A stretch of DNA of 64,000 bases, from NCBI GenBank assembly GCA_944323875.1, contig CALUUH010000007.1:24210-88209 (forward strand), given 5' to 3'. Made by a program: the position numbers and the translations under genes. This DNA comes from Candidatus Gastranaerophilales bacterium. Lineage in GTDB: Bacteria > Cyanobacteriota > Vampirovibrionia > Gastranaerophilales > Gastranaerophilaceae. Shown piece by piece: positions 1 through 64,000 of the stretch. Under the pieces are notes generated by a model. That model had not been told where the DNA came from and searched no databases. It was given only the letters and a program-made list of their open reading frames with translations. Numbering within the stretch: position 1 is the stretch's first letter; every line of letters starts with the position of its first letter.

Positions 1-215
1 CGGTGGAAGATCAGGCAACTGACCGTGCGTATCGTATCGGGCAAACGAAAAAAGTATTTGTATACAGACTTATTACCAAAAACACTGTTGAAGAAAAAAT
101 TCAGAAACTTAAAACTATTAAAAGAAACCTTGTTGACAGCGTAATTTCCGTAGACAGAAATATCGTAAAATCGCTTACTATGGATGATATCAAAGAAATA
201 TTCTCTGTCGATTAA
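1..215 (+). CDS. SNF2-family DNA helicase/ATPase, C-terminal end (partial)
   Basis: Only the last ~71 codons lie in the window; the gene enters from the left edge. The peptide reads VEDQATDRAYRIGQTKK, the classic end of the second RecA-like lobe of SNF2/Rad54-type ATPases (motif VI, in which the arginines contact ATP), followed by the usual tail beginning VFVYRLITKNTVEEKI. The family remodels protein-DNA complexes using ATP; bacterial members are often linked to RNA polymerase recycling (RapA-like). The stop is at 213-215. No partner gene can be seen because the upstream part is missing. The family call is secure; the specific role is unknown. Confidence 0.9.
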   Translation, partial: VEDQATDRAYRIGQTKKVFVYRLITKNTVEEKIQKLKTIKRNLVDSVISVDRNIVKSLTMDDIKEIFSVD

Positions 216-296
216 TCAATGTAATTGTATGATAGAATTTTTTATTTACATATTATGTAAATAATTATTGCTAATACTTTGTTTGTATTAAATTTC

Positions 297-326
297 TTGA
301 CACTATCGACCGTTATACAGTATTAT
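297..326 (+). promoter_or_regulatory. Sigma70-type promoter of the pilin-like gene
   Basis: TTGACA at 297-302 and TATTAT at 321-326 are separated by 18 bp. They lie about 37 bp upstream of the pilin-like start codon at 363, which has a GAGGG ribosome binding site near 351. The perfect -35 box makes this a good candidate. Confidence 0.6.
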
Positions 327-362
327 AGTTGAGGACGTATCTCATTTTTATGAGGGACATCA

Positions 363-1061
363 ATGGGTATAATGAAGAAAAATGCATTCACTCTGGCAGA
401 AACTCTTGTCACGCTTGCCATAATAGGTATGGTGGCCGCTATGACTATACCACCATTGGTAAACAGTTATAATAAAACAGTTAATCAGGTTAAACTAAGA
501 AAAGTATACGCTATTCTTGCACAAATTGCACAACGCGCAGTTGCAGAATACGGTGATATGCCCTATCTTGATTTTTATGACGGCAGTTCTGACAAGGTTC
601 AGGAATGGTATTTGACTTATTTTAAACCTAATTTAAAAGTCGCAAAAGAATGTTTTGATGAAAGCGGCTGCTGGCCGGAAAGCGTTACTCATCTTAATGG
701 TGACAGCGTTTCTAACAGTTCTGCACGTGGAATTGGCGGTAATATCGTAACTTTTCAAACAATTGACGGAACATTATATAATATTGACGGTAATATACCG
801 TCAGATTTAGATGCGCAATTCGGGATTGATTCTGATATTGACGGGCTCGTTGTTTATGTTGATTTGAACGGCAACAAAAAGCCTAATGTAATCGGTAAGG
901 ATATTTTTGTCTTTGTATACACGTATAAAGGCTTTGTTCCGGCCGGTAACGACAGAACAAAAGAATTTGTTGCACAAGACTGTTCTAAAGACGGAAGCGG
1001 CATGATGTGTGCCTCTAATATTGCGCGCAACAACTGGAAATTTGACGATGTAAATATGTAA
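363..1061 (+). CDS. Type IV pilin-like / pseudopilin protein with normal short leader
   Basis: The 232-residue protein begins MGIMKKNAFTLAETLVTLAIIG: a short basic leader, then the prepilin peptidase motif. Cleavage is expected before Phe9, with Glu at position +5 of the mature protein, followed by a hydrophobic helix of about 20 residues. Prepilin peptidase substrates build type IV pili or type II secretion-like pseudopili on the outer face of the inner membrane. The body has paired cysteines (around 99-104 and 207-216) and aspartate-rich stretches of the kind seen in minor pilins. An alternative start is Met4 (372), but GAGGG sits well spaced before 363. It is the only one of the five pilin-like genes here with an ordinary leader length. 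The exact pilus function is unknown. Confidence 0.85.
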   Translation: MGIMKKNAFTLAETLVTLAIIGMVAAMTIPPLVNSYNKTVNQVKLRKVYAILAQIAQRAVAEYGDMPYLDFYDGSSDKVQEWYLTYFKPNLKVAKECFDESGCWPESVTHLNGDSVSNSSARGIGGNIVTFQTIDGTLYNIDGNIPSDLDAQFGIDSDIDGLVVYVDLNGNKKPNVIGKDIFVFVYTYKGFVPAGNDRTKEFVAQDCSKDGSGMMCASNIARNNWKFDDVNM

Positions 1062-1063
1062 GC

Positions 1064-1092
1064 TTGTAATAATATCTTGTCAGTGGTATAAC
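1064..1092 (+). promoter_or_regulatory. Candidate thrS promoter
   Basis: TTGTAA at 1064-1069 and TATAAC at 1087-1092 are separated by 17 bp. Transcription would begin near 1099, giving thrS a leader of roughly 107 nt. Confidence 0.45.
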
Positions 1093-1110
1093 GTTGTTTG
1101 TAGTTAGTTA

Positions 1111-1160
1111 GGGGGATCCACCCCGGGGACGAAGGTTTATTTAAGTGTTGTTAATTAAAC
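1111..1160 (+). other. Possible structured leader of thrS
   Basis: Two small hairpins can be drawn in the thrS leader. One is GGGG/CCCC at 1112-1124 with a 5-nt loop. The other is a 10-bp stem with one mismatch at 1135-1144 / 1151-1160. I do not see the conserved T-box antiterminator motif, so this is not called a T-box. It may be a local control element for ThrRS or simply spacer. Confidence 0.25.
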
Positions 1161-1205
1161 AGAAATTCGTCGCAAAAACCCGAAAGGATAAGGAAGGATA
1201 TTTTT

Positions 1206-3011
1206 ATGGAAAAAAACAACGAAACACTCCACATTCTCAGGCACTCAACTTCACACATTATGGCTCAAGCTGTTCAAAAGCTGTTCCCGTCTGCAAAGTT
1301 AGCAATAGGGCCGGCTGTAGACAACGGTTTTTATTACGATTTTGACTTAACCGACGGCCATGCGTTTACCGAAGACGATCTGGGTAAAATCGAAGAAGAA
1401 ATGAAAAACATAGTCAAACAAAATCTTACGTTTGAAAAATATGTTATTCCGGATGTGGATGCGCAAATTGCCGAGTTTAAGAAAGAAGGCGAAATTTACA
1501 AAGCGGAATTGCTGGAAGAACACAGAAACGACAATCCGACACTGTATTTAACAAAAGATAAAGACGGAAATGTGCTGTTTAACGACCTTTGTGCAGGGCC
1601 GCACATTCCGAACACAAGTTATATAAAGGGCAATGCGTTCAAGCTGCTTAAAGTCGCAGGCGCATACTGGCGCGGTAACGAAAAGAACAAAATGCTGCAG
1701 CGTATTTATGCAACGGCTTACTGGAATAAAGAGGATTTGCAGGACTATCTGAATTTTCTTGCAGAAGCTGAAAAACGCGACCACAGAAAATTAGGTGCAA
1801 AGCTTGATTTATTTTCAACAAGAGAAGAACTTGGCGGAGGGCTTGTCCTCTGGCATCCTAACCTTGCAATTGTACGTGAAGAAATAGAAAATTATTGGAG
1901 AACCGAACACAGAAAACGCGGTTATGTAATTGTTAATACTCCGCACATTGCAAAATCTAAATTGTGGGAAATTTCAGGCCACGCAGACCACTATAAAGAA
2001 AATATGTTCTTTATCCAAAAAGATGATGACAGCGATGAGCAGTTTGTTCTCAAACCAATGAACTGCCCGTTCCATATTTTGATTTATCAGGCAAACAGAT
2101 ATTCATACCGTTCATTGCCGTTAAGAATGGCTGAACTCGGTACTGTTTACAGAAAAGAAAAATCAGGTGCATTGTCAGGTCTGACACGTGTTCAAGGCTT
2201 TACGCAAGATGATGCACACATTTTCTGTACACCGGAACAGCTTGTTGATGAAATAAACGAAATTATTGATTTTGTTGCAGATACAATGGCTTTGTTCAAT
2301 ATGTCATTTGAAGTTGAACTGTCAACACGTCCGGAAAGTTATGTCGGTGAAATAGAAAACTGGGATAGAGCGGAAGCCGGTCTGAAAGCAGCAATGGACA
2401 GACGCGGAATGCAATACGAAATAAATGAAGGTGACGGTGCATTTTATGGCCCGAAAATCGACTTTAAAATCAAAGATGCGATTGGCAGAATGTGGCAATG
2501 TGCAACAATCCAGTTAGATTTCAATTTACCGGAACGTTTTGATATAAAATATCAGGACAAAGACGGGTCAATGAAAACACCTGTTATGCTTCACCGCGTA
2601 GTATTCGGATCAATGGAACGTTTCCACGGTATTTTGATAGAACATTATGCCGGAGCTTTCCCGACATGGCTTGCGCCGACACAGGTGGCTATAGTTCCTA
2701 TTTCAAACGAAAAACACACCGATTTTGCGGAAGAAGTTTACAAAAAAATGCGAAAAGCAGGTATTCGTGCAAAACTTGATGACCGTTCCGAAAGTATGAA
2801 CTACAAAATAAGAGAAAGCTTGCAGGATAAGAAAATACCTTACGTTGTAGTTATAGGCGATAAGGAAATAGAATCCAATGCAGTTGCAGTTCGTGCGCGC
2901 GGAATAGGTCAGGTCGGAACAATGCCGGTTGATGAATTCATCAAAAAAGTTGAAGATGAAATTCATGCACGCGCTTCCGAATCGTTTGCTAAAGACATAG
3001 TTAAATCATAA
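1206..3011 (+). CDS. thrS: Threonyl-tRNA synthetase lacking the N-terminal TGS domain
   Basis: This class II aminoacyl-tRNA synthetase (601 residues) charges tRNA-Thr in the cytosol. The N-terminal editing domain, which removes mischarged Ser, is present from the first residues: the HxxxH motif is at H13-H17 and the CAGPH motif near residue 130. The catalytic core follows, with the zinc-ligand segment MNCPFH near 290, motif 2 (TVYRKEKSGAL) and motif 3 (GSMERFHGILIEH), then the anticodon-binding domain. The start has a clear AAGGAAGGA site a few bases upstream. Compared with about 640 residues in E. coli, the protein lacks the ~60-residue TGS domain at the N-terminus; shorter ThrRS forms of this sort are known in cyanobacteria and others. 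The identification is certain. Confidence 0.97.
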   Translation: MEKNNETLHILRHSTSHIMAQAVQKLFPSAKLAIGPAVDNGFYYDFDLTDGHAFTEDDLGKIEEEMKNIVKQNLTFEKYVIPDVDAQIAEFKKEGEIYKAELLEEHRNDNPTLYLTKDKDGNVLFNDLCAGPHIPNTSYIKGNAFKLLKVAGAYWRGNEKNKMLQRIYATAYWNKEDLQDYLNFLAEAEKRDHRKLGAKLDLFSTREELGGGLVLWHPNLAIVREEIENYWRTEHRKRGYVIVNTPHIAKSKLWEISGHADHYKENMFFIQKDDDSDEQFVLKPMNCPFHILIYQANRYSYRSLPLRMAELGTVYRKEKSGALSGLTRVQGFTQDDAHIFCTPEQLVDEINEIIDFVADTMALFNMSFEVELSTRPESYVGEIENWDRAEAGLKAAMDRRGMQYEINEGDGAFYGPKIDFKIKDAIGRMWQCATIQLDFNLPERFDIKYQDKDGSMKTPVMLHRVVFGSMERFHGILIEHYAGAFPTWLAPTQVAIVPISNEKHTDFAEEVYKKMRKAGIRAKLDDRSESMNYKIRESLQDKKIPYVVVIGDKEIESNAVAVRARGIGQVGTMPVDEFIKKVEDEIHARASESFAKDIVKS

Positions 3012-3013
3012 AA

Positions 3014-3475
3014 TCATACCAAAGATTTTTCTAAATAAATCATATCAATTAATTGCTTTCCGTTTTCAAAAATAGGATGAGAATAATTATCAATAAAGAA
3101 ATTTTTTACTCTGCGGGTTTGTACAAACCCGCGTTTTTTATAAAAATTAAGCGTACTTTCATTTTCTCCCGTTCCAAGTATTAATGTTTTAAAATTTTCG
3201 CGATATTTATTACATACAAAATCAAGCAATGCTGATGCGTACCCTTTATTTTGATATTCAGGATAAGTCGCAATATTTTTTATCTCAACTATTTCAGAAT
3301 CAATCTCCATAACAGCACAGATTGATGTCAAAATATTATTATCGTACAAAACAAAAAGTATTGACGATTCCAGATATTTGTTAATCATTGCGCCATCTTC
3401 ATCTCCGATTAACAAAATATCCATAAAATCCGTTTTATTTGAACAAATTTTTCTAATTTCCATCTTTAAATTCAT
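3014..3475 (-). CDS. GNAT-family N-acetyltransferase
   Basis: The 153-residue protein has the GCN5-related acetyltransferase fold. The best-preserved part is motif A, around residues 90-110: NIATYPEYQNKGYASALLDF, where QNKGYA is the pyrophosphate-binding Q/RxxGxG/A loop for acetyl-CoA. Motif B follows with GENESTLNFYKKRGF. The substrate cannot be told from sequence. It converges on thrS with only 2 bases between stop codons. The start at 3475 (or Met5 at 3463) has no convincing Shine-Dalgarno site; a TATAAT box lies about 20 bases upstream. Confidence 0.85.
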   Translation of the reverse strand: MNLKMEIRKICSNKTDFMDILLIGDEDGAMINKYLESSILFVLYDNNILTSICAVMEIDSEIVEIKNIATYPEYQNKGYASALLDFVCNKYRENFKTLILGTGENESTLNFYKKRGFVQTRRVKNFFIDNYSHPIFENGKQLIDMIYLEKSLV

Positions 3476-3569
3476 TTTTACTTATTTGTTCATTATAGTA
3501 TAAATTTAGAGAGTGTAAACAATCCAAAAATCAGAATATTTATAACTTTTTTCTTACCACAAATCTGTC

Positions 3570-4211
3570 CTATAAATTTTTTCCTAACTCATAAGCCTGT
3601 TTCGGATATTGTGTGTGATTAACATCTCCCTCTGTCCAGACTCCTGACGCGATAACTTTTCCCGCATCTGACCAGCCAAGATAATTCAATAAAGTTTCAT
3701 AATGGCTGATTATAGGCTGTGCTTCTTTTGCGGATGTATCAGCGTAAGCCATAATTAAAACAGCTTTTTTAGGTACATGAATTTGTCCGTTGATTGCATA
3801 AAATCTGTCTATAACGGCTTTAATCTGTGCTGATATTCCGAAGTAATACATAGGAGAAGCAAAAACAACCGCATCTGCATCAACAATATTATTTCTGATA
3901 AATTCAAAATCATCTTTGAACACGCATTGACCGTTCATTCCGCATTTGTTGCAGGCAATGCAAGGGTGAACATTTTTGAAGGCTGAATCAAATCTTACAA
4001 CACTATGTCCTGCTTCTTCTGCCCCTTTTATAAAATTGTCTACAAGTGTGTTTGAATTTCCGTTTTTTCTCGGACTTCCGGTAATAACAAGTATTTTCAT
4101 TTTTTTATCTCCTTTTGATATTTTACTGTTAGTCAGACCTGCTCCAGTACCCAATACAGCAGCGCCGGCCGTTGCAATAAGAGTGTTTTTTATGAACTTT
4201 CGTCTATCCAT
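3570..4211 (-). CDS. Iron-sulfur flavoprotein / NADPH-dependent FMN reductase family, with Tat-type signal and internal second start
   Basis: The 213-residue protein opens with a twin-arginine motif (DRRKFIKN, residues 2-9) and a hydrophobic, alanine/glycine-rich stretch to about residue 26, then a flavodoxin-like FMN_red domain from residue 38 (MKILVITGSPRKNGNSNTL, the FMN phosphate loop). Cysteines in the pattern CX2CX2CX5C (PCIACNKCGMNGQC) match the compact cluster-binding motif of iron-sulfur flavoproteins. These are electron-transfer reductases. The outer start has GGAGG (minus strand, near 4220). Met38 at 4100 has its own perfect AAGGAG site, so exported and cytosolic forms are both possible. 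A MerR-type promoter precedes it. The electron acceptor is unknown. Confidence 0.85.
   Translation of the reverse strand: MDRRKFIKNTLIATAGAAVLGTGAGLTNSKISKGDKKMKILVITGSPRKNGNSNTLVDNFIKGAEEAGHSVVRFDSAFKNVHPCIACNKCGMNGQCVFKDDFEFIRNNIVDADAVVFASPMYYFGISAQIKAVIDRFYAINGQIHVPKKAVLIMAYADTSAKEAQPIISHYETLLNYLGWSDAGKVIASGVWTEGDVNHTQYPKQAYELGKNL
4109..4114 (-). promoter_or_regulatory. Internal ribosome binding site inside the flavoprotein gene
   Basis: On the minus strand AAGGAG lies 8 bases before the ATG at 4100, inside the coding sequence where it encodes ...SKGDKK. From this ATG the protein starts MKILVITGSPRKNGN, which is how unexported members of the family normally begin. It could allow a second, cytosolic product. 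Confidence 0.55.
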
Positions 4212-4228
4212 TTTTAACCTCCGTTATT

Positions 4229-4259
4229 ATTTTACATCCTTAGAGTAGCTCTAAGTCAA
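4229..4259 (-). promoter_or_regulatory. MerR-type promoter/operator with 19 bp spacer
   Basis: Read on the minus strand: TTGACT (-35, 4259-4254), a 19 bp spacer, then TAAAAT (-10, 4234-4229). The spacer region holds a perfect dyad, CTTAGAG-N3-CTCTAAG (4239-4255). Over-long 19-20 bp spacers spanned by a dyad are the hallmark of promoters that MerR-family regulators activate by DNA untwisting. The only MerR gene in the window is at 37119-37502, and its own promoter has the same layout. Confidence 0.7.
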
Positions 4260-4286
4260 GCTATTTTATTATAAATTGTTACAAAA

Positions 4287-4314
4287 GCGGCGCGCCCGAT
4301 ACCGGGCGCGCCGC
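4287..4314 (-). terminator. GC-rich perfect hairpin terminator
   Basis: A 12 bp perfect stem of only G and C (4287-4298 / 4303-4314) with a 4-nt loop lies just downstream of the minus-strand gene 4335-4607. A short T run follows on the minus strand. It most likely ends the perR-rubredoxin-rubrerythrin-fprA transcript. Confidence 0.7.
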
Positions 4315-4334
4315 TCTATTTTTATCCACTCAAC

Positions 4335-4607
4335 TTATGCTGAAATATCAATGATAGTATCTGCCGGAGCGGCTAACGCTGCTGCATAAGCACTCAATAC
4401 GAATGTCGGATCTGTATTCCTTAATTTGATTGCATTAAGTTCATCAGTATCCGGCTCCTGATACAAGATTTTTACATTGTCAGTGTTGTTGTCAGCCTCT
4501 ATTCTCTTGATGTTTTCAGCCGCAAGCATATTTGTGCCAAGATTCCAGCTTGACTGTACCTTCAATATTCCTGCAAATGGTGTTGTATTTATTGGATTTA
4601 CTTTCAT
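4335..4607 (-). CDS. Small hypothetical protein, NPINTTPFAG type
   Basis: The 90-residue protein has a good AGGAGA site before ATG. It starts MKVNPINTTPFAG, a short N-terminal signature (polar residues, then F-x-G) that I associate with many small proteins of gut Vampirovibrionia; its function is not known to me. The rest is mildly acidic and ends in a small hydrophobic, alanine-rich stretch (VLSAYAAALAAPADT). There is no signal peptide or catalytic motif. It is the last gene of the oxygen-defence cluster, 20 bases after fprA, and is followed by a strong terminator, so it is probably co-expressed with fprA. Confidence 0.7.
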   Translation of the reverse strand: MKVNPINTTPFAGILKVQSSWNLGTNMLAAENIKRIEADNNTDNVKILYQEPDTDELNAIKLRNTDPTFVLSAYAAALAAPADTIIDISA

Positions 4608-4627
4608 AAAATATCTCCTGATCTGTT

Positions 4628-5812
4628 TTATATAATACCTATTGATTTATGTTTTTCATAAATCTGTTCAGCCATCTCATCAAGCTTTTCAAAATCTTCG
4701 GCTGTTGGTTTGCCTTTAACCTGTAACGGTTCTATCAAATCGAGTTTCAAAGGTTTTAACATATCTGCAATTAGACCGAACAAGTTTCCGCCCCAGCCGT
4801 AAGAGCCTAAAAGTGATGCAAATTTTGCTTTAGGTCTGAGAACAGCGGCGAGATAAGCTACATTCACAGCCATAGGGTGCGGGCCTGCAAGAACCATTGA
4901 TGTGCCAAGTACAATCGTTGCCGCATCTACAAGCGCCATTGCCAGATCGCCAAGGTCATCATCCACAATATCAAATTTGAATGTATCTATACCTTTTGCG
5001 TTTAGTTTTTCAGAGAGATAATCCACCATTTCTTTTGTGCTTTCGTACATTGAAACGTAAGGCAATGCAACAAGGTTTTTAGGCATATCAGATGTCCAGT
5101 CTGCATACAAATCCAAAATATAATTCGGGTTTGTATAAACAGGGCCGTGGCTCGGCAAAATCATTTCCACATTCAGGTCTTTAATCATCTGTGTATATCT
5201 TTTGCACATCATTCTGAATGGCATCATAATTTCTGCGTAGTAACGCTTTGCACTCTTCATCAGTTCATTGCTTTCAACGGCAAATACATCACTGAATGTA
5301 TAATGCGCGCCTAAAAAGTCGCAAGTACAGATTACATTGTCCTCTTTAATATAAGTAAACATTGTATCAGGCCAGTGAACTCCAGGTGCAAAAATAAATT
5401 TCAAAGTTTTATCGCCGAGTGAAAGTTCTTCGCCATCTGCAATAACTTTTATTTTTTCTTCCGGAACATGGAGCATGGATTTAATATTTTCGGCAACTTT
5501 CGGGTTAGTCACAACCATTGCATTCGGATATTTTTCCAACAGTGCCGGAATTGAACCTGAATGATCCTGTTCACCGTGGTTTGCTATTATATAATCAACT
5601 TTGCCGACCTGATTGTCTGCTAAACGTTTTAAATATTCCTTGGTTTTTGGCGGATACATTGTATCAATAATTGCTGTTTTTTCACTGCCTTTTACAAGGT
5701 AAGAATTGTAGCTTGTACCGTGTTCAAGCGGTATAAGTTCATCAAAAATTCTTCTGTCGCAGTCGTTTAAACCGCAATAATAAATTCCATTTTTAATTTC
5801 CTGAAATTTCAT
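4628..5812 (-). CDS. fprA: Flavodiiron protein (A-type flavoprotein, O2/NO reductase)
   Basis: The 394-residue protein has the two-domain flavodiiron layout. The N-terminal metallo-beta-lactamase-like domain carries the diiron ligands: H79-x-E81-x-D83-H84 in HGEQDHSG, His in GVHWPD near 146, Asp in CTCDFLGAH near 165 and His in LPSHGP near 225. The C-terminal flavodoxin domain (about 250-394) binds FMN. Such enzymes reduce O2 to water or NO to N2O, taking electrons from rubredoxin in anaerobes; a rubredoxin gene lies upstream in the same cluster. The start has AAGGAG. The gene sits 27 bases after rubrerythrin and is followed by a small gene, all on the minus strand under the likely control of PerR. 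Confidence 0.95.
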   Translation of the reverse strand: MKFQEIKNGIYYCGLNDCDRRIFDELIPLEHGTSYNSYLVKGSEKTAIIDTMYPPKTKEYLKRLADNQVGKVDYIIANHGEQDHSGSIPALLEKYPNAMVVTNPKVAENIKSMLHVPEEKIKVIADGEELSLGDKTLKFIFAPGVHWPDTMFTYIKEDNVICTCDFLGAHYTFSDVFAVESNELMKSAKRYYAEIMMPFRMMCKRYTQMIKDLNVEMILPSHGPVYTNPNYILDLYADWTSDMPKNLVALPYVSMYESTKEMVDYLSEKLNAKGIDTFKFDIVDDDLGDLAMALVDAATIVLGTSMVLAGPHPMAVNVAYLAAVLRPKAKFASLLGSYGWGGNLFGLIADMLKPLKLDLIEPLQVKGKPTAEDFEKLDEMAEQIYEKHKSIGII

Positions 5813-5839
5813 TTGTAAATCTCCTTTACTATTTATATG

Positions 5840-6373
5840 CTAATTTGGCTTTTTGTAAAAAAATACTTCTTCTTTCAGACATAAAGGGCAATACTGAGGT
5901 TCTTCCTTTTGAACAAATATTGCGCCGCAGGTAGAGCATACCCAATTGTATGTTCCGTCAGGATTTGCCGGGGTATCATCTTTTAGTTTGCAGATGAGTT
6001 TTTTCATACGGTCATAGTGAATTTTTTCTATATTCTCAATATTGGAAAACAATCCTGCTATATGTTCAAAACCTTCTTCACGTGCTTGTTTAGCAAAAGA
6101 TTCATATATTCCTTCAATTTCTTCTTTTTCATTTTTAAGAGCACTTTCAATATAATTAATTAAGCCGATAGGATTTTCTGAATTAAGCCATCTGTACCAG
6201 AGTTTTGCATGTTCTTTTTCATGGTCGGCAAATCTTGAAAGCAGTCTGCTTACATCTTCAAGTCCTTCCTTTTGCGCAATAAGTGCGTATATATCGTATT
6301 CAGAGCGGCGTTTTGAAACAATATCAAATGCTTTTTGTAAATTTTTTTCTGTTTGTGACCCTTTTATTCCCAA
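5840..6373 (-). CDS. Rubrerythrin (peroxide reductase), copy downstream
   Basis: The 177-residue protein is a classical rubrerythrin. It has a ferritin-like four-helix diiron domain (E..EH..KLWYRWL near residue 55 and the repeat E..E.IHYDRM near 130), then a C-terminal rubredoxin-like knuckle, WVCSTCGAIF...YCPLC, with two CxxC pairs for one Fe. Rubrerythrins reduce H2O2 to water with electrons from rubredoxin. The start appears to be TTG (TTG GGA ATA AAA), with GAGG about 9 bases before it; no in-frame ATG is nearby. It resembles the neighbouring copy at 6460-6999 throughout, so the pair probably arose by tandem duplication. A terminator hairpin separates the two. Confidence 0.93.
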   Translation of the reverse strand: MGIKGSQTEKNLQKAFDIVSKRRSEYDIYALIAQKEGLEDVSRLLSRFADHEKEHAKLWYRWLNSENPIGLINYIESALKNEKEEIEGIYESFAKQAREEGFEHIAGLFSNIENIEKIHYDRMKKLICKLKDDTPANPDGTYNWVCSTCGAIFVQKEEPQYCPLCLKEEVFFYKKPN

Positions 6374-6419
6374 TTTTTAAGCCCTCATGTTTTTTCTGTC
6401 GTGTATATGATAACACAAT

Positions 6420-6455
6420 AAAAAGGGCTTTGCTATATACACAAAGCCCTTTTTT
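6420..6455 (-). terminator. Intrinsic terminator between the two rubrerythrin genes
   Basis: A 13 bp stem (6420-6432 / 6442-6454) with GGGCTTTG arms is followed on the minus strand by a T-rich run. It lies directly after the rubrerythrin gene 6460-6999, so it should cut transcription before the second rubrerythrin and fprA unless there is read-through or a further promoter. Confidence 0.75.
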
Positions 6456-6459
6456 ATTA

Positions 6460-6999
6460 TTAGTAATTTTTAGCCTTCATAAAAAAGTAAGCTTTCGGGT
6501 GCTTGCACACAGGACAAAGCTCTATTGCTGATTCACTTTCAAAAGTGTGGCCGCAATTTGAACATTCCCAAACGACTTTTTCACTCTTTTCAAATACAGT
6601 TCCGTTTTCTATATTTGCAAGCAGTTTTCTGTAACGTTCTTCGTGTTCTTTTTCAATTTTTCCGACCAGTTCAAAAAGTGCAGCAAGTTCTGCAAAACCT
6701 TCTTCTTTTGCATCTTTTGCAAACTGAGCGTACATATCTGTCCATTCGTAGTTTTCTCCGTCAGCAGCATCTTTCAGATTTTCGAGGGTCTGAGGGATAG
6801 AGCCGCCATGCAGATATTTGAACCAGATTTTAGCGTGTTCTTTTTCATTGTTTGCTGTTTCTTCAAAGATTTTGCTGATTTGAACAAAACCTTCTTTTTT
6901 GGCTTGAGAGGCGTAATAAGTGTACTTATTTCTTGCCTGCGACTCACCGGCAAAAGCCGTCATAAGATTTTGTTCTGTCTTTGTTCCTTTTAAATCCAT
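6460..6999 (-). CDS. Rubrerythrin (peroxide reductase), copy upstream
   Basis: The protein has 179 residues from ATG at 6999, which has AAGGAAG 4-5 bases before it; a longer form from an upstream TTG would add 5 residues and overlap this site. The ferritin-like diiron domain has ExxH pairs ([12 protein letters not shown] near 50 and [11 protein letters not shown] near 120). The C-terminal rubredoxin-like domain carries CSNCGHTF and CPVC near 150-170. The role is peroxide detoxification with rubredoxin as donor. It follows the rubredoxin gene by about 20 bases and belongs to the PerR-headed cluster. The two rubrerythrins here plus reverse rubrerythrin at 56.5 kb indicate heavy investment in surviving oxygen exposure. 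Confidence 0.95.
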
Positions 7000-7020
7000 A
7001 AAACTTCCTTTCAATTTAAC

Positions 7021-7158
7021 TTATTGTTTTTCAAACATGTCTTTGCCAACATTGCAAAGAGGGCATGTGTAATCTGCCGGCAAATCTTCAAATGCTACAT
7101 TGTCATTTTCAGCCGGGTCATAGATGTAACCGCAAATAGTGCATACGTATTTGTCCAT
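7021..7158 (-). CDS. Rubredoxin
   Basis: This short gene encodes 45 residues: [19 protein letters not shown], then an acidic middle, then [14 protein letters not shown]. The two CxxCG/CPLC pairs (C6, C9, C32, C35) bind the single Fe of rubredoxin; at 45 residues it is slightly short for the family (about 52). It acts as a cytosolic one-electron carrier to rubrerythrins and flavodiiron protein, whose genes follow directly. Its ATG overlaps the perR stop codon as TAATG, with AAGGAG just upstream, a layout that couples its translation to perR. Confidence 0.93.
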
Positions 7159-7547
7159 TAGTTTTCTCCTTTACTGTTTTTGCATTCACTGCACAATCCG
7201 TGAAATACAATATCGTGTCCTTCAATATAAAAGCCTGTTTCTTCTTGTGTTTTTTTAACAATATCCGGTGCAATTTCCGCACTGACGTCAAAAACTTTTT
7301 TGCACTTGTCACATATAAAATGATAGTGATTATGTGTATTATGGTCGAAATGTGCGGAAGATTCAAGTCCGTCAATTTTTTTAATAATTCCCGCTTCTGC
7401 AAGTTGGTTCAAATTGCGATATAAGGTTGCGAGGCTGATTTTCGGATTTTTGTCTTTCAAAATTTCGTACAAATATTCAGCCGTCGGATGTACAACGTTT
7501 TCTTTTAAAGTGGTCAATACTTGTTCTCTTTGTCTTGAAAAATTCAT
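7158..7547 (-). CDS. perR: Fur-family peroxide sensor, PerR-like
   Basis: The 129-residue protein has an N-terminal winged helix ([28 protein letters not shown], residues about 22-50), the Fur dimer domain, and two CxxC pairs (CDKC and CSEC) for the structural zinc. At the regulatory metal site the sequence reads [15 protein letters not shown]: an Asp where PerR has its key Asp85, with two following His, rather than the Glu usual in Fur. PerR binds DNA with Fe or Mn and loses binding when H2O2 oxidises its His ligands. A 7-1-7 box sits just upstream, and the downstream genes are peroxide and oxygen detoxifiers, which fits PerR better than Fur or Zur. Confidence 0.88.
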
Positions 7548-7563
7548 ACTTTTACACCTTAAT

Positions 7564-7578
7564 TGATAATCATTCTCA
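7564..7578. promoter_or_regulatory. PerR/Fur box (7-1-7)
   Basis: TGATAATCATTCTCA matches the 7-1-7 consensus TGATAATNATTATCA at 13 of 14 defined bases. It lies 17 bp upstream of the perR start codon, where bound repressor would block the perR-rubredoxin-rubrerythrin cluster. A second box of the same type lies at 57049-57063. Confidence 0.8.
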
Positions 7579-7670
7579 TTTTTTCATATTTTTTGAAAAA
7601 AGTCAACCCTAAAATTTACATAACTTTATATAACAGGCAAATTTAGGGTAAAATGTGTTTTAAATAAGAT

Positions 7671-7937
7671 ATGACAGGTAGTGTGAATACTGATTTTAAT
7701 AACCCGAAATTCAATGTAGGTTTACTTGTTCCGCCGGATAAAGTTAACCGCTTTGTTATGTATTCAGACAAAGAGGCAAACTCTAACATTAAAGTTGCCA
7801 GCCAGGATGTTTTTGTAAAATCTAAAAAGCCGCGTTTTGAGGACAGGTTTAAAACGCCAAAATCTGTTTTCTATTCAATCGGAGCCGCTGTATTAACTGT
7901 CGGTGCGCTTGTGCTTCGCAAGTCGTTCAAAAAATAG
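7671..7937 (+). CDS. Small hypothetical protein with C-terminal membrane segment
   Basis: The 88-residue protein is polar through most of its length and has one predicted transmembrane helix near the C-terminus (SVFYSIGAAVLTVGALVL, about 65-82) followed by basic RKSFKK. That suggests a tail-anchored protein with its bulk in the cytosol. I do not recognise the family. There is no Shine-Dalgarno site; a TAAGAT directly abuts the ATG and TAAAAT lies at 7649-7654, so the mRNA may be leaderless or short-leadered. It stands alone, divergent from perR. It is probably real, given its length and sensible composition. Confidence 0.6.
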   Translation: MTGSVNTDFNNPKFNVGLLVPPDKVNRFVMYSDKEANSNIKVASQDVFVKSKKPRFEDRFKTPKSVFYSIGAAVLTVGALVLRKSFKK

Positions 7938-8013
7938 TCAGCCGCGCTACTTTGCAACAGTAAAAATTTATAGTATGATGATATTATGCAATTAATTAAA
8001 GAGAGGGGATAAA

Positions 8014-10605
8014 ATGAAGAAAATACTTAGCCTTTTTGTTGTTTTGGTAATGGGTACAATTGCACTGGCTGCAGATTTTCAGGTGTACAAGCTTGATAAC
8101 GGCCAGAATGTCATAATTCAGCCGGTAAAGAATAATCCGATTGTGACTATTGATACCTGGATTAAAACAGGGTCTATAAATGAAAACAACAAAAATAACG
8201 GAGTATCACACTTTTTGGAGCATTTATTCTTCAAGGGTACGACTAACCATGCACCGGGGGAATTTGATAAGATACTAGAAACTAAAGGCGCAATTACAAA
8301 TGCCGCAACAAGTAAAGATTTTACGCACTACTATATAACAATTCCTTCCGAATATTTTAATCTCGCGCTTGAAATGCATGCTGATATGCTCTCTAACCCT
8401 CTGATCCCCGGCAAAGAACTTGAGCGGGAAAGAAAAGTCGTAATTGAAGAAATAGCAAAAGATTTGAATTCGCCAAACACACTCTGTTATGACAATCTGG
8501 TGGATATGCTCTATACAAATCACCCTTATAAAAGAAAAGTAATCGGTAAAAAAGAAATTATAGAAACCATCACGCGTGATGAAATTCTTTCTTACTACAA
8601 CGACTATTACAATCCGTCAAACATGGTTACAGTAATTGTCGGGGATGTTGATCCTGAAAATGCAATAAAAGAAGTTAAAGAAAACTTCAAATCAGAATAT
8701 AAAAAGCCGATAAAAAATACTTATCCTAAAGAAGAAATATTAACCCAGCAAAAGAGAAAAGTTGCATATTTTCCGTCAGAAACCGGCTATATGCTGATAG
8801 GTTTTCGCGGAACAAAAATTGATGCAAAAGATTCTTATGCTCTGGATGTGCTTTCTACCATTCTCGGTGAAGGCCGCTCCTCTGTATTCTATCAGGATAT
8901 AAAAGACAAAAGACAGCTTGCAAACAGTATTTCTGCAATAAACGCAGGATTTAAAGATGACGGTATTTTCTATGTTTCCGCAAACTTTGATCCTGATAAA
9001 TTAGAACGTCTGGAAAACGCAATTTTTGAGGACATAAAAACAATTCAAAAAGAGGGTGTTACTGGGGAACAATTAAATCTTGCAAAAAATATTATAGAGC
9101 GCGACACTTATTACAGCCGCGAAAGTATTTCCAACATTGCAGGCGAAATTGGATATACCTTTGTCACCACAGATGATATTAAACTTTATGAAAATTATCT
9201 TAATGACATAAAAAAAGTTACGGCAGCAGATGTCAAACAGGTAGCAAATAAATATCTCGGTGTTGAAAAAAGTGCGGTTTCTATTGTGCTTCCGCAAACC
9301 TGTCAGAAAGTTCAACAGACTAACTCAGAAGTTGAAATAGCAGCAGTCAGTCCCGCTAAACTTATCAGCGAAAATGCCACTACTCAAAAGTATCAACTTT
9401 CAAACAACGCAACTCTTTTATTAACGCCAAATGAAATAAACGATATCATTGCAATAAGTATTTATGCAAAAGGCGGCACTCTTATTGAAAAGAAACCGGG
9501 AATTGCGCAAATTACCTCATCAGTACTTTTGAAAGGAACAAAAAATTATTCCTCAATCGAACTTGCAAAAGTTCTGGAAGATAACGGAATAAAAATTCAA
9601 CCTTCCACAAAATCAGATGCCTTTATAATAAATGTTCTTACAACAAAAAATGAGTACGAAAAAACACTCAATCTGTTAAACGAAATTATTAATCTGGCAT
9701 CGCTGGATGACTATGAAATTGAAAAAGTTAAAAACAATACTATTCAGGCAATAAAACAAAGCAAAGATACACCTTTGAATGTTGCTGTAGACGGATACAA
9801 GAATTTGATATATGAGGGTTCACCGTATTCAATTTCCAACGACACACTGGAAAAATCTATTCCGACAATAACACGTTCTGATATTGCAGAATACTACCAT
9901 CAAATTTTTAATCCGCAAAATATGGTTATCTCAATTAACGGTAATGTTGATAAGGAAAAAACACTGAATGAATTTTCAAAACTATTACAGACAAAACAAG
10001 GTGAAAAATTTGAATATGACAACTACGCAAATTTAATACCTTATAACAAATCTGTAAAAACCGCTTGCAAACAGATAAAGGATTTGAAAACCGATTGGAT
10101 TTTGTTAGGCTGGCAGACTTCCGGAGTTACCAATTTGAAGGATTATGCAACGCTTGAAATAATCAATACAATTCTTGGTACAGGCATGGATTCCAGATTG
10201 TTCAAAAATCTGCGTGACAAAGAAGGTCTTGCATACCAGATAGGTTCAGAGTTTGGGCCGAATGTTTTACGCGGAGCCTTCATAACATTTATTGGAACAA
10301 ACCCTGAAAATCTTGAATGTGCAAAAGAAAAAATGCTTCAGGAAGTATTTAGATTTAAAACTGAATTTGTCAGCACAAAAGAACTGGAAGAAGCAAAAGA
10401 CAAACTAATCGGACATTATATAATTGCGCAGGAAACTAATCTTGATAAAGCCGCAACAATCGGCTGGTTCGAAGCATCCGGACGCGGTTATGAGTTTAAT
10501 GAACAGTATAAAAAGCTGATTAACAGCGTGACTGAATCCGATATTATTGAAGTTGCAAACAAATATTTTAATAACAACTATGTAATATCTGTAGTTAAAA
10601 ACTAA
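8014..10605 (+). CDS. M16-family zinc protease, secreted or periplasmic
   Basis: The 863-residue protein has a signal peptide (MKKILSLFVVLVMGTIALA) and two tandem M16 halves of about 420 residues each. The first half holds the inverted zinc motif HxxEH (HFLEHLFF near residue 66) and the distal Glu in the E..R..V.EEIA segment near 150. The second half starts near residue 450 and lacks HxxEH, as in other two-domain M16 enzymes where one half is catalytic and the other closes the chamber. Such pitrilysin-like enzymes degrade short peptides or process proteins in the periplasm. AGAGGGG precedes the ATG. It converges on the LysR gene. Confidence 0.92.
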   Translation: MKKILSLFVVLVMGTIALAADFQVYKLDNGQNVIIQPVKNNPIVTIDTWIKTGSINENNKNNGVSHFLEHLFFKGTTNHAPGEFDKILETKGAITNAATSKDFTHYYITIPSEYFNLALEMHADMLSNPLIPGKELERERKVVIEEIAKDLNSPNTLCYDNLVDMLYTNHPYKRKVIGKKEIIETITRDEILSYYNDYYNPSNMVTVIVGDVDPENAIKEVKENFKSEYKKPIKNTYPKEEILTQQKRKVAYFPSETGYMLIGFRGTKIDAKDSYALDVLSTILGEGRSSVFYQDIKDKRQLANSISAINAGFKDDGIFYVSANFDPDKLERLENAIFEDIKTIQKEGVTGEQLNLAKNIIERDTYYSRESISNIAGEIGYTFVTTDDIKLYENYLNDIKKVTAADVKQVANKYLGVEKSAVSIVLPQTCQKVQQTNSEVEIAAVSPAKLISENATTQKYQLSNNATLLLTPNEINDIIAISIYAKGGTLIEKKPGIAQITSSVLLKGTKNYSSIELAKVLEDNGIKIQPSTKSDAFIINVLTTKNEYEKTLNLLNEIINLASLDDYEIEKVKNNTIQAIKQSKDTPLNVAVDGYKNLIYEGSPYSISNDTLEKSIPTITRSDIAEYYHQIFNPQNMVISINGNVDKEKTLNEFSKLLQTKQGEKFEYDNYANLIPYNKSVKTACKQIKDLKTDWILLGWQTSGVTNLKDYATLEIINTILGTGMDSRLFKNLRDKEGLAYQIGSEFGPNVLRGAFITFIGTNPENLECAKEKMLQEVFRFKTEFVSTKELEEAKDKLIGHYIIAQETNLDKAATIGWFEASGRGYEFNEQYKKLINSVTESDIIEVANKYFNNNYVISVVKN

Positions 10606-10615
10606 TATAAATATT

Positions 10616-11506
10616 CTAGAGAAACCTTTTTTTCAAAGCTGTCAGGAATATTTTTGCAGCCGGAGAAAACACTTGATATTTTTTCCATGCAATGTCTAAA
10701 CCTGATTCGAGCTTTGGACTCAATGGTCTGAAACATAGACTTGAAGTCTCTGATGTTTTAACTAATTTATCAAGCGTTATTGCGTATCCGAGTCCTGCTT
10801 CAACCATAATTGCGGCATTGTAGACTAGATTGTATGTCGCTGCAATGTAGAGTTCATCAAAGTGTTCGCCGAACCAGTTCAGAAATCCGCTGCTGGCCGA
10901 ATATTTTCTGGACATCTGGCGTGAACTTATCAAAGGAATTCCGGTCAGGTCATGAACTTCAATTTTATCTTTTTGGGCAAGCGGGCTGTCTTTTCGCATA
11001 ATAACGCCCCAGACATCTTTTTCCGGCATGGTAATATAGTCATATTTTGATAAATCTATCGGTTGAATTAAAAGTCCGAAATCAAGTATTCCTCTGTCGA
11101 GTTTTTCTGTTACGTCCTCTGCATTTCCGCTGTAGATGTGGAATTTGATATCAGGATACTTTGACTGAATATCTTTCATAACCCCGGCAATATATTTCAT
11201 GGAATCTGTTTCGCCGCAGCCGATATAAATATCTCCGCTGACTTTGTCTTTGAGTGATGAAAACTCAGCTTCGGTTTTTTCCACCATATCAATAATTTCT
11301 TCGGCACGCTTGCGCAAAATCATACCTTCAGGCGTCAGAGATATTTTGTATTTGCCGCGTATAAGGAGCTTTTGTCCGAGCTCTTTTTCCAGATCCTGCA
11401 GCTGCCTTGACAGAGTAGGCTGCGTAAGATGCAGATTGTTTGCTGCGGCTGTTATGCTTCCTTCTCTGGCCACTGTTACAAAATATTTTAATACCCGTAA
11501 TTCCAT
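10616..11506 (-). CDS. LysR-family transcriptional regulator
   Basis: The 296-residue protein has the LysR winged helix at the N-terminus (residues 1-60: TVAREGSITAAANNLHLTQPTLSRQLQDLE) and a periplasmic-binding-like effector domain (about 90-290). LysR proteins usually control a divergent neighbour; here that is the alpha/beta hydrolase at 11645-12526, across a 138 bp intergenic region. The effector cannot be read from sequence. The start has AGAGGA on the minus strand. The family is certain; the target is inferred from orientation. Confidence 0.92.
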   Translation of the reverse strand: MELRVLKYFVTVAREGSITAAANNLHLTQPTLSRQLQDLEKELGQKLLIRGKYKISLTPEGMILRKRAEEIIDMVEKTEAEFSSLKDKVSGDIYIGCGETDSMKYIAGVMKDIQSKYPDIKFHIYSGNAEDVTEKLDRGILDFGLLIQPIDLSKYDYITMPEKDVWGVIMRKDSPLAQKDKIEVHDLTGIPLISSRQMSRKYSASSGFLNWFGEHFDELYIAATYNLVYNAAIMVEAGLGYAITLDKLVKTSETSSLCFRPLSPKLESGLDIAWKKYQVFSPAAKIFLTALKKRFL

Positions 11507-11644
11507 TAATCCGTCCTCTAAAACAAATAATACAATTTTTAGCTATGCCTGTCAAGTATTTTTAATTATTTAATATAAGTATTTGCTATTTTTAAGAACA
11601 TGAGAAATAATATAAATATAAAAACAAAAAAGGAGGAATATAAA

Positions 11645-12526
11645 ATGGAAATAATAAGAGTAAATACCCCTCGCGGATTGGAATTAAAAGGAGCAATGTG
11701 GGGCGATAATACTATGGATACAGTTGTTGTGATGATGAGCGGGATTTGCAGCAATGTGTTCCAGAATGATCTTTTGACCGCTGCCGGTGATTTGCTTAGT
11801 GCAAATAATATTGCATTTATTGCAGGACAGGCAATGGATGCTTTTTCGTGCATTGCATATTCAGATTTTTCTACGGGCAAACAAAAATATACCGGTGTAG
11901 TTTTTGACGATTTCAGTCTTACGTATGAAGATGTTGAGGCTTATGTAAAATATGCAAAAGAATTAGGGTTTAAGAACATAATTCTTGCAGGACATTCTCT
12001 AGGTTCAAACAGGATAATAAATTATCTTGGAAATACCCCTGACGATTTTGTGGATTATTTTATTGTGAGTGCGCCGGTGGATCTCGGACACTGGTTTAAT
12101 GTTATGCCTAATGTAGATGAGTGTATTAAGCTTGCGGAAAAATTTGCAGCAGAAGGCAGGGGCAAAGATATTTTGCCATACCTCTTTGGTGGGTTTTCAC
12201 CTATGTCTGCAAACGCCGTGCTGAGCTTTTATAATGCGTTTAATCTTAAAAATTGTCCGGTTTTAAGTAATGACGGTGAGACTAATTCGTTGTTCAATAT
12301 AAAAATAAACGGTGCATTTGTTATAGGTGCGAAAGATAGTCTTACAAATGGCGATCCGAAAGGATTTATGGAAAAAATAAATGCCTGCTGTAAATATCCG
12401 GAATTGAACAAGGTAATTGTTGTTCCTGATGCATCACATATTTTTTACGGAAAGCATGAAGAATACGCAAGTGTTGTGCTTAAGTCTGTGGAAGATTTTG
12501 TTAGTGCAGCTGTTTGCGCTGAGTAA
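11645..12526 (+). CDS. Alpha/beta hydrolase
   Basis: The protein has 293 residues from ATG at 11645, preceded by AAGGAGGAA; an in-frame upstream ATG at 11600 lacks such a site. The nucleophile elbow is AGHSLGS (near residue 120), typical of serine esterases, lipases and acyltransferases of this fold. Candidate acid and base are the Asp in FVIGAKDSL (near 225) and the His in VPDASHIFYGKHEE (near 265). There is no signal peptide, so it is cytosolic. It is transcribed divergently from a LysR regulator that probably controls it. The substrate is unknown. Confidence 0.85.
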   Translation: MEIIRVNTPRGLELKGAMWGDNTMDTVVVMMSGICSNVFQNDLLTAAGDLLSANNIAFIAGQAMDAFSCIAYSDFSTGKQKYTGVVFDDFSLTYEDVEAYVKYAKELGFKNIILAGHSLGSNRIINYLGNTPDDFVDYFIVSAPVDLGHWFNVMPNVDECIKLAEKFAAEGRGKDILPYLFGGFSPMSANAVLSFYNAFNLKNCPVLSNDGETNSLFNIKINGAFVIGAKDSLTNGDPKGFMEKINACCKYPELNKVIVVPDASHIFYGKHEEYASVVLKSVEDFVSAAVCAE

Positions 12527-12630
12527 TATTTGTTGCCGCTAAATTTATTTGCCTTTTTACAAAAAATGTTGAATAATAAAGTTAAAAGGGAAAAAGGAAA
12601 TCCGGTATCGGATAATTAAGCAGGTAGAAT

Positions 12631-13530
12631 ATGCAGCGGAAGAATTTATGTTTATACTGTAACATAGCATTATTAATGACAGCACTTATCTCGGGGCTGT
12701 CATTTGTTGCACAAAAACTCGGAATGCATTATGTCGGGCCGTTTACATTCAACACATTGAGATGTTTTATCGGGTGTTTGAGTCTGCTGCCTGTCATGCT
12801 GTTGTTTGGAAGGCTTTTGCCGCATACAAGAAAATATTCTTCACGGCCGTTGATAAAAGGCGGTATACTGGCCGGCATTATTTTGTTTGTAGCTTTTTCC
12901 ATAAACCAGTACTGCATGATTTATGCAGATGCGGGCAAAGCCGGATTTATCACGTCATTATACATTCTTTTTGTCCCGATTATAGCTGTGTTTATGAAAC
13001 ATAAATTACAGAGAAACGTTAAAATCAGCATTGTGGTTGCACTTGTTGGACTTTATCTGTTATGCGCAAAAGGTACTATGCAATTTGCGATATGGGATGT
13101 GTTACTTTTGGTCAGCGCATTTTTTTTTGCGCTGCATATTATAACGGTAAGTTATTACTCTAAAAAAACAGATGCGGTCAAACTTTCGACCCTGCAATTC
13201 CTTGTCGCAGGTATATTATCAGCGCCGTTGATGTTTCTGATAGAGCAGCCTTCAATGAATATGATAGTTGCCGGTTGGAAACCTATTCTGTTTATCGGTG
13301 TAATTGTGACCGGTGTTGCTTATACTTTGCAGATATTCGGACATAAAGCAACAAAACCGGTATTAGCAACCTTACTTTTGAGCAGCGAGGCGGTTTTTGC
13401 AGTATTTGGCGGAGTTCTTTTGCTTGGCGAAACACTTAGTATAAGAGAAATAACAGGATGCCTTATAATGCTTAGTGCAATAGTCTTTTCGCAATTGCCG
13501 GACAGGCAGGTTATTAGAGAAGTCAGATAA
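12631..13530 (+). CDS. DMT-superfamily (EamA) transporter
   Basis: The 299-residue membrane protein has about 10 hydrophobic helices in two EamA repeats. The first begins near residue 10 (LLMTALISGLSFVAQKLGM), the second near 150 (IWDVLLLVSAFFFALHIITVS). Members of this drug/metabolite transporter group export amino acids, nucleobases or other small metabolites. The ending LLLSSEAVFAVFGGVLLLGETLS is the typical signature of the last repeat (E in the penultimate helix). It lies 100 bp after the hydrolase and 50 bp before hom. Export of threonine or homoserine would fit the neighbours, but that is only a guess. Confidence 0.88.
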   Translation: MQRKNLCLYCNIALLMTALISGLSFVAQKLGMHYVGPFTFNTLRCFIGCLSLLPVMLLFGRLLPHTRKYSSRPLIKGGILAGIILFVAFSINQYCMIYADAGKAGFITSLYILFVPIIAVFMKHKLQRNVKISIVVALVGLYLLCAKGTMQFAIWDVLLLVSAFFFALHIITVSYYSKKTDAVKLSTLQFLVAGILSAPLMFLIEQPSMNMIVAGWKPILFIGVIVTGVAYTLQIFGHKATKPVLATLLLSSEAVFAVFGGVLLLGETLSIREITGCLIMLSAIVFSQLPDRQVIREVR

Positions 13531-13579
13531 AAAACTGATTTTTGTTCGAAAACTTTCGTTTTTGTGTTAAGATTTTTAT

Positions 13580-14857
13580 ATGGAAAATAAAAAAATTAAA
13601 ATCGGACTAATCGGACTCGGCACAGTCGGCTCAGGTGTTTATAAAACTCTTGAAAATTTTGATAATGTAGAAGTTGCCAAAATTGCGGTAAGAAATTTGA
13701 ACAAACCGCGCAATATTGAAAATCTTGACACCTCAATAGTTACGGATAAACCTTATGAGGTTGTTAATGACCCGGATATTGATATTGTAGCGGAATTAAT
13801 CGGCGGAATAGAACCGGCCTTTGATTTGATTAAAACAGCGATAAAGAACGGTAAACACATTGTCACCGCAAACAAAGAACTACTTGCAAAACACGGTGAA
13901 GAATTATTTAACTTTGCCGAAAAACACAACAAAGTCGTGCTTTACGAAGCGGCAATTGCAGGCGGCATCCCGTTAATCATGCCGATAAAAACAATTCTTG
14001 CAGGCAACAAAATAAATAAAGTGGAAGCAATTCTGAACGGTACAACAAACTATATCCTTACAAAAATGGATGTTCAGGGAGCTTCTTATGAAGATGTATT
14101 GAAAGAGGCACAGGAATTGGGTTATGCGGAAGCTGACCCGACCGGTGATGTGGAAGGTTATGACGCTGCATATAAAATCACAACCCTTGCAACAATTACT
14201 TTTCGCAAACGGGTAAAACTGGAAAATGTTTACCGTGAAGGGATTACCAAAATCCGTGCGCAGGACATGGAAGCTGCAAACGATTTAGGTTACAAGATTA
14301 AACTCATAGCTTCTGCAAATATAGATGAACAGGGACGCGCTGACGTAAGAGTGCACCCTATGCTTGTGTCTAAAAAATCAACACTTGCGCATATAGATTA
14401 TGTAACAAATGCCGTAAGTCTTGAAGGGCATCCTGTCGGAAGCGTAACACTTTCTGGCCCTGGAGCAGGAGAATTCCCGACAGCAAGTTCTGTTGTGGGT
14501 GACATTCTTGCTATAGCAAATGAATTAGGCACAAGTGATTACATACTGCCGATGATGAGATGCCAGCACAATTCAACGGCTATTCCGGTTTCTATATCTG
14601 ATACGGTAAACAAATACTATATCTCTATCAACGCAAAAAATAATAAAGGCGTTATCGGTAAAATCGGAACAATTTGTGCTGATAACGGAATAAGCCTTGC
14701 AAGTATTGTTCAAAGAGGGGTTTCTGATGACAATACTGCCGATATAACAGTTATAACAGAACATGTTCTTGAAAAAGACATGCAAAAAGCAATAGCAGAA
14801 ATTGAACAAGACGAATATATTAACAAAGTAAACAGTCTTATTCGTGTACAAATATAA
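13580..14857 (+). CDS. hom: Homoserine dehydrogenase
   Basis: The 425-residue enzyme reduces aspartate semialdehyde to homoserine with NAD(P)H, the branch point to threonine and methionine. The Rossmann fold starts at once (IGLIGLGTVGSGVY, about residues 6-20), followed by the catalytic/dimer domain (VTANKELLAKHGEEL near 95; GYAEADPTGDVEGYDAAYK near 190) and a C-terminal ACT domain (about 345-425) for feedback binding of threonine. It is followed after 15 bases by thrC. A TAAGAT box ends only 6 bases before the ATG and there is no Shine-Dalgarno site, so a leaderless mRNA is likely. Confidence 0.96.
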   Translation: MENKKIKIGLIGLGTVGSGVYKTLENFDNVEVAKIAVRNLNKPRNIENLDTSIVTDKPYEVVNDPDIDIVAELIGGIEPAFDLIKTAIKNGKHIVTANKELLAKHGEELFNFAEKHNKVVLYEAAIAGGIPLIMPIKTILAGNKINKVEAILNGTTNYILTKMDVQGASYEDVLKEAQELGYAEADPTGDVEGYDAAYKITTLATITFRKRVKLENVYREGITKIRAQDMEAANDLGYKIKLIASANIDEQGRADVRVHPMLVSKKSTLAHIDYVTNAVSLEGHPVGSVTLSGPGAGEFPTASSVVGDILAIANELGTSDYILPMMRCQHNSTAIPVSISDTVNKYYISINAKNNKGVIGKIGTICADNGISLASIVQRGVSDDNTADITVITEHVLEKDMQKAIAEIEQDEYINKVNSLIRVQI

Positions 14858-14872
14858 GAAAAGAGGACAAAT

Positions 14873-15925
14873 ATGTACTACCAGGGTTTGATAAATACAT
14901 TCAGAGAATATCTGCCGGTAAGCGATAAAACACCGGTAATCACCTTAAACGAGGGCAATACTCCTTTAATTAAGGCCGACAATCTTGCTAAAAAAATAGG
15001 TTTGGAAGCAGAAATATATCTGAAATTTGAAGGGTCAAACCCGACAGGAAGTTTTAAAGACCGCGGCATGACAATGGCCGTTTCAAAAGCAAAAGAAGCC
15101 GGAGCAGAGGCAATCATTTGTGCTTCAACCGGAAACACAAGCGCATCAGCCGCAGCCTATGGCGCAAAGGCCGGCATGAGGACTTTTGTTCTTATTCCTG
15201 ACGGATACATTGCGCTCGGCAAACTTTCTCAAGCTATGATGTACGGAGCAGAAATTATTGCGATTAACGGTAATTTTGATGAAGCGCTTGAAATGGTAAG
15301 AAAAATCGCTGAAGAATACCCGATTACACTGGTTAACTCAGTAAACCCTTACAGAATTGAAGGTCAAAAAACCGGTGCCTTTGAAATTTGTAATGCGCTT
15401 GGACAAGCGCCGGATTACCATTTTATCCCTGTAGGTAACGCAGGAAACATAACAGCTTACTGGAAAGGTTATAAAGAATTTCATTCACTTGGCAAAATTC
15501 CTTCATTACCTAAAATGATGGGATTTGAAGCAGAAGGAGCCGCTGCAATTGTTCGCGGTGAAAGAATCTTGCATCCTGAAACGCTTGCAACTGCTATCAG
15601 AATAGGTAACCCTGCAAGCTGGAAGCAGGCAGAAGCCGCAAGAGATGAAAGCAACGGTATGATAAATTCCGTTACTGATGAAGAAATAGTAAATGCATAT
15701 AAACTCATTGCCTCATGTGAAGGTGTTCTCGCAGAACCTGCAAGTGCCGCTTCTGTTGCCGGATTAATCAAGGTGAAAGATACGATTAAAGAAGGTGCAA
15801 AAATCGTTTGTATCTTGACCGGAAACGGCCTCAAAGATCCTGACAATGCGATAAAATATTCAAATGCGGATGTTAAAAAGACATCAACAGATTTAACAGA
15901 AATATTAAAAGTGATGAATATATAA
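14873..15925 (+). CDS. thrC: Threonine synthase
   Basis: The 350-residue PLP enzyme converts O-phosphohomoserine to threonine. The PLP-binding lysine lies in [11 protein letters not shown] (near residue 60), a near-invariant motif of the family; the phosphate loop is [13 protein letters not shown] (near 180), and [10 protein letters not shown] near 83 binds the substrate. The short form without an N-terminal extension is typical of many bacteria and plants-type class I enzymes. A clear AAGAGGAC site lies between the hom stop and this ATG. With hom it forms a two-gene threonine operon ended by the hairpin at 15968-15992. Confidence 0.96.
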
Positions 15926-15967
15926 TTTATTTTAATTATTAGTTTAATATATAGTTAAATCAATGGA

Positions 15968-15992
15968 AAAGCCCTCCTATACAGAGGGCTTT
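15968..15992. terminator. Bidirectional terminator between thrC and the PT-repeat gene
   Basis: A 9 bp stem, AAAGCCCTC / GAGGGCTTT, with a 7-nt loop. T-rich sequence follows on the plus side and A-rich sequence precedes it, so it can stop transcripts from both converging genes. Confidence 0.8.
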
Positions 15993-16017
15993 ATATTTTG
16001 TATTTCGGGTTTGCTTA

Positions 16018-17670
16018 TTATTGACATCCGTTTTCAAGGATATATTTTTCAAGGTCTGACTGACTTGTGAATTTCTGGCTGTCAACCAACTGTTCTTGTT
16101 CACCAGGTCTGGTTTCATATCTGTTGTATGTATATTCAGTTCCGGTTTGTTGTTCAGTCATTCTAGGATTAAACTTACCTGTATATGCTTTTTGCTTTTT
16201 ATCGTATATTTGAACTGTACCTTTAACTTCATTGTCACAGTCGAGTTTGTAAACTTTGTCACCTATTTTTATATTATCATACAGTTTCAATACTTTTGGC
16301 TGAACGTTATCACTGTATTTAACACCGTGGTAATCTTTGAGTTTGTGAACTACTGCAAGAACTTCTTTGTGGTCTGCTTTTTGAAGATTATATTTGTCTC
16401 TGGCAATGTCACTCCAGCATTCACCTTTTCTAGGTTTATATTCACAGTAGTCAAGATCCGGTTTTTCCTCCATAATTGGAGCGGTTGTAACTTCTTCTCT
16501 GCATTGTGTCTGCGGAGTTGGTGTTGGTGTCGGAGTTGGTGTCGGAGTCGGTGTTGGTGTCGGAGTTGGAGTTGGTGTTGGTGTCGGTGTTGGTGTTGGT
16601 GTTGGTGTCGGTGTTGGTGTTGGTTGAGACTGACCACCAATTATACCTGCAATTTGTTCACGTTGTGTATAATCACCTTCACCGTTGTCTTTGATTTTCT
16701 TCATTGTACCAAGACCTGCGATCAAACCTGCAACGCCGCCGCTTACTGCACCGGCTAAAGCACCGGTTTTAGCTGAGGATTTTCTTGTATCAATTTTACC
16801 TTCAAGGTCACAGTTTGAATCAACTGAGACATCAAAGTTTGGATCGTTTATGTTGACGTGCTTATGATTAATATCTTTCAGGTTGGTTACAGAACCGGTT
16901 GCATAACCGATACCTGCACCGATACCGGCGCCTGCTGCTGCACCGATACCTGTATAAGCAAGTACGTGTAATGCGCGTCTGCCTGCGGTACGGTCTTTTT
17001 CTTTGTCAAGACCTGCTGATTTTGCTGCTCGACCCATAATTTTACGAGTTGAATCATATTGTTCTGCTGCATCGTCCAATTCTGCAAGATCTGCCTGATG
17101 GTCTTCTGCAGCTATGTTTTTCATGAATTTTTTGTACTTATCACTTGAGAAATTACCGTCCTCATCATAAAATTCTTCTTTATGCGCTTCGACAAATGCT
17201 CGTGATTTTTTGCTTAACAGTTCATAATTATCTTTGTTTTCCTTGTCTGCAGCTCTTGCTTTTTTGTATTCATCTTTGTCAATAAATACCTTTCTGTTTT
17301 CAAATCTTAAAGCAGCCTGTTCTTCTTTCAGTGCCAATTTCGCAAGTTTTTTAGCTTCTTTTTCGCTTTTGCCCTGTGCCATAAATGCCTGTTGATACAG
17401 GTCTTTCATTGTTTCTTCAGCGCCTTTTCTTGTCTTTTTGTCACTGCTGTCTAAAAATTCTCTTGTTTGTTGAATTTCTTTTTGAACAGTCTGTTCAAAT
17501 GGATGTAGTTCCAAATCTGCTGATTTGGTCAAATTTGTTTTTGTTTCAGGTTTGCCGATCGGAACTTCTACATATTGAGTTTGACCGTCGACTACAACTT
17601 TTTTGTAAAGTTTTTCGTTTCCTTGTGTTGCTTGCAAGGCATTGTTGCCGTTAATTGCAAAGTCTGCCAT
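16018..17670 (-). CDS. Large hypothetical protein with Pro-Thr repeat linker, glycine-zipper segments and LysM-like tail
   Basis: The 550-residue protein is not recognised as a named family. In order: a charged, lysine/glutamate-rich helical region (about 30-230); a hydrophobic glycine-zipper pair (GIGAAAGAGIGAGIGYATGS near 235-255, and GALAGAVSGGVAGLIAGLG near 305-323) like those of membrane-inserting proteins; a linker of about 18 Pro-Thr repeats (near 350-385); then a cysteine-bearing C-terminal domain with a LysM-like stretch (GECWSDIARDKYN ... NIKIGDKVYKL, about 415-475). There is no classical signal peptide. It may sit at the envelope with its tail touching peptidoglycan. A long 5-prime spacer with an AAAGGGGAAA site precedes the start. 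Confidence 0.7.
   Translation of the reverse strand: MADFAINGNNALQATQGNEKLYKKVVVDGQTQYVEVPIGKPETKTNLTKSADLELHPFEQTVQKEIQQTREFLDSSDKKTRKGAEETMKDLYQQAFMAQGKSEKEAKKLAKLALKEEQAALRFENRKVFIDKDEYKKARAADKENKDNYELLSKKSRAFVEAHKEEFYDEDGNFSSDKYKKFMKNIAAEDHQADLAELDDAAEQYDSTRKIMGRAAKSAGLDKEKDRTAGRRALHVLAYTGIGAAAGAGIGAGIGYATGSVTNLKDINHKHVNINDPNFDVSVDSNCDLEGKIDTRKSSAKTGALAGAVSGGVAGLIAGLGTMKKIKDNGEGDYTQREQIAGIIGGQSQPTPTPTPTPTPTPTPTPTPTPTPTPTPTPTPTPTPTPQTQCREEVTTAPIMEEKPDLDYCEYKPRKGECWSDIARDKYNLQKADHKEVLAVVHKLKDYHGVKYSDNVQPKVLKLYDNIKIGDKVYKLDCDNEVKGTVQIYDKKQKAYTGKFNPRMTEQQTGTEYTYNRYETRPGEQEQLVDSQKFTSQSDLEKYILENGCQ
16512..16624. repeat. Hexanucleotide-type repeat encoding Pro-Thr
   Basis: About 18 tandem 6-bp units (GGTGTT with GGAGTT, GGTGTC and GGAGTC variants as read on the plus strand) encode the (PT)n linker of the minus-strand gene. 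Third-position variants are interspersed, so the array is not freshly expanded, but it can still change length by slippage in whole codons. Confidence 0.85.
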
Positions 17671-17844
17671 TTTTTTCCCCTTTCAATTTTCCTCGTGACT
17701 TTTTAGTAAAGTCCTTTATTATCCCCTATGCTTTTATAAAAAAATTTGGGCTTAAAAAATTGCCATGTTTGTAAAAAATTACCTTAACATTTGTTAATAA
17801 TTTGCCGTTAAAAGCCTGTCATTACAGAAATAGCCTTTTCGGCT

Positions 17845-17872
17845 ATGACATTTTTCCTGTATTGTGTATAAT
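17845..17872 (+). promoter_or_regulatory. Promoter of the Opp/Dpp ATPase gene, leaderless type
   Basis: ATGACA (17845-17850), a 16 bp spacer, then a perfect TATAAT (17867-17872). The ATG at 17880 lies 7 bases after the -10 box, about where transcription should start. Confidence 0.55.
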
Positions 17873-17879
17873 TACTGTA

Positions 17880-18857
17880 ATGGCAATATTAGAAGTTAAA
17901 AATTTGAATTTGGGCTTTGAATGTGAATGCGGGTTTCGTCAGGCGCTGTATGATGTCTCATTTTCACTTGAAAAGGGAAAAATGCATGCACTTGTAGGAG
18001 AATCAGGCTGCGGCAAGACGATTAGCGCAATGAGTGTTTTAAAACTTTTGCCAAAGACAGCCTCTATAATCGGCGGCGAGATATTTTTTGATGGTGAAAA
18101 TATATTGCTGATGTCAAATTCTAAACTGCAAAAACTTCGCGGGGCAAAAATTGCACTTATTCCGCAAGATCCAATGACTTCGCTTAATCCGCTTTATACA
18201 ATCGGGGATCAATTACTGGAGGTTATCAAAATACATCAGGGACTCCATGGCACAGAGGCTTATCAAAAGGCCATTGAGGCGCTTGAACTCGTTCAAATTC
18301 CATGCGCAAAAGAAAGATTTAAGGCCTATCCGCATGAATTTTCAGGCGGAATGAAACAGCGCGCAATTATTGCTATGGCACTTGTGTGTAATGCTGAAAT
18401 TCTTATTGCTGATGAGCCGACAACAGCTTTGGATGTTACTATTCAGGCACAAATTATGTCATTACTCAAAGACATACAAACAACGAGAAATACTGCAATT
18501 CTTTTGATAACGCATGATCTGGCACTTGTCGGTGAAAATGCTGATTACGTTTCCGTAATGTATGCCGGCCGTATTGTAGAGAGCGCGCCTGCTGCGGAAT
18601 TTTTTAACAATCCTAATCACCCTTACACCCATGCGTTGCTAAAATCTATGCCGTCTGCAAAGCGTAATGAAAGGCTGCAAACTATAACCGGCCAGCCGCC
18701 GACAATACAACAATTTATTAACGGCTGTAAGTTTCATCCGCGCTGTCTGCAATGTATGGATATTTGTAAAACAGTCGTGCCGCCTGTTTATTACGTAGGC
18801 GAAAATCACTTTAGCGCATGCTTTTTAAACAAAGATGCTAATTGTCCGAATGATTAA
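17880..18857 (+). CDS. Oligo/dipeptide-type ABC transporter ATP-binding protein (OppD/DppD family)
   Basis: The protein has 325 residues from ATG at 17880; an earlier in-frame ATG at 17802 would precede the promoter and is rejected. Walker A is GESGCGKT (near 41), the ABC signature FSGGMKQR (near 155), Walker B ILIADEPTTALD (near 175), and the H-loop THDL follows. The C-terminal oligopeptide/dipeptide extension is present, with its cysteine-rich end (CKFHPRCLQCMDICKT). It powers uptake of peptides or nickel in the usual system, but no permease, second ATPase or binding protein is adjacent. The stop codon overlaps the converging dnaB stop by 4 bases. Confidence 0.92.
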   Translation: MAILEVKNLNLGFECECGFRQALYDVSFSLEKGKMHALVGESGCGKTISAMSVLKLLPKTASIIGGEIFFDGENILLMSNSKLQKLRGAKIALIPQDPMTSLNPLYTIGDQLLEVIKIHQGLHGTEAYQKAIEALELVQIPCAKERFKAYPHEFSGGMKQRAIIAMALVCNAEILIADEPTTALDVTIQAQIMSLLKDIQTTRNTAILLITHDLALVGENADYVSVMYAGRIVESAPAAEFFNNPNHPYTHALLKSMPSAKRNERLQTITGQPPTIQQFINGCKFHPRCLQCMDICKTVVPPVYYVGENHFSACFLNKDANCPND

Positions 18858-20236
18858 AACGCATCTGTCTTAATAGGGTTCTTGAATTTTGTAATATTGC
18901 CCTGGAATAGAAGTTTAATTGTACCGATAGAGCCGTTTCTGTGTTTTGCAATAATAATTTCGGATTCACCTTTGGAAGAAGCTTTAGTTACTTCATCTTC
19001 TTCATCGGCCTTTTTGTAATATTCATCACGGTAGATAAACATAACGATATCAGCGTCTTGTTCTATTGCGCCGGATTCTCTCAAATCTGAGAGCATCGGA
19101 CGTTTATCTGTTCTTGATTCAACGGCACGGGAAAGTTGCGAAAGTGCCAGAACAGGGACATCCAATTCCCTTGCAAGAATTTTCAAACCGCGTGATATTG
19201 CAGAAATCTGCTGCATACGATCTTCACGGCTGGAGCTTTCCATCAATTGTAAATAGTCGATAAGCACAAGCCCGAGATTTTTTTCTTCCATTTTCAGACG
19301 CCGGCATTTTGCGCGGATATCGGTGATTGTACATCCTGATGTGTCGTCGATGTAGATAGGAGCCTGCGCAAAGGCATTCATTGCATTTGCAAGTTTTTCC
19401 CAGTCTTTGCTCTGCATATTACCTGTTTTAACCCTTTGCGAATCTATTTCCGCTTCAGAGCACAACATACGCTGCATCAATTGTTCTTTTGACATTTCAA
19501 GAGAAAATATTGCAACAGGAATATTGGCTTTGAGCGCAACATTTTGTGCGATATTGAGCGCAAAGGCGGTTTTTCCCATTGCAGGACGTGCCGCAAGAAT
19601 AATTAAGTCTGATTTTTGTAAGCCGTTTAATATTGCATCCAGTTCATAAAAATTCGTCGGAATACCGGTTAATTCGTTTTTATGTTCGTATCGGTATTCA
19701 ATTTTTTCGTATGTTTCCAGCACTAGATCCTTAACATGGGTAAGATCTGATGTAGCTTTTTTAGATGCAATATCAAATATAAGTTTTTCCGCTTTATCTA
19801 AAGAACTGTCAATCGGATCAACGTCATAACCAAAGCTTACTATTTCCGAACCTGCATTGATAAGAGCGCGTTTAATAGCTTTTTCCTGCACTATTCTTGC
19901 ATAATATTCAATATTTGACGTTGTAATTGTTTTGTAGCTTAAATCATTTATAAATGCCCTGCCGCCAACTGTTTCTAGTTTTTGGGTATAGTTCAATACA
20001 TCTGAAACCGAAACAATATCAATCCGTTCGTTCTGGTTAAACAACTGGAGCATTGCCTCATATACATATCTGTGTGCCGGTTTATAAAAGCTTTCAGGTT
20101 TTAAGGTTTCAACAACTTTTGTTATAACCTGCGGGTTTACTAAAATTGCACCGAGAACAGCTTCTTCGGCTTCTATATTTTGAGGTAAAAGGTTTGCTTC
20201 CAGACTTTTATCTTTTGTTTTATATGTTGCAGGCAT
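18854..20236 (-). CDS. dnaB: Replicative DNA helicase
   Basis: The 460-residue hexameric helicase unwinds DNA ahead of the replication fork and loads primase. The N-terminal domain starts at PQNIEAEEAVLGAIL (residues about 18-32). The RecA-like C-terminal domain has Walker A ARPAMGKTAFALN (near 215) and Walker B LVLIDYLQLM (near 320), followed by QLSRAVESR and the arginine-finger region KHRNGSIGTIKLLF. No intein is present, and the length is normal. It stands alone, converging on the ABC ATPase gene; the divergent neighbour is pncC. Confidence 0.97.
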   Translation of the reverse strand: MPATYKTKDKSLEANLLPQNIEAEEAVLGAILVNPQVITKVVETLKPESFYKPAHRYVYEAMLQLFNQNERIDIVSVSDVLNYTQKLETVGGRAFINDLSYKTITTSNIEYYARIVQEKAIKRALINAGSEIVSFGYDVDPIDSSLDKAEKLIFDIASKKATSDLTHVKDLVLETYEKIEYRYEHKNELTGIPTNFYELDAILNGLQKSDLIILAARPAMGKTAFALNIAQNVALKANIPVAIFSLEMSKEQLMQRMLCSEAEIDSQRVKTGNMQSKDWEKLANAMNAFAQAPIYIDDTSGCTITDIRAKCRRLKMEEKNLGLVLIDYLQLMESSSREDRMQQISAISRGLKILARELDVPVLALSQLSRAVESRTDKRPMLSDLRESGAIEQDADIVMFIYRDEYYKKADEEDEVTKASSKGESEIIIAKHRNGSIGTIKLLFQGNITKFKNPIKTDAF

Positions 20237-20322
20237 GTTTTATTCTCCAATTAATTTAAAATCATGATACATAAACGAAATAAGAATTAAAATACATGAT
20301 TAAACATTATTACGAAAAATAT

Positions 20323-20351
20323 TTGACAAATCATGCCAAAAGCAATAAAGT
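20323..20351 (+). promoter_or_regulatory. Promoter of pncC, leaderless type
   Basis: TTGACA (20323-20328), a 17 bp spacer, then TAAAGT (20346-20351). The ATG at 20358 lies 6 bases beyond the -10 box and no Shine-Dalgarno sequence fits between, so the transcript should begin at or next to the start codon. Confidence 0.65.
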
Positions 20352-20357
20352 AAAGCT

Positions 20358-20846
20358 ATGCAGACACTGGAAGAACAAATCGGAAAAATTTTAATAGAAA
20401 ATAATCTGACAGCGGCCACCGCTGAGTCTTGTACCGGCGGACTTTTGAGTTCAAAATTGACGGATGTTACGGGCAGTTCGGCTTATATTAAACTGAATTA
20501 CGTAACATACGCAAATGAAGCTAAACAGGCTGTTCTGGGGGTAAAATCAGAAACTTTAAAAGCCCATGGCGCCGTTAGTTATGAATGCGCTTATGAAATG
20601 GCCGAAGGACTAACCAAAACCACGGGATGCGACCTTGCAATTTGCACAACAGGAATTGCAGGCCCTCTGCAAGACGAAGGTAAACCTGTCGGGCTAATTT
20701 ACATAGGTGTGGCTTTTAAAGAAAAAATTCATGTGGAACGAGTTCACATAAAAGAAAAACTAACCAAAGCGGAAATGAAAAATAGGTTTGCAAATCTTGC
20801 GCTCAAAATAGCTCTGGATATTATTTCAGAAGGAATTCAGCAATAA
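20358..20846 (+). CDS. pncC: Nicotinamide-nucleotide amidohydrolase (CinA C-terminal domain family)
   Basis: The 162-residue, single-domain protein matches the CinA C-terminal domain: AESCTGGLLSSKLTDVTGSSAYI (near 20-42) holds the conserved Ser of the active site, and CTTGIAGP follows near 100. It deamidates nicotinamide mononucleotide to nicotinate mononucleotide, recycling NAD breakdown products. The larger CinA fusion with a molybdopterin-like domain is absent. Its last 26 bases overlap the converging hypothetical gene 20821-21732. Confidence 0.92.
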   Translation: MQTLEEQIGKILIENNLTAATAESCTGGLLSSKLTDVTGSSAYIKLNYVTYANEAKQAVLGVKSETLKAHGAVSYECAYEMAEGLTKTTGCDLAICTTGIAGPLQDEGKPVGLIYIGVAFKEKIHVERVHIKEKLTKAEMKNRFANLALKIALDIISEGIQQ

Positions 20847-21732
20847 TTTCCGGCATTCTGTCCATCATTATTTCTGCAAATTTTTCTGTATCCATTTGCG
20901 TAATTACAGTAGCCAGTAAATCATTTGGCAATTCTTCGGTCATCTTAACAAGCTCTTCCTGTTCAAGAACAGCCATAGATTTAACCATATCAGGCTTTTG
21001 TTTATGCGTATCAATCATATTTGTGTAAGCATTTGCATCAAATAGTTGGAACCATTCAGGATGTTCTTTACCCAGTGACAGCACAAGCTGCTGCTTTTGG
21101 GTAGGTTGAAAACTTTTCAACACATCAACAAATTCCAGCGGTCCCAGTTCTCCGATTTGCTTAACTAAATCGTAGCTCTTCTGGTTTTCAGGAGTTTGAC
21201 CTGTTACATTTTCTAATACCTGAATCAAATATTCTTCCGGTATAGATTGCATGTGTTTAAGAATTTTATTTTTATCAATTTCTGTACTAGTCAAAAATTT
21301 ATCCAGTTGCTCGTCCGGTAAAAGTTGTACAACCTCTTCTTTGGAAAACATTTCAAATACGACTTTAACAAGTTGTTCCGGCGGAACATCTTCCAGCATA
21401 GTCATAAGCTTGTCCTCTGAAAAATAATACAACCCCTGAACAAGATCTTTTTCTTCCATCTGAGGTAAAAACAGCTGTAATTCCTGTGCTGTCATCTGGC
21501 TCAATATTTCATATTTGTTATTAGCATCAGAAAGATTAAACAATTTTATAACAAGATCAACATTATTTAAAAGTTCATTAGCAAGCTTAATTGCCTCCTG
21601 ATTGCCGGAAGCAGCTTCCGCTTCAATAATCTCTTCTACAGATAAATTAGCATATTCTTCTTGCAACTTCAAAGAACTGATATGCAATCGCGTTTGTAAA
21701 TAGGCTAAATCGGCGTCAATTACAATGCTCAT
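20821..21732 (-). CDS. Hypothetical all-helical repeat protein
   Basis: The 303-residue, acidic and almost wholly helical protein is not recognised as a named family. From about residue 65 it is built from short helix-turn units with a recurring pattern: a leucine-rich helix, then (M/L)..(E/P)(E)..L..(V/L), for example LQLFLPQMEEKDLVQGLYYF, VPPEQLVKVVFEMF, LLPDEQLDKFL, IPEEYLIQVLENV and LPNDLLATVITQM. This is reminiscent of the superhelical N-terminal domain of MgtE or FliG-type folds, but no transporter domain follows. There are no signal peptide or membrane segments. It overlaps the 3-prime end of pncC by 26 bases on the opposite strand. Confidence 0.7.
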   Translation of the reverse strand: MSIVIDADLAYLQTRLHISSLKLQEEYANLSVEEIIEAEAASGNQEAIKLANELLNNVDLVIKLFNLSDANNKYEILSQMTAQELQLFLPQMEEKDLVQGLYYFSEDKLMTMLEDVPPEQLVKVVFEMFSKEEVVQLLPDEQLDKFLTSTEIDKNKILKHMQSIPEEYLIQVLENVTGQTPENQKSYDLVKQIGELGPLEFVDVLKSFQPTQKQQLVLSLGKEHPEWFQLFDANAYTNMIDTHKQKPDMVKSMAVLEQEELVKMTEELPNDLLATVITQMDTEKFAEIMMDRMPEIIAEFLLK

Positions 21733-22059
21733 AGTTAATCCTTGTTTTTATTCTCTCTTATATATAATAACGCTATATTTAGACCAAAATTTCACATAAA
21801 AAAGTTTTTGTAACTTTTCGTAACAAACATGACAAAATATAGAAAGCGGGATTCTCACCGTAGTAAGAATCCCATGAAAGGAGGAATTTCCCAAACAAAA
21901 AAAATTCCAACACGTAATGTACTAATATTATAATACTTTTTATAAAAATTTTCAAAGATTTTCGAAATTTGTAACATTTAGCAATAAATTTGTTAAAAAA
22001 TGGGCGGAATTTATTTAAAAAATTCCGCCGCAATGAAGAATTAAATAGTAATATAAAAA
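21733..22059. other. Intergenic region of 327 bp after dnaK
   Basis: It holds the dnaK terminator (22003-22029) and a second hairpin with arms GGGATTCT / AGAATCCC (21848-21855 / 21866-21873), which is followed by a GGAGG-containing stretch. I see no convincing gene. A short 84-codon frame on the minus strand would run straight through the dnaK terminator and is rejected. Confidence 0.5.
22003..22029 (-). terminator. dnaK terminator
   Basis: A 10 bp perfect stem (GGCGGAATTT / AAATTCCGCC) with a 7-nt loop lies about 30 bases after the dnaK stop. A T-rich tract follows on the minus strand. Confidence 0.75.
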
Positions 22060-23907
<1,848 letters not shown>

Positions 23908-24139
23908 TTATCTCCTTTTACTAAAATTAACTTGCATTAATCTATATAATTGTTATAACACCTATTGGCGCAAATGTGAAAAAAATAAACAAAAAATTAA
24001 TATTTTGTTTATTAACCGGATGAAGAATATTCCTGAACTGTTATTAATTATATTTTGCAGTTAAATATAGCAGTGAAACTTTGTCTTTAATAAATTATAT
24101 TTAGAGTGATAATTGGGTATGCTTTTTCTATAAATGCTT

Positions 24140-24943
24140 TTACAAAGTTACCAGCTGCGGGATGTTTTTTATCTCATAGAATATTGACCCAGCCTGTTTA
24201 AAGTTTTCAGGAGATGCGCTTACATAAAATTTTTCAAACGCTCCATTTTTTTCATCCGAAAGCAAATCATTCTTGTCTAAATCATTTTTTATATATTCAG
24301 CAAAATCAATTGCAGGGTCTATAAACAATTTTTCTGGTGCTATTTTACTCAAGACAGACAACAAAAACGGATAATGTGTACAGCCAAGAACTATTTTGTC
24401 AGGTTTATTTTCAAGCATTTTCATCAGGTCATTATGGATTATCTCAATGCTTTGCGGAAGATTTTCCCGCTTATTTTCAACAATTTTTACCCATTCAGGA
24501 CATGACATTTCTATAACTTGCATTTGAGGATTAATTTTGTGAATTTCTCTTGCGTAAACGCCTGATTTAATAGTTGCAGGCGTTGCAAATACTCCGAGTT
24601 TTGTTGCCGGAAGTTTTGCAAGTATACTGCTGACTGATTGAATTATCGGATAAATCTTATAGTCGTAATTATCCTTTAGTTTTTCGTATGTAACAGCAGA
24701 TGTTGTATTGCACGCCATTACAACAGCTTTAACTTTTTGTTGCTCAAAAAAACGGAAGATTTTGTCGGCAAATTCTATCAACTGCTGCTCTGTTTTTTCG
24801 CCGTAAGGCATGTTTTTGGTATCGCCAAAATACAAGTATTTTTCGTCCGGTAAAAGTTTTTTGAGTTTATCAAAAACAGTCAGTCCTCCGACGCCGGAGT
24901 CAAAGAATGCTATGGGTAAATTTTTATTGCTGCTGTTTGAAAT
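24140..24943 (-). CDS. murI: Glutamate racemase, with apparently non-canonical start
   Basis: The enzyme makes D-glutamate for peptidoglycan. The catalytic cysteines are in VMACNTTSA and LGCTHYPFL. The conserved N-terminus IAFFDSGVGGLTVFDKLK, with its substrate-binding Asp-Ser, is encoded upstream of the first usable TTG (24835), so a gene starting there would lack an essential motif. Between that motif and the in-frame stop at 24950-24952 there is no ATG, GTG, TTG or CTG. The best candidate start is ATT at 24941-24943, 9 bases after GAAGGAG, giving about 267 residues (start assigned on this basis). The 5-prime end overlaps amiC by 20 bases, so coupling or frameshifting from amiC, or a sequence error, are alternatives. 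Confidence 0.85.
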   Translation of the reverse strand: MSNSSNKNLPIAFFDSGVGGLTVFDKLKKLLPDEKYLYFGDTKNMPYGEKTEQQLIEFADKIFRFFEQQKVKAVVMACNTTSAVTYEKLKDNYDYKIYPIIQSVSSILAKLPATKLGVFATPATIKSGVYAREIHKINPQMQVIEMSCPEWVKIVENKRENLPQSIEIIHNDLMKMLENKPDKIVLGCTHYPFLLSVLSKIAPEKLFIDPAIDFAEYIKNDLDKNDLLSDEKNGAFEKFYVSASPENFKQAGSIFYEIKNIPQLVTL

Positions 24944-26771
24944 AGTTATTCACTCCTTCCATTATAGCTTTTGCTGTATCTTGTTTACGTTTATCACTGT
25001 TCAATTGACCTCTTTCAGCATCATTGGAAATAAATCCTATTTCACAAAGAATTGCCGGAACCGTTGTATGATTAATTACATAGAATTTTGATTTAAACAA
25101 ACCTCTGTTATTAGAATTTATGTTACTTGCAATTGAAGCGTGTACAGTTTGCGCAAGTGACAAACTTTCCTGATGATAATAGTGGGTTTCAACACCTGTA
25201 ATTTCAGGTTTTACACTGGAATTTACGTGTACACTGATAAATATATCAGGGTGCGCAGCTTCTGTAATATCACAGCGTTCCTGCAAGGAAAGATATTTGT
25301 CAGTATCTCTTGTCATTATTACATTATAACCTTGTTTTTGCAATAGAGTTTTCAATCTTTTTGCGACATCCAGCGTAATATCTTTTTCGTTCACTGAATC
25401 TCTTATAGCTCCGTAATCAGAGCCGCCATGGCCTGCGTCAATAACAACTGTTTTAGCCCCGTTATTTTTGTGTAATACTGCCGGATGTTTTGTAGATTTT
25501 TTAACTCCGCGTACTTTGATTTTTATGGATTTTCCGTCTGCCCCCAAAAATGTCCTTACCAGCGAATCATTTTCCAGAGGGATTGACAATACCATTCCGA
25601 TTTTAGGCATAAGCGTTATTTTGGCGTCTGAAAATACAGAATTTGAATACGTTGAATTAAACAGTTCTTCACTATATTTTGAAACATTGTATAAATATAT
25701 ATTAAGATTGTTGTTAGTTCTTTCAATACCGTGCACAACAGGATGATTAAATGACAAAATCATAGAGCTTGTCTGGTCATCAATTCTTTCCTTGTCATAA
25801 GCGATAACATCGCTTGTGTTGCTTAACAGTGCATTCCGGTCAACTTTTTTTGAATTTGCCAGTAACAAAGATTGGTTATCGCTTGAGAATATCGGGATGT
25901 AATCATTTACATCAGCGGTCGTAATAACAATTCTGGCTTTATTCATTTCAAACTGACCGACTTTTGCTGTATCAGTTTCGTTTATTTTAAATTCTTTATT
26001 GCGTATAGTTTGAGAAGTCAACGCATTAGGGATATCATACACAATTCTGGTCGGATTTTGAAGAATCATAGGTTTTTCGATTGTTGCGGCCCCAAATCCG
26101 TTTATAAGTATCCCGTAAGGTTTTATCGTAATATTTTTCAGATAGAATTGAGTGTTAAGCTTAAGTGATTTTTTTTCCATAGAAGGAGCAGGCTGTTGCA
26201 CGGCTGTATTGAAGGCCTGTTGTATTTGGTTAACAACATTTGGCGGATTTGTAGGTTCAATAACAGGGGAAGTCACAGTCAGCGCTTCATAGAAATCGCT
26301 TGAGGATGTATGTTCATCCCTGTAAGTTGTTTGAAAGTAGTCATTACTAAACTGGTTATTTTTTATCTTAATAATTATGTTGTTTTTTATTCTGTAGAAT
26401 TTCAAATTATCAGGATTGTAGTCGTCATTAAAATACAAAACACATCTTACGACATTTGGATTTGTTGTAAACTGGTTAATCTTTACCTGTTTAATTCCGC
26501 CGGTATTGAGCGTCCAGTCCTGCTTCGGGATTGTTAATACAGCAGAATCAATATCAAAATAAGCACGGGAAGGATTTTCAAGTTTTATCAACTTAATATC
26601 TTTCATAATATTTTCTGTACTGATAGTATCTTTAGCAGTAAGAACAACAACTGAGTTGGCTGTATCAAAATTTGCGGAGGTAATTTTGTAGATTTCTTCG
26701 CAAAGCGCATCAGGCACTAATCCCAAGAATATTGATAAAAATAAAGCTATAAAAACAACTATTTTTTTCAT
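24924..26771 (-). CDS. N-acetylmuramoyl-L-alanine amidase with AMIN-type N-terminal region
   Basis: The 615-residue exported enzyme has a signal peptide (MKKIVVFIALFLSIFLGLVPDALC), a long N-terminal part (about 30-400) with two AMIN-like beta-rich segments expected to bind the cell wall, then a C-terminal Amidase_3 domain (about 425-615). The zinc ligands are visible: His in VIDAGHGGSDYGA, Glu in VNEKDITLDV, His in FISVHVNSS, and the catalytic Glu in ILCEIGFISN. It cleaves the bond between muramic acid and the stem peptide, as AmiC-type enzymes do in cell separation. murI overlaps its 3-prime end, pairing peptidoglycan breakdown and precursor supply. Confidence 0.93.
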   Translation of the reverse strand: MKKIVVFIALFLSIFLGLVPDALCEEIYKITSANFDTANSVVVLTAKDTISTENIMKDIKLIKLENPSRAYFDIDSAVLTIPKQDWTLNTGGIKQVKINQFTTNPNVVRCVLYFNDDYNPDNLKFYRIKNNIIIKIKNNQFSNDYFQTTYRDEHTSSSDFYEALTVTSPVIEPTNPPNVVNQIQQAFNTAVQQPAPSMEKKSLKLNTQFYLKNITIKPYGILINGFGAATIEKPMILQNPTRIVYDIPNALTSQTIRNKEFKINETDTAKVGQFEMNKARIVITTADVNDYIPIFSSDNQSLLLANSKKVDRNALLSNTSDVIAYDKERIDDQTSSMILSFNHPVVHGIERTNNNLNIYLYNVSKYSEELFNSTYSNSVFSDAKITLMPKIGMVLSIPLENDSLVRTFLGADGKSIKIKVRGVKKSTKHPAVLHKNNGAKTVVIDAGHGGSDYGAIRDSVNEKDITLDVAKRLKTLLQKQGYNVIMTRDTDKYLSLQERCDITEAAHPDIFISVHVNSSVKPEITGVETHYYHQESLSLAQTVHASIASNINSNNRGLFKSKFYVINHTTVPAILCEIGFISNDAERGQLNSDKRKQDTAKAIMEGVNNYFKQQQ

Positions 26772-26853
26772 AAAAATAAAATTCCTATCGTTATCATTAT
26801 ATAACGATTATTTTTCATATACAAATTGTAACGACAAAAATTTTAATATAGAT

Positions 26854-27048
26854 TTACACCAGATTAGCTTTTGCGGCCATATATACAAGCAGCGTTCTGT
26901 TGTCAGCGCCGGTCTTTTTAAGCATTGAACCGACATGCGCTTTTACAGTATGAACACTGATAAATAATTTTTCAGCGATTCTGGTATTGGTGTATCCTTT
27001 GCAAATGTATTTTAAAATCTCCAGTTCTTTTTGTGTAAATTTTTCCAT
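26854..27048 (-). CDS. Small LuxR-type DNA-binding protein
   Basis: The 64-residue protein is essentially a free-standing LuxR/NarL helix-turn-helix: FTQKELEILKYICKGYTNTRIAEKLFISVHTVKAHV, with the typical recognition helix VHTVKAHVGSMLKK. There is no receiver or sensor domain, and no longer frame extends upstream. Stand-alone LuxR domains such as GerE exist and dimerise to bind DNA. The start has AAAGGAAAAG on the minus strand. The target is unknown; it lies between amiC and tRNA-Arg. Confidence 0.85.
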   Translation of the reverse strand: MEKFTQKELEILKYICKGYTNTRIAEKLFISVHTVKAHVGSMLKKTGADNRTLLVYMAAKANLV

Positions 27049-27144
27049 AACTTTTCCTTTTAAATCATCTACAAAGCAAGAATAACATATAAAAAGTCAT
27101 TTGCGATTAAAAATAATTCATGTTTTAAATTTTGTCAAAAATAC

Positions 27145-27172
27145 TTGAAAAATATTTTTTTTTAGCTAAAAT
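27145..27172 (+). promoter_or_regulatory. tRNA-Arg promoter
   Basis: TTGAAA (27145-27150), a 16 bp spacer, then TAAAAT (27167-27172), about 38 bases before the mature tRNA 5-prime end. Confidence 0.55.
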
Positions 27173-27210
27173 AGAGAAGGACAAAATAATAAAATATGCC
27201 TTGACGGAAT

Positions 27211-27284
27211 GCGTGTGTAGCTCAGTTGGATAGAGTGTTTGGCTACGAACCAAAAGGTCGGGGGTTCGAATCCCTCCACGCGTA
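27211..27284 (+). tRNA. tRNA-Arg (anticodon ACG)
   Basis: The 74-nt sequence folds as a cloverleaf: 7 bp acceptor (GCGTGTG paired with CACGCGT, with two G-U pairs), D-arm GCTC...GAGT, anticodon loop CTACGAA with ACG at 27245-27247, and T-arm with the invariant TTCGAAT. The ACG anticodon is normally modified to ICG and reads CGU, CGC and CGA. The CCA end is not encoded. It is followed at once by a strong terminator. Confidence 0.95.
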
Positions 27285-27286
27285 AT

Positions 27287-27317
27287 AAAAAGAGATAGAT
27301 ATTTTCTATCTCTTTTT
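27287..27317 (+). terminator. tRNA-Arg terminator
   Basis: A 13 bp stem (arms around AGAGATAGA / TCTATCTCT) with a 5-nt loop and a terminal T run, 2 bases after the tRNA. Confidence 0.85.
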
Positions 27318-27538
27318 CTGTTTTTAAATTATAATTATAGTTTTTCAGGACAGTTGTGGCGGGAGTTTTGTCATAAATGTCTCTAATTTAGGGGCAATAG
27401 AGACAGATTTATATTGTAGAGATTTATCGGACTATTCTTGCACTTTTGTCCTAATTTTTGCACTCTTTTGCACTGATATTCAGTGTCGCTTGAGGATTTC
27501 TACCCCAACTAATCTACTACGGTTATATTAATAAAGGC
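27318..27538. other. Non-coding region between tRNA-Arg and the pilin leader
   Basis: No gene is recognised. A small palindrome, CACTGA-TAT-TCAGTG (27472-27486), is the only clear structure. The position after a tRNA gene would suit an old integration scar, but no integrase remnant could be made out. Confidence 0.3.
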
Positions 27539-27747
27539 TGTTGTTACAAAAAGGGGTTGCAATTTTTAGAGAGATACGGTATAATATTTGTATGAATAAA
27601 CATTTGGCGAGAATAGTTATGGATATTGAGGATTTAGCGGGGTCTAACCTAAAACTTGACAAGGCCGCAAACCATTGTGTTGCAAGGCTTTCAGACGTCA
27701 GGGGGGGGGCTCACTTGCTCCAATTGTAAACTTTTCGCAATATTCTT
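27539..27747 (+). repeat. Pilin-gene leader element, copy 1
   Basis: About 210 bp that recur almost unchanged at 41587-41800, again upstream of a DGR-type pilin gene. The element contains a promoter (TTGCAA 27557-27562, 17 bp, TATAAT 27580-27585), a mini-ORF starting 6 bases after the -10 box, and a run of nine G at 27701-27709. The block from about 27617 to the G run is the most conserved part. The two copies differ mainly right after the ATG and in G-run length. Confidence 0.8.
27592..27729 (+). CDS. Possible leaderless mini-ORF in pilin leader, copy 1
   Basis: 45 codons: MNKHLARIVMDIEDLAGSNL, then KLDKAANHCVARLSDVRGG and a short tail. The ATG lies 6 bases after a perfect TATAAT. The related copy at 41643 keeps the frame: a one-codon length change near the start is in frame, and the few later substitutions change single residues. 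The nine-G run near the end means slippage would alter the C-terminus. It may be a real micropeptide, or a regulatory RNA in which the reading frame is incidental. No family is recognised. Confidence 0.4.
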   Translation: MNKHLARIVMDIEDLAGSNLKLDKAANHCVARLSDVRGGAHLLQL

Positions 27748-27975
27748 ATTGTTGCACCACGACGCAGTTTTTTCACGCGTCATCCCGCAGTGGTTTCGTG
27801 GCGTCTCGCCTCAGTTGTTGCCTTGCGGGGTGGACAAGTCCACTTTTACACATTGGCAGACCGGCAGGCCAGCCTGCACCAACACTCAGCTTAACGCTAA
27901 AGACATACAAAATCTTTCCGTCATCCCGCAACGGTTTGAGTGCATCTTGCCAAAATTGTTGCCTTGCGGGATCTC
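27748..27975. repeat. Palindromic repeat cluster inserted in the pilin leader
   Basis: This ~228 bp block is absent from the otherwise parallel leader of the second pilin gene. It contains two copies of the ~55-60 bp inverted-repeat family A (CATCCCGCA...TTGCCTTGCGGG at 27781-27831 and 27920-27975), the GTGGACAAGTCCAC palindrome near 27832-27846, and a GGCAGGCCAGCCTGC palindrome near 27865-27880. All belong to families seen elsewhere in the window. Confidence 0.7.
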
Positions 27976-28125
27976 AAAACACAAGTTGAATACTTGTGAC
28001 AAAACATATAAACCAAATAAAGGTGGTTTAATAAACAGAATTATTGTACAATATAAATCAATAAGGAGAATTTTATGAAAAATAATTTAATAAATGCTGA
28101 CACGATAAAAAAAGGAGATGCAACT

Positions 28126-29481
28126 ATGTACAACCAAAAAACAAACAGTTATGGCGGACAAGTCCGCTCTTACACATCAAAGGTGAGTGAAGTGAGTAGA
28201 GTGAGTGAAGTGAGTAAGATGTCGGAACAAGGCGAACAACAATCGCTACATTCCCTTCTCCCTCTGGGAGAAGGTGGCCGCAGGCCGGATGAGGGTTTAA
28301 AGGAAATCGTGCGATGCAACAGCGATGAGATCCTGAAACAAGTTCAGGATGACGGGACTCGTCACAAAGCCGCAGAGCCTAAAACCTGTAACCACTTATT
28401 CACTCAATCACTTAGTCACTTAATCACTTCCCAGAAGGCCGCCTTCACCTTGGCAGAAGTCCTAATCACCCTTGCTGTTATCGGCATTGTGGCCGCCCTG
28501 ACACTTCCGGGGCTCATACAGAACCATAACGAGAAGGCATGGTCTACAGCTAAAGACCTCTGGGAAAAGAAACTCACAGAAACCGTTAGAAGAATGAACA
28601 CCGACGGCGTCATGACCGGTCATGATACTACAGAGGATTTTATGGACACTTTCAAACAATATATGAAAGTCATCAAAACCTGTGATAACACAGATATTAA
28701 CAAATGTTATTCTCCTAAAGTCGTTACTACAGGAAGCAACGAAGAACCTATGGATGTTGAAACTGATTCTTTAACCTCTGCGTCCAGCATGGGACTAAGC
28801 GATTGGCAAACTAACACTAATACAATGTCTTTTGTAGTAGCGGACGGAACAACAGTTATTATGGCATACCAGCCGGAATGCCCTTACGCAGACCCTATAG
28901 AAGATACAGGTAGTCAGGTATCTTGCATGGGCTATATGGTAGATGTAAACGGAAAGAAAGGCCCGAATAGAGTAGGTAAAGATATTCAATTATCTTCCGG
29001 CGTAGCATTTTCAACCTGCGATAACCCGATAGGCGACATGTGCTGGAGTACGGAGTTCCAAGCGAATAGAGCAATAAACACCTGCGAAGGCAGTGAATAC
29101 GAAGATATGGAAGAACAACATGGAAGCAATTGTTCAACAAACTATTGGGCAGGCGCAAAACTAACTTGCCAAGAAAAAGGAATGGAACTTCCAACGAGAG
29201 CACAACTTGCACAATTAGCGAGTGAATTATATGTAAACTCAAGCGATGGAAGCACAGTAACGATAGGAGCAAACGAGGATAAATCAGGCCTCAAGGTAAA
29301 GGACGAATACACCCAAAATCCTCCAATCAAATACATTGGCTACAACTACTGGTCCAGTGAGGAGTACAGTGCTCTCAACGCGTACGGCCGGGACTTCGAC
29401 ACTACCTACACGGACGGCAGTGACGGTTACTGGGGCTACAAGAACAGCAGCAACCGCCGCGCTGTTTGTATTTCCAACTAA
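28126..29481 (+). CDS. Pilin-like protein with variable C-type-lectin-like tail (candidate DGR target 1)
   Basis: The protein has 451 residues from ATG at 28126 (AAGGAG 8 bases before); an in-frame ATG at 28075 would add 17. Residues 1-105 are a repeat-encoded leader, including VSEVSR tandem units and LHSLLPLGEGGRRPDEG. Then comes the prepilin motif AFTLAEVLITLAVIGIVAAL, with cleavage expected before Phe107, and a cysteine-containing pilin body. The C-terminal ~100 residues are lectin-like: a TRAQLAQLASELYVN segment, YWSSEEY, AYGRDF, YWGYK and the end RAVCISN. The last ~50 codons differ from the paralogue at 41954 only at first and second codon positions. The protein is likely displayed on a pilus or pseudopilus as a ligand-binding tip. 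Its binding partner is unknown. Confidence 0.85.
   Translation: MYNQKTNSYGGQVRSYTSKVSEVSRVSEVSKMSEQGEQQSLHSLLPLGEGGRRPDEGLKEIVRCNSDEILKQVQDDGTRHKAAEPKTCNHLFTQSLSHLITSQKAAFTLAEVLITLAVIGIVAALTLPGLIQNHNEKAWSTAKDLWEKKLTETVRRMNTDGVMTGHDTTEDFMDTFKQYMKVIKTCDNTDINKCYSPKVVTTGSNEEPMDVETDSLTSASSMGLSDWQTNTNTMSFVVADGTTVIMAYQPECPYADPIEDTGSQVSCMGYMVDVNGKKGPNRVGKDIQLSSGVAFSTCDNPIGDMCWSTEFQANRAINTCEGSEYEDMEEQHGSNCSTNYWAGAKLTCQEKGMELPTRAQLAQLASELYVNSSDGSTVTIGANEDKSGLKVKDEYTQNPPIKYIGYNYWSSEEYSALNAYGRDFDTTYTDGSDGYWGYKNSSNRRAVCISN
29326..29481 (+). other. Candidate DGR variable region 1
   Basis: Aligned codon by codon with 43241-43396, this region has 23 base differences in 17 codons, all at positions 1 or 2. 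Each variable codon keeps the same third base, and all fit a template of AAC, AAT, AAG or ACT changed only at A. Base composition shifts too: 34 of 60 bases at 29341-29400 are G or C, in an otherwise AT-rich gene. The invariant end (GCTGTTTGTATTTCCAAC) would correspond to the initiation-of-homing segment. Confidence 0.85.
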
Positions 29482-29500
29482 GGACAGCGTCCTTAGTTGG
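29474..29500. other. Hairpin directly after variable region 1
   Basis: A perfect 12 bp stem, CCAACTAAGGAC / GTCCTTAGTTGG, with a 3-nt loop spans the stop codon. The outer 10 bp and the following ACGTG are kept in the second gene, but the loop differs. DGR targets of the Bordetella-phage type need such a hairpin or cruciform next to the variable region. It could also act as a terminator, though no T run follows. Confidence 0.75.
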
Positions 29501-29581
29501 ACGTGCCTAAGTGATTAGCGGATTTGCGGACGGATGGAGCGAACGAAGTGAGCAAATCCGCTAGCGCCTTAGTGCTTTTTT

Positions 29582-29640
29582 TGAGATCCCGCAAGGCAAC
29601 GACTATGGCAAGCCGCCGCGAAACCGTTGCGGGATGACGG
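29582..29640. repeat. Family A inverted repeat
   Basis: A ~59 bp unit beginning GAGATCCCGCAAGGCAACG and ending CCGTTGCGGGATGACGG; the ends are inverted copies of each other. Other copies: 27781-27831, 27920-27975, 29690-29745, 30116-30175, and a degraded one near 43745-43786. Confidence 0.75.
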
Positions 29641-29689
29641 TTTTGGCTTTCTTTAGCGGTCTCCAGATGTGTAAGAGCAGACTTGTCTG

Positions 29690-29745
29690 CCCCGCAAGGC
29701 AACAATTCTGGCATACTGCACTCAAACTGTTGCGGGGATGACGGA
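29690..29745. repeat. Family A inverted repeat
   Basis: Same family as 29582-29640, with matching base changes in the two arms (CCCCGCAAGGC ... GTTGCGGGGATG), which suggests the pairing itself is maintained. Confidence 0.7.
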
Positions 29746-30115
29746 AAGAGATTGCCAGAAGTCAAACATTTTTTAATTTTTTGTTGGGCAAGAATGCACC
29801 AACCTACATCAATCCGACCGTTAGCCGGAAGCGCCGGAGGATGTTAATGAAACAACAGCAAAGCGCGCGTTGTCTGAGCGTAGCGAGTTCGCGCGCTTGA
29901 GTTGATTTTACATACTCTGTGCGCTGCAGGTAAAGGTCGGGAGCTTCTTTGCTTACTTTCTTGGCGGTACAAGAAAGTAAGATTACATGTCAGCTTAGTA
30001 AAGCTGAACTACTTGTCCAACCCCCACCTAGAATTTGTAAGCTCATTACATTCGCCAACAAATTCTTGTCCTCCCCCTTGGAGAGGACGAGGGTTTCAGC
30101 GGTCTCCGTTCTTTT

Positions 30116-30175
30116 GAGATCCCGCAAGGCGTCAACTGTGGCGTATTGCACACAAACCGTTGCGGGAGGACGGAA
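30116..30175. repeat. Family A inverted repeat
   Basis: GAGATCCCGCAAGGCG ... CCGTTGCGGGAGGACGG, same orientation as the two preceding copies. Confidence 0.7.
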
Positions 30176-30186
30176 AGAGCTTGACT

Positions 30187-30297
30187 AAAGACGCACAATA
30201 ACAATGTCCTCCCCTTGAGACTCTGCCGAACATAAACAATCCGGTGGATTGTTTATGTGAGAGGAAACCGAAATCTTTGATTTCGAGGAGGGGGCAT
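30187..30297. repeat. Family C repeat, intergenic copy
   Basis: A ~110 bp unit with CTCCCCTTGAGACTCTGCCG, a nested palindrome AAACAATCCGGTGGATTGTTT-like core, and a GAGGAGGGGGCA end. A near-identical copy at 57676-57790 lies inside the coding sequence of a pilin-like gene. Confidence 0.8.
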
Positions 30298-30670
30298 GAG
30301 CGAAGCGAACACTTGACCCCTCACCCTAGCCCTCTTCCCAGGGGGAGAGGGTATTTTTTACCGTTGACTATACTTCGTTAACAGCTTCCAAGTGTAAGAG
30401 CGGACTTGTCCGCCCTCTCGCACAAACAATCCACCGGATTATTTTTGCTCGGCAGAGTCGCAAGGGGAGAGGAATGTTTTATCGGTAGTGTGAGAATTCC
30501 CAGCGTTGACTTATTATTGTAAACACTTAGTCACCTATTCACTTATTCACTTAATCACAATTACTGTGCCTTAGCCCCCTAGTGCCTTATTTTGGTAACC
30601 ACTTAGTCACCTAGTCACTTAGTCACACATTAATGCACTTAACGTCTTATAGTCTTACTTTTTTAACTCC

Positions 30671-31642
30671 TTACTGTCTGATATATTTCTTTTTCAGCTT
30701 CATTATTTTTTCGTAAGAATATTCAATATTGACAAAAAGTTCTTCATCAACAAGAGCCTTTTGCGCAATATTTTCTATCATGTTTATAATATCAGGTGTT
30801 GAATATCTATAAATAAACATATTCAATCCCGCACGTATGCCCATTTCGCAAGCCTCTTGCATCCCAAATCCTGCGACACCTTTCATAATCATATCATCAG
30901 ACACTATAACTCCGTCAAAACCGAGATTATTGCGCAAATATGAAAGCGCATTTTTACTAAGTGATGCCGGTATAGTTTCTTTTTCAAAACAGGTACAATG
31001 CAGGTGAGCAGCCATAATCATTTCAATTCCGCTTTTAACAGCCATGGCAAACGGTTTGATATGAGTTTTTTCCATATCTCCAAGCGGTAAATCTATCTCT
31101 GGCAAAGTCAAATGACTGTCTGCATTCGCATCACCGTGTCCCGGATAATGCTTGACGCACGGGATAATTCCGTTTTGACGGTATCCTGAAGAAACTATTA
31201 AGCCGCCGTTTATTACATCCTCAACATTTGATGAAAATGCGCGTTCACCGATTATCGGATTATCAGGATTTGTATTCACGTCAATACAAGGCGCAAAATT
31301 CAAATTTAAACCGTAGGATTTCAATTCATCTGCAATATCTTTTGTTTGACGACGCAAAAATTCTTCGCCTTTTTCATACGCAAATTTGGCTGACAAATAT
31401 TTTTTGCCGTTGTGAATATTTTCGGTACGCTCTACCCGTCCGCCTTCCTGATCTATTGATAAAAACAGAGGTTGAGCCGCCATTGATTTTATATCCGCAA
31501 CGAGTTTGGTAAACTGTTCTTTACTTTCAATATCGCGGGTAAAAAATATCATCCCGCCGAGCCCTTGTGAAAGTGCTTTTTTATATCCGCTGCCTTCTGT
31601 CCCCAGAATAAACATCCGGTATAGTTTGTTTCTGATATCCAT
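30671..31642 (-). CDS. nagZ: Beta-N-acetylhexosaminidase (glycoside hydrolase family 3)
   Basis: The 323-residue enzyme removes N-acetylglucosamine from muropeptides during cell wall recycling. The GH3 signature KHYPGHGDANADSHLTLPEID (near 162-182) holds the His-Asp dyad used by NagZ as acid/base, and GVIVSDDMIMKG (near 244) holds the catalytic Asp nucleophile. SIDQEGGRVERT near 60 is also conserved. It lacks a signal peptide, so it is cytosolic as expected. Its ATG overlaps the stop of the upstream gene (TAATG), so the two are translationally coupled. Confidence 0.95.
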   Translation of the reverse strand: MDIRNKLYRMFILGTEGSGYKKALSQGLGGMIFFTRDIESKEQFTKLVADIKSMAAQPLFLSIDQEGGRVERTENIHNGKKYLSAKFAYEKGEEFLRRQTKDIADELKSYGLNLNFAPCIDVNTNPDNPIIGERAFSSNVEDVINGGLIVSSGYRQNGIIPCVKHYPGHGDANADSHLTLPEIDLPLGDMEKTHIKPFAMAVKSGIEMIMAAHLHCTCFEKETIPASLSKNALSYLRNNLGFDGVIVSDDMIMKGVAGFGMQEACEMGIRAGLNMFIYRYSTPDIINMIENIAQKALVDEELFVNIEYSYEKIMKLKKKYIRQ

Positions 31643-32220
31643 TAAAGTATCTTTCCGCTAAGCGCAACTAAGTCTTTAAGATTGCCGTTTTCGATTACTT
31701 CTTCAATTTTTGCAAGAACTTCTTCATCTTTACCAAGTTTTTTGAAGCTGTCAGGCAATTTAATATCCTCTGTTTTTTGTACTTTTGTAAATCCTTCGTT
31801 AACCTTCAAAAACTCCCGGTATGCTTCAAGAATATTCATGCTGTTTGAGTCGAATGAAAAATCTTTTCCGGTGTAATATTTTACATCTTTTTTAAGTTGT
31901 TCAATGTAATTTATAATAAAATCTACCTCGGCAAGAGTTTCGGATTCATCATAATCACTGTCATAACCAAAGTTGTTCAAAACAGGTGTATCCTCAAGAT
32001 TTTTGATATAACCTGCCCAGAGCATGCAGCCCATATAAAATCCGAGATAATTTTCAATCAGATGTTCTATTTTAGGTAAAAGCATTTTAAACTGTTGCTT
32101 TTTCATCCCGAAATTTTTAAATCTGTTCAACGAACCGTAAGCATATTCAATATTCGGAACAAATGCGGAAATATGTTGTACAAACCCGGGGTCAAATTGT
32201 GCACCGTCTTTAAAATCCAT
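31642..32220 (-). CDS. Hypothetical cytosolic protein coupled to nagZ
   Basis: This 192-residue, mostly helical protein has no signal peptide, membrane segment or cysteine cluster, and I recognise no domain. Two acidic stretches (GYDSDYDESETL near 103-114 and KLGKDEEVLAKIEEVIE near 160-176) frame a polar middle. Its stop codon overlaps the nagZ start as TAATG, and it follows the secreted hydrolase-like gene by 11 bases, so the three minus-strand genes probably form one operon. The AGGAGA site before its ATG is good, which supports it as a real gene. Confidence 0.7.
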   Translation of the reverse strand: MDFKDGAQFDPGFVQHISAFVPNIEYAYGSLNRFKNFGMKKQQFKMLLPKIEHLIENYLGFYMGCMLWAGYIKNLEDTPVLNNFGYDSDYDESETLAEVDFIINYIEQLKKDVKYYTGKDFSFDSNSMNILEAYREFLKVNEGFTKVQKTEDIKLPDSFKKLGKDEEVLAKIEEVIENGNLKDLVALSGKIL

Positions 32221-32231
32221 AATAATTTCTC

Positions 32232-33446
32232 CTATATATTTTCTTTTTCTTTACTGAAATCTTTTTGTAGTTTTTTATATTTTCCGGAGTTCAGAACTTT
32301 TTGTTGAAATTCCGGATCATATTGAAAATCATAACCGTAGAGGTACGTTTTTACAATAGCTTTGGCAAGTGTTTTGCGTGTACTCCAGTATGATGTATGT
32401 GCAAACAGAAATGAACGTTTGCTCCAGATACTTGAGTTATCAAAAACAAAACCACCCGGATTGTTCACCTCAAGATTTGCAATACGTGTAATTTCATCAA
32501 TTGTCAAATTACGTGAAGTCGGAAAGCCCAGCGGATCCTCGCGATAGTTTACGGTAATCCAGAAAAGTCCTTTTTCCAGAATATATTTTAACATCAATTT
32601 ATTGTAATAAGTCAATTCGTATTCAGGATCTGCAAGATCCGAATAGAAAAGCACAAGCGGACTGGCAAAGTTTACAATACCTTTTACAGCATTTTCCGGC
32701 ATACATGCCTGTTCTGTTGCCTGATCCAATTTATCATAATGTTCTTTAAAAATTTTTTCATCAGGGTCAAACATTAGTTTGCCGTCCTCTGACACAATGC
32801 CGATTTGTCCTGTTTGCAATGCGGCTATACAGGTATTATTTTTTGGATGAGTTTTGACATACTCTTTTATGTCTGGCTTAACATTTTGACTTTCAAACAG
32901 ATTGTTTAAATTCAAATATGGCAGCCGGTTAAAAAGATATTCGTACGTTACAAAACTTCCTGCTGAATATCCGTATAAAACAAGGCTGTTGCCTTTATTA
33001 TATTCGGATTTAACCAGAGTGTTCAAATCCTCGAGAACCTTATTCATATTATGTTTTTTCTGAACCCATATTGCGTCATGCAAACAAGCTGTAAGTATTT
33101 CTCTGACCTCATACGCAAGTGTTGGGCCAAGTGCTTTTGAAATATCAAGCTGTTCTTTCACAAACTCAAGATTGCTCTGACTTTTATCGCCCCAGAAAAA
33201 AATAACAGGCTCCTCGTTAATTTTATATTCCCCGTTTTTCAAAAACAATTCTGCAGTTCTTTCATTTTCTTCAAATTGTTTTTTCATAACCGGATGAAGT
33301 TTCTGAATACCATCCAAAAACCAGTTTTGAGACTTTTCATCATTGTTGTTTGAGCCGTTAATATAAACAAAACTTATACTGTTTTGCGCAAAAGCATTCA
33401 ACTGAAAAGCCAGTAAAATAAATAAAATTGATAAAATCTTTTTCAT
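32232..33446 (-). CDS. Secreted alpha/beta-hydrolase-like protein of unknown role
   Basis: The protein has 404 residues from ATG at 33446 and begins with a signal peptide (MKKILSILFILLAFQLNAFA). An upstream in-frame start at 33506 would be encoded by a terminator hairpin and is rejected. SLVLYGYSAGSFVTYEYLF (near 155-173) has the GxSxG nucleophile elbow, and FFWGDKSQ and NDDYNP-like loops surround it. Candidate acid and His are uncertain. TATAAT ends 6 bases before the ATG with no ribosome site, so the mRNA is likely leaderless. It leads the nagZ operon; an envelope function is plausible but unproven. Confidence 0.75.
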   Translation of the reverse strand: MKKILSILFILLAFQLNAFAQNSISFVYINGSNNNDEKSQNWFLDGIQKLHPVMKKQFEENERTAELFLKNGEYKINEEPVIFFWGDKSQSNLEFVKEQLDISKALGPTLAYEVREILTACLHDAIWVQKKHNMNKVLEDLNTLVKSEYNKGNSLVLYGYSAGSFVTYEYLFNRLPYLNLNNLFESQNVKPDIKEYVKTHPKNNTCIAALQTGQIGIVSEDGKLMFDPDEKIFKEHYDKLDQATEQACMPENAVKGIVNFASPLVLFYSDLADPEYELTYYNKLMLKYILEKGLFWITVNYREDPLGFPTSRNLTIDEITRIANLEVNNPGGFVFDNSSIWSKRSFLFAHTSYWSTRKTLAKAIVKTYLYGYDFQYDPEFQQKVLNSGKYKKLQKDFSKEKENI

Positions 33447-33473
33447 AAATATATTATAGCACGAAAAGAGAAT

Positions 33474-33510
33474 AAAGGTGGCGGACGCCGTGCCGGCGTC
33501 CGCCACCTTT
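33474..33510 (-). terminator. GC-rich perfect hairpin terminator of the aquaporin gene
   Basis: A 17 bp perfect stem (AAAGGTGGCGGACGCCG / CGGCGTCCGCCACCTTT) with a 3-nt loop lies 22 bases after the aquaporin stop. It has T-rich flanks on both sides and could act in both directions. Confidence 0.85.
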
Positions 33511-33531
33511 TATTCAAAACTATTAAATCTT

Positions 33532-34167
33532 TTATTGTTTAACAAATTTATATGCAAAAGCAGCGACAAATCCGCCGAGAAGGTTTGCCAGAATAGTAAG
33601 CAGTATACTCGGCCAGTCAGCTATTTGCAGAGTTCCCAGTCCTATTGCAACAGCCGGATTAAATGCACCGTAACATATTGCACTGCCTACAGCAAAAATA
33701 CCTGTCGCTACAGTAGATCCGATAGCAAGCCCGAAATAAGAATTTCCTTGCGTATCTGGTGAAGTAGCTGTAAATAAAACTACATAGCATAATGCAAAAG
33801 TAAATAAAAATTCTCCGATAATCAGCCCGATACTTTCATAGTTGACCGCATTTGTAAACATTGGCGGTACAACCATTTGTAACATCAGCAATGCCGCCGC
33901 AACAGCGCCAAGGATTTGTGCTATCCAGTAAGGAAGCAGTTCAGATACAGGCAAAGCCCCTCTTACTACAGCCGCGAGAGAAACAGCAGGGTTATAATGT
34001 CCCCCTGAAACAGGGCCGCCCGCATATACCATTATCATCAATGCGCCGCCTATCGCTATTGCAGGGATGACTCCCGGCATATTAAACAGAACGCAGCAGC
34101 CGACCGTAAATACAAGAAAAAATGTGCCGATAAATTCAACAAGATACTTTCTACAATTTTCTTTCAT
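33532..34167 (-). CDS. Aquaporin / MIP-family channel
   Basis: The protein has 211 residues from ATG at 34167 (AAGGAG 8 bases before); an upstream in-frame alternative start is less likely. Six membrane helices and two half-helices carry the NPA boxes: GGHYNPAVSLAA (near 60) and GAFNPAVAIGLG (near 170). The Arg that normally follows the second NPA is replaced (NPAVAIG), leaving a less constricted filter, which may widen selectivity beyond water. The family conducts water, glycerol or other small neutral solutes. It is monocistronic, with a strong terminator after it. Confidence 0.93.
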   Translation of the reverse strand: MKENCRKYLVEFIGTFFLVFTVGCCVLFNMPGVIPAIAIGGALMIMVYAGGPVSGGHYNPAVSLAAVVRGALPVSELLPYWIAQILGAVAAALLMLQMVVPPMFTNAVNYESIGLIIGEFLFTFALCYVVLFTATSPDTQGNSYFGLAIGSTVATGIFAVGSAICYGAFNPAVAIGLGTLQIADWPSILLTILANLLGGFVAAFAYKFVKQ

Positions 34168-34274
34168 AATCAAAACTCCTTTCATCTTTTCGTTTCTGTT
34201 TTTATTTATAATTTTATTTAAGATTTTGCTTATTTATATAGTTAACTTTACCTATTTTATTGTATTATAAAAAT

Positions 34275-35012
34275 ATGTTTTATTTTAGTTATATAAACAA
34301 TAAAAAAATATTAAAATCAGACTTGCTGGACTCTGTTGAACACTTTTTTACAACACGCGAAACCTGTATTAAATCAAAAGAGCCCGAGTATGAAAAAATT
34401 GTATTTGAGAATAAAAAAGATATTTGTGAATATTTGAATATTTCACCGCAAAATCTAATCACACCTTCTCAAACACACACCGCAAATATTGCAATTGCGC
34501 ATTCCGGACAGAACAATTATCCGGACACTGACGGGCTTATAACAACAGAGTCTGATATTGCCATATTTCTGAATTTCGCAGACTGCACTCCGATAATTTT
34601 TTACGACAAAAAGCAAAATATCGGCGCAGTATCACATGCCGGCTGGCGCGGTACAGCACAAAAAATTGCTGCTTTAACAGTCAAAAAACTCGCGACTGAA
34701 TTTAATTCCGGGGCAAAAGATATTATTGCAGCCATCGGGCCGGCTATCTCAAAATGCTGTTACAATGTCGGCGAAGATGTTGCTAATCAACTTCTGGCAA
34801 CAGTATTAAATAAAAACGGTTTGTCTGAACAGCACGGAGAAAAAATTTTTGTTGATTTAAAGGGCATAAACAAACAGCAGCTTCTGGAAGCAGGTGTTGA
34901 ACAAATTGATGTCTGCCCGTATTGCACGGTCTGCAACAATGACTTGTTTTTCTCTTACAGAAAAGAAAATGCAACAACCAACCGTCACAGCGCTGTATTA
35001 AAATTGAATTAG
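34275..35012 (+). CDS. pgeF: Purine nucleoside phosphorylase, laccase-domain (YfiH/PgeF) family
   Basis: The protein has 245 residues from ATG at 34275; a TTG 15 bases earlier lies before the -10 box and is less likely. The family motifs are the zinc-binding and catalytic ones: TPSQTHTANI (His near 70), FADCTPIIFYD (Cys near 105) and GAVSHAGWRGTA (His near 120), then IGPAISKCCYNVG. The C-terminal CPYCTVCNNDLFFSYRKE carries extra cysteines. The family phosphorolyses or deaminates purine nucleosides and is linked to peptidoglycan editing. TATTAT ends 6 bases before the start, with no ribosome site. The Mur ligase gene follows after about 36 bases. Confidence 0.9.
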   Translation: MFYFSYINNKKILKSDLLDSVEHFFTTRETCIKSKEPEYEKIVFENKKDICEYLNISPQNLITPSQTHTANIAIAHSGQNNYPDTDGLITTESDIAIFLNFADCTPIIFYDKKQNIGAVSHAGWRGTAQKIAALTVKKLATEFNSGAKDIIAAIGPAISKCCYNVGEDVANQLLATVLNKNGLSEQHGEKIFVDLKGINKQQLLEAGVEQIDVCPYCTVCNNDLFFSYRKENATTNRHSAVLKLN

Positions 35013-35048
35013 TTGCCGTATAACAAAATTTATGCTAAAATTAGTATT

Positions 35049-36443
35049 ATGAAATTTTGGAATGAAAAACGGGTCAGACTGGCAAACCCGAAAGCAAAAT
35101 TTTATAACTTCTACGAAGGCTGGAGTGCAAAAGGCATAAAAATTACTCACAGCTCTTTTGAGGACGGAAATATTGCAATTGTACGTCTTGGTGATGAAAC
35201 CATAGGCATTTCCGAAAAAAATCTCGAAAAAGTCTTTGATAAAGCCAGTGCAATAGTTTGTACCAATGCACAGCCGTTTTTAGATTTGAATATTCCGATT
35301 ATAGAAGTGCCGGATCTGAACAAATCCGTTATCTATTTCGCAAAATTCATAAGAAGAGTTTTCAAAGGCAAAGTAATTGCAGTGACCGGAAGTTCAGGAA
35401 AATCAACCGTTACAAAAATGTTCTACGATGTGCTTGAACAGTACGGTGTTTCCTCAAACCTTAATCAGGCAAATACAACCTGGGGAATTTGCTGGAACAT
35501 GTCCAATTTTTCGCTTCATGTTCCGTACTGGGCAATAGAAACATCCCTCGGCGGCGGAATGACAAGAAATTCACTGATTACACGGCCTGACTATGCAATA
35601 GTTACTAATGTTGCCCCTGTTCATCTCAAAGATCATCAGTGTGTAGAAGATATCGCTCGCAATAAAGCAAGGATTTTTGACGCTGCTCCGGCAACAGGAG
35701 TCGCCGTTATTTATCGTGAAATGCAATATTTCGACATAATAGAAAGTGCAGCAAAAGAAAAAAATCTAAAAATTATTACCGTCGGAGAAAGCGAACAAGC
35801 CGATATAAGAATTGAAACAGGTGAACAAAATATTATTCATCTTCCTGACAGGGATTGTGTTATGAAACCTTTCCTTCCGCGTCACATAGTCTTAGATATG
35901 GCTTTTGTTCTTGCAGTAATTAACGACATGGGGCTTTCAGTTGATGATGCTCTTGAAAAATTGAACAGTTTTCAGGCACTTGCCGGCCGCGGAGAAATTT
36001 TTAAAGGTAAAATCCAGAAAGACCGCGAAATAGTTCTTGTTGATGAAGCGTTTAATGCAAATCCGCTTTCTATGAAAGCCGCGCTTGAAGGGTTTGGAAA
36101 AATGTTCGGCGGAGCAGATAAATCCCGCGTCCTAATCCTCGGCGATATGGCCGAAGGCGGCCCTGAAACACGTCAGCATCACCTTGCGCTTGCAGAAACC
36201 ATTGACAAAATTCAGCCGGCACGAATTCTGCTGTGCGGGCAGGAAATGAAAAATCTGTGGGATGTCTTAAAAGATCGCTATTCAGGTGAGTGGTATCCTG
36301 AATTTTCAGCGCTCAACAAAGATATTCTTAACTGGCTTAAAGATGGCGACTTTGTTCTTATTAAGTCTTCGCACTCAATTTGTTTATATAGAATAGTCAG
36401 TTATTTAAAATTATTGATGGCCAAATACAATGAGTCTGTATAA
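35049..36443 (+). CDS. Mur ligase family protein (MurF/CapB-like)
   Basis: The protein has 464 residues from ATG at 35049; a longer frame from 35013 would cover its promoter. The ATP loop is AVTGSSGKSTVTKMFYDVL (near 115). The Mur ligase core continues with NQANTTWGICWNMSNF, ETSLGGGMTRNSLITRPDYAIVTNVAPVHLKDH and a C-terminal GRGEIF...LVDEAFNANPLSMKAALEGF. The pattern is closest to MurF, which adds D-Ala-D-Ala, but the N-terminal part is shorter and the acceptor is not certain. TTGCCG, 17 bp and TAAAAT place the transcription start at the ATG. The stop overlaps the next gene by 14 bases. Confidence 0.85.
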   Translation: MKFWNEKRVRLANPKAKFYNFYEGWSAKGIKITHSSFEDGNIAIVRLGDETIGISEKNLEKVFDKASAIVCTNAQPFLDLNIPIIEVPDLNKSVIYFAKFIRRVFKGKVIAVTGSSGKSTVTKMFYDVLEQYGVSSNLNQANTTWGICWNMSNFSLHVPYWAIETSLGGGMTRNSLITRPDYAIVTNVAPVHLKDHQCVEDIARNKARIFDAAPATGVAVIYREMQYFDIIESAAKEKNLKIITVGESEQADIRIETGEQNIIHLPDRDCVMKPFLPRHIVLDMAFVLAVINDMGLSVDDALEKLNSFQALAGRGEIFKGKIQKDREIVLVDEAFNANPLSMKAALEGFGKMFGGADKSRVLILGDMAEGGPETRQHHLALAETIDKIQPARILLCGQEMKNLWDVLKDRYSGEWYPEFSALNKDILNWLKDGDFVLIKSSHSICLYRIVSYLKLLMAKYNESV

Positions 36444-37032
36444 TTATATTACCTATATTGAATATCTGAATAAAAAACTTTCAGGATTTTTTGAAAATCA
36501 AAAAGAATACATCTGCTGTAAAAAAGGCTGTGCAAAATGCTGTAAGCACGGCAATTACCCGTTTTCAGAAATAGAATTCAGGTATCTTATGTTCGGGTTT
36601 AAAAAGCTGGATATAAATAAACAAAATGAAATTAAAAACAAAATTATAAATCTCAATGAAGAAAAAATCACTTCCTCCGAAAAATATCTAATGTATGAAT
36701 GTCCGTTTCTGTTTAATGACGAATGTGTATTATATGACTACCGCGGCATAATTTGCAGGACATTCGGACTAATGTACTTTCGCAAGGACGGCAGCACTAA
36801 AATACCTTTTTGCGCCTTTGACGGACTGAATTATGCAAACGTACTTGATACAGAAACAAAAACCATTTCAGAAGGAAAATTTGAAGAGCACGGATACAAG
36901 CAGGAACCGCTGGCGTTTAATGTTCACTACAATTTTTTGACCGACAAAGATCACGAATTTGGTTATGGCATTGAATTCGGGGAACGGAAAACATTACTCG
37001 ATTGGCTTATTGAGGAATTTCACATCCAATAA
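36430..37032 (+). CDS. YkgJ-family cysteine cluster protein
   Basis: The 200-residue protein has the metal-binding cysteine pattern of the YkgJ family: CCKKGCAKCCKHG (near 28-40), YECPFLFNDECVLYDYRGIICRTFG (near 90-114) and PFCAFDG (near 122). These cysteines are thought to bind zinc or an Fe-S cluster; members of the family are often called Fe-S oxidoreductases, but the reaction is mostly unknown. It starts inside the end of the Mur ligase gene (14-base overlap), which indicates coupled expression. Confidence 0.85.
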   Translation: MSLYNYITYIEYLNKKLSGFFENQKEYICCKKGCAKCCKHGNYPFSEIEFRYLMFGFKKLDINKQNEIKNKIINLNEEKITSSEKYLMYECPFLFNDECVLYDYRGIICRTFGLMYFRKDGSTKIPFCAFDGLNYANVLDTETKTISEGKFEEHGYKQEPLAFNVHYNFLTDKDHEFGYGIEFGERKTLLDWLIEEFHIQ

Positions 37033-37067
37033 TTTTATGAAGTAATGTAAAACAATATAATGTTTTC

Positions 37068-37098
37068 TTGACCTGAAGTTCGCTCCAAGTTGTATTCT
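37068..37098 (+). promoter_or_regulatory. MerR-type promoter/operator of the merR-like gene
   Basis: TTGACC (37068-37073), a 19 bp spacer, then TATTCT (37093-37098). The spacer carries an imperfect dyad, CCTGAAG-TCG-type centre-CTCCAAG. The layout matches the promoter in front of the flavoprotein gene at 4229-4259 and implies autoregulation. Confidence 0.7.
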
Positions 37099-37118
37099 AA
37101 AAATAAAAGGAAAAAGAG

Positions 37119-37502
37119 ATGAAAATATCAGAAGTCAGTGAAAAATATAACCTTTCTGTAGATACCTTGAGATACTATGAAAAAGCCGGATTACTGCCAA
37201 ATGTTCAAAAAAACGCAGGCGGAATAAGAGATTATTCCGAAAACGACTGCAACTGGGTGGAGTTTATTAAATGTATGCGCGGTGCAGGCTTGCCGGTTGC
37301 CGTGCTTAAAAGATATATAGAATTATTTCAGCAAGGCGAACAAACTCTCGGAGAAAGAAAGCAAATCCTCATAGACGAACGCCAAAAACTCATAGAAAAA
37401 CGTGATACAATACAAGCAACAATAAATAGACTTGATTTCAAAATAAATGTTTATGAACAAACTATTGTCAAACGTGAAAAGGAACTTTTACAGGGGAAAT
37501 AA
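37119..37502 (+). CDS. MerR-family transcriptional regulator
   Basis: The 127-residue protein has the winged helix (KISEVSEKYNLSVDTLRYYEKAGLL, residues 2-26), wing RDYSENDCNWVEFIKCMRGAGL, then a coiled-coil dimer helix to the C-terminus (about 75-127). There is no C-terminal effector domain or metal-binding loop. Two cysteines lie near positions 47 and 54; an equivalent Cys is used for sensing in the AdhR/NmlR aldehyde-responsive group, which this protein resembles. AAGGAAAAAGAG precedes the ATG. The matching 19 bp-spacer promoter at 4229-4259 makes the flavoprotein gene a candidate target. Confidence 0.9.
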   Translation: MKISEVSEKYNLSVDTLRYYEKAGLLPNVQKNAGGIRDYSENDCNWVEFIKCMRGAGLPVAVLKRYIELFQQGEQTLGERKQILIDERQKLIEKRDTIQATINRLDFKINVYEQTIVKREKELLQGK

Positions 37503-37570
37503 TTTTAACAAACAATATGTATAAAGAATAGTTTTGTAATTTATTTGTTAATTAGTCTAAAGCCCTTTAA

Positions 37571-38917
37571 TTATATGTCTACACCACGCATCATATCAAT
37601 TAATGTTTGAATTGTTGTTTCCATAGAAACACTATCCGAAGTTCTCTGTTGCAAGAAACCGTTAACCTGAGGCATCATTTCTATTGCCGTATCAAGTTTA
37701 GGATTAGACCCCGGTTGATACATACCAACATCAATCAAATCCTTATTTTCTCTGTACATAGCAAGTATTTTACGCATTTTTGCGGCAGCCTCTTTATGTT
37801 CAGGTGTTGCAATAGCAGACATCAACCTCGAAATACTTCCCAAAACATCAATTGCCGGATAGTGGTTGCTTTCCGCAACTTTTCTGGACAAGAATATGTG
37901 TCCGTCAACAATACCACGCACAGTATCAACAATCGGATCTGATATGTCATCGCCTTCCATCAACACTGTATAAAGTGCGGTTATTGATCCTTTAGGACTG
38001 TTGCCGGCACGTTCAAGAACTTTTTGCAGCCAAGAAAATATAGACGGCGGATAACCTTTCATTGTCGGAGGCTCCCCGATTGACAAACCAACTTCACGTC
38101 CGGCCATTGCGCAACGCGTAACAGTATCTGTCATAAGGAAAACCTTTTTGCCCTGATCTCTAAAGTACTCACAAACTGCTGTTGCCGTAAGCAGTGCTTT
38201 TTGCCTGATCAATGGCGGCTGGTCACCTGTTGAGCATACAAGAACAGATTTTTTCATGCCTTCAACACCCAGTGAATCTTCAACAAACTCTTTAACTTCA
38301 CGGCCGCGTTCTCCGATTAGCGCCATAACGTTAACATCCGCATCAGAGTTTCTGGCAATCATACCGAGCAATGTACTTTTACCGACACCGGATCCGGCAA
38401 ACAATCCAAGACGCTGCCCGCAGCCCATTGTCATGCATGCATCAATCGCACGAACACCGGTCGAAAACTGTTCTGTAATAATCGGTCTTTCAAACGGCCC
38501 CGGAGGCGGCCCTTCTATAGCCCGCCATGTTGCACCGGTCGTATCCATAGGTTTGTCATCAATAGGTTCACCCATCGGATTAATAAGCCGGCCGAGTAAA
38601 AAATCTCCCACAGGTATAATAATAGGTTTTCTGGTTGTCGTAACCAGACTGCCCTGACCAATACCCGCACCGTCAAGCAAAAGCAGCAATTGTGCGGCAT
38701 CTCCCTTAAACGCAACAACTTCCGCAGGCTTCTTTTCTCCGGTATATGTTTCTATATAGCACAAATCCCCGATCTTTAGCCCCGGCAGTTTAACTTCTAC
38801 TGTCAGGCCAAGCAGTTTAGATACCGTGCCTTTAAACTCATAAAGTGATGTTTCTTCAAGTTTTTCGTGCACACGATTTTTTAAGTTTACAAGTTTGCTG
38901 TCATCAAGGTCATTCAT
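37571..38917 (-). CDS. FliI/SctN-type flagellar or type III export ATPase
   Basis: The 448-residue protein is of the F1-beta-like export ATPase family. Walker A is FAGSGVGKSTLLG (near 170), Walker B follows at KKVFLMTDTVTRCAMAGREVGLSIGEPPTMKGYPPS (near 255-290), and the typical GEP(P)TxxGYPPS segment is complete. LIGERGREVKEF and GSITALYTVLMEGDD are family hallmarks. It drives unfolding and export of flagellar or type III substrates. No other flagellar or secretion gene is adjacent, so which machine it serves cannot be told here. TATAAT ends about 5 bases before its ATG. Confidence 0.9.
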   Translation of the reverse strand: MNDLDDSKLVNLKNRVHEKLEETSLYEFKGTVSKLLGLTVEVKLPGLKIGDLCYIETYTGEKKPAEVVAFKGDAAQLLLLLDGAGIGQGSLVTTTRKPIIIPVGDFLLGRLINPMGEPIDDKPMDTTGATWRAIEGPPPGPFERPIITEQFSTGVRAIDACMTMGCGQRLGLFAGSGVGKSTLLGMIARNSDADVNVMALIGERGREVKEFVEDSLGVEGMKKSVLVCSTGDQPPLIRQKALLTATAVCEYFRDQGKKVFLMTDTVTRCAMAGREVGLSIGEPPTMKGYPPSIFSWLQKVLERAGNSPKGSITALYTVLMEGDDISDPIVDTVRGIVDGHIFLSRKVAESNHYPAIDVLGSISRLMSAIATPEHKEAAAKMRKILAMYRENKDLIDVGMYQPGSNPKLDTAIEMMPQVNGFLQQRTSDSVSMETTIQTLIDMMRGVDI

Positions 38918-38969
38918 ATTTTATATTATAATGATTGTTAGCGCATATTTCAACTACTTTACAAAGAGA

Positions 38970-38998
38970 AGCGGCGGGCGCCAGAGGCGCCCGCCGCT
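38970..38998 (-). terminator. GC-rich perfect hairpin
   Basis: A 13 bp perfect stem (AGCGGCGGGCGCC / GGCGCCCGCCGCT) with a 3-nt loop, 8 bases beyond the stop of the minus-strand gene 39007-39378. It is comparable in build to 4287-4314 and 33474-33510. Confidence 0.7.
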
Positions 38999-39006
38999 AA
39001 ACCTAT

Positions 39007-39378
39007 TTATTCTTCTTCCTCATCCTCATTAACTTTTATTTTATCAACAACCATTTTAGCCATTTCTTTGGCAATGATATGCTGAGTTTTTTCAGGACAA
39101 TTGTGAAGCATGTTCATCGCTGTACGCAGTGTTGAATCAATATCATACCAGCGGCCTTTTCTGTTGTCATCCAGACCGGAGCCAACAGCGTTAATTATAT
39201 CTTCTACAGCCTCAAATTTTTCTTCTTCAATATTGTGCTCAATAATAATTTTAATCAAATTCAATGCAATACGAATTTGCGTTTCGTCATCTGTTTCTTC
39301 CAGTGTTTTAACAGCCTGTGACAATACAGGGTCTTTGTCATACCAGCGGCGTTGTTGATTGCTGTAAACTTCTTTCAT
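39007..39378 (-). CDS. Small acidic protein with internal duplication
   Basis: The 123-residue protein consists of two related halves. RRWYDKDPVLSQAVKTLE (residues 10-27) and GRWYDIDSTLRTAMNML (about 75-91) open each half; both continue with a (T/D)Q-(I)-(A) helix (ETQIRIALNLIKIIIEH and KTQHIIAKEMAKMVVDK). The end is a string of acidic residues. There are no cysteines, signal or membrane segments, and I do not recognise the family. AAAGGAGAAAC precedes the start. It is in line with fixCX upstream and ends at a strong terminator, so it may be the last gene of that operon. Confidence 0.75.
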   Translation of the reverse strand: MKEVYSNQQRRWYDKDPVLSQAVKTLEETDDETQIRIALNLIKIIIEHNIEEEKFEAVEDIINAVGSGLDDNRKGRWYDIDSTLRTAMNMLHNCPEKTQHIIAKEMAKMVVDKIKVNEDEEEE

Positions 39379-39401
39379 TTTTGTTTCTCCTTTATATAAA
39401 T

Positions 39402-39677
39402 CTATCCTTGTTTAAACGTTACACCTTTTGTTCCGCGCGGATATTCCCACTTTAAACATTTTCTCTCACACACAATACGGCAGGCTCCGCACTCCAGACA
39501 ATTTTCATAGTTCACGATAAGTTTTTTATTCTCGTCATCCCATGAATATACATTTGCCGGACAAACAATTGTACAACATTTTGACAAACATTTCAAGCAT
39601 TCTTTACAATCGGGATTAAGATGCGAGTATATGTCGCTTGTGTATTTAACTGTAGAAAGTTTATCATCTATACTCAT
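39402..39677 (-). CDS. fixX: Ferredoxin-like protein FixX
   Basis: The protein has 91 residues from ATG at 39677, which overlaps the fixC stop as ATGA with GGAG 9 bases before; an in-frame ATG at 39692 is less likely. Two cysteine groups, CKECLKCLSKCCTIVCPANVY and NCLECGACRIVCERKCLKWEYPRG, form the 4Fe-4S centre region of FixX, with the conserved C-terminal W-x-YPRG. FixX passes electrons with FixC between an electron-transfer flavoprotein and a quinone or other acceptor. Confidence 0.88.
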   Translation of the reverse strand: MSIDDKLSTVKYTSDIYSHLNPDCKECLKCLSKCCTIVCPANVYSWDDENKKLIVNYENCLECGACRIVCERKCLKWEYPRGTKGVTFKQG

Positions 39678-40981
39678 TTCAAAATACTCCATAAAAGTTT
39701 CATAATACTGCCCGCATCCTTAAAAAGCTCCGACAGCTTGCGGTCTGTGAAAATACTTTTTATAAAATCCAGATATTTTTTGCGCTTTGGAATACTGTCA
39801 ACAGATACAAACATTTCAAAAAACGCATTGATTTTTTGCAGATAGTATTTCAGAAAAGATTCTTTTCTTGAATGCATTATCTCCATCAAATCCTTATATG
39901 TTTTCAAGTCTTTCAGAACAAAAGAATTTTCGAGTTTTTTCTGATATCTTGACAGCATAGAGGCCGAAAAATCGTTTTGCTTTAATGCGATAAGTGCTGT
40001 TTCACCGGCTAGCTTTCCGCTAATCATTGCAAGATTTGTACCTTCCCAATGCAGATTGTTAACCAGCATTGCGGCATCACCCGTTACCATTACCCCGTCA
40101 GAATAAAGTTTCGGAAGCTTTTTGTATCCGCCTTCCGGAATTAAATGCGCTGAATACTCAAGTAATTCACCGTCCTTAATCAAAGGCGCAATAGCGGGAT
40201 GCGATTTCAACTCATCCAACAACTCATAAGGTTTTACTTTGCCGGCAGTCAGATCATCCAGAGTTATCCCCAGCCCGATACTCACCGACTCTTTATTCGT
40301 ATACATAAATCCCAGACCGAGTTTGCCCAGCATTGAACCGCCAAAAATCTCATATATACAGCCTTCATCATCTGCAATATTAAATCTGTCGTTAATTTTC
40401 TCTTTGTCAATTTTAAAAACTTCTTTTACACTCAGCGCAACATCTTTGCATTCAATATCCTCTCTTAACCCGACAGACTTTGCCAGCAGTGAATTTACAC
40501 CGTCCGCAAGAATTACTATATCTGCATAATAATCCTCCAGCTCTGTTTTCACGCCCGTTATTTTTCCGTTTTCCGAAATCAATTCTCTAACAACTGTTTC
40601 CTCGGCAATATAAACTCCTTCTTTGCGCGCCTCCTGCGCCATCCAGCGGTCAAACTTTGCCCGAATAACAGTATAACTTCCATAGTCTTCCGATTTTTTA
40701 TTCCGATAAGAAACAACTGTTGACTCATCTTCTGAAAGTATTGCATATCTGTGCTCAATATTACGGCGCTCAAGGGGAGCCGTTTTTTCAAAATCAGGAA
40801 ATATTTCTTTTGTCGGCTGCGTATATATAGCTCCGCCAAAAACATTTTTGCTGCCAGAGAATTTTCCGCGCTCAATCAAAACGACTTTTCTTCCGCCGCG
40901 TGCAATAGTTATTGCGGCCGCAATACCCGCCGGCCCGCCGCCCACAACTATTACTTCTGTTTTATTATTAAGCTCTGTCAT
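39674..40981 (-). CDS. fixC: FAD-dependent oxidoreductase FixC (ETF-quinone oxidoreductase family)
   Basis: The 435-residue flavoprotein starts with the FAD-binding Rossmann motif VIVVGGGPAGIAAAITIARGG (residues 9-30, written here in part as GGGPAGIAAA), followed by VLIERG and, near residue 280, the second FAD contact GVMVTGDAAMLVN. ADIVILADGVNSLLAKSVGL near 155 is typical of the geranylgeranyl reductase/FixC group. FixC usually works with FixABX, bifurcating electrons from NADH to ferredoxin and quinone. Here fixX follows with a 4-base overlap, but no fixA or fixB (etf) genes are near. Either they are encoded elsewhere or the pair has another donor. Confidence 0.9.
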   Translation of the reverse strand: MTELNNKTEVIVVGGGPAGIAAAITIARGGRKVVLIERGKFSGSKNVFGGAIYTQPTKEIFPDFEKTAPLERRNIEHRYAILSEDESTVVSYRNKKSEDYGSYTVIRAKFDRWMAQEARKEGVYIAEETVVRELISENGKITGVKTELEDYYADIVILADGVNSLLAKSVGLREDIECKDVALSVKEVFKIDKEKINDRFNIADDEGCIYEIFGGSMLGKLGLGFMYTNKESVSIGLGITLDDLTAGKVKPYELLDELKSHPAIAPLIKDGELLEYSAHLIPEGGYKKLPKLYSDGVMVTGDAAMLVNNLHWEGTNLAMISGKLAGETALIALKQNDFSASMLSRYQKKLENSFVLKDLKTYKDLMEIMHSRKESFLKYYLQKINAFFEMFVSVDSIPKRKKYLDFIKSIFTDRKLSELFKDAGSIMKLLWSILK

Positions 40982-41047
40982 AAATTATTGAAACTCCTCT
41001 TATAAATATCATTATACAATAAATCTTGTTCATTGTAAAATAGTTAT

Positions 41048-41578
41048 ATGATTATAACCGCTGGAAAATATAAAGGTCAAAAAATTACCGCACCGGACGA
41101 AAATATAACCCGCCCGACTCTCTCCAAAGTGAGAATGGGCATTTTTAACACACTGCACTCAATGATTGATTTTGAAGGCAAAACATTTCTGGACATGTAC
41201 GCCGGCTCCGGAATTATGGGGCTTGAAGCACTGTCAAGAGGGTTTGAATACGCATGTTGTATAGAAAAAAATCCGAAAGTCGCAAATATCATCAAGACAA
41301 ACTTTAAAAAATTTGAAGAAAAACCGGAATTAATAATCGGCGACAGCACAAAAATTGTTAAACGGCTTAACAAAAAATTTGATGTGATATATATTGACCC
41401 GCCGTATTTTTCAGGTGTCTATGAAAAAAGTCTTGAAGCGGTGAAGGAGCCAGCCGCAGGAATAATAATACTGGAACATGTAATAGAGGTGGATTACAGC
41501 GGATTTAATTTGATAAAACAAAAAAACTACGGCAGCAAAACAATAACTTATTTAGAAACTGTGAACAGTGAACAGTAA
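41048..41578 (+). CDS. rsmD: 16S rRNA (guanine-N2)-methyltransferase, RsmD family
   Basis: The 176-residue SAM-dependent enzyme methylates G966 of 16S rRNA. The start MIITAGKYKGQKITAPDEN...RPT is typical; the SAM loop is FLDMYAGSGIMGLEALSRG (near 40) and the catalytic motif DPPY is in VIYIDPPYFSG (near 118). The last few residues (TVNSEQ) are encoded by a GTGAACAGTGAACAG repeat that continues past the stop, so the C-terminus seems to have been extended by repeat DNA. TAAAAT ends 6 bases before the ATG. Confidence 0.92.
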   Translation: MIITAGKYKGQKITAPDENITRPTLSKVRMGIFNTLHSMIDFEGKTFLDMYAGSGIMGLEALSRGFEYACCIEKNPKVANIIKTNFKKFEEKPELIIGDSTKIVKRLNKKFDVIYIDPPYFSGVYEKSLEAVKEPAAGIIILEHVIEVDYSGFNLIKQKNYGSKTITYLETVNSEQ

Positions 41579-41586
41579 ACAGTGAA

Positions 41587-41800
41587 CTGTTGTTATCAAA
41601 AGGGGGGTTGCAATTTTTAGAGAGATACGGTATAATACTTGTATGAATAAATTATCAGGAATAAGCATAGTTATGGATATTGAGGATTTAGCGGGGTTTA
41701 ACCTAAAACTTGACAAGGCCGCAAACCATTGTGCTGCAAGGCTTTCAGGCAATGGGGGGGGGGCTCAAATCCGCTAATTGTAAACTTTTCGCAATATTTT
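41587..41800 (+). repeat. Pilin-gene leader element, copy 2
   Basis: Second copy of the element at 27539-27747. The promoter is identical in layout: TTGCAA 41608-41613, 17 bp, TATAAT 41631-41636. The G run here is ten long (41754-41763). Without the 228 bp insertion found in copy 1, it leads directly to a hairpin CACAAG / CTTGTG (41808-41827), also kept in copy 1 (27980-27998), and then the pilin gene. Confidence 0.8.
41643..41777 (+). CDS. Possible leaderless mini-ORF in pilin leader, copy 2
   Basis: 44 codons: MNKLSGISIVMDIEDLAGFN, then LKLDKAANHCAARLSGNGGG and a short tail. The ATG is 6 bases after TATAAT, as in copy 1 at 27592. The frame is preserved between copies although the codons after the start differ. 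The ten-G run encodes the glycines near the end. Function is unknown; it may be a leader peptide controlling the downstream pilin gene. Confidence 0.4.
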   Translation: MNKLSGISIVMDIEDLAGFNLKLDKAANHCAARLSGNGGGAQIR

Positions 41801-41903
41801 CGTTCAACACAAGGCATATTCCTTGTGTCAAAGTGTATAAATTCAACAAAGGAGGTCTATTAGATAGAAATATGTTAAAATATAGATTATTAAGGAGAAT
41901 TGT

Positions 41904-41951
41904 ATGAAAAATAATTTAATAAATGTTGACACTATAAAAAAGGAGATGTAA
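41904..41951 (+). CDS. Short upstream ORF before the second variable pilin gene
   Basis: 15 codons (MKNNLINVDTIKKEM) with AAGGAG before its ATG, ending 2 bases before the pilin ATG. In copy 1 the same sequence (28075 onward) has seven A instead of six before GGAG, so there the frame runs on into the pilin gene. The AAGGAG inside it is also the pilin ribosome binding site, which points to coupled translation. Confidence 0.45.
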   Translation: MKNNLINVDTIKKEM

Positions 41952-41953
41952 CC

Positions 41954-43396
41954 ATGAAACAAAACAATGTTAATTATGAGCAACAACAGTTGCATTCCCT
42001 TCTACCTCTGGGAGAAGGTGGCCGAAGGCCGGATGAGGGTGCGGACGTAGTCCGCTCTCACACTCTGGAAACCGCTAAAGGCGGACAACAATCGTTACAT
42101 TCCTTCGCCCCTTGGGGAGAAGGTGGCCGAAGGCCGGATGAGGGTGCGGACGTAGTCCGCTCTCACACTCTGGAAACCGCTAAAGGCGGACAACAATCGT
42201 TACATTCCTTCGCCCCTTGGGGAGAAGGTGACCGAAGGTCGGATGAGGGGTTAAATGACGAACCCCGTCACGAAGCCGCAGAGCCTAAAAATGTAAAGGA
42301 CTTAACGTCTTATCGTCCTAACGTCTTAACGACTTCTAAGAAGGCCGCTTTCACTTTGGCTGAAGTATTAATCACCCTCGCCGTTATCGGAATAGTTGCC
42401 GCATTGACCTTACCGGGGCTGATCCAAAATCACAACGAGAAGGCATGGTCTACGGCTAAGGACCTCTGGGAAAAGAAACTAACTGAAACCGTCAGAAGAA
42501 TGAACACCGACGGTGTTATGACAGGACACAATACTACAGAAGACTTTATGGACTCTTTCAAACAATACATGAAAGTCATTAAGACCTGTGACAATACAGA
42601 TATTAACAAGTGTTATTCACCAAAAGTCGTAACAACAGGAAGCAACGAAGAACCTTTGGAAGTAGAAACTGACAGTCTTACAAGTGCATCAAGCATGGGC
42701 CTGAGCGACTGGCAGACTAATACTAATACAATGTCTTTTGTCATAGCAGACGGCACAACAGTGATTATGGCATATCAGCCGGAATGCCCTTATGCAGACC
42801 CGATAGAAGATACAGGTTCTCAAGTATCTTGTATGGCATATATGGTAGATGTAAATGGTAAGAAAGGACCGAATAGAGTTGGTAAAGATATTCAACTATC
42901 TTCAGGTGTTGCGTTTTCAACCTGTGATAACCCGATAGGAGACATGTGCTGGAGTACTGAGTTCGCGCCTACAGCAATAAATACATGTTCAGACGGAACA
43001 GAGGAAGATAAAGCTTACGACCAAATTGGAGACAGTAACAGCTACTGTGCAACTAACTATTGGGCAGGAGCTAAAAAAGCATGCGACCAGAAAGGCATGA
43101 GCCTACCTACGCGAGCGCAACTAGCACAATTAGCAAGTGAATTATATGTAAACTCAAGCGATGGAAGCGCAGTAACAATAGGTGCAAATGAGAACAGAGA
43201 AAGACTCAAAGTAAAAGACGAATACAGCCAAAATCCTCCAATCAAACACAATGGCTACCTCTACTGGTCCAGTGAGAAGTACAATGCTGACGGCGCGTAC
43301 CTCCGGAACTTCTACGCTACCTACACGTACGGCAGTGACATTTACTGGGGCTACAAGTACAACAGCATCTACCGCGCTGTTTGTATTTCCAACTAA
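41954..43396 (+). CDS. Pilin-like protein with variable C-type-lectin-like tail (candidate DGR target 2)
   Basis: The 480-residue paralogue of 28126-29481 has AAGGAG 8 bases before ATG. The first 132 residues are repeat-encoded: LHSLLPLGEGGRRPDEG, then a 35-residue unit twice in tandem. The prepilin motif AFTLAEVLITLAVIGIVAAL follows, with cleavage expected before Phe133. The pilin body is nearly the same protein as in the paralogue (for example GVMTGHNTTEDFMDSFKQYM), though the DNA differs at many silent sites. The lectin-like end has YWSSEKY, AYLRNF, YWGYK and RAVCISN. Variable residues cluster in the last 50 codons. The protein is probably surface displayed and may bind changing ligands. 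It has its own leader element upstream and a terminator downstream. Confidence 0.85.
   Translation: MKQNNVNYEQQQLHSLLPLGEGGRRPDEGADVVRSHTLETAKGGQQSLHSFAPWGEGGRRPDEGADVVRSHTLETAKGGQQSLHSFAPWGEGDRRSDEGLNDEPRHEAAEPKNVKDLTSYRPNVLTTSKKAAFTLAEVLITLAVIGIVAALTLPGLIQNHNEKAWSTAKDLWEKKLTETVRRMNTDGVMTGHNTTEDFMDSFKQYMKVIKTCDNTDINKCYSPKVVTTGSNEEPLEVETDSLTSASSMGLSDWQTNTNTMSFVIADGTTVIMAYQPECPYADPIEDTGSQVSCMAYMVDVNGKKGPNRVGKDIQLSSGVAFSTCDNPIGDMCWSTEFAPTAINTCSDGTEEDKAYDQIGDSNSYCATNYWAGAKKACDQKGMSLPTRAQLAQLASELYVNSSDGSAVTIGANENRERLKVKDEYSQNPPIKHNGYLYWSSEKYNADGAYLRNFYATYTYGSDIYWGYKYNSIYRAVCISN
42041..42250 (+). repeat. 105-bp in-frame tandem repeat within the pilin leader
   Basis: Two units (42041-42145 and 42146-42250) of exactly 35 codons, starting with the palindrome GCGGACGTAGTCCGC and ending in the LGEGGRRPDEG-type block. 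The second unit has diverged at its end (GDRRSDEG). Being a multiple of three, it can expand or contract without breaking the gene. Confidence 0.85.
43241..43396 (+). other. Candidate DGR variable region 2
   Basis: Partner of 29326-29481. The first codons ATC AAA and the final GCT GTT TGT ATT TCC AAC are identical between the two. Variable codon pairs (gene 1/gene 2) include TAC/CAC, AAC/CTC, CTC/GAC, AAC/GGC, GGC/CTC, GAC/TAC, GGT/ATT, AAC/ATC and CGC/TAC. At 15 of 23 differing bases one of the two copies has A; at the other 8 both differ from A. Confidence 0.85.
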
Positions 43397-43415
43397 GGGC
43401 TTTGGCCTTAGTTGG
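43389..43415. other. Hairpin directly after variable region 2
   Basis: A 10 bp stem, CCAACTAAGG / CCTTAGTTGG, with a 7-nt loop, then ACGTG, exactly as after variable region 1. The stem is kept while the loop sequence and length differ (7 nt against 3 nt), which suggests the structure matters. Confidence 0.75.
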
Positions 43416-43855
43416 ACGTGATTAAGTGACTAGGTGATTAAGTAATTACAGGAATAAAGCAACGTGGGACTTTTCTCACGTTGCCTTATTTTATCATATA
43501 AAGCGGTGGGCACGCTTGCGCTGTCTTGGATTTGCTTGTCGCATCGTTCGCGAATAACGAGTACGCTTACGCTTTAACTCTTCGCTCACTCGCTCTCCAC
43601 GCTCACGGAGACTCGCCTGAGGAGCATTGCTCCAGTCGGCTCGTTCCGTTCGCTATCCGGACTCGCTTTGCTCCATCCGTCCGCAAATCCGCTAATCACT
43701 TAGTCACAATCACAGTGCCTTAGTAACTTAGTGCCTTCCCTCCGAGCTTCCGCAAGGCAACGACTATGGCAATACGCAACGAAACAATTAACATTTTTTA
43801 AACTAAATTTTCTCAAACCTTATTTTTGTAGTATAATATCGTTGAGGTAACCGAA
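43397..43855. other. Intergenic region with terminator and repeats (459 bp)
   Basis: No gene is supported. It holds the second half of the post-variable-region hairpin, a terminator (43459-43484), a GC-rich stretch of CGCTCACTCGCT-like short repeats (about 43505-43690) whose end is the reverse complement of a segment at 29518-29540, CACTTAGTCAC units, a degraded family A repeat (43745-43786), and a TATAAT at 43832-43837 serving the symporter gene. Confidence 0.6.
43459..43484 (+). terminator. Terminator after the second variable pilin gene
   Basis: An 11 bp stem, GCAACGTGGGA / TCTCACGTTGC (one G-T pair), with a 4-nt loop, followed by CTTATTTT, 62 bases after the pilin stop codon. Confidence 0.75.
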
Positions 43856-45205
43856 TTGAAACACTCAAGACTCACAGCTTTGATATTTATAGCCCTTATT
43901 CTCGGCGTGCTGGTTGGTCATTTTGCCCCTGATTTCGCGGTTAGAATGCGACCGTTTGCCGAAATATTTTTGCGTATGGTAAAAATGATTATCGCACCTT
44001 TACTGTTCGCAACTCTTGTTGTGGGTATTGCCGGACACGGTGATGCAAAAAGCCTTGGTAAAATCGGACTTAAAACAATAATCTATTTTGAAATTGTGAC
44101 AACTCTGGCACTTATAATCGGGCTTACTATGGGCAACATCTTTAAACCGGGTGTAGGATTTGTTTCAGGAACAAGTGCACACGCCATACACATGCAGGAA
44201 GCAGGTTTGATGGCCGCTACCCGCGCTCATACTTCTATAGGTGCTATGGTCACAGACATATTCCCGACAAGTATAATTGATGCTATGGCGCAGGGCAACT
44301 TGCTCCAAATAGTTGTGTTCTCAATATTCTTCGCTCTGGCAATAATCGCTGTCGGCAAAGCAGCTAAGCCGGTTTTAGATGTTTTAAACTCAGTTTCGCA
44401 AATAATGTTTAAATTTACCGAATACGTTATGTATTTTGCCCCGCTCGGTATTTTTGGCGCAATAGCTTCCACAGTTGGCGCTAACGGATTAAGCATTCTT
44501 AAAAACTATGCCAAAGTCATCGGTGCATTATATGTTGCGCTTGCGGTCTTTGTTTTACTCGTTTTAATAATCGTTTGTAAAATAGTTAAAATATCTTTCC
44601 GCAACCTTTTAAGAGCCTTACAGGGGCCGGCTTTATTAGCTTTTACAACAGCGAGTTCAGAAGCGGCGTTTCCTAAAGCTATGGAAATTATGGAACGTTT
44701 TGGAGTGCCGAAAAACATTGTCGGGTTTGTTATGCCGACAGGATATACCTTCAACCTTGACGGCAGTACATTATATCTTGCAATGGCCGTTCTGTTCTCC
44801 TCTCAAATCGTCGGTATTCATCTGGATTTAAACCAGCAGCTTATCATAATGCTCGCGCTTATGTTGACAAGTAAAGGGGTTGCAGGTGTACCAAGGGTTT
44901 CACTCATTGTTCTTGCAGGTACTCTGGCAAGTTTTAACATCCCGATATTGGGCGTTGCAATTCTGCTCGGTATTGACCAAATTCTTGATATGGGCAGAAC
45001 TACCGTTAATTTAATCGGAAATTGCGTTGCAACCGTTGTAATCGCACGTTGGGAAAACGAATTTGATTATGAAAAAATGAACGAATTTGTTAAACAGTCA
45101 AAAGCCGAAAGTCTGGGTGAGGACATCAAGCACAATATTTTACATATAGATGAAAGCAATATTAATATTGAAAATAAAGAAGTAATACAAGTAGAAAAAG
45201 GATAA
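43856..45205 (+). CDS. Dicarboxylate/amino acid:cation symporter (DAACS family)
   Basis: The 449-residue membrane protein starts at TTG (GAGG 8-9 bases before), MKHSRLTALIFIALILGVLVGH. About eight membrane helices and two re-entrant hairpins are typical of the glutamate/aspartate family. The serine-rich first hairpin is AFTTASSEAAFPKAMEIM (near 265), and the substrate/sodium motif NLDGSTLYLAMAVLF (near 303) matches the family's NMDGT. The C-terminal GIDQILDMGRTTVNLIGN is also conserved. It imports glutamate, aspartate or C4-dicarboxylates with Na+ or H+. ileS starts 4 bases after its stop. Confidence 0.93.
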   Translation: MKHSRLTALIFIALILGVLVGHFAPDFAVRMRPFAEIFLRMVKMIIAPLLFATLVVGIAGHGDAKSLGKIGLKTIIYFEIVTTLALIIGLTMGNIFKPGVGFVSGTSAHAIHMQEAGLMAATRAHTSIGAMVTDIFPTSIIDAMAQGNLLQIVVFSIFFALAIIAVGKAAKPVLDVLNSVSQIMFKFTEYVMYFAPLGIFGAIASTVGANGLSILKNYAKVIGALYVALAVFVLLVLIIVCKIVKISFRNLLRALQGPALLAFTTASSEAAFPKAMEIMERFGVPKNIVGFVMPTGYTFNLDGSTLYLAMAVLFSSQIVGIHLDLNQQLIIMLALMLTSKGVAGVPRVSLIVLAGTLASFNIPILGVAILLGIDQILDMGRTTVNLIGNCVATVVIARWENEFDYEKMNEFVKQSKAESLGEDIKHNILHIDESNINIENKEVIQVEKG

Positions 45206-45209
45206 AAGA

Positions 45210-48032
45210 ATGACTAACGAAACCAGCACTAAAGTAGAATATAAAGATACTTTGAATTTGCCTCAAACCACTCTTGCAATGAGAGCAAATGCAGCAGTCA
45301 GAGAACTTGAAATACAAAAATTCTGGGAAGAGCACCATATTTATGAAAAAAATATTGAGCAGCGCGACAAAACAAACTCTTTTGTTTTGCATGACGGCCC
45401 TCCGTATTTGAGTTCAGAAAAAATTCACGTTGGTACTGCATTAAATAAAATCCTTAAAGATATTCTGATAAAATATAAATCTCAATCAGGTTTTTATGCT
45501 CCGTACGTGCCGGGGTATGACGGCCATGGACTTCCGATAGAAAATGCCGTTGTAAAAAACATAAAAGGCGGCCGCAGCGCGCTTACTCCGGTTGAGTTAC
45601 GCCAGAAATGCCGCGAATTTGCGCATAAAAATCTTAAAGGGCAGGAAAGCGAATTTAAACGCCTCGGAGTCTGGGGCGACTGGGAGCACCCTTATCTTAC
45701 AATTAATCCTGAATTTGAAGCCGAACAGGTTAGAGTTTTTGGCGAAATGTTTAAGAAAGGGTATATAGAAAAAGGGCTTAAACCTGTATACTGGTGTGCA
45801 TCTTGCGAAACAGCGCTCGCTGAGGCTGAAGTTGAGTACGCAGATCATACATCAACTTCTATTTATGTAAGATTTAAGTTTGAAGATGAGGACAGAAAAA
45901 AAGCTTATGCAAAGGCCGGCTTTGAAAGTGACAAACCTTTATACGCCGTAATCTGGACAACAACACCGTGGACAATTCCTTCAAATATGGCAATAAGCCT
46001 TCACCCGAAATTTGAATATACTTTCTTTGAATACAAAGGAGATGTTTATGTTGTTGCGCAGGAACTTTTAGGGGCATTTCTTGCTGATGTTGAATGGCAG
46101 GAAGCAGACATAAAAGTTCTGGGTTCTTGTGTCGGTCAGGATTTGGAACTTTTAAAAACCAAGCACCCGCTTGCAAACAGAAAATCTCCGATAATCTTAG
46201 GTGAGCACGTAACACTTGATGCAGGTACCGGTTCTGTCCACACTGCTCCGGGGCATGGTCTTGAGGACTATGAGGTCGGATGCAGATACGGTATTGAAGT
46301 ATTTTCACCGCTGGACGGACGCGGAGTCTGGACAGAAGCTGTTCAGGACAAAGATCTTGAAGGCGTTCCGTATTACAAAGGAAACAAAATCGTCATAGAA
46401 AAACTTCAAAATTGCGGCGCACTACTTGCACAGGCTGATATTCAGCACAGTTACCCGCACTGCTGGAGATGTAAAAATCCTGTAATTTACCGCGCAACAC
46501 CGCAATGGTTTGTTAAAGTAGACAAATTCAGAAAAGAAACTCTTGAAGCAATAAAAAATGTAAAATGGATTCCGGCAAGCGGTGAAGCAAGAATTTCAAA
46601 TATGGTAGAAGGCCGTTCAGACTGGTGTATTTCACGTCAGCGTGCATGGGGTGTGCCGATACCTGTTTTCTATTGCAAAGACTGTGGTGAAGTAATTGTA
46701 ACCGATGAAACAATAGAAAACGTAGCAAAAATATTTGAAAAAGAAAGTTCAGATGCATGGGTTAAATACACTGCTGATGAATTATTGCCGCAAGGTTTCA
46801 AATGTCCAAAATGCGGCAAAACACACTGCTTTACAAAAGAAAACGACATCATGGATGTATGGTTTGATTCAGGTATCACATGGCGCGCTGTTGTAGAAAA
46901 ACGCGCTGAGCAATTAGGGCATACACCTGTTGATATGTATCTTGAAGGTTCCGATCAGCACAGAGGCTGGTTCCAATCCTCACTTTTGACATCAATTGCA
47001 ACTCAAGGCAAAGCGCCGTATAAAACAGTTCTTACTCACGGCTTTGTGTTTGGTGAGGACGGACGCAAAATGTCAAAATCTTTAGGCAACTACATCAGAC
47101 CTGATGATATAATCAAAACTTACGGGGCTGATATCCTTAGACTCTGGGCCGCTTCCGTTGATTACAGAAACGATACCAAAATCGGCGACAACATAATTAA
47201 GCAGCTTGTCGAAATATTTAAGAAAACAAGAAATACATCAAGATTTTTACTCGGCAATCTGTTTGATTTTGAACCTGATAAGGATTACGTACCTTATGAT
47301 GAACTCAAAAACATTGATAAATTTGCATTGCACAAATTAAATCAACTGATTACTCAGGTAACGGAAGCATTTAACAACTATGAATTTTATAAATACTTCC
47401 AGCACCTGCAAAACTTTGCGGCAGTTGATTTGAGTTCATTCTATCTTGATATTGTAAAAGACAGATTATACACAGCAGGCAAAAAATCTTTATCACGCCG
47501 TGCATGCCAGACTGTTTTATATGAAATTTCCCAAACACTCGTAAGACTGCTTGTACCGGTTATGCCGCATCAGGCCGAAGATATCTGGATGAGTGTTCCG
47601 GAAGCGCAAAAAGGCGGACTGGAAAGCATCCTGCTTTCAGATTGGCCAAAAACAAATAATAAATGGAACAATACCGAAATAGAAGCAGAATTTGAGAAAA
47701 TTCTGAAAGCACGTGAAGTCGTAACACGTGCAATTGAACCGTTACGTGCTGACAAAAAAGTCGGCAGTTCTCTTGAAGTCGCTGTATACATAAAAGCTGA
47801 CGACAATTCGGTATTAAAATCTAATGAAGAGGAATTATGCAATATATTCATCACATCTCAGGCCTATGTTGTTGACAAAGCTCCTGACAATATCCTGAAT
47901 ACGCACACAGAAGAAGGATATACAGTCTGGGTAGCAAAAGCCGAAGGTGAAAAATGTGCACGCTGTTGGAAATACAGAAAACTCAATTCTGACGGCATTT
48001 GTGATGAATGTAAAGAAGCTATACATACTTAA
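45210..48032 (+). CDS. ileS: Isoleucyl-tRNA synthetase
   Basis: The 940-residue class I synthetase charges tRNA-Ile. The HIGH motif appears as KIHVGTALNK (near 70) and KMSKS as GRKMSKSLGNY (near 615). The editing (CP1) domain has WTTTPWTIPSN and the discriminating DAGTGSVHTAPGHGLEDY. The C-terminal zinc knuckle CARCWKYRK...CDECKEAIH closes the protein, the eubacterial type. AAAGGATAAAAG precedes the ATG, inside the end of the symporter gene, so the two are probably co-transcribed. Confidence 0.97.
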   Translation: MTNETSTKVEYKDTLNLPQTTLAMRANAAVRELEIQKFWEEHHIYEKNIEQRDKTNSFVLHDGPPYLSSEKIHVGTALNKILKDILIKYKSQSGFYAPYVPGYDGHGLPIENAVVKNIKGGRSALTPVELRQKCREFAHKNLKGQESEFKRLGVWGDWEHPYLTINPEFEAEQVRVFGEMFKKGYIEKGLKPVYWCASCETALAEAEVEYADHTSTSIYVRFKFEDEDRKKAYAKAGFESDKPLYAVIWTTTPWTIPSNMAISLHPKFEYTFFEYKGDVYVVAQELLGAFLADVEWQEADIKVLGSCVGQDLELLKTKHPLANRKSPIILGEHVTLDAGTGSVHTAPGHGLEDYEVGCRYGIEVFSPLDGRGVWTEAVQDKDLEGVPYYKGNKIVIEKLQNCGALLAQADIQHSYPHCWRCKNPVIYRATPQWFVKVDKFRKETLEAIKNVKWIPASGEARISNMVEGRSDWCISRQRAWGVPIPVFYCKDCGEVIVTDETIENVAKIFEKESSDAWVKYTADELLPQGFKCPKCGKTHCFTKENDIMDVWFDSGITWRAVVEKRAEQLGHTPVDMYLEGSDQHRGWFQSSLLTSIATQGKAPYKTVLTHGFVFGEDGRKMSKSLGNYIRPDDIIKTYGADILRLWAASVDYRNDTKIGDNIIKQLVEIFKKTRNTSRFLLGNLFDFEPDKDYVPYDELKNIDKFALHKLNQLITQVTEAFNNYEFYKYFQHLQNFAAVDLSSFYLDIVKDRLYTAGKKSLSRRACQTVLYEISQTLVRLLVPVMPHQAEDIWMSVPEAQKGGLESILLSDWPKTNNKWNNTEIEAEFEKILKAREVVTRAIEPLRADKKVGSSLEVAVYIKADDNSVLKSNEEELCNIFITSQAYVVDKAPDNILNTHTEEGYTVWVAKAEGEKCARCWKYRKLNSDGICDECKEAIHT

Positions 48033-48071
48033 AAAATACTATACTTTAATCCAACGTATTAATTTATTCAT

Positions 48072-48095
48072 AGGGCAGGTCACCTGTCCTTTTTC
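48072..48095 (+). terminator. ileS terminator
   Basis: A short stem, AGGGCAGG / CCTGTCCT (one G-T pair), with a 3-nt loop and a TTTTTCTTT tail, 40 bases after the ileS stop. Confidence 0.75.
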
Positions 48096-48200
48096 TTTGT
48101 AACAAAATATTAACATTTGTCACAATATGTCTAAAGTTTTCAAAAGCATGAGCCGTAAACATAAATGTAAAGTTGAACAATTTAGAAAGGACTTTTCACT

Positions 48201-49379
48201 ATGGGTATGGCAGCCAGTCAGGCACGTCTATTAAGTATAACAGCCCGTTTGACTGATAATGAACAGGCAGGTCAAGCCATTTCTTATGCAAAAGAAAGAC
48301 TTGCCAATCAAACAGATCAGATTACAGCTGAATACAATAACGCGTTAGCTGCGACTAAATATACCGTCTTAACAAGTTTTGACGGAGCATCTGCAAACTA
48401 TAGTGATTTAACTTATAAAGTAATTACAAGTCCTCAAGTCGCTGAATTAGGTAAACAGTATATTGTATCTGATACCAAAGGCCGTGTACTGGTTAGCGAA
48501 CAAATGGCAGACCGTTTCCTTGAAAGTAACGGTGATTTAACCAGATTTTTGGCATTATACGGTTATTCGATTTCTGATATAGATCCTGATTTAAAGGTCA
48601 CGGATGGAGATAAAACCGATGAACATACAGAAGCTGAAGAAAAAATTCATGACGCCTGGGATAAATATTTAACCAGTGTCGGCATTGAATATGGTGATGA
48701 TGAGCACGATTTTGGCTTTGGCTGGATGTCATTCGGTGCTGCAGGGTTAGGATATGCAACTTACACACCTGCAGGTGGTGACCCACAACCCATCAACTAT
48801 AACGGTACAACCAAAGAACAACGTGAATTATATGATTATGCCGTAGCTCTGACAGAAGCTTATTGCAGTACTTCTGCTACTCCGGATAAAACAGCTTATG
48901 ATGTAGAAAACAAACAGATGATTACATACTACGAAAATCTTTTCTACAGAATGCAATCAGGCGACTTCTTTACCTATACAGACAGCGCAGCAAAAGCTAA
49001 TCAAGATAGCAGTCATTATATCCTCACACAAGTTGATAATGATATTAATAAATCTCCATTAACAGATATGTCAACATTTATCGAAGAATTAGAGCAAGGT
49101 AATTTCAAACTTGAATACTATTCTGCATCTGAAGGCGGATTTGTATCAACTACACTGAGCGAAGATGAATCAATTCAGGAAGTTAAAGATGAAGCTAAAA
49201 TATCCGAAGCCGAAAGAACATACACTCAGGCACTTGAAGACCTTGAACAAAAAGATAACAGATTTGACCTTGAATTAAAGAAATTAGATACTGAACACAA
49301 CACTCTTCAAACCGAATACGACTCAGTAAAAAGTGTTGTAGACAAAAACGTAGAAAAAACATTTAGTATCTTTTCTTAG
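48201..49379 (+). CDS. Hypothetical coiled-coil protein
   Basis: This 392-residue protein has no domain I can name. It opens MGMAASQARLLSITARLTDNE, a start I associate with related proteins of this bacterial group, and continues as an amphipathic helix (residues about 5-60). A tyrosine- and glycine-rich middle (about 150-200) is followed by a second long coiled coil near the C-terminus (about 325-385: EAERTYTQALEDLEQKDNRF ...). Helical ends flanking a globular centre resemble flagellin or hook-associated proteins in general build only. There is no signal peptide. AGAAAGGACT precedes the start, and a terminator follows. Confidence 0.7.
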   Translation: MGMAASQARLLSITARLTDNEQAGQAISYAKERLANQTDQITAEYNNALAATKYTVLTSFDGASANYSDLTYKVITSPQVAELGKQYIVSDTKGRVLVSEQMADRFLESNGDLTRFLALYGYSISDIDPDLKVTDGDKTDEHTEAEEKIHDAWDKYLTSVGIEYGDDEHDFGFGWMSFGAAGLGYATYTPAGGDPQPINYNGTTKEQRELYDYAVALTEAYCSTSATPDKTAYDVENKQMITYYENLFYRMQSGDFFTYTDSAAKANQDSSHYILTQVDNDINKSPLTDMSTFIEELEQGNFKLEYYSASEGGFVSTTLSEDESIQEVKDEAKISEAERTYTQALEDLEQKDNRFDLELKKLDTEHNTLQTEYDSVKSVVDKNVEKTFSIFS

Positions 49380-49423
49380 TACAAATTTTCCCTTTCCCCT
49401 ATTTTCCCTACCAATTTTAAATG

Positions 49424-49444
49424 CCGCTTTTCAAGCGGTTTTTT
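49424..49444 (+). terminator. Terminator of the coiled-coil gene
   Basis: A 6 bp stem, CCGCTT / AAGCGG, with a 3-nt loop and a run of six T, 45 bases after the stop. Confidence 0.75.
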
Positions 49445-49475
49445 ATTTTTAGATGAATTTAGCAAATAATATATT

Positions 49476-49691
49476 TTATAAGTTAAAATCTAAAAGTTCA
49501 CAAATTCTCATTTCAAATGCCCTTGAGATTTGTAATAGGTTTGTATAACGAATGTCCGTTTTGCCGGTTTCAATATTACTCAGTCCGTGAACAGAAAGAT
49601 TTGCAAGTTCGGCAAGCTGTTCCTGGCTAAGCTGACGTGTTATCCGTTCAAATTTTATTTTCTGCCCCAATTTTATTAAGTCAATATTCAT
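49476..49691 (-). CDS. XRE-family helix-turn-helix regulator
   Basis: The 71-residue protein is a single Cro/CI-type HTH: LGQKIKFERITRQLSQEQLAELANLSVHGLSNIETGKTDIRYTNLLQISRAF, with the second and third helices around QEQLAELANLSVHGLSNIE. There is no ligand domain. It diverges from the pilin-like gene at 49779 across 87 bp that contain that gene's promoter, so it is a likely repressor or activator of it. The same arrangement occurs at 57142-57609. Confidence 0.88.
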   Translation of the reverse strand: MNIDLIKLGQKIKFERITRQLSQEQLAELANLSVHGLSNIETGKTDIRYTNLLQISRAFEMRICELLDFNL

Positions 49692-49711
49692 ATTAGTAAT
49701 ATTTTATCTGC

Positions 49712-49740
49712 TTGACAATGTTTATTAAATTCATTATACT
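49712..49740 (+). promoter_or_regulatory. Promoter of the pilin-like gene
   Basis: TTGACA (49712-49717), a 17 bp spacer, then TATACT (49735-49740), 38 bases before the ATG. It lies within reach of the divergent XRE regulator. Confidence 0.7.
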
Positions 49741-49778
49741 GAATATGAAATAATTATAATGAATAATGAGGTAATACT

Positions 49779-50891
49779 ATGAAAACTATTTTTAGAATTT
49801 GTGCAAAAAAACTACCAACCGCTAAAGCTGCGTTTACTCTCACCGAAGGCAGGCTAGCCTGCACAAACACTCAATCACTTAGTCACCTAATCACTTCCCA
49901 AAGGGCCGCCTTCACCCTTGCAGAGGTACTCATCACCCTCGCGATTATCGGCATTGTTGCAGCTTTGACAATCCCAGCTGTTGTTAAGAATTATCAGGAA
50001 CGTGCATGGAATACTGCCTCAATAGTTTTTGAAAGAAAACTTGAAGAAGCTTTAAAAAGTATGAATGCTCAGGAAACATTAGCCGGTTATACCAATACAC
50101 TAGACTTTGTAAAAGAATTATCTAATCATATAAAGATTAACAAAATATGTAAAAATGATAATCTGATGTCTTGTTTTGAAAATAAAGTATATTGGGGTGC
50201 AGACAGACAAGAAATTGATATGGAAAAAATAAAAAATGCTAAAAATTTAGGCCAAAAGGATTGGGGAACTGAAAATATAGGTATCCAGTTCGCAAATGGT
50301 GTAACAGCTCTTGCTGCCTATAATCCTGATTGCAGTCAGGATCCATACAATAATCAGTACACAGGTATAAGCTGTCTGGCAATGCTATATGATACAGACG
50401 GATTTAAAAATCCAAATACCCAGTTGAAAGATTTAAGAAGTATCAATGTTCCGGGATTAAATGGTAAAAATTGTGCGTTTGAAATTGGGGAAAAATGCTG
50501 GGGAACACCGTTTCATGCACCTAGAGGCAAAAAATGTAATGAAGAAGAAATGAATTCCGAATTTGGTTTATCATGTCCAAAATACGGAGGAGAATATTGG
50601 TCAGAAGCTGTAAAAATGTGTAAATCACAAGGTGGAGTATTGGCATCTTCTGCTGATGTGCGGCTATTAGAGAAAGAATTTTATAACGGTTTATTAGATA
50701 AAGACAAAGCAGCAGAATATGGCTTTGTACCTACACATTCCTGTTGCCCTGTGTTTGGTGTTTTTATTCTGGATGACCTTTCAAGTTCCGGAGTAAGTTA
50801 TCCTTCTAAAGTCTTCGGGTTTTATTCTAAGAAAACTGGAGCTGATTTTAATGGTAATCATTCAGAGTATTATGCTGTATGTATATTTTAA
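49779..50891 (+). CDS. Pilin-like protein with duplicated prepilin motif
   Basis: The 370-residue protein contains the prepilin motif twice. KAAFTLTE (F19) follows a normal short leader, but instead of a hydrophobic helix comes GRLACTNTQSLSHLITSQ, encoded by two intergenic repeat types (GGCAGGCTAGCCTGC and CACTTAGTCAC units). RAAFTLAEVLITLAIIGIVAAL (F45) follows with the full helix. Cleavage at the second site would give a working pilin; the first looks like a relic split by repeat insertion. The body resembles 57609-58988 (GYTNTLDFVKELSNHIKINKIC), and the end is ...EYYAVCIF. GAGG precedes the ATG; an XRE gene diverges. Confidence 0.85.
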   Translation: MKTIFRICAKKLPTAKAAFTLTEGRLACTNTQSLSHLITSQRAAFTLAEVLITLAIIGIVAALTIPAVVKNYQERAWNTASIVFERKLEEALKSMNAQETLAGYTNTLDFVKELSNHIKINKICKNDNLMSCFENKVYWGADRQEIDMEKIKNAKNLGQKDWGTENIGIQFANGVTALAAYNPDCSQDPYNNQYTGISCLAMLYDTDGFKNPNTQLKDLRSINVPGLNGKNCAFEIGEKCWGTPFHAPRGKKCNEEEMNSEFGLSCPKYGGEYWSEAVKMCKSQGGVLASSADVRLLEKEFYNGLLDKDKAAEYGFVPTHSCCPVFGVFILDDLSSSGVSYPSKVFGFYSKKTGADFNGNHSEYYAVCIF

Positions 50892-50923
50892 CAATAAATA
50901 ATATTCACTATATGTATAAACTA

Positions 50924-50957
50924 AAAAAAGAGGCTCAAAATTTTGAGCCTCTTTTTT
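50924..50957. terminator. Bidirectional terminator between pilin-like gene and fusA
   Basis: A 34 bp perfect palindrome, AAAAAAGAGGCTCAAAA / TTTTGAGCCTCTTTTTT, with A and T runs at both ends. It serves both converging genes. Confidence 0.85.
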
Positions 50958-50976
50958 CGTTATATTGATAATGGAC

Positions 50977-53064
50977 TTATGCTTTAGCAGCGCCTGATTT
51001 CTCGATAATTTCTTTTTCGATATTTGCAGGAACCTGTTCATAGCATTTGAATTCCATTGAGAATGTACCGCGTCCTTGAGTTTTTGAACGGATATCTGTT
51101 GCATAGCCAAACATTTCAGCCAGCGGAACGATAGCGTTAATCTTCTGGATACCGGTACCTTCAATAATTTCCATACCTTCCACACGGCCGCGGCGTGATG
51201 AAATATCGCCGATAATATCACCTGTGTTTTCTTCAGGTACTTCAATTTCTACTTTCATCATAGGTTCAAGAATACAAGGTTTTGCTTTACGGCAGCCTTC
51301 TTTGATAGCCATAGATCCCGCAATTTTGAACGCCATTTCTGAAGAGTCGACTTCGTGGTATGAACCATCGTAAAGTTCAACTTTAACGTCTATCATAGGG
51401 AATCCTGCTAAGATACCGCCTTCAAGAGCTTCTTCCATACCTTTTCTTGCAGGTTCAATGTATTCTTTCGGAATTGCACCACCGACAATTTTGTTTTCAA
51501 ATACAAATCCTGCATTTTCATCGGCCGGTGAAATTTTGATTTTAACGTGACCGTATTGACCTTTACCACCTGATTGACGGATGAATTTAGAGTCTTGATC
51601 AGCGTTTCCGCGAATAGTTTCACGGTAAGCAACCTGCGGTTTACCTACGTTTGCATCAACTTTAAATTCACGTAATAAACGGTCTACGATGATGTCTAAG
51701 TGAAGTTCACCCATACCGGAGATGATAGTCTGGCCGGTTTCGGTGTCAGATTTAACCTTGAATGACGGATCTTCTTCTGCAAGTTTTTGAAGAGCGATAC
51801 CCATTTTATCCTGATCAGCTTTTGTTTTAGGTTCAATAGCAACAGAGATAACAGGTTCAGGGAATACCATTCTTTCAAGGATGATTGGTGATTTTTCATC
51901 ACACAAAGTATCACCTGTTGTAGTGTCTTTAAGACCTACTGCAGCACAGATGTCGCCTGCGTAAACTTCATCTTCTTCAATTCTTTGATCAGCGTACATT
52001 TGAACAAGTCTTGAAATACGTTCTTTTTTGCCGTTAGTTGCGTTAAGAACGTAAGACCCGGATGTTAATTTACCTGAATATATTCTCAAGAATGTTAAAC
52101 GACCTACATAAGGGTCTGTCATAACTTTGAATGCAAGAGCTGAGAACGGTTCATCATCTGATGAGTGTCTTTCAACTTTTGTACCGTCTTCAAGTTCACC
52201 TTCGATAGCTTTAACATCAACAGGGGATGGCATCAACTCAACGATTGAATCGAGGAGTAATTGAACACCTTTGTTTTTGAAAGCAGTACCGCAGGTTACA
52301 GGAACGATTTTGTTGTCGCAAACACCTTTTCTCAGACCTTTTTTCAATTCATCAATTGAAAGTTCTTCGCCTTCAAGGTATTTCATCATGATATCATCGT
52401 CGCATTCTGCAATAGCTTCGACAAGAGCTTCTCTGTATTGTTGAGCTTTTTCCTGCATGTCAGCCGGAATATCTTCAACTTTAATATCAGTACCCAAATC
52501 GTTAGTGTAGATGTAAGCTTTCATTTCAAACAAGTCAATAAGGCCTTTGAAATCAGCTTCTGCACCGATAGGTAATCTGATAGGGTGAGCGTTAGCGCCC
52601 AAACGGTTTTTAATCTGGTCTACTACACGATAGAAGTTAGCGCCTGTTCTGTCCATTTTGTTAACGAAAACCATACGCGGAACTTCGTATCTGTTAGCCT
52701 GTCTCCAAACTGTTTCTGATTGAGATTGAACACCGCCAACCGCACAGAATACAGCGACAACACCGTCTAATACACGTAATGAACGTTCAACTTCGATTGT
52801 GAAGTCAACGTGACCAGGGGTGTCGATAATATTAATCTGGTGGCCTTTCCAGTTTGATGTAACAGCCGCAGATTGGATTGTAATACCTCTTTCACGTTCT
52901 TGTTCCATAAAGTCGGTTACAGCAGCACCATCGTGAACTTCACCGATTTTGTGTGTTTTACCGGTATAGAACAAAATACGCTCAGTAGTTGTGGTTTTAC
53001 CGGCATCGATGTGAGCGGCAATACCAATGTTTCTGATTTTTTCTAATGGAGTTTTTCTTGCCAT
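50977..53064 (-). CDS. fusA: Translation elongation factor G
   Basis: The 695-residue GTPase translocates the ribosome. The G1 loop is [18 protein letters not shown] (near 15), switch I holds [13 protein letters not shown]3 is DTPGHVDFT (near 85) and G4 is NKMDRTGAN (near 138). Domains II-V are complete, ending [19 protein letters not shown]. It is not in an rpsL-rpsG-tuf operon here, which is the more common place. AAAAGGAAAAAAGAA precedes the ATG. The identification is certain. Confidence 0.98.
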
Positions 53065-53199
53065 TTCTTTTTTCCTTTTTACATTAATTATTTAGTACTT
53101 TGCTATTATATATTTAGCCATACTGTGATTATCCCACAAACATGAATTTTTACAAATAGTGAATGTGAGAATGTTAAAAAAAAATAATCATTTTGGCCA

Positions 53200-54570
53200 T
53201 TAATTTATCGCGGCGGCTATTTCTGAAGCGCTGTTGTTTTTGCGCTCAAGCAGTTCACCGTTTACATACCATGTTTTTGCGCCGGTTATTTTGACGTTGA
53301 CAAATTCACCGGTTAAATCCTCATCACACGGTATGTGCACAATTTTATTGTTGCGCGTGCGGCCGGTGATGACATTTTTGCCTTTGTGGTTTTCAAATCC
53401 TTCAATCAGAACTTCCATTTCGCGGCCGATAAATTTTTGATTTGATTTAAGGCAATTTTTTCTTACCTGCTCGTTTAATCTTGCAAGCCGTTCGGTTTTT
53501 ATATCCTCAGGTATGTATTTGTCAACCCATTTTGCGGCAACGGTTTTTTCTCTCGGAGAGTATGCTGCTGTGTTTGAATAATCAAGTTCAAATTCATCAA
53601 TTGCAGTAAGTGTTTCCTCAAATTGCTCTTCTGTTTCTCCCGGGAAACCTGCAATAAAATCACTTGTAATCGTAACGTCTTTAACTTTGTCACGCACTTT
53701 TTTTACAATTGCTGAATAAGTTTCACGGTCATAACGCCTGTTCATAGCTTTTAATACAGGTGTTGAACCTGACTGCATAGGAATGTGAAAATATTCGCAA
53801 ACTTTGTCCAACTCCACAACCGTATCAATAAGTTCATCTGTAATGTCTGTCGGATATGATGTTACAAATCTGATGCGGAATTTACCTTCAAGTGCATTCA
53901 AATCTCTCAAAAGCTGCGCCAGACGGTAGGTTTTATCTTTAAAGTCTTTACCGTAACTGTCAACATTTTGTCCTAAAAGAGTAATTTCTTTAAAGCCTTG
54001 ATTAAGCGCGTCTTGCGCCTCTTTAATAATTATTTCCGGTTCTCTTGATCGCTCACGCCCTCTTGTGTACGGAACTATGCAGTAAGTGCAGAAATTATTA
54101 CAACCCTCTGTTATCGGGATCCAGGCATTAACGCTTTTTACGCGTTTAATCTCGTAATCTTTTTCCTTATCTGCTTCTGTTTTGTGAGTTTCTTCACACT
54201 CGCAAACCCTTTGTCCTTGATTAATTTTTTTAATTATCTCCGGAAGTTTATAAATAGTATGAGTTCCGAGAACAAAATCAACATAAGGGCAGCGTTTAAG
54301 GATGCCTTCTGCTTTTTGCTGTGCAACGCACCCGCAAAAACCTATCTTTAAATCAGGTCTGTTCTTTTTCCATTTGCCCCACAAGCCTATTGCGCTAAAT
54401 GCTTTATCTTCACTCAACTGTCTTATAGAACATGTGTTAATCATCAACAAATCGGCCTTTTCCGGCGCTTTAGTTTCAACATAATCAAAGTGTGCAAGCA
54501 TGCCAAGCATTCTCTCAGTATCTGATTTATTCATCTGGCAGCCCATTGTTTCTATATATACCTGTTTCAT
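53200..54570 (-). CDS. miaB: tRNA-2-methylthio-N6-dimethylallyladenosine synthase
   Basis: The 456-residue radical-SAM methylthiotransferase modifies A37 of tRNAs. The N-terminal UPF0004 domain holds three cluster cysteines (ETMGCQMNKSD at 11, NTCSIRQ near 47, FCGCVAQQ near 80). The radical-SAM CxxxCxxC is in EGCNNFCTYCIVPYTRGRERSR (near 155). A TRAM domain (about 375-445) binds tRNA. The composition (full length, SIRQ after the second Cys) fits MiaB better than MtaB or RimO. It stands alone between fusA and a divergent acyl-CoA ligase. Confidence 0.95.
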   Translation of the reverse strand: MKQVYIETMGCQMNKSDTERMLGMLAHFDYVETKAPEKADLLMINTCSIRQLSEDKAFSAIGLWGKWKKNRPDLKIGFCGCVAQQKAEGILKRCPYVDFVLGTHTIYKLPEIIKKINQGQRVCECEETHKTEADKEKDYEIKRVKSVNAWIPITEGCNNFCTYCIVPYTRGRERSREPEIIIKEAQDALNQGFKEITLLGQNVDSYGKDFKDKTYRLAQLLRDLNALEGKFRIRFVTSYPTDITDELIDTVVELDKVCEYFHIPMQSGSTPVLKAMNRRYDRETYSAIVKKVRDKVKDVTITSDFIAGFPGETEEQFEETLTAIDEFELDYSNTAAYSPREKTVAAKWVDKYIPEDIKTERLARLNEQVRKNCLKSNQKFIGREMEVLIEGFENHKGKNVITGRTRNNKIVHIPCDEDLTGEFVNVKITGAKTWYVNGELLERKNNSASEIAAAIN

Positions 54571-54693
54571 AAATGTTCCTGTTTTATTTTCCTAATCACT
54601 ATTCTAATTATAATACAAAATCTTTATATCTTGACTTTTACTCGCATAGATTATATCTTAATAGTATATTGATAGTTTTAGGAGTAAGTAAAC

Positions 54694-56367
54694 ATGGGAT
54701 TGAGAAAATACAACGCACTAACATTATTGGAAGATAGAACTAACAACTATTCTGACAGAGTTGCATTGGGGATAAAAAATCAACTGGGCTGGCGTGAATT
54801 TACCTATAAAGGCCTTAGTCTTCTTTCCAAAAAAGTGGCCTGCTACCTTATGGATGAAGTAAAAGTCCAAAAAGGCGACTGTCTTGCAATACTTTCAGAG
54901 TCTAAACCGGAATTCGGCGTTGCTGTTTTTGCGTCAATAATCTCAGGGCTAACCACAGTCCCGCTCGATGTTAAATTAACCAAATACGAACTTAGAAACA
55001 TCCTTTCCGACTGTCAGCCTAAAGTAATGCTTGTTTCTATGGCTAATGCAGAAAAAGCACTTGAACTTAAAAAAGAAATTCCGTCAATTAGAGAAATTCT
55101 TGTTATGGATGAACCTCCATGTACAAGCGGTCTAAAAAGTATTTATGAATTACCGAATAACTATGAACATAAATGGGTTATGCGCAGTTCTAAAGCTACT
55201 GCATTTATTATTTACACCTCAGGCACAACCGGTTCCCCAAAAGGAGTTGAAATAACTTTTGCAAACATGTTTGCGCAGCTGGATGATTTGAGCGAAGCAT
55301 TTAGCAGTTTCCTCCCGAAACGACCGATTAATATTCTCTCAATTCTTCCGATGAATCACTTATTTGAAATGACTGTCGGATTTTCTACGTTTATGAATTT
55401 CGGATTTTCAATTTATTACACACAAAGTCTGAAACCACGTGATATCCTGAGCATTATGAGAGAAAAACGCGTTGAATTTATGGTTGTTGTTCCGGCATTC
55501 TTAAAACTTTTGAAAACAGCCATAGAGAGCGATATTGCAAGCAAGCCCAAAGCAGTACAAAAAGCATTTAAAACTATGCTGGCTATCGCCAAATACATAC
55601 CGTTTGCAACAGTGAAAAAACTTATGTTTAAACGTATACATGCCAAATTTGGCGGCTGCTTTATGGGGTGTATGTCAGGAGGTGCGCCGCTTGATTTGTC
55701 TGTAGGTGAATTTTTTGAAAGAATCGGCATAAAAATTTATCAAGGCTACGGGTTATCAGAGGTAAGCCCTGTTGCGTCAGTAAATACAAACAAATCACGT
55801 GATCTTGCCTCTGTAGGCCCGCTTTTGAAAAGTTTTCAGGCTAAAATTGACGAGCAGACCGGCGAACTCTTACTAAAAGGGCCGGCTGTTATGAAAGGCT
55901 ATCACAATCAACCCGAACTCACTGCAGCGGCATTCACTGAAGATGGCTGGCTTCATACGGGTGATATCGGTGAAATCAGACGTAACGGTCATCTGTACAT
56001 CACCGGCCGTATCAAAAATATGATCGTACTATCAGGGGGCAAAAAAGTATTTCCGGAAGAAGTAGAAGCCGTTCTTGAAAAAAGTCCTTATTTCAGCGAA
56101 GTCTGTGTTCTGGGCGTCTCAAGAACATTCGGAGCAAAAGACGGAACCGAAGAAATTGTTGCTGTTGTTGTTCCATCTGAGGATGTTGAAAATAAATATG
56201 ATAAAGATACAGTTAACAAACTGATGCGAGACGAAGTTAAACGCCTTTCACTTCAATTAACCCAATATAAACGTCCGGTAAATATTGTTGTTTCACATGA
56301 ACCTTTACCGCGTACCGCAACCCGTAAAGTGAAACGCAAAGAAGTAAAAGAACTCGTGACAGCATAA
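54694..56367 (+). CDS. AMP-forming acyl-CoA ligase (long-chain fatty acid type)
   Basis: The 557-residue adenylating enzyme has the P-loop-like motif AFIIYTSGTTGSPKGVEITF (near 165-184), A5 YQGYGLSEVSPVASVN (near 345) and the hinge and A8 segment LHTGDIGEIRRNGHLYITGRIKNMIVLSGGKKVFPEEVE (near 420-460), with the A10 Lys region near the end (LPRTATRKVKRKEV). It activates fatty acids to acyl-AMP and then acyl-CoA or passes them to a carrier. The substrate chain length is inferred from overall similarity only. AGGAGTAAGTAAAC precedes the ATG. Confidence 0.9.
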   Translation: MGLRKYNALTLLEDRTNNYSDRVALGIKNQLGWREFTYKGLSLLSKKVACYLMDEVKVQKGDCLAILSESKPEFGVAVFASIISGLTTVPLDVKLTKYELRNILSDCQPKVMLVSMANAEKALELKKEIPSIREILVMDEPPCTSGLKSIYELPNNYEHKWVMRSSKATAFIIYTSGTTGSPKGVEITFANMFAQLDDLSEAFSSFLPKRPINILSILPMNHLFEMTVGFSTFMNFGFSIYYTQSLKPRDILSIMREKRVEFMVVVPAFLKLLKTAIESDIASKPKAVQKAFKTMLAIAKYIPFATVKKLMFKRIHAKFGGCFMGCMSGGAPLDLSVGEFFERIGIKIYQGYGLSEVSPVASVNTNKSRDLASVGPLLKSFQAKIDEQTGELLLKGPAVMKGYHNQPELTAAAFTEDGWLHTGDIGEIRRNGHLYITGRIKNMIVLSGGKKVFPEEVEAVLEKSPYFSEVCVLGVSRTFGAKDGTEEIVAVVVPSEDVENKYDKDTVNKLMRDEVKRLSLQLTQYKRPVNIVVSHEPLPRTATRKVKRKEVKELVTA

Positions 56368-56388
56368 AAAAGATCCTTTCTTTTTTAA

Positions 56389-56424
56389 AAACGAGCGCGT
56401 AACTTAATAATTCCGCGCTCGTTT
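56389..56424. terminator. Terminator between the acyl-CoA ligase and reverse rubrerythrin genes
   Basis: An 11 bp stem, AAACGAGCGCG / CGCGCTCGTTT, with a 14-nt loop and T-rich tail, between two converging genes. Confidence 0.75.
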
Positions 56425-56451
56425 CTTTTTGATATCTATACAATATTCAAA

Positions 56452-56988
56452 TTATGAAAAGTATCTTTTCAATAATCCGTCAAAACCTTTACCATGACGT
56501 GCTTCGTCTTTAGCCATTTCGTGAACTGTATCATGAATTGCATCATAACCCAATTCTTTAGCGCGTTTTGCAATGGCTAATTTGCCTTCGCAAGCACCAT
56601 GTTCAGCTTCTGCACGTAATTCAAGGTTTTTCTTTGTTGAGTTAGTAACAACTTCACCGAGTAATTCAGCGAATTTAGCAGCGTGTTCAGCTTCTTCAAA
56701 AGCATATCTTTTGTAAGCTTCAGCAACTTCAGGATATCCTTCTCTTTCAGCTACTCTTGCCATAGCAAGGTACATACCGACTTCAGTGCATTCACCTGTA
56801 AAGTGTGCTCTTAAGCCTTCCATAACTTCTTTATCTTCTACTTGACCGTCGCCGACATTGTGTTCACAAGCGTAAACTTTTTCACCGCCGCCAATTTCTT
56901 TAAAAGTAGTAGCGCCGCAAAGAGGGCATCTTTCCGGAGCTTTGTCAGCTTCTGTTGACCAACCGCAAACTGTACATACGTATTTCAT
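56452..56988 (-). CDS. Reverse rubrerythrin
   Basis: The 178-residue protein has its rubredoxin-like domain first ([25 protein letters not shown], residues 1-25), then the ferritin-like diiron domain with [41 protein letters not shown] and a second ExxxxH helix near the end ([13 protein letters not shown]). This reversed order defines the revRbr group, which acts as a very efficient NADH-linked peroxide and oxygen reductase system in anaerobes. A PerR box lies about 60 bp upstream, tying it to the same regulon as the cluster at 4.6-7.5 kb. AAAGGTGG precedes the start. Confidence 0.93.
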
Positions 56989-57048
56989 AATTAACCACCT
57001 TTCTTAATCTACATGATAATAATACAGCAAAACAAAATATTTGTAAAG

Positions 57049-57063
57049 TGAGAATTATTATCA
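57049..57063. promoter_or_regulatory. PerR/Fur box (7-1-7)
   Basis: TGAGAATTATTATCA fits TGATAATNATTATCA with one mismatch and lies 61 bp upstream of the reverse rubrerythrin start codon. The same degree of fit is seen at 7564-7578, with the mismatch in the same position of the opposite half-site. Confidence 0.78.
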
Positions 57064-57141
57064 TTTTTAACATTTCTTTATATTTAGATTCAAAAAGATC
57101 TCTGATGCCAATTCCATTTATGTAACTACATTAAATTTTAC

Positions 57142-57459
57142 TTATCTTGCCACATCCTTTAATAACCTGTATATAATTCGTAATTGTTTATCATCAATGG
57201 TTTTCAAAATACTATGTATTTCGTCAAGAAGTTCCTCACGCTGTTTTAAATGTGAAAAGGCAAACAAATCCGCAATTTCAACTCCAAACGCCTCGGCAAA
57301 CTTTTCTAGGTTTGCCATTGTCGTAAATGTCGTGCCTGTTTCTATATTGCCTATTTGTTTTTGAAAAACACCCAAAATCTCGGACAACTGCTCCTGCGTG
57401 AGATTATTTTGTTTTCTGAGTTCTTTAATTCGTTTGCCAAATAACTTTTGTGAATCCAT
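57142..57459 (-). CDS. XRE-family helix-turn-helix regulator
   Basis: The protein has 105 residues from ATG at 57459 (AAAGGAG 5 bases before); a TTG 15 bases upstream is less likely. The Cro/CI HTH lies at residues about 5-60 (RIKELRKQNNLTQEQLSEILGVFQKQIGNIETGTTFTTMANLEKFAEAFGV), followed by a short helical C-terminal part. It diverges from the pilin-like gene at 57609 and probably controls it. The intergenic region holds an inverted repeat, AATATCT / AGATATT (57515-57521 / 57536-57542), overlapping that gene's promoter. Confidence 0.88.
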   Translation of the reverse strand: MDSQKLFGKRIKELRKQNNLTQEQLSEILGVFQKQIGNIETGTTFTTMANLEKFAEAFGVEIADLFAFSHLKQREELLDEIHSILKTIDDKQLRIIYRLLKDVAR

Positions 57460-57528
57460 AAAAGCTCCTTTCAATAATTGTATAAATTACTGAAAGAATA
57501 AAATACCCTTTTTAAATATCTAAAATAC

Positions 57529-57557
57529 TTGAAAAAGATATTATAACATGATATAAT
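57529..57557 (+). promoter_or_regulatory. Promoter of the pilin-like gene 57609
   Basis: TTGAAA (57529-57534), a 17 bp spacer, then TATAAT (57552-57557). An inverted repeat across the -35 region is a candidate XRE operator. Confidence 0.7.
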
Positions 57558-57608
57558 GATATTATAATGAGGTATTTGGCTAAAAAAAGATAGTTAAAAG
57601 GAGGTAAA

Positions 57609-58988
57609 ATGAAAAAATTATTAGAAAAGCTGGCGAGCCCAAATAGCAGAACTCTGTACCCTAGGGAGTCTGCTAAAGATGCACAATCTCAATGTCCTCC
57701 CCTTGAGACTCTACCGAACATAAACATAAACAATCCGGTGGATTGTTTATGTGAGAGGAAACCGGAATTTTTAATTCCGAGGAGGGGGCAGACAAGTCTG
57801 CTCTTACACAGAGGGGAAACCGCTAAAGACGAACAACAATCGCTACATTCCCTTCTACCTTTGGGAGAAGGTGGCCGGAGGCCGGATGAGGGTTTAAAGG
57901 AAACCGGCAGGCTAGCCTGCTCCACCACTCAGGCGGCCGCTAAAGCTGCTTTCACTTTGGCAGAAGTCTTAATAACACTCGCTGTCATTGGAGTTGTGGC
58001 CGCACTCACGCTTCCGGGACTGATTAAGAATCATAATGAAAGAGCTTGGGCAACCGCTAAAGATGTATTTGAGAAGCGTCTTGAAGTAGCCGCAAAACAA
58101 ATGAATACAGAAGAAAAGCTTGCAGGTTATTCAAGTACCATAGACTTCGTAAACGAATTGAAAAAATACATAAAAATAACAAAAGTATGCGACAGTAATC
58201 ATCTGACAAAATGCTTTGAAAGTAAAATATTAACAGCCGACGGTCAGGAAGTAGATGCATCTAATTTAAGAACCTCCTCACAGATGGCAAAAGAAAACTG
58301 GGGTACAGAGACAATAGGTGTACAATTCGCGGATGGTGTTGGGGCACTTATTGCATACAACCCCAATACCGATCAACAGCCGTTTAATAATCAATTCAGC
58401 GCAACAGCAGCAAGCATGGCAATATTGTATGATGTATCAGGGTATAAAAATCCAAATACTTTAGGTAAAGATGTAAATCAAAATGCTAATGTAACAGATT
58501 TAGGGTGTAGAATTAGCCCTGATCTAGTGGGTGGCATGTGTATAACGAAAATATTAGCCCCAGTAACAGGATATAGCCCCATGACATTAACAGAATGCGG
58601 AAATGCAGTATCAGAAGGTATAATTGGAATAAACGGATGTAACTATGACCCTGATTATTGGGCCGGAGCTGTAAAAGCATGTGGCAATATCAATAAAATG
58701 CCAACAAGAACACAATTACATTCATTAGCAGTGTATCTGTATGACAATGCAGAAATAAGTCAAGATCGGGGATTCTCCTATGCCAAACTAAACCGAGATA
58801 AAGCAGCACCATTTCTTGCTATACCATCGTCCTATGCGGATAATAGATTTTATATTTGGACTGGTGAAGAAGCTACTAGAGTTGGGGCTTATTATCGTGG
58901 ATTTTATAATGATTATACATCAATAAATTATAATTATGGCGATGATGCTAACCGTGGAGCGAATTTTATTGCTGTATGCTTAAAATGA
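57609..58988 (+). CDS. Pilin-like protein with repeat-encoded leader and lectin-like tail
   Basis: The 459-residue protein has AGGAGG before ATG. Residues 1-114 are leader, much of it encoded by a complete family C repeat (57676-57790) and an LGEGGRRPDEG block (57844-57893). The prepilin motif AFTLAEVLITLAVIGVVAAL (F115) and a body akin to 49779-50891 follow. The C-terminal part resembles the variable tails of the two DGR-type genes (TRTQLHSLAVYLYDN; WTGEEATRVGAYYRGFYNDYT; end FIAVCLK), but its codons are AT-rich and no hairpin follows the stop. It therefore looks like a relative with a fixed tail. Probable pilus-associated binding protein. Confidence 0.85.
   Translation: MKKLLEKLASPNSRTLYPRESAKDAQSQCPPLETLPNININNPVDCLCERKPEFLIPRRGQTSLLLHRGETAKDEQQSLHSLLPLGEGGRRPDEGLKETGRLACSTTQAAAKAAFTLAEVLITLAVIGVVAALTLPGLIKNHNERAWATAKDVFEKRLEVAAKQMNTEEKLAGYSSTIDFVNELKKYIKITKVCDSNHLTKCFESKILTADGQEVDASNLRTSSQMAKENWGTETIGVQFADGVGALIAYNPNTDQQPFNNQFSATAASMAILYDVSGYKNPNTLGKDVNQNANVTDLGCRISPDLVGGMCITKILAPVTGYSPMTLTECGNAVSEGIIGINGCNYDPDYWAGAVKACGNINKMPTRTQLHSLAVYLYDNAEISQDRGFSYAKLNRDKAAPFLAIPSSYADNRFYIWTGEEATRVGAYYRGFYNDYTSINYNYGDDANRGANFIAVCLK
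57676..57790 (+). repeat. Family C repeat inside a coding sequence
   Basis: Near-identical to the intergenic copy at 30187-30297 (same order: GACTCTACCGAACATAAAC, the AATCCGGTGGATT core, GAGAGGAAACCG, GAGGAGGGGGCA), but in frame within the pilin leader. An extra ACATAA-like hexamer is duplicated here. Confidence 0.8.
57844..57893 (+). repeat. Family B repeat (encodes LHSLLPLGEGGRRPDEG)
   Basis: The ~48 bp block CATTCCCTTCTACC...GGCCGGATGAGGG also occurs at 28248-28295 and three times at 41990-42250, each time in the same frame of a pilin leader. A related reversed block sits in non-coding DNA near 30305-30352. Confidence 0.8.
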
Positions 58989-59007
58989 TATATTACATAC
59001 ATTCAAC

Positions 59008-59033
59008 AAAGCCGGTTTTGATAAACCGGCTTT
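59008..59033. terminator. Terminator between pilin-like gene and rpsI
   Basis: An 11 bp perfect stem, AAAGCCGGTTT / AAACCGGCTTT, with a 4-nt loop. It can serve both the pilin gene and the ribosomal protein operon, which converge here. Confidence 0.85.
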
Positions 59034-59055
59034 GAATATATAAAAAATACACATA

Positions 59056-59451
59056 TTAACGTTTTGAGAATTGGAAACGTTTTCTTGCACGTTTGCGGCC
59101 ATATTTCTTACGTTCTTTAACTCGTGGGTCACGGGTTAGTAAGCCTTCCAAACGTAAAACATTTTTATATTCTTCGTTTACCTGAACCAATGCTCTTGAA
59201 ATACCATGTCTGATAGCTCCGCATTGCGCAACGATTCCGCCGCCTACTGCTTTTACTCTTACATCGTATTTTTCTTGATTGTCTGTTAATACTAAAGGTC
59301 TGTAAACCAACATTTCAATAGCTGGTCTGTTGCCGATATAATCTCTTAACTTTTTACCGTTTACAAATATACGGCCTTGACCTTTAACTAATTTTACAAC
59401 CGCGATAGAGGTCTTTCTACGTCCTGTTGCCATAACTTCTTTATTAGCCAT
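59056..59451 (-). CDS. rpsI: Ribosomal protein S9
   Basis: The 131-residue protein of the small subunit head reaches with its C-terminal tail toward the P-site tRNA. ATGRRKTSIAVVKLVKGQGRIFVNGK at the start and the basic end REKKYGRKRARKRFQFSKR-type tail, finishing in the universal KR, are diagnostic. It directly follows rplM; the stop of one and start of the other touch at 59451. It is the last gene of the operon before the terminator. Confidence 0.97.
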   Translation of the reverse strand: MANKEVMATGRRKTSIAVVKLVKGQGRIFVNGKKLRDYIGNRPAIEMLVYRPLVLTDNQEKYDVRVKAVGGGIVAQCGAIRHGISRALVQVNEEYKNVLRLEGLLTRDPRVKERKKYGRKRARKRFQFSKR

Positions 59452-59894
59452 TAGTTGTTACCTCCTTCTTTTTCAAGAACAATCGGTTTTTGTGCTGCAT
59501 GCGGATGTTCTGAACCGTTGTATACTTTAAGTTTAGTGAATTGTTGTGCACCCAAAGTATTGTGTTGCAACATACCTTTTACAGCTTTTTCAATCAATAA
59601 TCTTGCATCTTTTTCACGTAATTCTTTTACGCTTGCAGATTTCAAACCACCCGGATATCCTGTGTGGTGATAATAGATTTTATCAGTTTCTTTATTACCT
59701 GATACACGAACTTTTTCAGCATTGATAACGATTACGAAATCACCTGTGTCAACGTTCGGTGTATATTCAGGTTTGTTTTTGCCTCTCAAAATATTAGCGA
59801 CTCTGGTAGCCAATCTGCCGAGGATCTCTCCGTCTGCATCGATTAAATACCATTTTCTTTCTACTTCCAGAGGTTTTGCTGAATATGTTTTCAT
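59451..59894 (-). CDS. rplM: Ribosomal protein L13
   Basis: The 147-residue early-assembly protein of the large subunit has the family hallmarks [47 protein letters not shown] (split here around residues 15-60) and [12 protein letters not shown] (near 75-86). L13 and S9 are nearly always paired, as here. truA lies 25 bases upstream. Confidence 0.97.
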
Positions 59895-59918
59895 GCTAAG
59901 TCTCCATTTATTATTTTT

Positions 59919-60686
59919 TCAATATTCTACTTTTATCAAAGTCAAACCGTAAGGACTGACCGTTTGACCGGCTTTGCGCCGATCTTTTGCCTCAAGAACT
60001 TCTTTCATATATTCTGGCGGCAGGTTGTGACCTTCTATTTCTAAAAGGGTGCCGACGATTGTTCTTACCATATTATAGAGAAATCTGTTTCCCTTAATAT
60101 CAATAATCACTTTATCGCCGTTTTTTAAGGCTTTCGCCTCAGTTATTATACATACTTTGCTCGGGTTCAGCGTTCCGGAATTTTTGAAGCTTGAGAAATC
60201 ATGTTCGCCGAGCAAATAATTCAGCGAAGCCTGCATGCGTGTTTCATCCACATCAAACTTCACTCTCAACAAGTCACCGTCAAAGGCATTATGCGATTTA
60301 CGGGTTATAAATTCATACCTGTAATGACGGCTTTTTGCTGACTTTTGCGCGTGAAATGTTTCATCCACCTGTCTCAAATCAGATACGGAGATGTCTGCGG
60401 GCAGTATTTCATTCAACGAATAGAGAAACTTTGAAGCAACAAATTGTTTATCTGTGTCAAAATGAACAACCTGCCCGTATGCATTCACTCCTTTATCTGT
60501 TCTTCCGGAGAAGTATGTTTTTATGGGTCTTATATTATTTGCGGTATTTCCGCATATCAATGTTCGAATTGCTTTTTCAAGTTCGCCCTGTATTGTGGGA
60601 GATGGTATTTCCTCACCGTTTCTAAATTGAATTTGGCTTCCGGAATAATTTTTCCCGACATACTGAACCTGAAGTGCGTAACGCAT
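59919..60686 (-). CDS. truA: tRNA pseudouridine(38-40) synthase
   Basis: The 255-residue enzyme isomerises uridines 38-40 in tRNA anticodon stems. The catalytic Asp is in SGRTDKGVNAYGQVVHFDT (near 60), the universal TruA motif; DFSSFKNSG (near 168) and FLYNMVRTIVGTLLEIG-like segments near 205 follow. It sits between rplQ and rplM, the usual bacterial order. There are only 5 bases between the rplQ stop and this start. Confidence 0.96.
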   Translation of the reverse strand: MRYALQVQYVGKNYSGSQIQFRNGEEIPSPTIQGELEKAIRTLICGNTANNIRPIKTYFSGRTDKGVNAYGQVVHFDTDKQFVASKFLYSLNEILPADISVSDLRQVDETFHAQKSAKSRHYRYEFITRKSHNAFDGDLLRVKFDVDETRMQASLNYLLGEHDFSSFKNSGTLNPSKVCIITEAKALKNGDKVIIDIKGNRFLYNMVRTIVGTLLEIEGHNLPPEYMKEVLEAKDRRKAGQTVSPYGLTLIKVEY

Positions 60687-60691
60687 GGTTT

Positions 60692-61120
60692 TTACACCAA
60701 TTGAATTAACGCCATTTCAGAAGCATCACCGCGTCTTGGAGGCAATCTGAATATTCTTGTATAGCCGCCGTTGCGGTTTTCGTATTTTTTACCGATTACT
60801 ACAAACAATTTTCTCAACACTGTTTGAGAAGCAAGTTTTTTGTCAGCTTGAGGTGCTTCAAAAACTTCACCTGTAGCAAGGTCAATATAGCTGCCGGTTT
60901 CTTTGTTGTAGATGAATTTAGCAGCCTGACGGATGTTGTGTAAACCGCCTTTTTTTGCAAGGGTGATAATCTCTTCAGCGTATGGTTTCAACGCTTTTGC
61001 GCGAGCCATAGTTGTTTTGATTTCACCATGCACAAAAAGTTCGGTAGCTAAAGAACGCAACAAGGCTTTTCTTTGGTCTTGTGCTTTTCCCAGCGTATGT
61101 TTTTTTGTCATGTGTCTCAT
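60692..61120 (-). CDS. rplQ: Ribosomal protein L17
   Basis: The 142-residue protein sits near the exit tunnel of the large subunit. It has the family pattern RKALLRSLATELFVHGEIKTTMARAKALKPYAEEIITLAK (about 17-56) and ends with GYTRIFRLPPRRGDASEMALIQLV. The first Met (MRHMTKK) matches the usual MRH start. It follows rpoA by 26 bases. Confidence 0.97.
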   Translation of the reverse strand: MRHMTKKHTLGKAQDQRKALLRSLATELFVHGEIKTTMARAKALKPYAEEIITLAKKGGLHNIRQAAKFIYNKETGSYIDLATGEVFEAPQADKKLASQTVLRKLFVVIGKKYENRNGGYTRIFRLPPRRGDASEMALIQLV

Positions 61121-61146
61121 TTTTATGTTCCTTTATAGTTTATTTA

Positions 61147-62115
61147 TTAGCCAATTTCTTCTTCTATTTCAGGGTTTGGAGCAAGGTCTAAACCGAAATG
61201 ATGAAGTCTTTCGATTACTTCGTCAGATGATTTTTTACCGAAGTTTTTGATGTTTAACAAATCATGTTCTGATTTTTTCAACAATTCAGCCATTGAATTG
61301 ATGCTTGCACGTTTCAAGCAGTTGTATGCTCTAACAGACAATTCCAATTCTTCAATGGTCATACTTGGTACATTTGAATCATCTTCTTTTTCTTCTTCAA
61401 TAGCAGCGATAGGCGAAATTGCCGGTTGGCCTGCTATTGCTGAAATCTGCATAAAGTGTTCAATTAATAAGTTAGATGCCTGACTTAAAGCCTGAATAAC
61501 ATCAATTGAACCGTTTGACCAGATTTCCAGAGTTAATTTATCAAAGTCGATAGAATCACCAACACGGGTGTTTTCTACGGTGTAGCTTACGCGTTTGATA
61601 GGCATGAATGTTGCGTCTATAGGTAATACGTCGATAGAAACGCCTTTTGCATCTCTAGGTACATCGTTAGCAACATAGCCTTTTCCTGTTTCTACAATAA
61701 TATCAGCATGGAAGCTGCCGCCGTCTGCAACTGTACAAATCAACCAGTCAGGGTTTACAACTTTTACACCTGCAGGCAGTTGAATATCACTTGCCAGAAC
61801 AGCACCCGGTTTATCTACGTCTATACGCAAGTGTTGAGGGTCTTTTGAATCTGTTTTTACAACAAGGCCTTTCAAATTCAACATTACGTCGATTACGTCC
61901 TCTAAAACGCCAGGTATTGCTGTGTATTCGTGAGTTATACCTTCAATTCTGACAGATGTTACTGCTGTACCTTCAAGGCTGGAAAGCAACACGCGTCTCA
62001 AAGAGTTCCCGATTGTAGTACCAAATCCTTTTTCCAACGGTTCTACCACAAATTTACCATATTGTGATCCATCTGAACTTGTTGTCGTATTAACGCATTT
62101 AATTTTCAATTCCAT
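61147..62115 (-). CDS. rpoA: RNA polymerase alpha subunit
   Basis: The 322-residue protein has the N-terminal assembly domain (GFGTTIGNSLRRVLLSSLEGTAVTSVRIEG near 30-60) that dimerises and recruits beta and beta-prime. A linker of acidic residues (EEEKEDDSNVP near 243) joins it to the C-terminal domain (SVRAYNCLKRASINSMAELLKKSEHDLLNIKNFGKKSSDEVIERL), which contacts UP elements and activators. Length is normal. It lies in the conserved rpsM-rpsK-rpsD-rpoA-rplQ order. Confidence 0.98.
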   Translation of the reverse strand: MELKIKCVNTTTSSDGSQYGKFVVEPLEKGFGTTIGNSLRRVLLSSLEGTAVTSVRIEGITHEYTAIPGVLEDVIDVMLNLKGLVVKTDSKDPQHLRIDVDKPGAVLASDIQLPAGVKVVNPDWLICTVADGGSFHADIIVETGKGYVANDVPRDAKGVSIDVLPIDATFMPIKRVSYTVENTRVGDSIDFDKLTLEIWSNGSIDVIQALSQASNLLIEHFMQISAIAGQPAISPIAAIEEEKEDDSNVPSMTIEELELSVRAYNCLKRASINSMAELLKKSEHDLLNIKNFGKKSSDEVIERLHHFGLDLAPNPEIEEEIG

Positions 62116-62245
62116 GTTTTTTCTCCTAGTTGTTTGATTAACTATTGTTGGATTTCTCCGTTTGGTGGGCTTTAATTCATCAAAACCCGTCCGAATTGTC
62201 CGGCCTGCACACTCGTTTTGAGGTGTTCAGGCGGCGTTCAATCCG

Positions 62246-62848
62246 TTATTTTGAATAGTACTCAATTACGAGTTGTTCTTTGAAGTTCGGATCTAATTCT
62301 TCTCTTTCCGGAATTCTGTCGAAAGTGATTTTCAAAGCTTCTTTGTCAATTGTCATCCATGCCGGAGCACAAGCCATATCAATAAGTTCTGTTACATTTT
62401 TGATAAATTCTGTACTTCTTGATTTGATAGTAATGACATCGCCTGCTTTTACAAGGTATGAAGGGATATCAACTTTCTTACCGTTTACAAGAACATGACC
62501 GTGATTTACGATTTGTCTTGTTTGTTTACGTGTAACACCTAATCCTGCTCTGTAGAGGACATTGTCAAGTCTTGATTCCAAAAGCTGTAAAAGAATTGTA
62601 CCGGTTACGCCTTTTCTTCTTGCAGCTTCGTTATAATATTTAGCGAATTGTTTTTCGCTTACAAGGTATGTAAATCTGATTTTCTGTTTTTCTGCTAAGT
62701 GAAGCGCATATTCAGAAAGTTTTTTTCTGACTGCACCGTGTTGACCTGAAGCAGTTTGACGCATAGAACTGGTCAGTTTTCTGTTTGACAAATCACTAAC
62801 CTTCTTGTTGCGGAATAATTTATTATTAGGTCCTGTGTATCTAGCCAT
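62246..62848 (-). CDS. rpsD: Ribosomal protein S4
   Basis: The protein has 200 residues from ATG at 62848 (AAGGAG 10 bases before, protein MARYTGPNNKLFRNKK); a longer frame to 62911 has no ribosome site and a non-conserved prefix. S4 is an early 16S-binding protein. The S4 RNA-binding motif is LESRLDNVLYRAGLGVTRKQTRQIVNHGHVLVNGKKVDIPSY (about 90-135). There are no zinc cysteines, so it is the C-minus form. It is followed by a 130 bp spacer before rpoA. Confidence 0.96.
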   Translation of the reverse strand: MARYTGPNNKLFRNKKVSDLSNRKLTSSMRQTASGQHGAVRKKLSEYALHLAEKQKIRFTYLVSEKQFAKYYNEAARRKGVTGTILLQLLESRLDNVLYRAGLGVTRKQTRQIVNHGHVLVNGKKVDIPSYLVKAGDVITIKSRSTEFIKNVTELIDMACAPAWMTIDKEALKITFDRIPEREELDPNFKEQLVIEYYSK

Positions 62849-63011
62849 TTGTGTATATTCTCCTTTACTTTTGTGCGGGGCATCTATGGTTTGCCTTTGG
62901 CTTTTCAGCAAGCCCCCGCGGTTACATAGTTGTTAACTGTATTTTCAAAACGGGTTAGTGTACCCGCTTCCTTTTATTTAAAAAAGGGTTTCCGTGTCAT
63001 TAATACATTTA

Positions 63012-63398
63012 TTATACACGGCGTTTTTTAGGCGGACGGCAGCCGTTGTGCGGAATAGGTGTTACATCTTTAATCAATGTAATTTCCAAACCTGCAGCCT
63101 GAATTGCTCTGATAGCTGTTTCTCTGCCTGAACCAGGGCCTTTGATATGTACTTCAACTTTTTTCATACCCTGATCAATTGATTTTTTTGCAACAAGTTC
63201 TGCTGCTGATTGTGCTGCAAAAGGAGTTCCTTTTCTTGCACCTTTGAACCCTGTAGCGCCTGCTGTTGCCCATGCAATAGCATTTCCCTGGGTGTCTGTT
63301 GATGTTACGATTGTATTGTTAAAGGTTGATTGAATATGTACAACACCTTGCAATACATTCTTTTTTTCTTTTTTCTTTGTTTTTTGTGGTCTTGCCAT
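63012..63398 (-). CDS. rpsK: Ribosomal protein S11
   Basis: The 128-residue platform protein of the 30S subunit. [43 protein letters not shown] (about 22-64) and the C-terminal [18 protein letters not shown] are diagnostic. It sits between rpsM and rpsD with unusually long spacers on both sides (160 and 163 bp), the upstream one holding palindromes. Confidence 0.97.
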
Positions 63399-63429
63399 TT
63401 TTATTTCCTTTATGTTGTGTTTAGTTTTT

Positions 63430-63558
63430 ATATTCTTTTACACGCCCGAAACTAATTCGGATTTGATACCCGCCGGCCGCCTACCGACTCCGGCAGATCC
63501 CGAAACAAGTTCGGGATAAGATATCCGTAAGGCTCGCTTGCGCTCGCCAACGGCTATC
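63430..63558. repeat. Palindromic element between rpsM and rpsK
   Basis: Three nested structures: TCCCGAA-N5-TTCGGGA near 63498-63516 with a partial second copy (CCCGAAACTAATTCGG) near 63446-63462; an outer pair AAGATATCCGT / ACGGCTATCTT; and an inner GGCTCGC...GCTCGCC stem. The stretch is richer in G and C than its neighbours. It could be a mobile palindromic unit or a transcript-processing or attenuation site inside the ribosomal operon. Confidence 0.5.
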
Positions 63559-63924
63559 TTACTTTTTCTTAGCAACTGCGCCGTTTTTCTTTCCGCGGCG
63601 AGTTCTTGCATTAGTCTTTGTTCTCTGGCCTCTGCACGGAAGGTTGCGTTTGTGGCGCATTCCTCTGTATGAGCCGATTTCCTGAAGGCGTTTGATGTTC
63701 ATTGTTACTTCACGTCTCAAATCACCTTCTATATGATAGTTTGACAGCTCGTTACGTAAGTTTTTTATATCTTCTTCTGTCAAATCGTCTGTTCTTAAAT
63801 CAGGTGATATACCTGTAGCAGCAAGGATTTTCTTGCTTCTGGTAGGCCCTATTCCGTAGATATAGGTCAATGCTATTTCCATTCTTTTGTTACGAGGTAA
63901 ATCTACCCCTGCTAGTCTTGCCAT
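63559..63924 (-). CDS. rpsM: Ribosomal protein S13
   Basis: The 121-residue protein of the 30S head contacts the P-site tRNA and L5. [33 protein letters not shown] at the start and [27 protein letters not shown] near the end are universal S13 motifs. AAAGGAGAAAATTT precedes the ATG. It is the first gene of the cluster visible here; genes such as rpmJ and infA that often precede it would lie beyond the right edge. Confidence 0.97.
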
Positions 63925-64000
63925 TTTAAATTTTCTCCTTTGTTACTTGTTGTTAGATTTTTTTGGGTAAGAGGCTTAAATACTTCCTCTCCACCTGCCG

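What the first reader, a model, noticed from the sequence alone, without database searches (positions are those of the whole stretch)
29326..29481. Two pilin-like genes carry diversity-generating-retroelement-type variable regions (region 1)
Seen: codon-by-codon alignment of 29326-29481 with 43241-43396 gives 23 base differences in 17 codons. All are at codon positions 1 or 2, none at position 3. Every variable codon fits an AAC, AAT, AAG or ACT template changed only at adenines; at 15 sites one copy still has A. In the ~120 bp just upstream the genes show at least six silent third-position differences, so the 3-prime ends have been overwritten from a common source and then mutated at A. Known: this is the footprint of DGRs, where an error-prone reverse transcriptase copies a template repeat with A-to-N errors into the 3-prime end of C-type-lectin-fold genes. 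Inference: both genes are remote DGR targets giving a hypervariable pilus-linked binding surface.
Basis: partly seen in the sequence, partly recalled or inferred. Interest (0 to 1): 0.96.

Follow-up and report, generated by a model that had tools for sequence, protein, structure and literature searches.

The report
Frozen library of retroelement-written pilin tips
This bacterium carries at least 41 scattered pilin-like genes whose ends bear the fingerprint of a protein-randomising reverse transcriptase, yet that enzyme and its template are missing from the genome assembly, so the lineage likely wrote a large set of binding tips and then lost the machine that wrote them.

Summary
In detail: 23 base differences in 17 codons, none at third positions. 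The DGR reading is right about origin, probably wrong about present activity. Both genes belong to a set of at least 41 loci on 24 contigs of this 1.94-Mb genome (same genus as a Gastranaerophilales MAG): prepilin-type N terminus, predicted C-type-lectin-fold C terminus, DGR-type 3' end. A template predicted from these variable regions alone found a non-coding template repeat beside an Avd gene in sister species G005; 20 of 21 window differences inside the homology fall on its adenines. Sister species G001 has an Avd-TR-RT cassette with VRs changed almost only at A. In G005 one DGR-type RT lies on another contig than two Avd-TR units. The window's own genome (97% complete) shows no RT, Avd or TR; the site where G005 holds its RT is assembled and empty; nine close ortholog pairs show 0 or 1 VR change. 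Best reading: a DGR-written repertoire, now likely frozen. Main rival: machinery missing from the assembly.

The parts
28075..29481 (+). Gene 1: pilin-like target gene, 468 aa; its true start is uncertain
   Evidence: ORF; prepilin motif above Pfam and NCBIfam cut-offs
28432..28503 (+). Prepilin cleavage/methylation motif of gene 1 (KAAFTLAEVLITL...)
   Evidence: PF07963, residues 120-143, 22.1 bits, cut-off 21.2
29002..29478 (+). C-type-lectin-fold domain of gene 1 (predicted)
29338..29469 (+). Variable region of gene 1, the stretch homologous to template TR1 of G005
   Evidence: Over 29338-29478: mismatch to TR1 at 23 of 54 A and 9 of 87 other bases, 6 of those 9 beyond 29469
29473..29501 (+). 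Inverted repeat across the stop codon of gene 1 (13-bp stem, 3-nt loop)
   Evidence: family statistics
41954..43396 (+). Gene 2: pilin-like target gene, 480 aa; its true start is uncertain
   Evidence: ORF; prepilin motif
42335..42409 (+). Prepilin cleavage/methylation motif of gene 2
   Evidence: PF07963, residues 128-152, 23.9 bits
43253..43384 (+). Variable region of gene 2, the stretch homologous to TR1 of G005
   Evidence: Over the 141 nt compared: mismatch to TR1 at 24 of 54 A and 10 of 87 other bases
43388..43416 (+). Inverted repeat across the stop codon of gene 2 (11-bp stem, 7-nt loop)
   Evidence: family statistics

Best explanation
The two genes belong to a dispersed set of at least 41 pilin-like loci whose C-type-lectin-type 3' ends were likely written by a diversity-generating retroelement that this lineage has probably since lost, leaving a frozen repertoire. 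Shown by calls: the family and its spread; bases varied at positions that are adenines in the template of a sister species, with little change elsewhere; an inverted repeat across the stop codon with compensatory base changes in most members; template, Avd and DGR-type RT in the same genus; their absence from this assembly. Inferred from known DGRs: an ancestral RT-Avd complex copied a TR1-like template RNA with errors at A, and the cDNA replaced the 3' end of each target, guided by the inverted repeat. Inferred: in G005 the unlinked RT serves both Avd-TR units and the dispersed targets in trans. Inferred: the lectin domains sit on pilus-like fibres or a pseudopilus and bind varied ligands. 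Inferred and least certain: in the window's species RT, Avd and template are really gone, so the variable regions now change only by ordinary mutation and gene conversion.
For: Third positions unchanged against a background where they carry most change. Inferred template retrieves a real TR next to an Avd gene in G005 as best match among six genomes. Mismatch to that TR: 513 of 1092 A cells against 136 of 1617 other cells in 21 G000 VRs. G001 TR-VR pairs: 15/15, 15/15, 15/15, 18/19, 16/17 and 19/21 substitutions at A. Inverted repeat of 10 bp or more in 27 of 40 G000 and 27 of 32 G005 VRs, about 0.1% in shuffles, with four compensatory pairs. No RT, Avd or template in G000; RT site of G005 empty in G000. 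Nine close ortholog pairs with 0 or 1 VR change.
Against: The genome is a 97.1%-complete MAG in 49 contigs; several VR copies lie at contig ends, so a TR-bearing contig could be lost. The window VRs look fresh: 0 and 1 changes at 76 non-A sites. The contrast with the RT-bearing species is weak: Fisher p 0.014 only if ten identical pairs are set aside, 0.25 if they count; non-A decay in G000 against G005 gives p 0.04 and 0.17 in two tests. Among pairs with 9-11 upstream differences 9 of 11 have 12-22 VR differences, which could be paralogs, sister species or real rewriting; L020-P0187 has 5 and 5. Whether G000 ever had the RT at that site is unknown.
Confidence: 0.58

Rival explanations
1. The DGR is alive in this species, and its RT, Avd and template lie on contigs missing from the MAG.
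For: 2.9% of the genome is estimated missing; VR-like repeats sit at contig ends (for example C38, C34, C42); G001 holds the whole machinery within 3 kb of one contig; window VRs show 0 and 1 non-A changes.
Against: RT, Avd and TR are all absent, and in G005 they lie on three contigs. Nine close ortholog pairs show no rewriting.
Confidence: 0.33
2. The machinery comes and goes on a mobile element or is supplied from a prophage or plasmid in some cells, so that rewriting is episodic.
For: The RT site differs between G001 and G005, and the G005 site is empty in G000; RTs of this type are scattered, in 20 of 117 family genomes.
Against: No mobile genes were identified around the G005 RT by eye; the template core gave no match in viral contigs and the RT one match at 29%.
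Confidence: 0.06
3. Gene conversion among paralogs plus diversifying selection made the pattern, without a DGR.
For: Some VRs are shared between genes with different upstream parts (P0132 and P0142; L273 and P0213), so conversion does occur.
Against: Change is concentrated at positions that are A in an independently found template, and third positions of the variable codons are the same in at least 15 of 18 copies; selection on protein alone would not spare non-A bases.
Confidence: 0.03

Closest known systems
Bordetella phage BPP-1 DGR (prototype; PMC3240598 and PMC12875486, passages)
   Same: A-directed change in the 3' end of the target gene; Avd, TR and RT (in the sister species); inverted repeat just after or across the target's stop codon.
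   Different: BPP-1 has one target next to one compact cassette; here 41 or more remote targets and, in this assembly, no machinery. Stems here run to 15 bp and loops are mostly 3, 5 or 7 nt, not the GRNA tetraloop.
Cyanobacterial DGRs with remote variable proteins (PMC7517822, passages)
   Same: C-terminal C-type lectin domains in paralogs dispersed over the genome; one Nostoc paralog keeps TR-VR homology without a nearby RT, and the authors suggest removal of the machinery once a variant is selected.
   Different: That paper counts 121 DGR-diversified genes, 76 of them remote, over 21 genomes; here one genome has at least 41, on pilin-like proteins, and no RT at all was found.
Thiohalocapsa PB-PSB1 DGRs (PMC10907252, passages)
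   Same: Incomplete DGR loci and targets best explained by trans activity.
   Different: Targets there belong to putative conflict systems; here pilin-like proteins. In G005 a single RT is apart from both Avd-TR units.
Multiple-VR DGRs of a large survey (PMC6642488, passages)
   Same: 271 of 948 DGRs there have several VRs.
   Different: An extreme case quoted there has 21 VRs inside one ORF; here each target gene carries one VR. I claim no record number.

Membership tests
DGR target gene (variable protein) | Variation confined to positions that are A in a template repeat | tested here: met
   Against TR1 of G005: 47% of A cells and 8% of other cells changed in 21 G000 VRs; window pair 20 of 21. 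The species' own template was not found, so TR1 is a proxy.
DGR target gene (variable protein) | Variable region at the 3' end of the gene, in a C-type-lectin-fold domain | tested here: met
   Positions; predicted fold
DGR target gene (variable protein) | Inverted repeat downstream of the VR (7-10 bp stem, GRNA loop in phage DGRs) | tested here: inconclusive
   Stem met in 27 of 40 G000 VRs (10 bp or more) with compensatory pairs; loop consensus not met (PMC3240598 passages)
DGR target gene (variable protein) | Retrohoming shown by experiment | not testable with these tools
   Sequence data only
Complete DGR in the window's genome | RT with the (I/V/L)GxxxSQ motif | tested here: not met
   No RVT_1 match, no match to the G005 RT or to the RT alignment in G000. 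Present in G005 and G001 (IGNLTSQ)
Complete DGR in the window's genome | Template repeat | tested here: not met
   24-nt core with up to 3 mismatches: 4 places, each inside a VR already listed. Present in G005 and G001
Complete DGR in the window's genome | Avd accessory gene | tested here: not met
   Only a 23S rRNA intervening-sequence protein in G000. In G005 and G001 three genes pass the Pfam bAvd cut-off but stay under the NCBIfam Avd cut-off
Type IV pilin / pseudopilin | Prepilin-type N-terminal motif | tested here: met
   PF07963 and TIGR02532 above cut-off in both window genes; motif in 36 of 38 loci examined, missing in L024 (near a contig end) and L040
Type IV pilin / pseudopilin | Assembly into a fibre | not testable with these tools
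   No experiment; the middle of the model has low confidence

The most novel reading that the evidence does not exclude
A DGR can serve as a library builder rather than a permanent mutator: this bacterium wrote a repertoire of more than 40 different lectin-tipped pilins across its genome, then shed the writer and keeps the library as fixed genes, while a sister species runs the same kind of library with a dismantled DGR whose lone RT serves two remote Avd-template units in trans.
Probability: 0.5. Interest if true: 0.85.

Novelty: new variant of a known kind. Interest (0 to 1): 0.74.

Why it matters
It would give DGRs a second role: founding a large repertoire of binding proteins that outlives the mutator. 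One genus holds what look like three stages side by side: a complete cassette (G001), a dismantled but equipped genome (G005) and a library without a writer (G000). That makes testable how DGR targets multiply and what happens once the RT is lost. It also puts DGR-diversified pilin-like proteins in Gastranaerophilales; the library searches I made (no paper; listings only) showed no paper describing that.

Tried and rejected

Dropped before counts: L033 and L037, missed by my tail pattern, so 40 G000 loci were analysed (38 plus L279 and L280); L040 (C27) is doubtful as a member (no prepilin motif in the frame read) and is left out of the 41, though it is among the 40 analysed; 19 of 40 G000 and 15 of 32 G005 VRs without a gap-free core; L265, L267 and L275 without a recognised tail; L090, tried, gave no alignment above my score limit; G005 loci with under 100 upstream residues and 10 identical G005-side pairs were left out of the ortholog contrast. 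Not all first-look candidates were scored (50, 47 and 65 found in G000, 40 scored), so 41 is a minimum; one search covers the template by pattern. One output compared a VR with itself by mistake; one search replaced it.

Full report
OBSERVATION. The window is G000:C7:24210-88209, part of a MAG of 1,942,552 bases in 49 contigs, completeness 97.1%, contamination 0.39%. ORFs 28075-29481 and 41954-43396 were read and aligned by codon. The claim holds: 23 differences, 17 codons, none at position 3, A in one copy at 15. In codons 121-400 of the same gene pair third positions carry 102 of 140 differences.

THE FOOTPRINT. In 18 aligned G000 VRs about 17 codons vary widely at positions 1 and 2, with the third position the same in at least 15 of 18, while upstream codons vary at position 3. 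From these VRs alone I inferred a template with AAC at those codons and searched the six genomes of the genus. The best match was G005:C12:10073-10204, 95% over 132 nt: it lies outside the listed reading frames and is followed on its strand by a 123-aa protein above the Pfam bAvd cut-off. With that TR1 as template, 21 gap-free G000 VRs (of 40) differ at 513 of 1092 A cells and 136 of 1617 other cells; 17 G005 VRs (of 32) at 371 of 884 and 51 of 1309. The window pair: 20 of 21 differences inside the homology are at TR1 adenines; each copy against TR1 differs at 23 or 24 of 54 A and 9 or 10 of 87 other bases, 6 of the latter in the last nine bases, where VR and TR1 ends differ in type. The G000 majority differs from TR1 at three positions outside the A sites, so G000 probably had a slightly different template of its own (inference).

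THE MACHINERY IN THE GENUS. G001 has a VR, Avd, TR and RT in order on contig C23. TR-VR differences there and in VRs on other contigs fall at A in 15/15, 15/15, 15/15, 18/19 and 16/17 cases, and 19 of 21 substitutions plus a 6-nt insertion in one more. It has one RT of this type on C9, TR1-Avd on C12 and a unit of pilin VR, Avd and TR2 on C19, whose TR2 and adjacent VR differ at 21 sites, 20 at A. No TR was found in the 16 kb around the G005 RT, and the Avd search gave no place on C9. The RTs carry IGNLTSQ, the SQ motif of DGR RTs (PMC3521204, passages); the Avd matches the PHROG 'Avd protein of DGR' but stays below the NCBIfam Avd cut-off.

ABSENCE IN THE WINDOW'S GENOME. RVT_1: none. G005 RT: no match in G000, G002, G003, G004. 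RT alignment: none in G000. Avd: only a 23S rRNA intervening-sequence protein. Template core with up to 3 mismatches: 4 places, each inside a VR listed. The G005 RT lies between a Maf-like gene and a 372-aa gene; in G000 these neighbours are contiguous: alignment blocks end at 6029 and resume at 6104 of L125, against 7504 and 8780 of L073 in G005. In G002-G004 the homology ends at the 372-aa gene and the G001 contig ends within it, so gain and loss are not separated.

FROZEN OR LIVE. Two searches listed 147 hits beyond the window's own (P0123-P0269). For 38 G000 loci, nine pairs with at most 4 of 140 upstream residues different have 0 (8 pairs) or 1 (1 pair) VR differences. With the whole mature protein, 10 listed pairs with 2-8 upstream differences, one listed twice under two ids, all have 0. 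Against this: of 11 pairs with 9-11 upstream differences, 9 have 12-22 VR differences, and L020-P0187 has 5 and 5. The database shows one representative per 90% cluster, so variants that differ only in the VR are hidden. On the G005 side L245-P0251, L247-P0269 and L263-P0154 have 1, 1 and 2 upstream and 13, 15 and 17 VR differences, L248-P0189 has 1 and 0, and ten further pairs are identical. Setting these ten aside as probable own records gives Fisher p 0.014; counting them gives 0.25. Changes at non-A sites: none in 4 of 21 G000 VRs against 9 of 17 in G005 (Fisher p 0.04; Mann-Whitney p 0.17); the window copies have 0 and 1 of 76. The frozen reading is favoured, not proven.

INVERTED REPEAT. 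A stem of at least 10 bp lies at the VR end in 27 of 40 G000 and 27 of 32 G005 VRs, against about 0.1% of shuffles. In the 55 of 72 whose left arm spans the stop codon four positions show compensatory pairs: -4 C-G 31 / G-C 21; +4 G-C 36 / A-T 19; +5 G-C 29 / A-T 12; +6 C-G 22 / G-C 18, counted from the first base of the stop codon. BPP-1 needs such a structure after its VR, with free stem sequence (PMC3240598, passages). Loops here are mostly 3, 5 or 7 nt, unlike the GRNA tetraloop. Most VRs without the repeat end in a TCGGGAG-like sequence before the stop, like TR1 itself.

HOW IT LIKELY WORKS. Established for DGRs: RT and Avd copy template RNA with errors at A, and the cDNA replaces the VR. 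Inferred here: targets multiplied as stand-alone pilin-like genes (the neighbours tested in the window are enzymes, a transporter and a tRNA synthetase), each carrying the repeat that marks it for homing; a remote writer could then give each a different lectin surface. Trans activity has been argued for Thiohalocapsa (PMC10907252, passages), and the reconstituted BPP-1 cassette acts on a target on another plasmid (PMC12875486, passages). In G000 the writer is not found. Ligands and role are unknown; attachment to particles, mucus or other cells is a guess.

NOVELTY. The mechanism is known. What differs: at least 41 dispersed targets in one small genome, prepilin-type targets in this order, an RT apart from two Avd-TR units in a sister species, and a library without a writer. 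PMC7517822, PMC10907252 and PMC6642488 come near; in the passages I saw none describes these together. PMC8144416 states that its survey would not detect remote targets (passage). Searches for DGR with Gastranaerophilales or Melainabacteria returned 0 papers; searches with pilin or pili returned listings in which I saw no such description.

Noticed in passing
window 28075-28431 and 41954-42334: The N-terminal 120 or so residues before the prepilin motif read like translated intergenic repeats (LLPLGEGGRRPDEG, VSEVSEVSKMSEQG, QVQDDG); several paralogs hold the FTLAE motif twice (L008, L010, L016, L025). The true start may lie further in, or repeats have been captured into the leader.
   Followed up: no
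window about 29505-29530 and 43415-43450; also other family loci: Octamer-like repeats (AAGTGATTAAGTGACTAGGTGATT) follow many of the target genes just after the inverted repeat.
   Followed up: no
G042 (family genome), for example L233, L237, L240, L242: A genome of another genus in the family has 13 matches to the C-terminal domain and two RTs of the DGR type: possibly an independent expansion.
   Followed up: no
L253 (G005:C10) and P0125; L273 (G005:C15) and P0213: The same VR occurs in genes whose upstream parts differ (7 of 149 and 16 of 138 residues), which points to conversion or transfer of whole VRs.
   Followed up: partly
L016, L021, L027, L029, L030, L032, L035 (G000); L268, L274 (G005): A second class of VR ends in CTCGGGAG before the stop codon, like TR1 itself, and lacks the inverted repeat across the stop.
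   Followed up: partly
L042, L044, L045: Other RT-domain proteins in the genus; L042 looked retron-like to me and L045 is a 1068-aa open frame, both by eye only.
   Followed up: no
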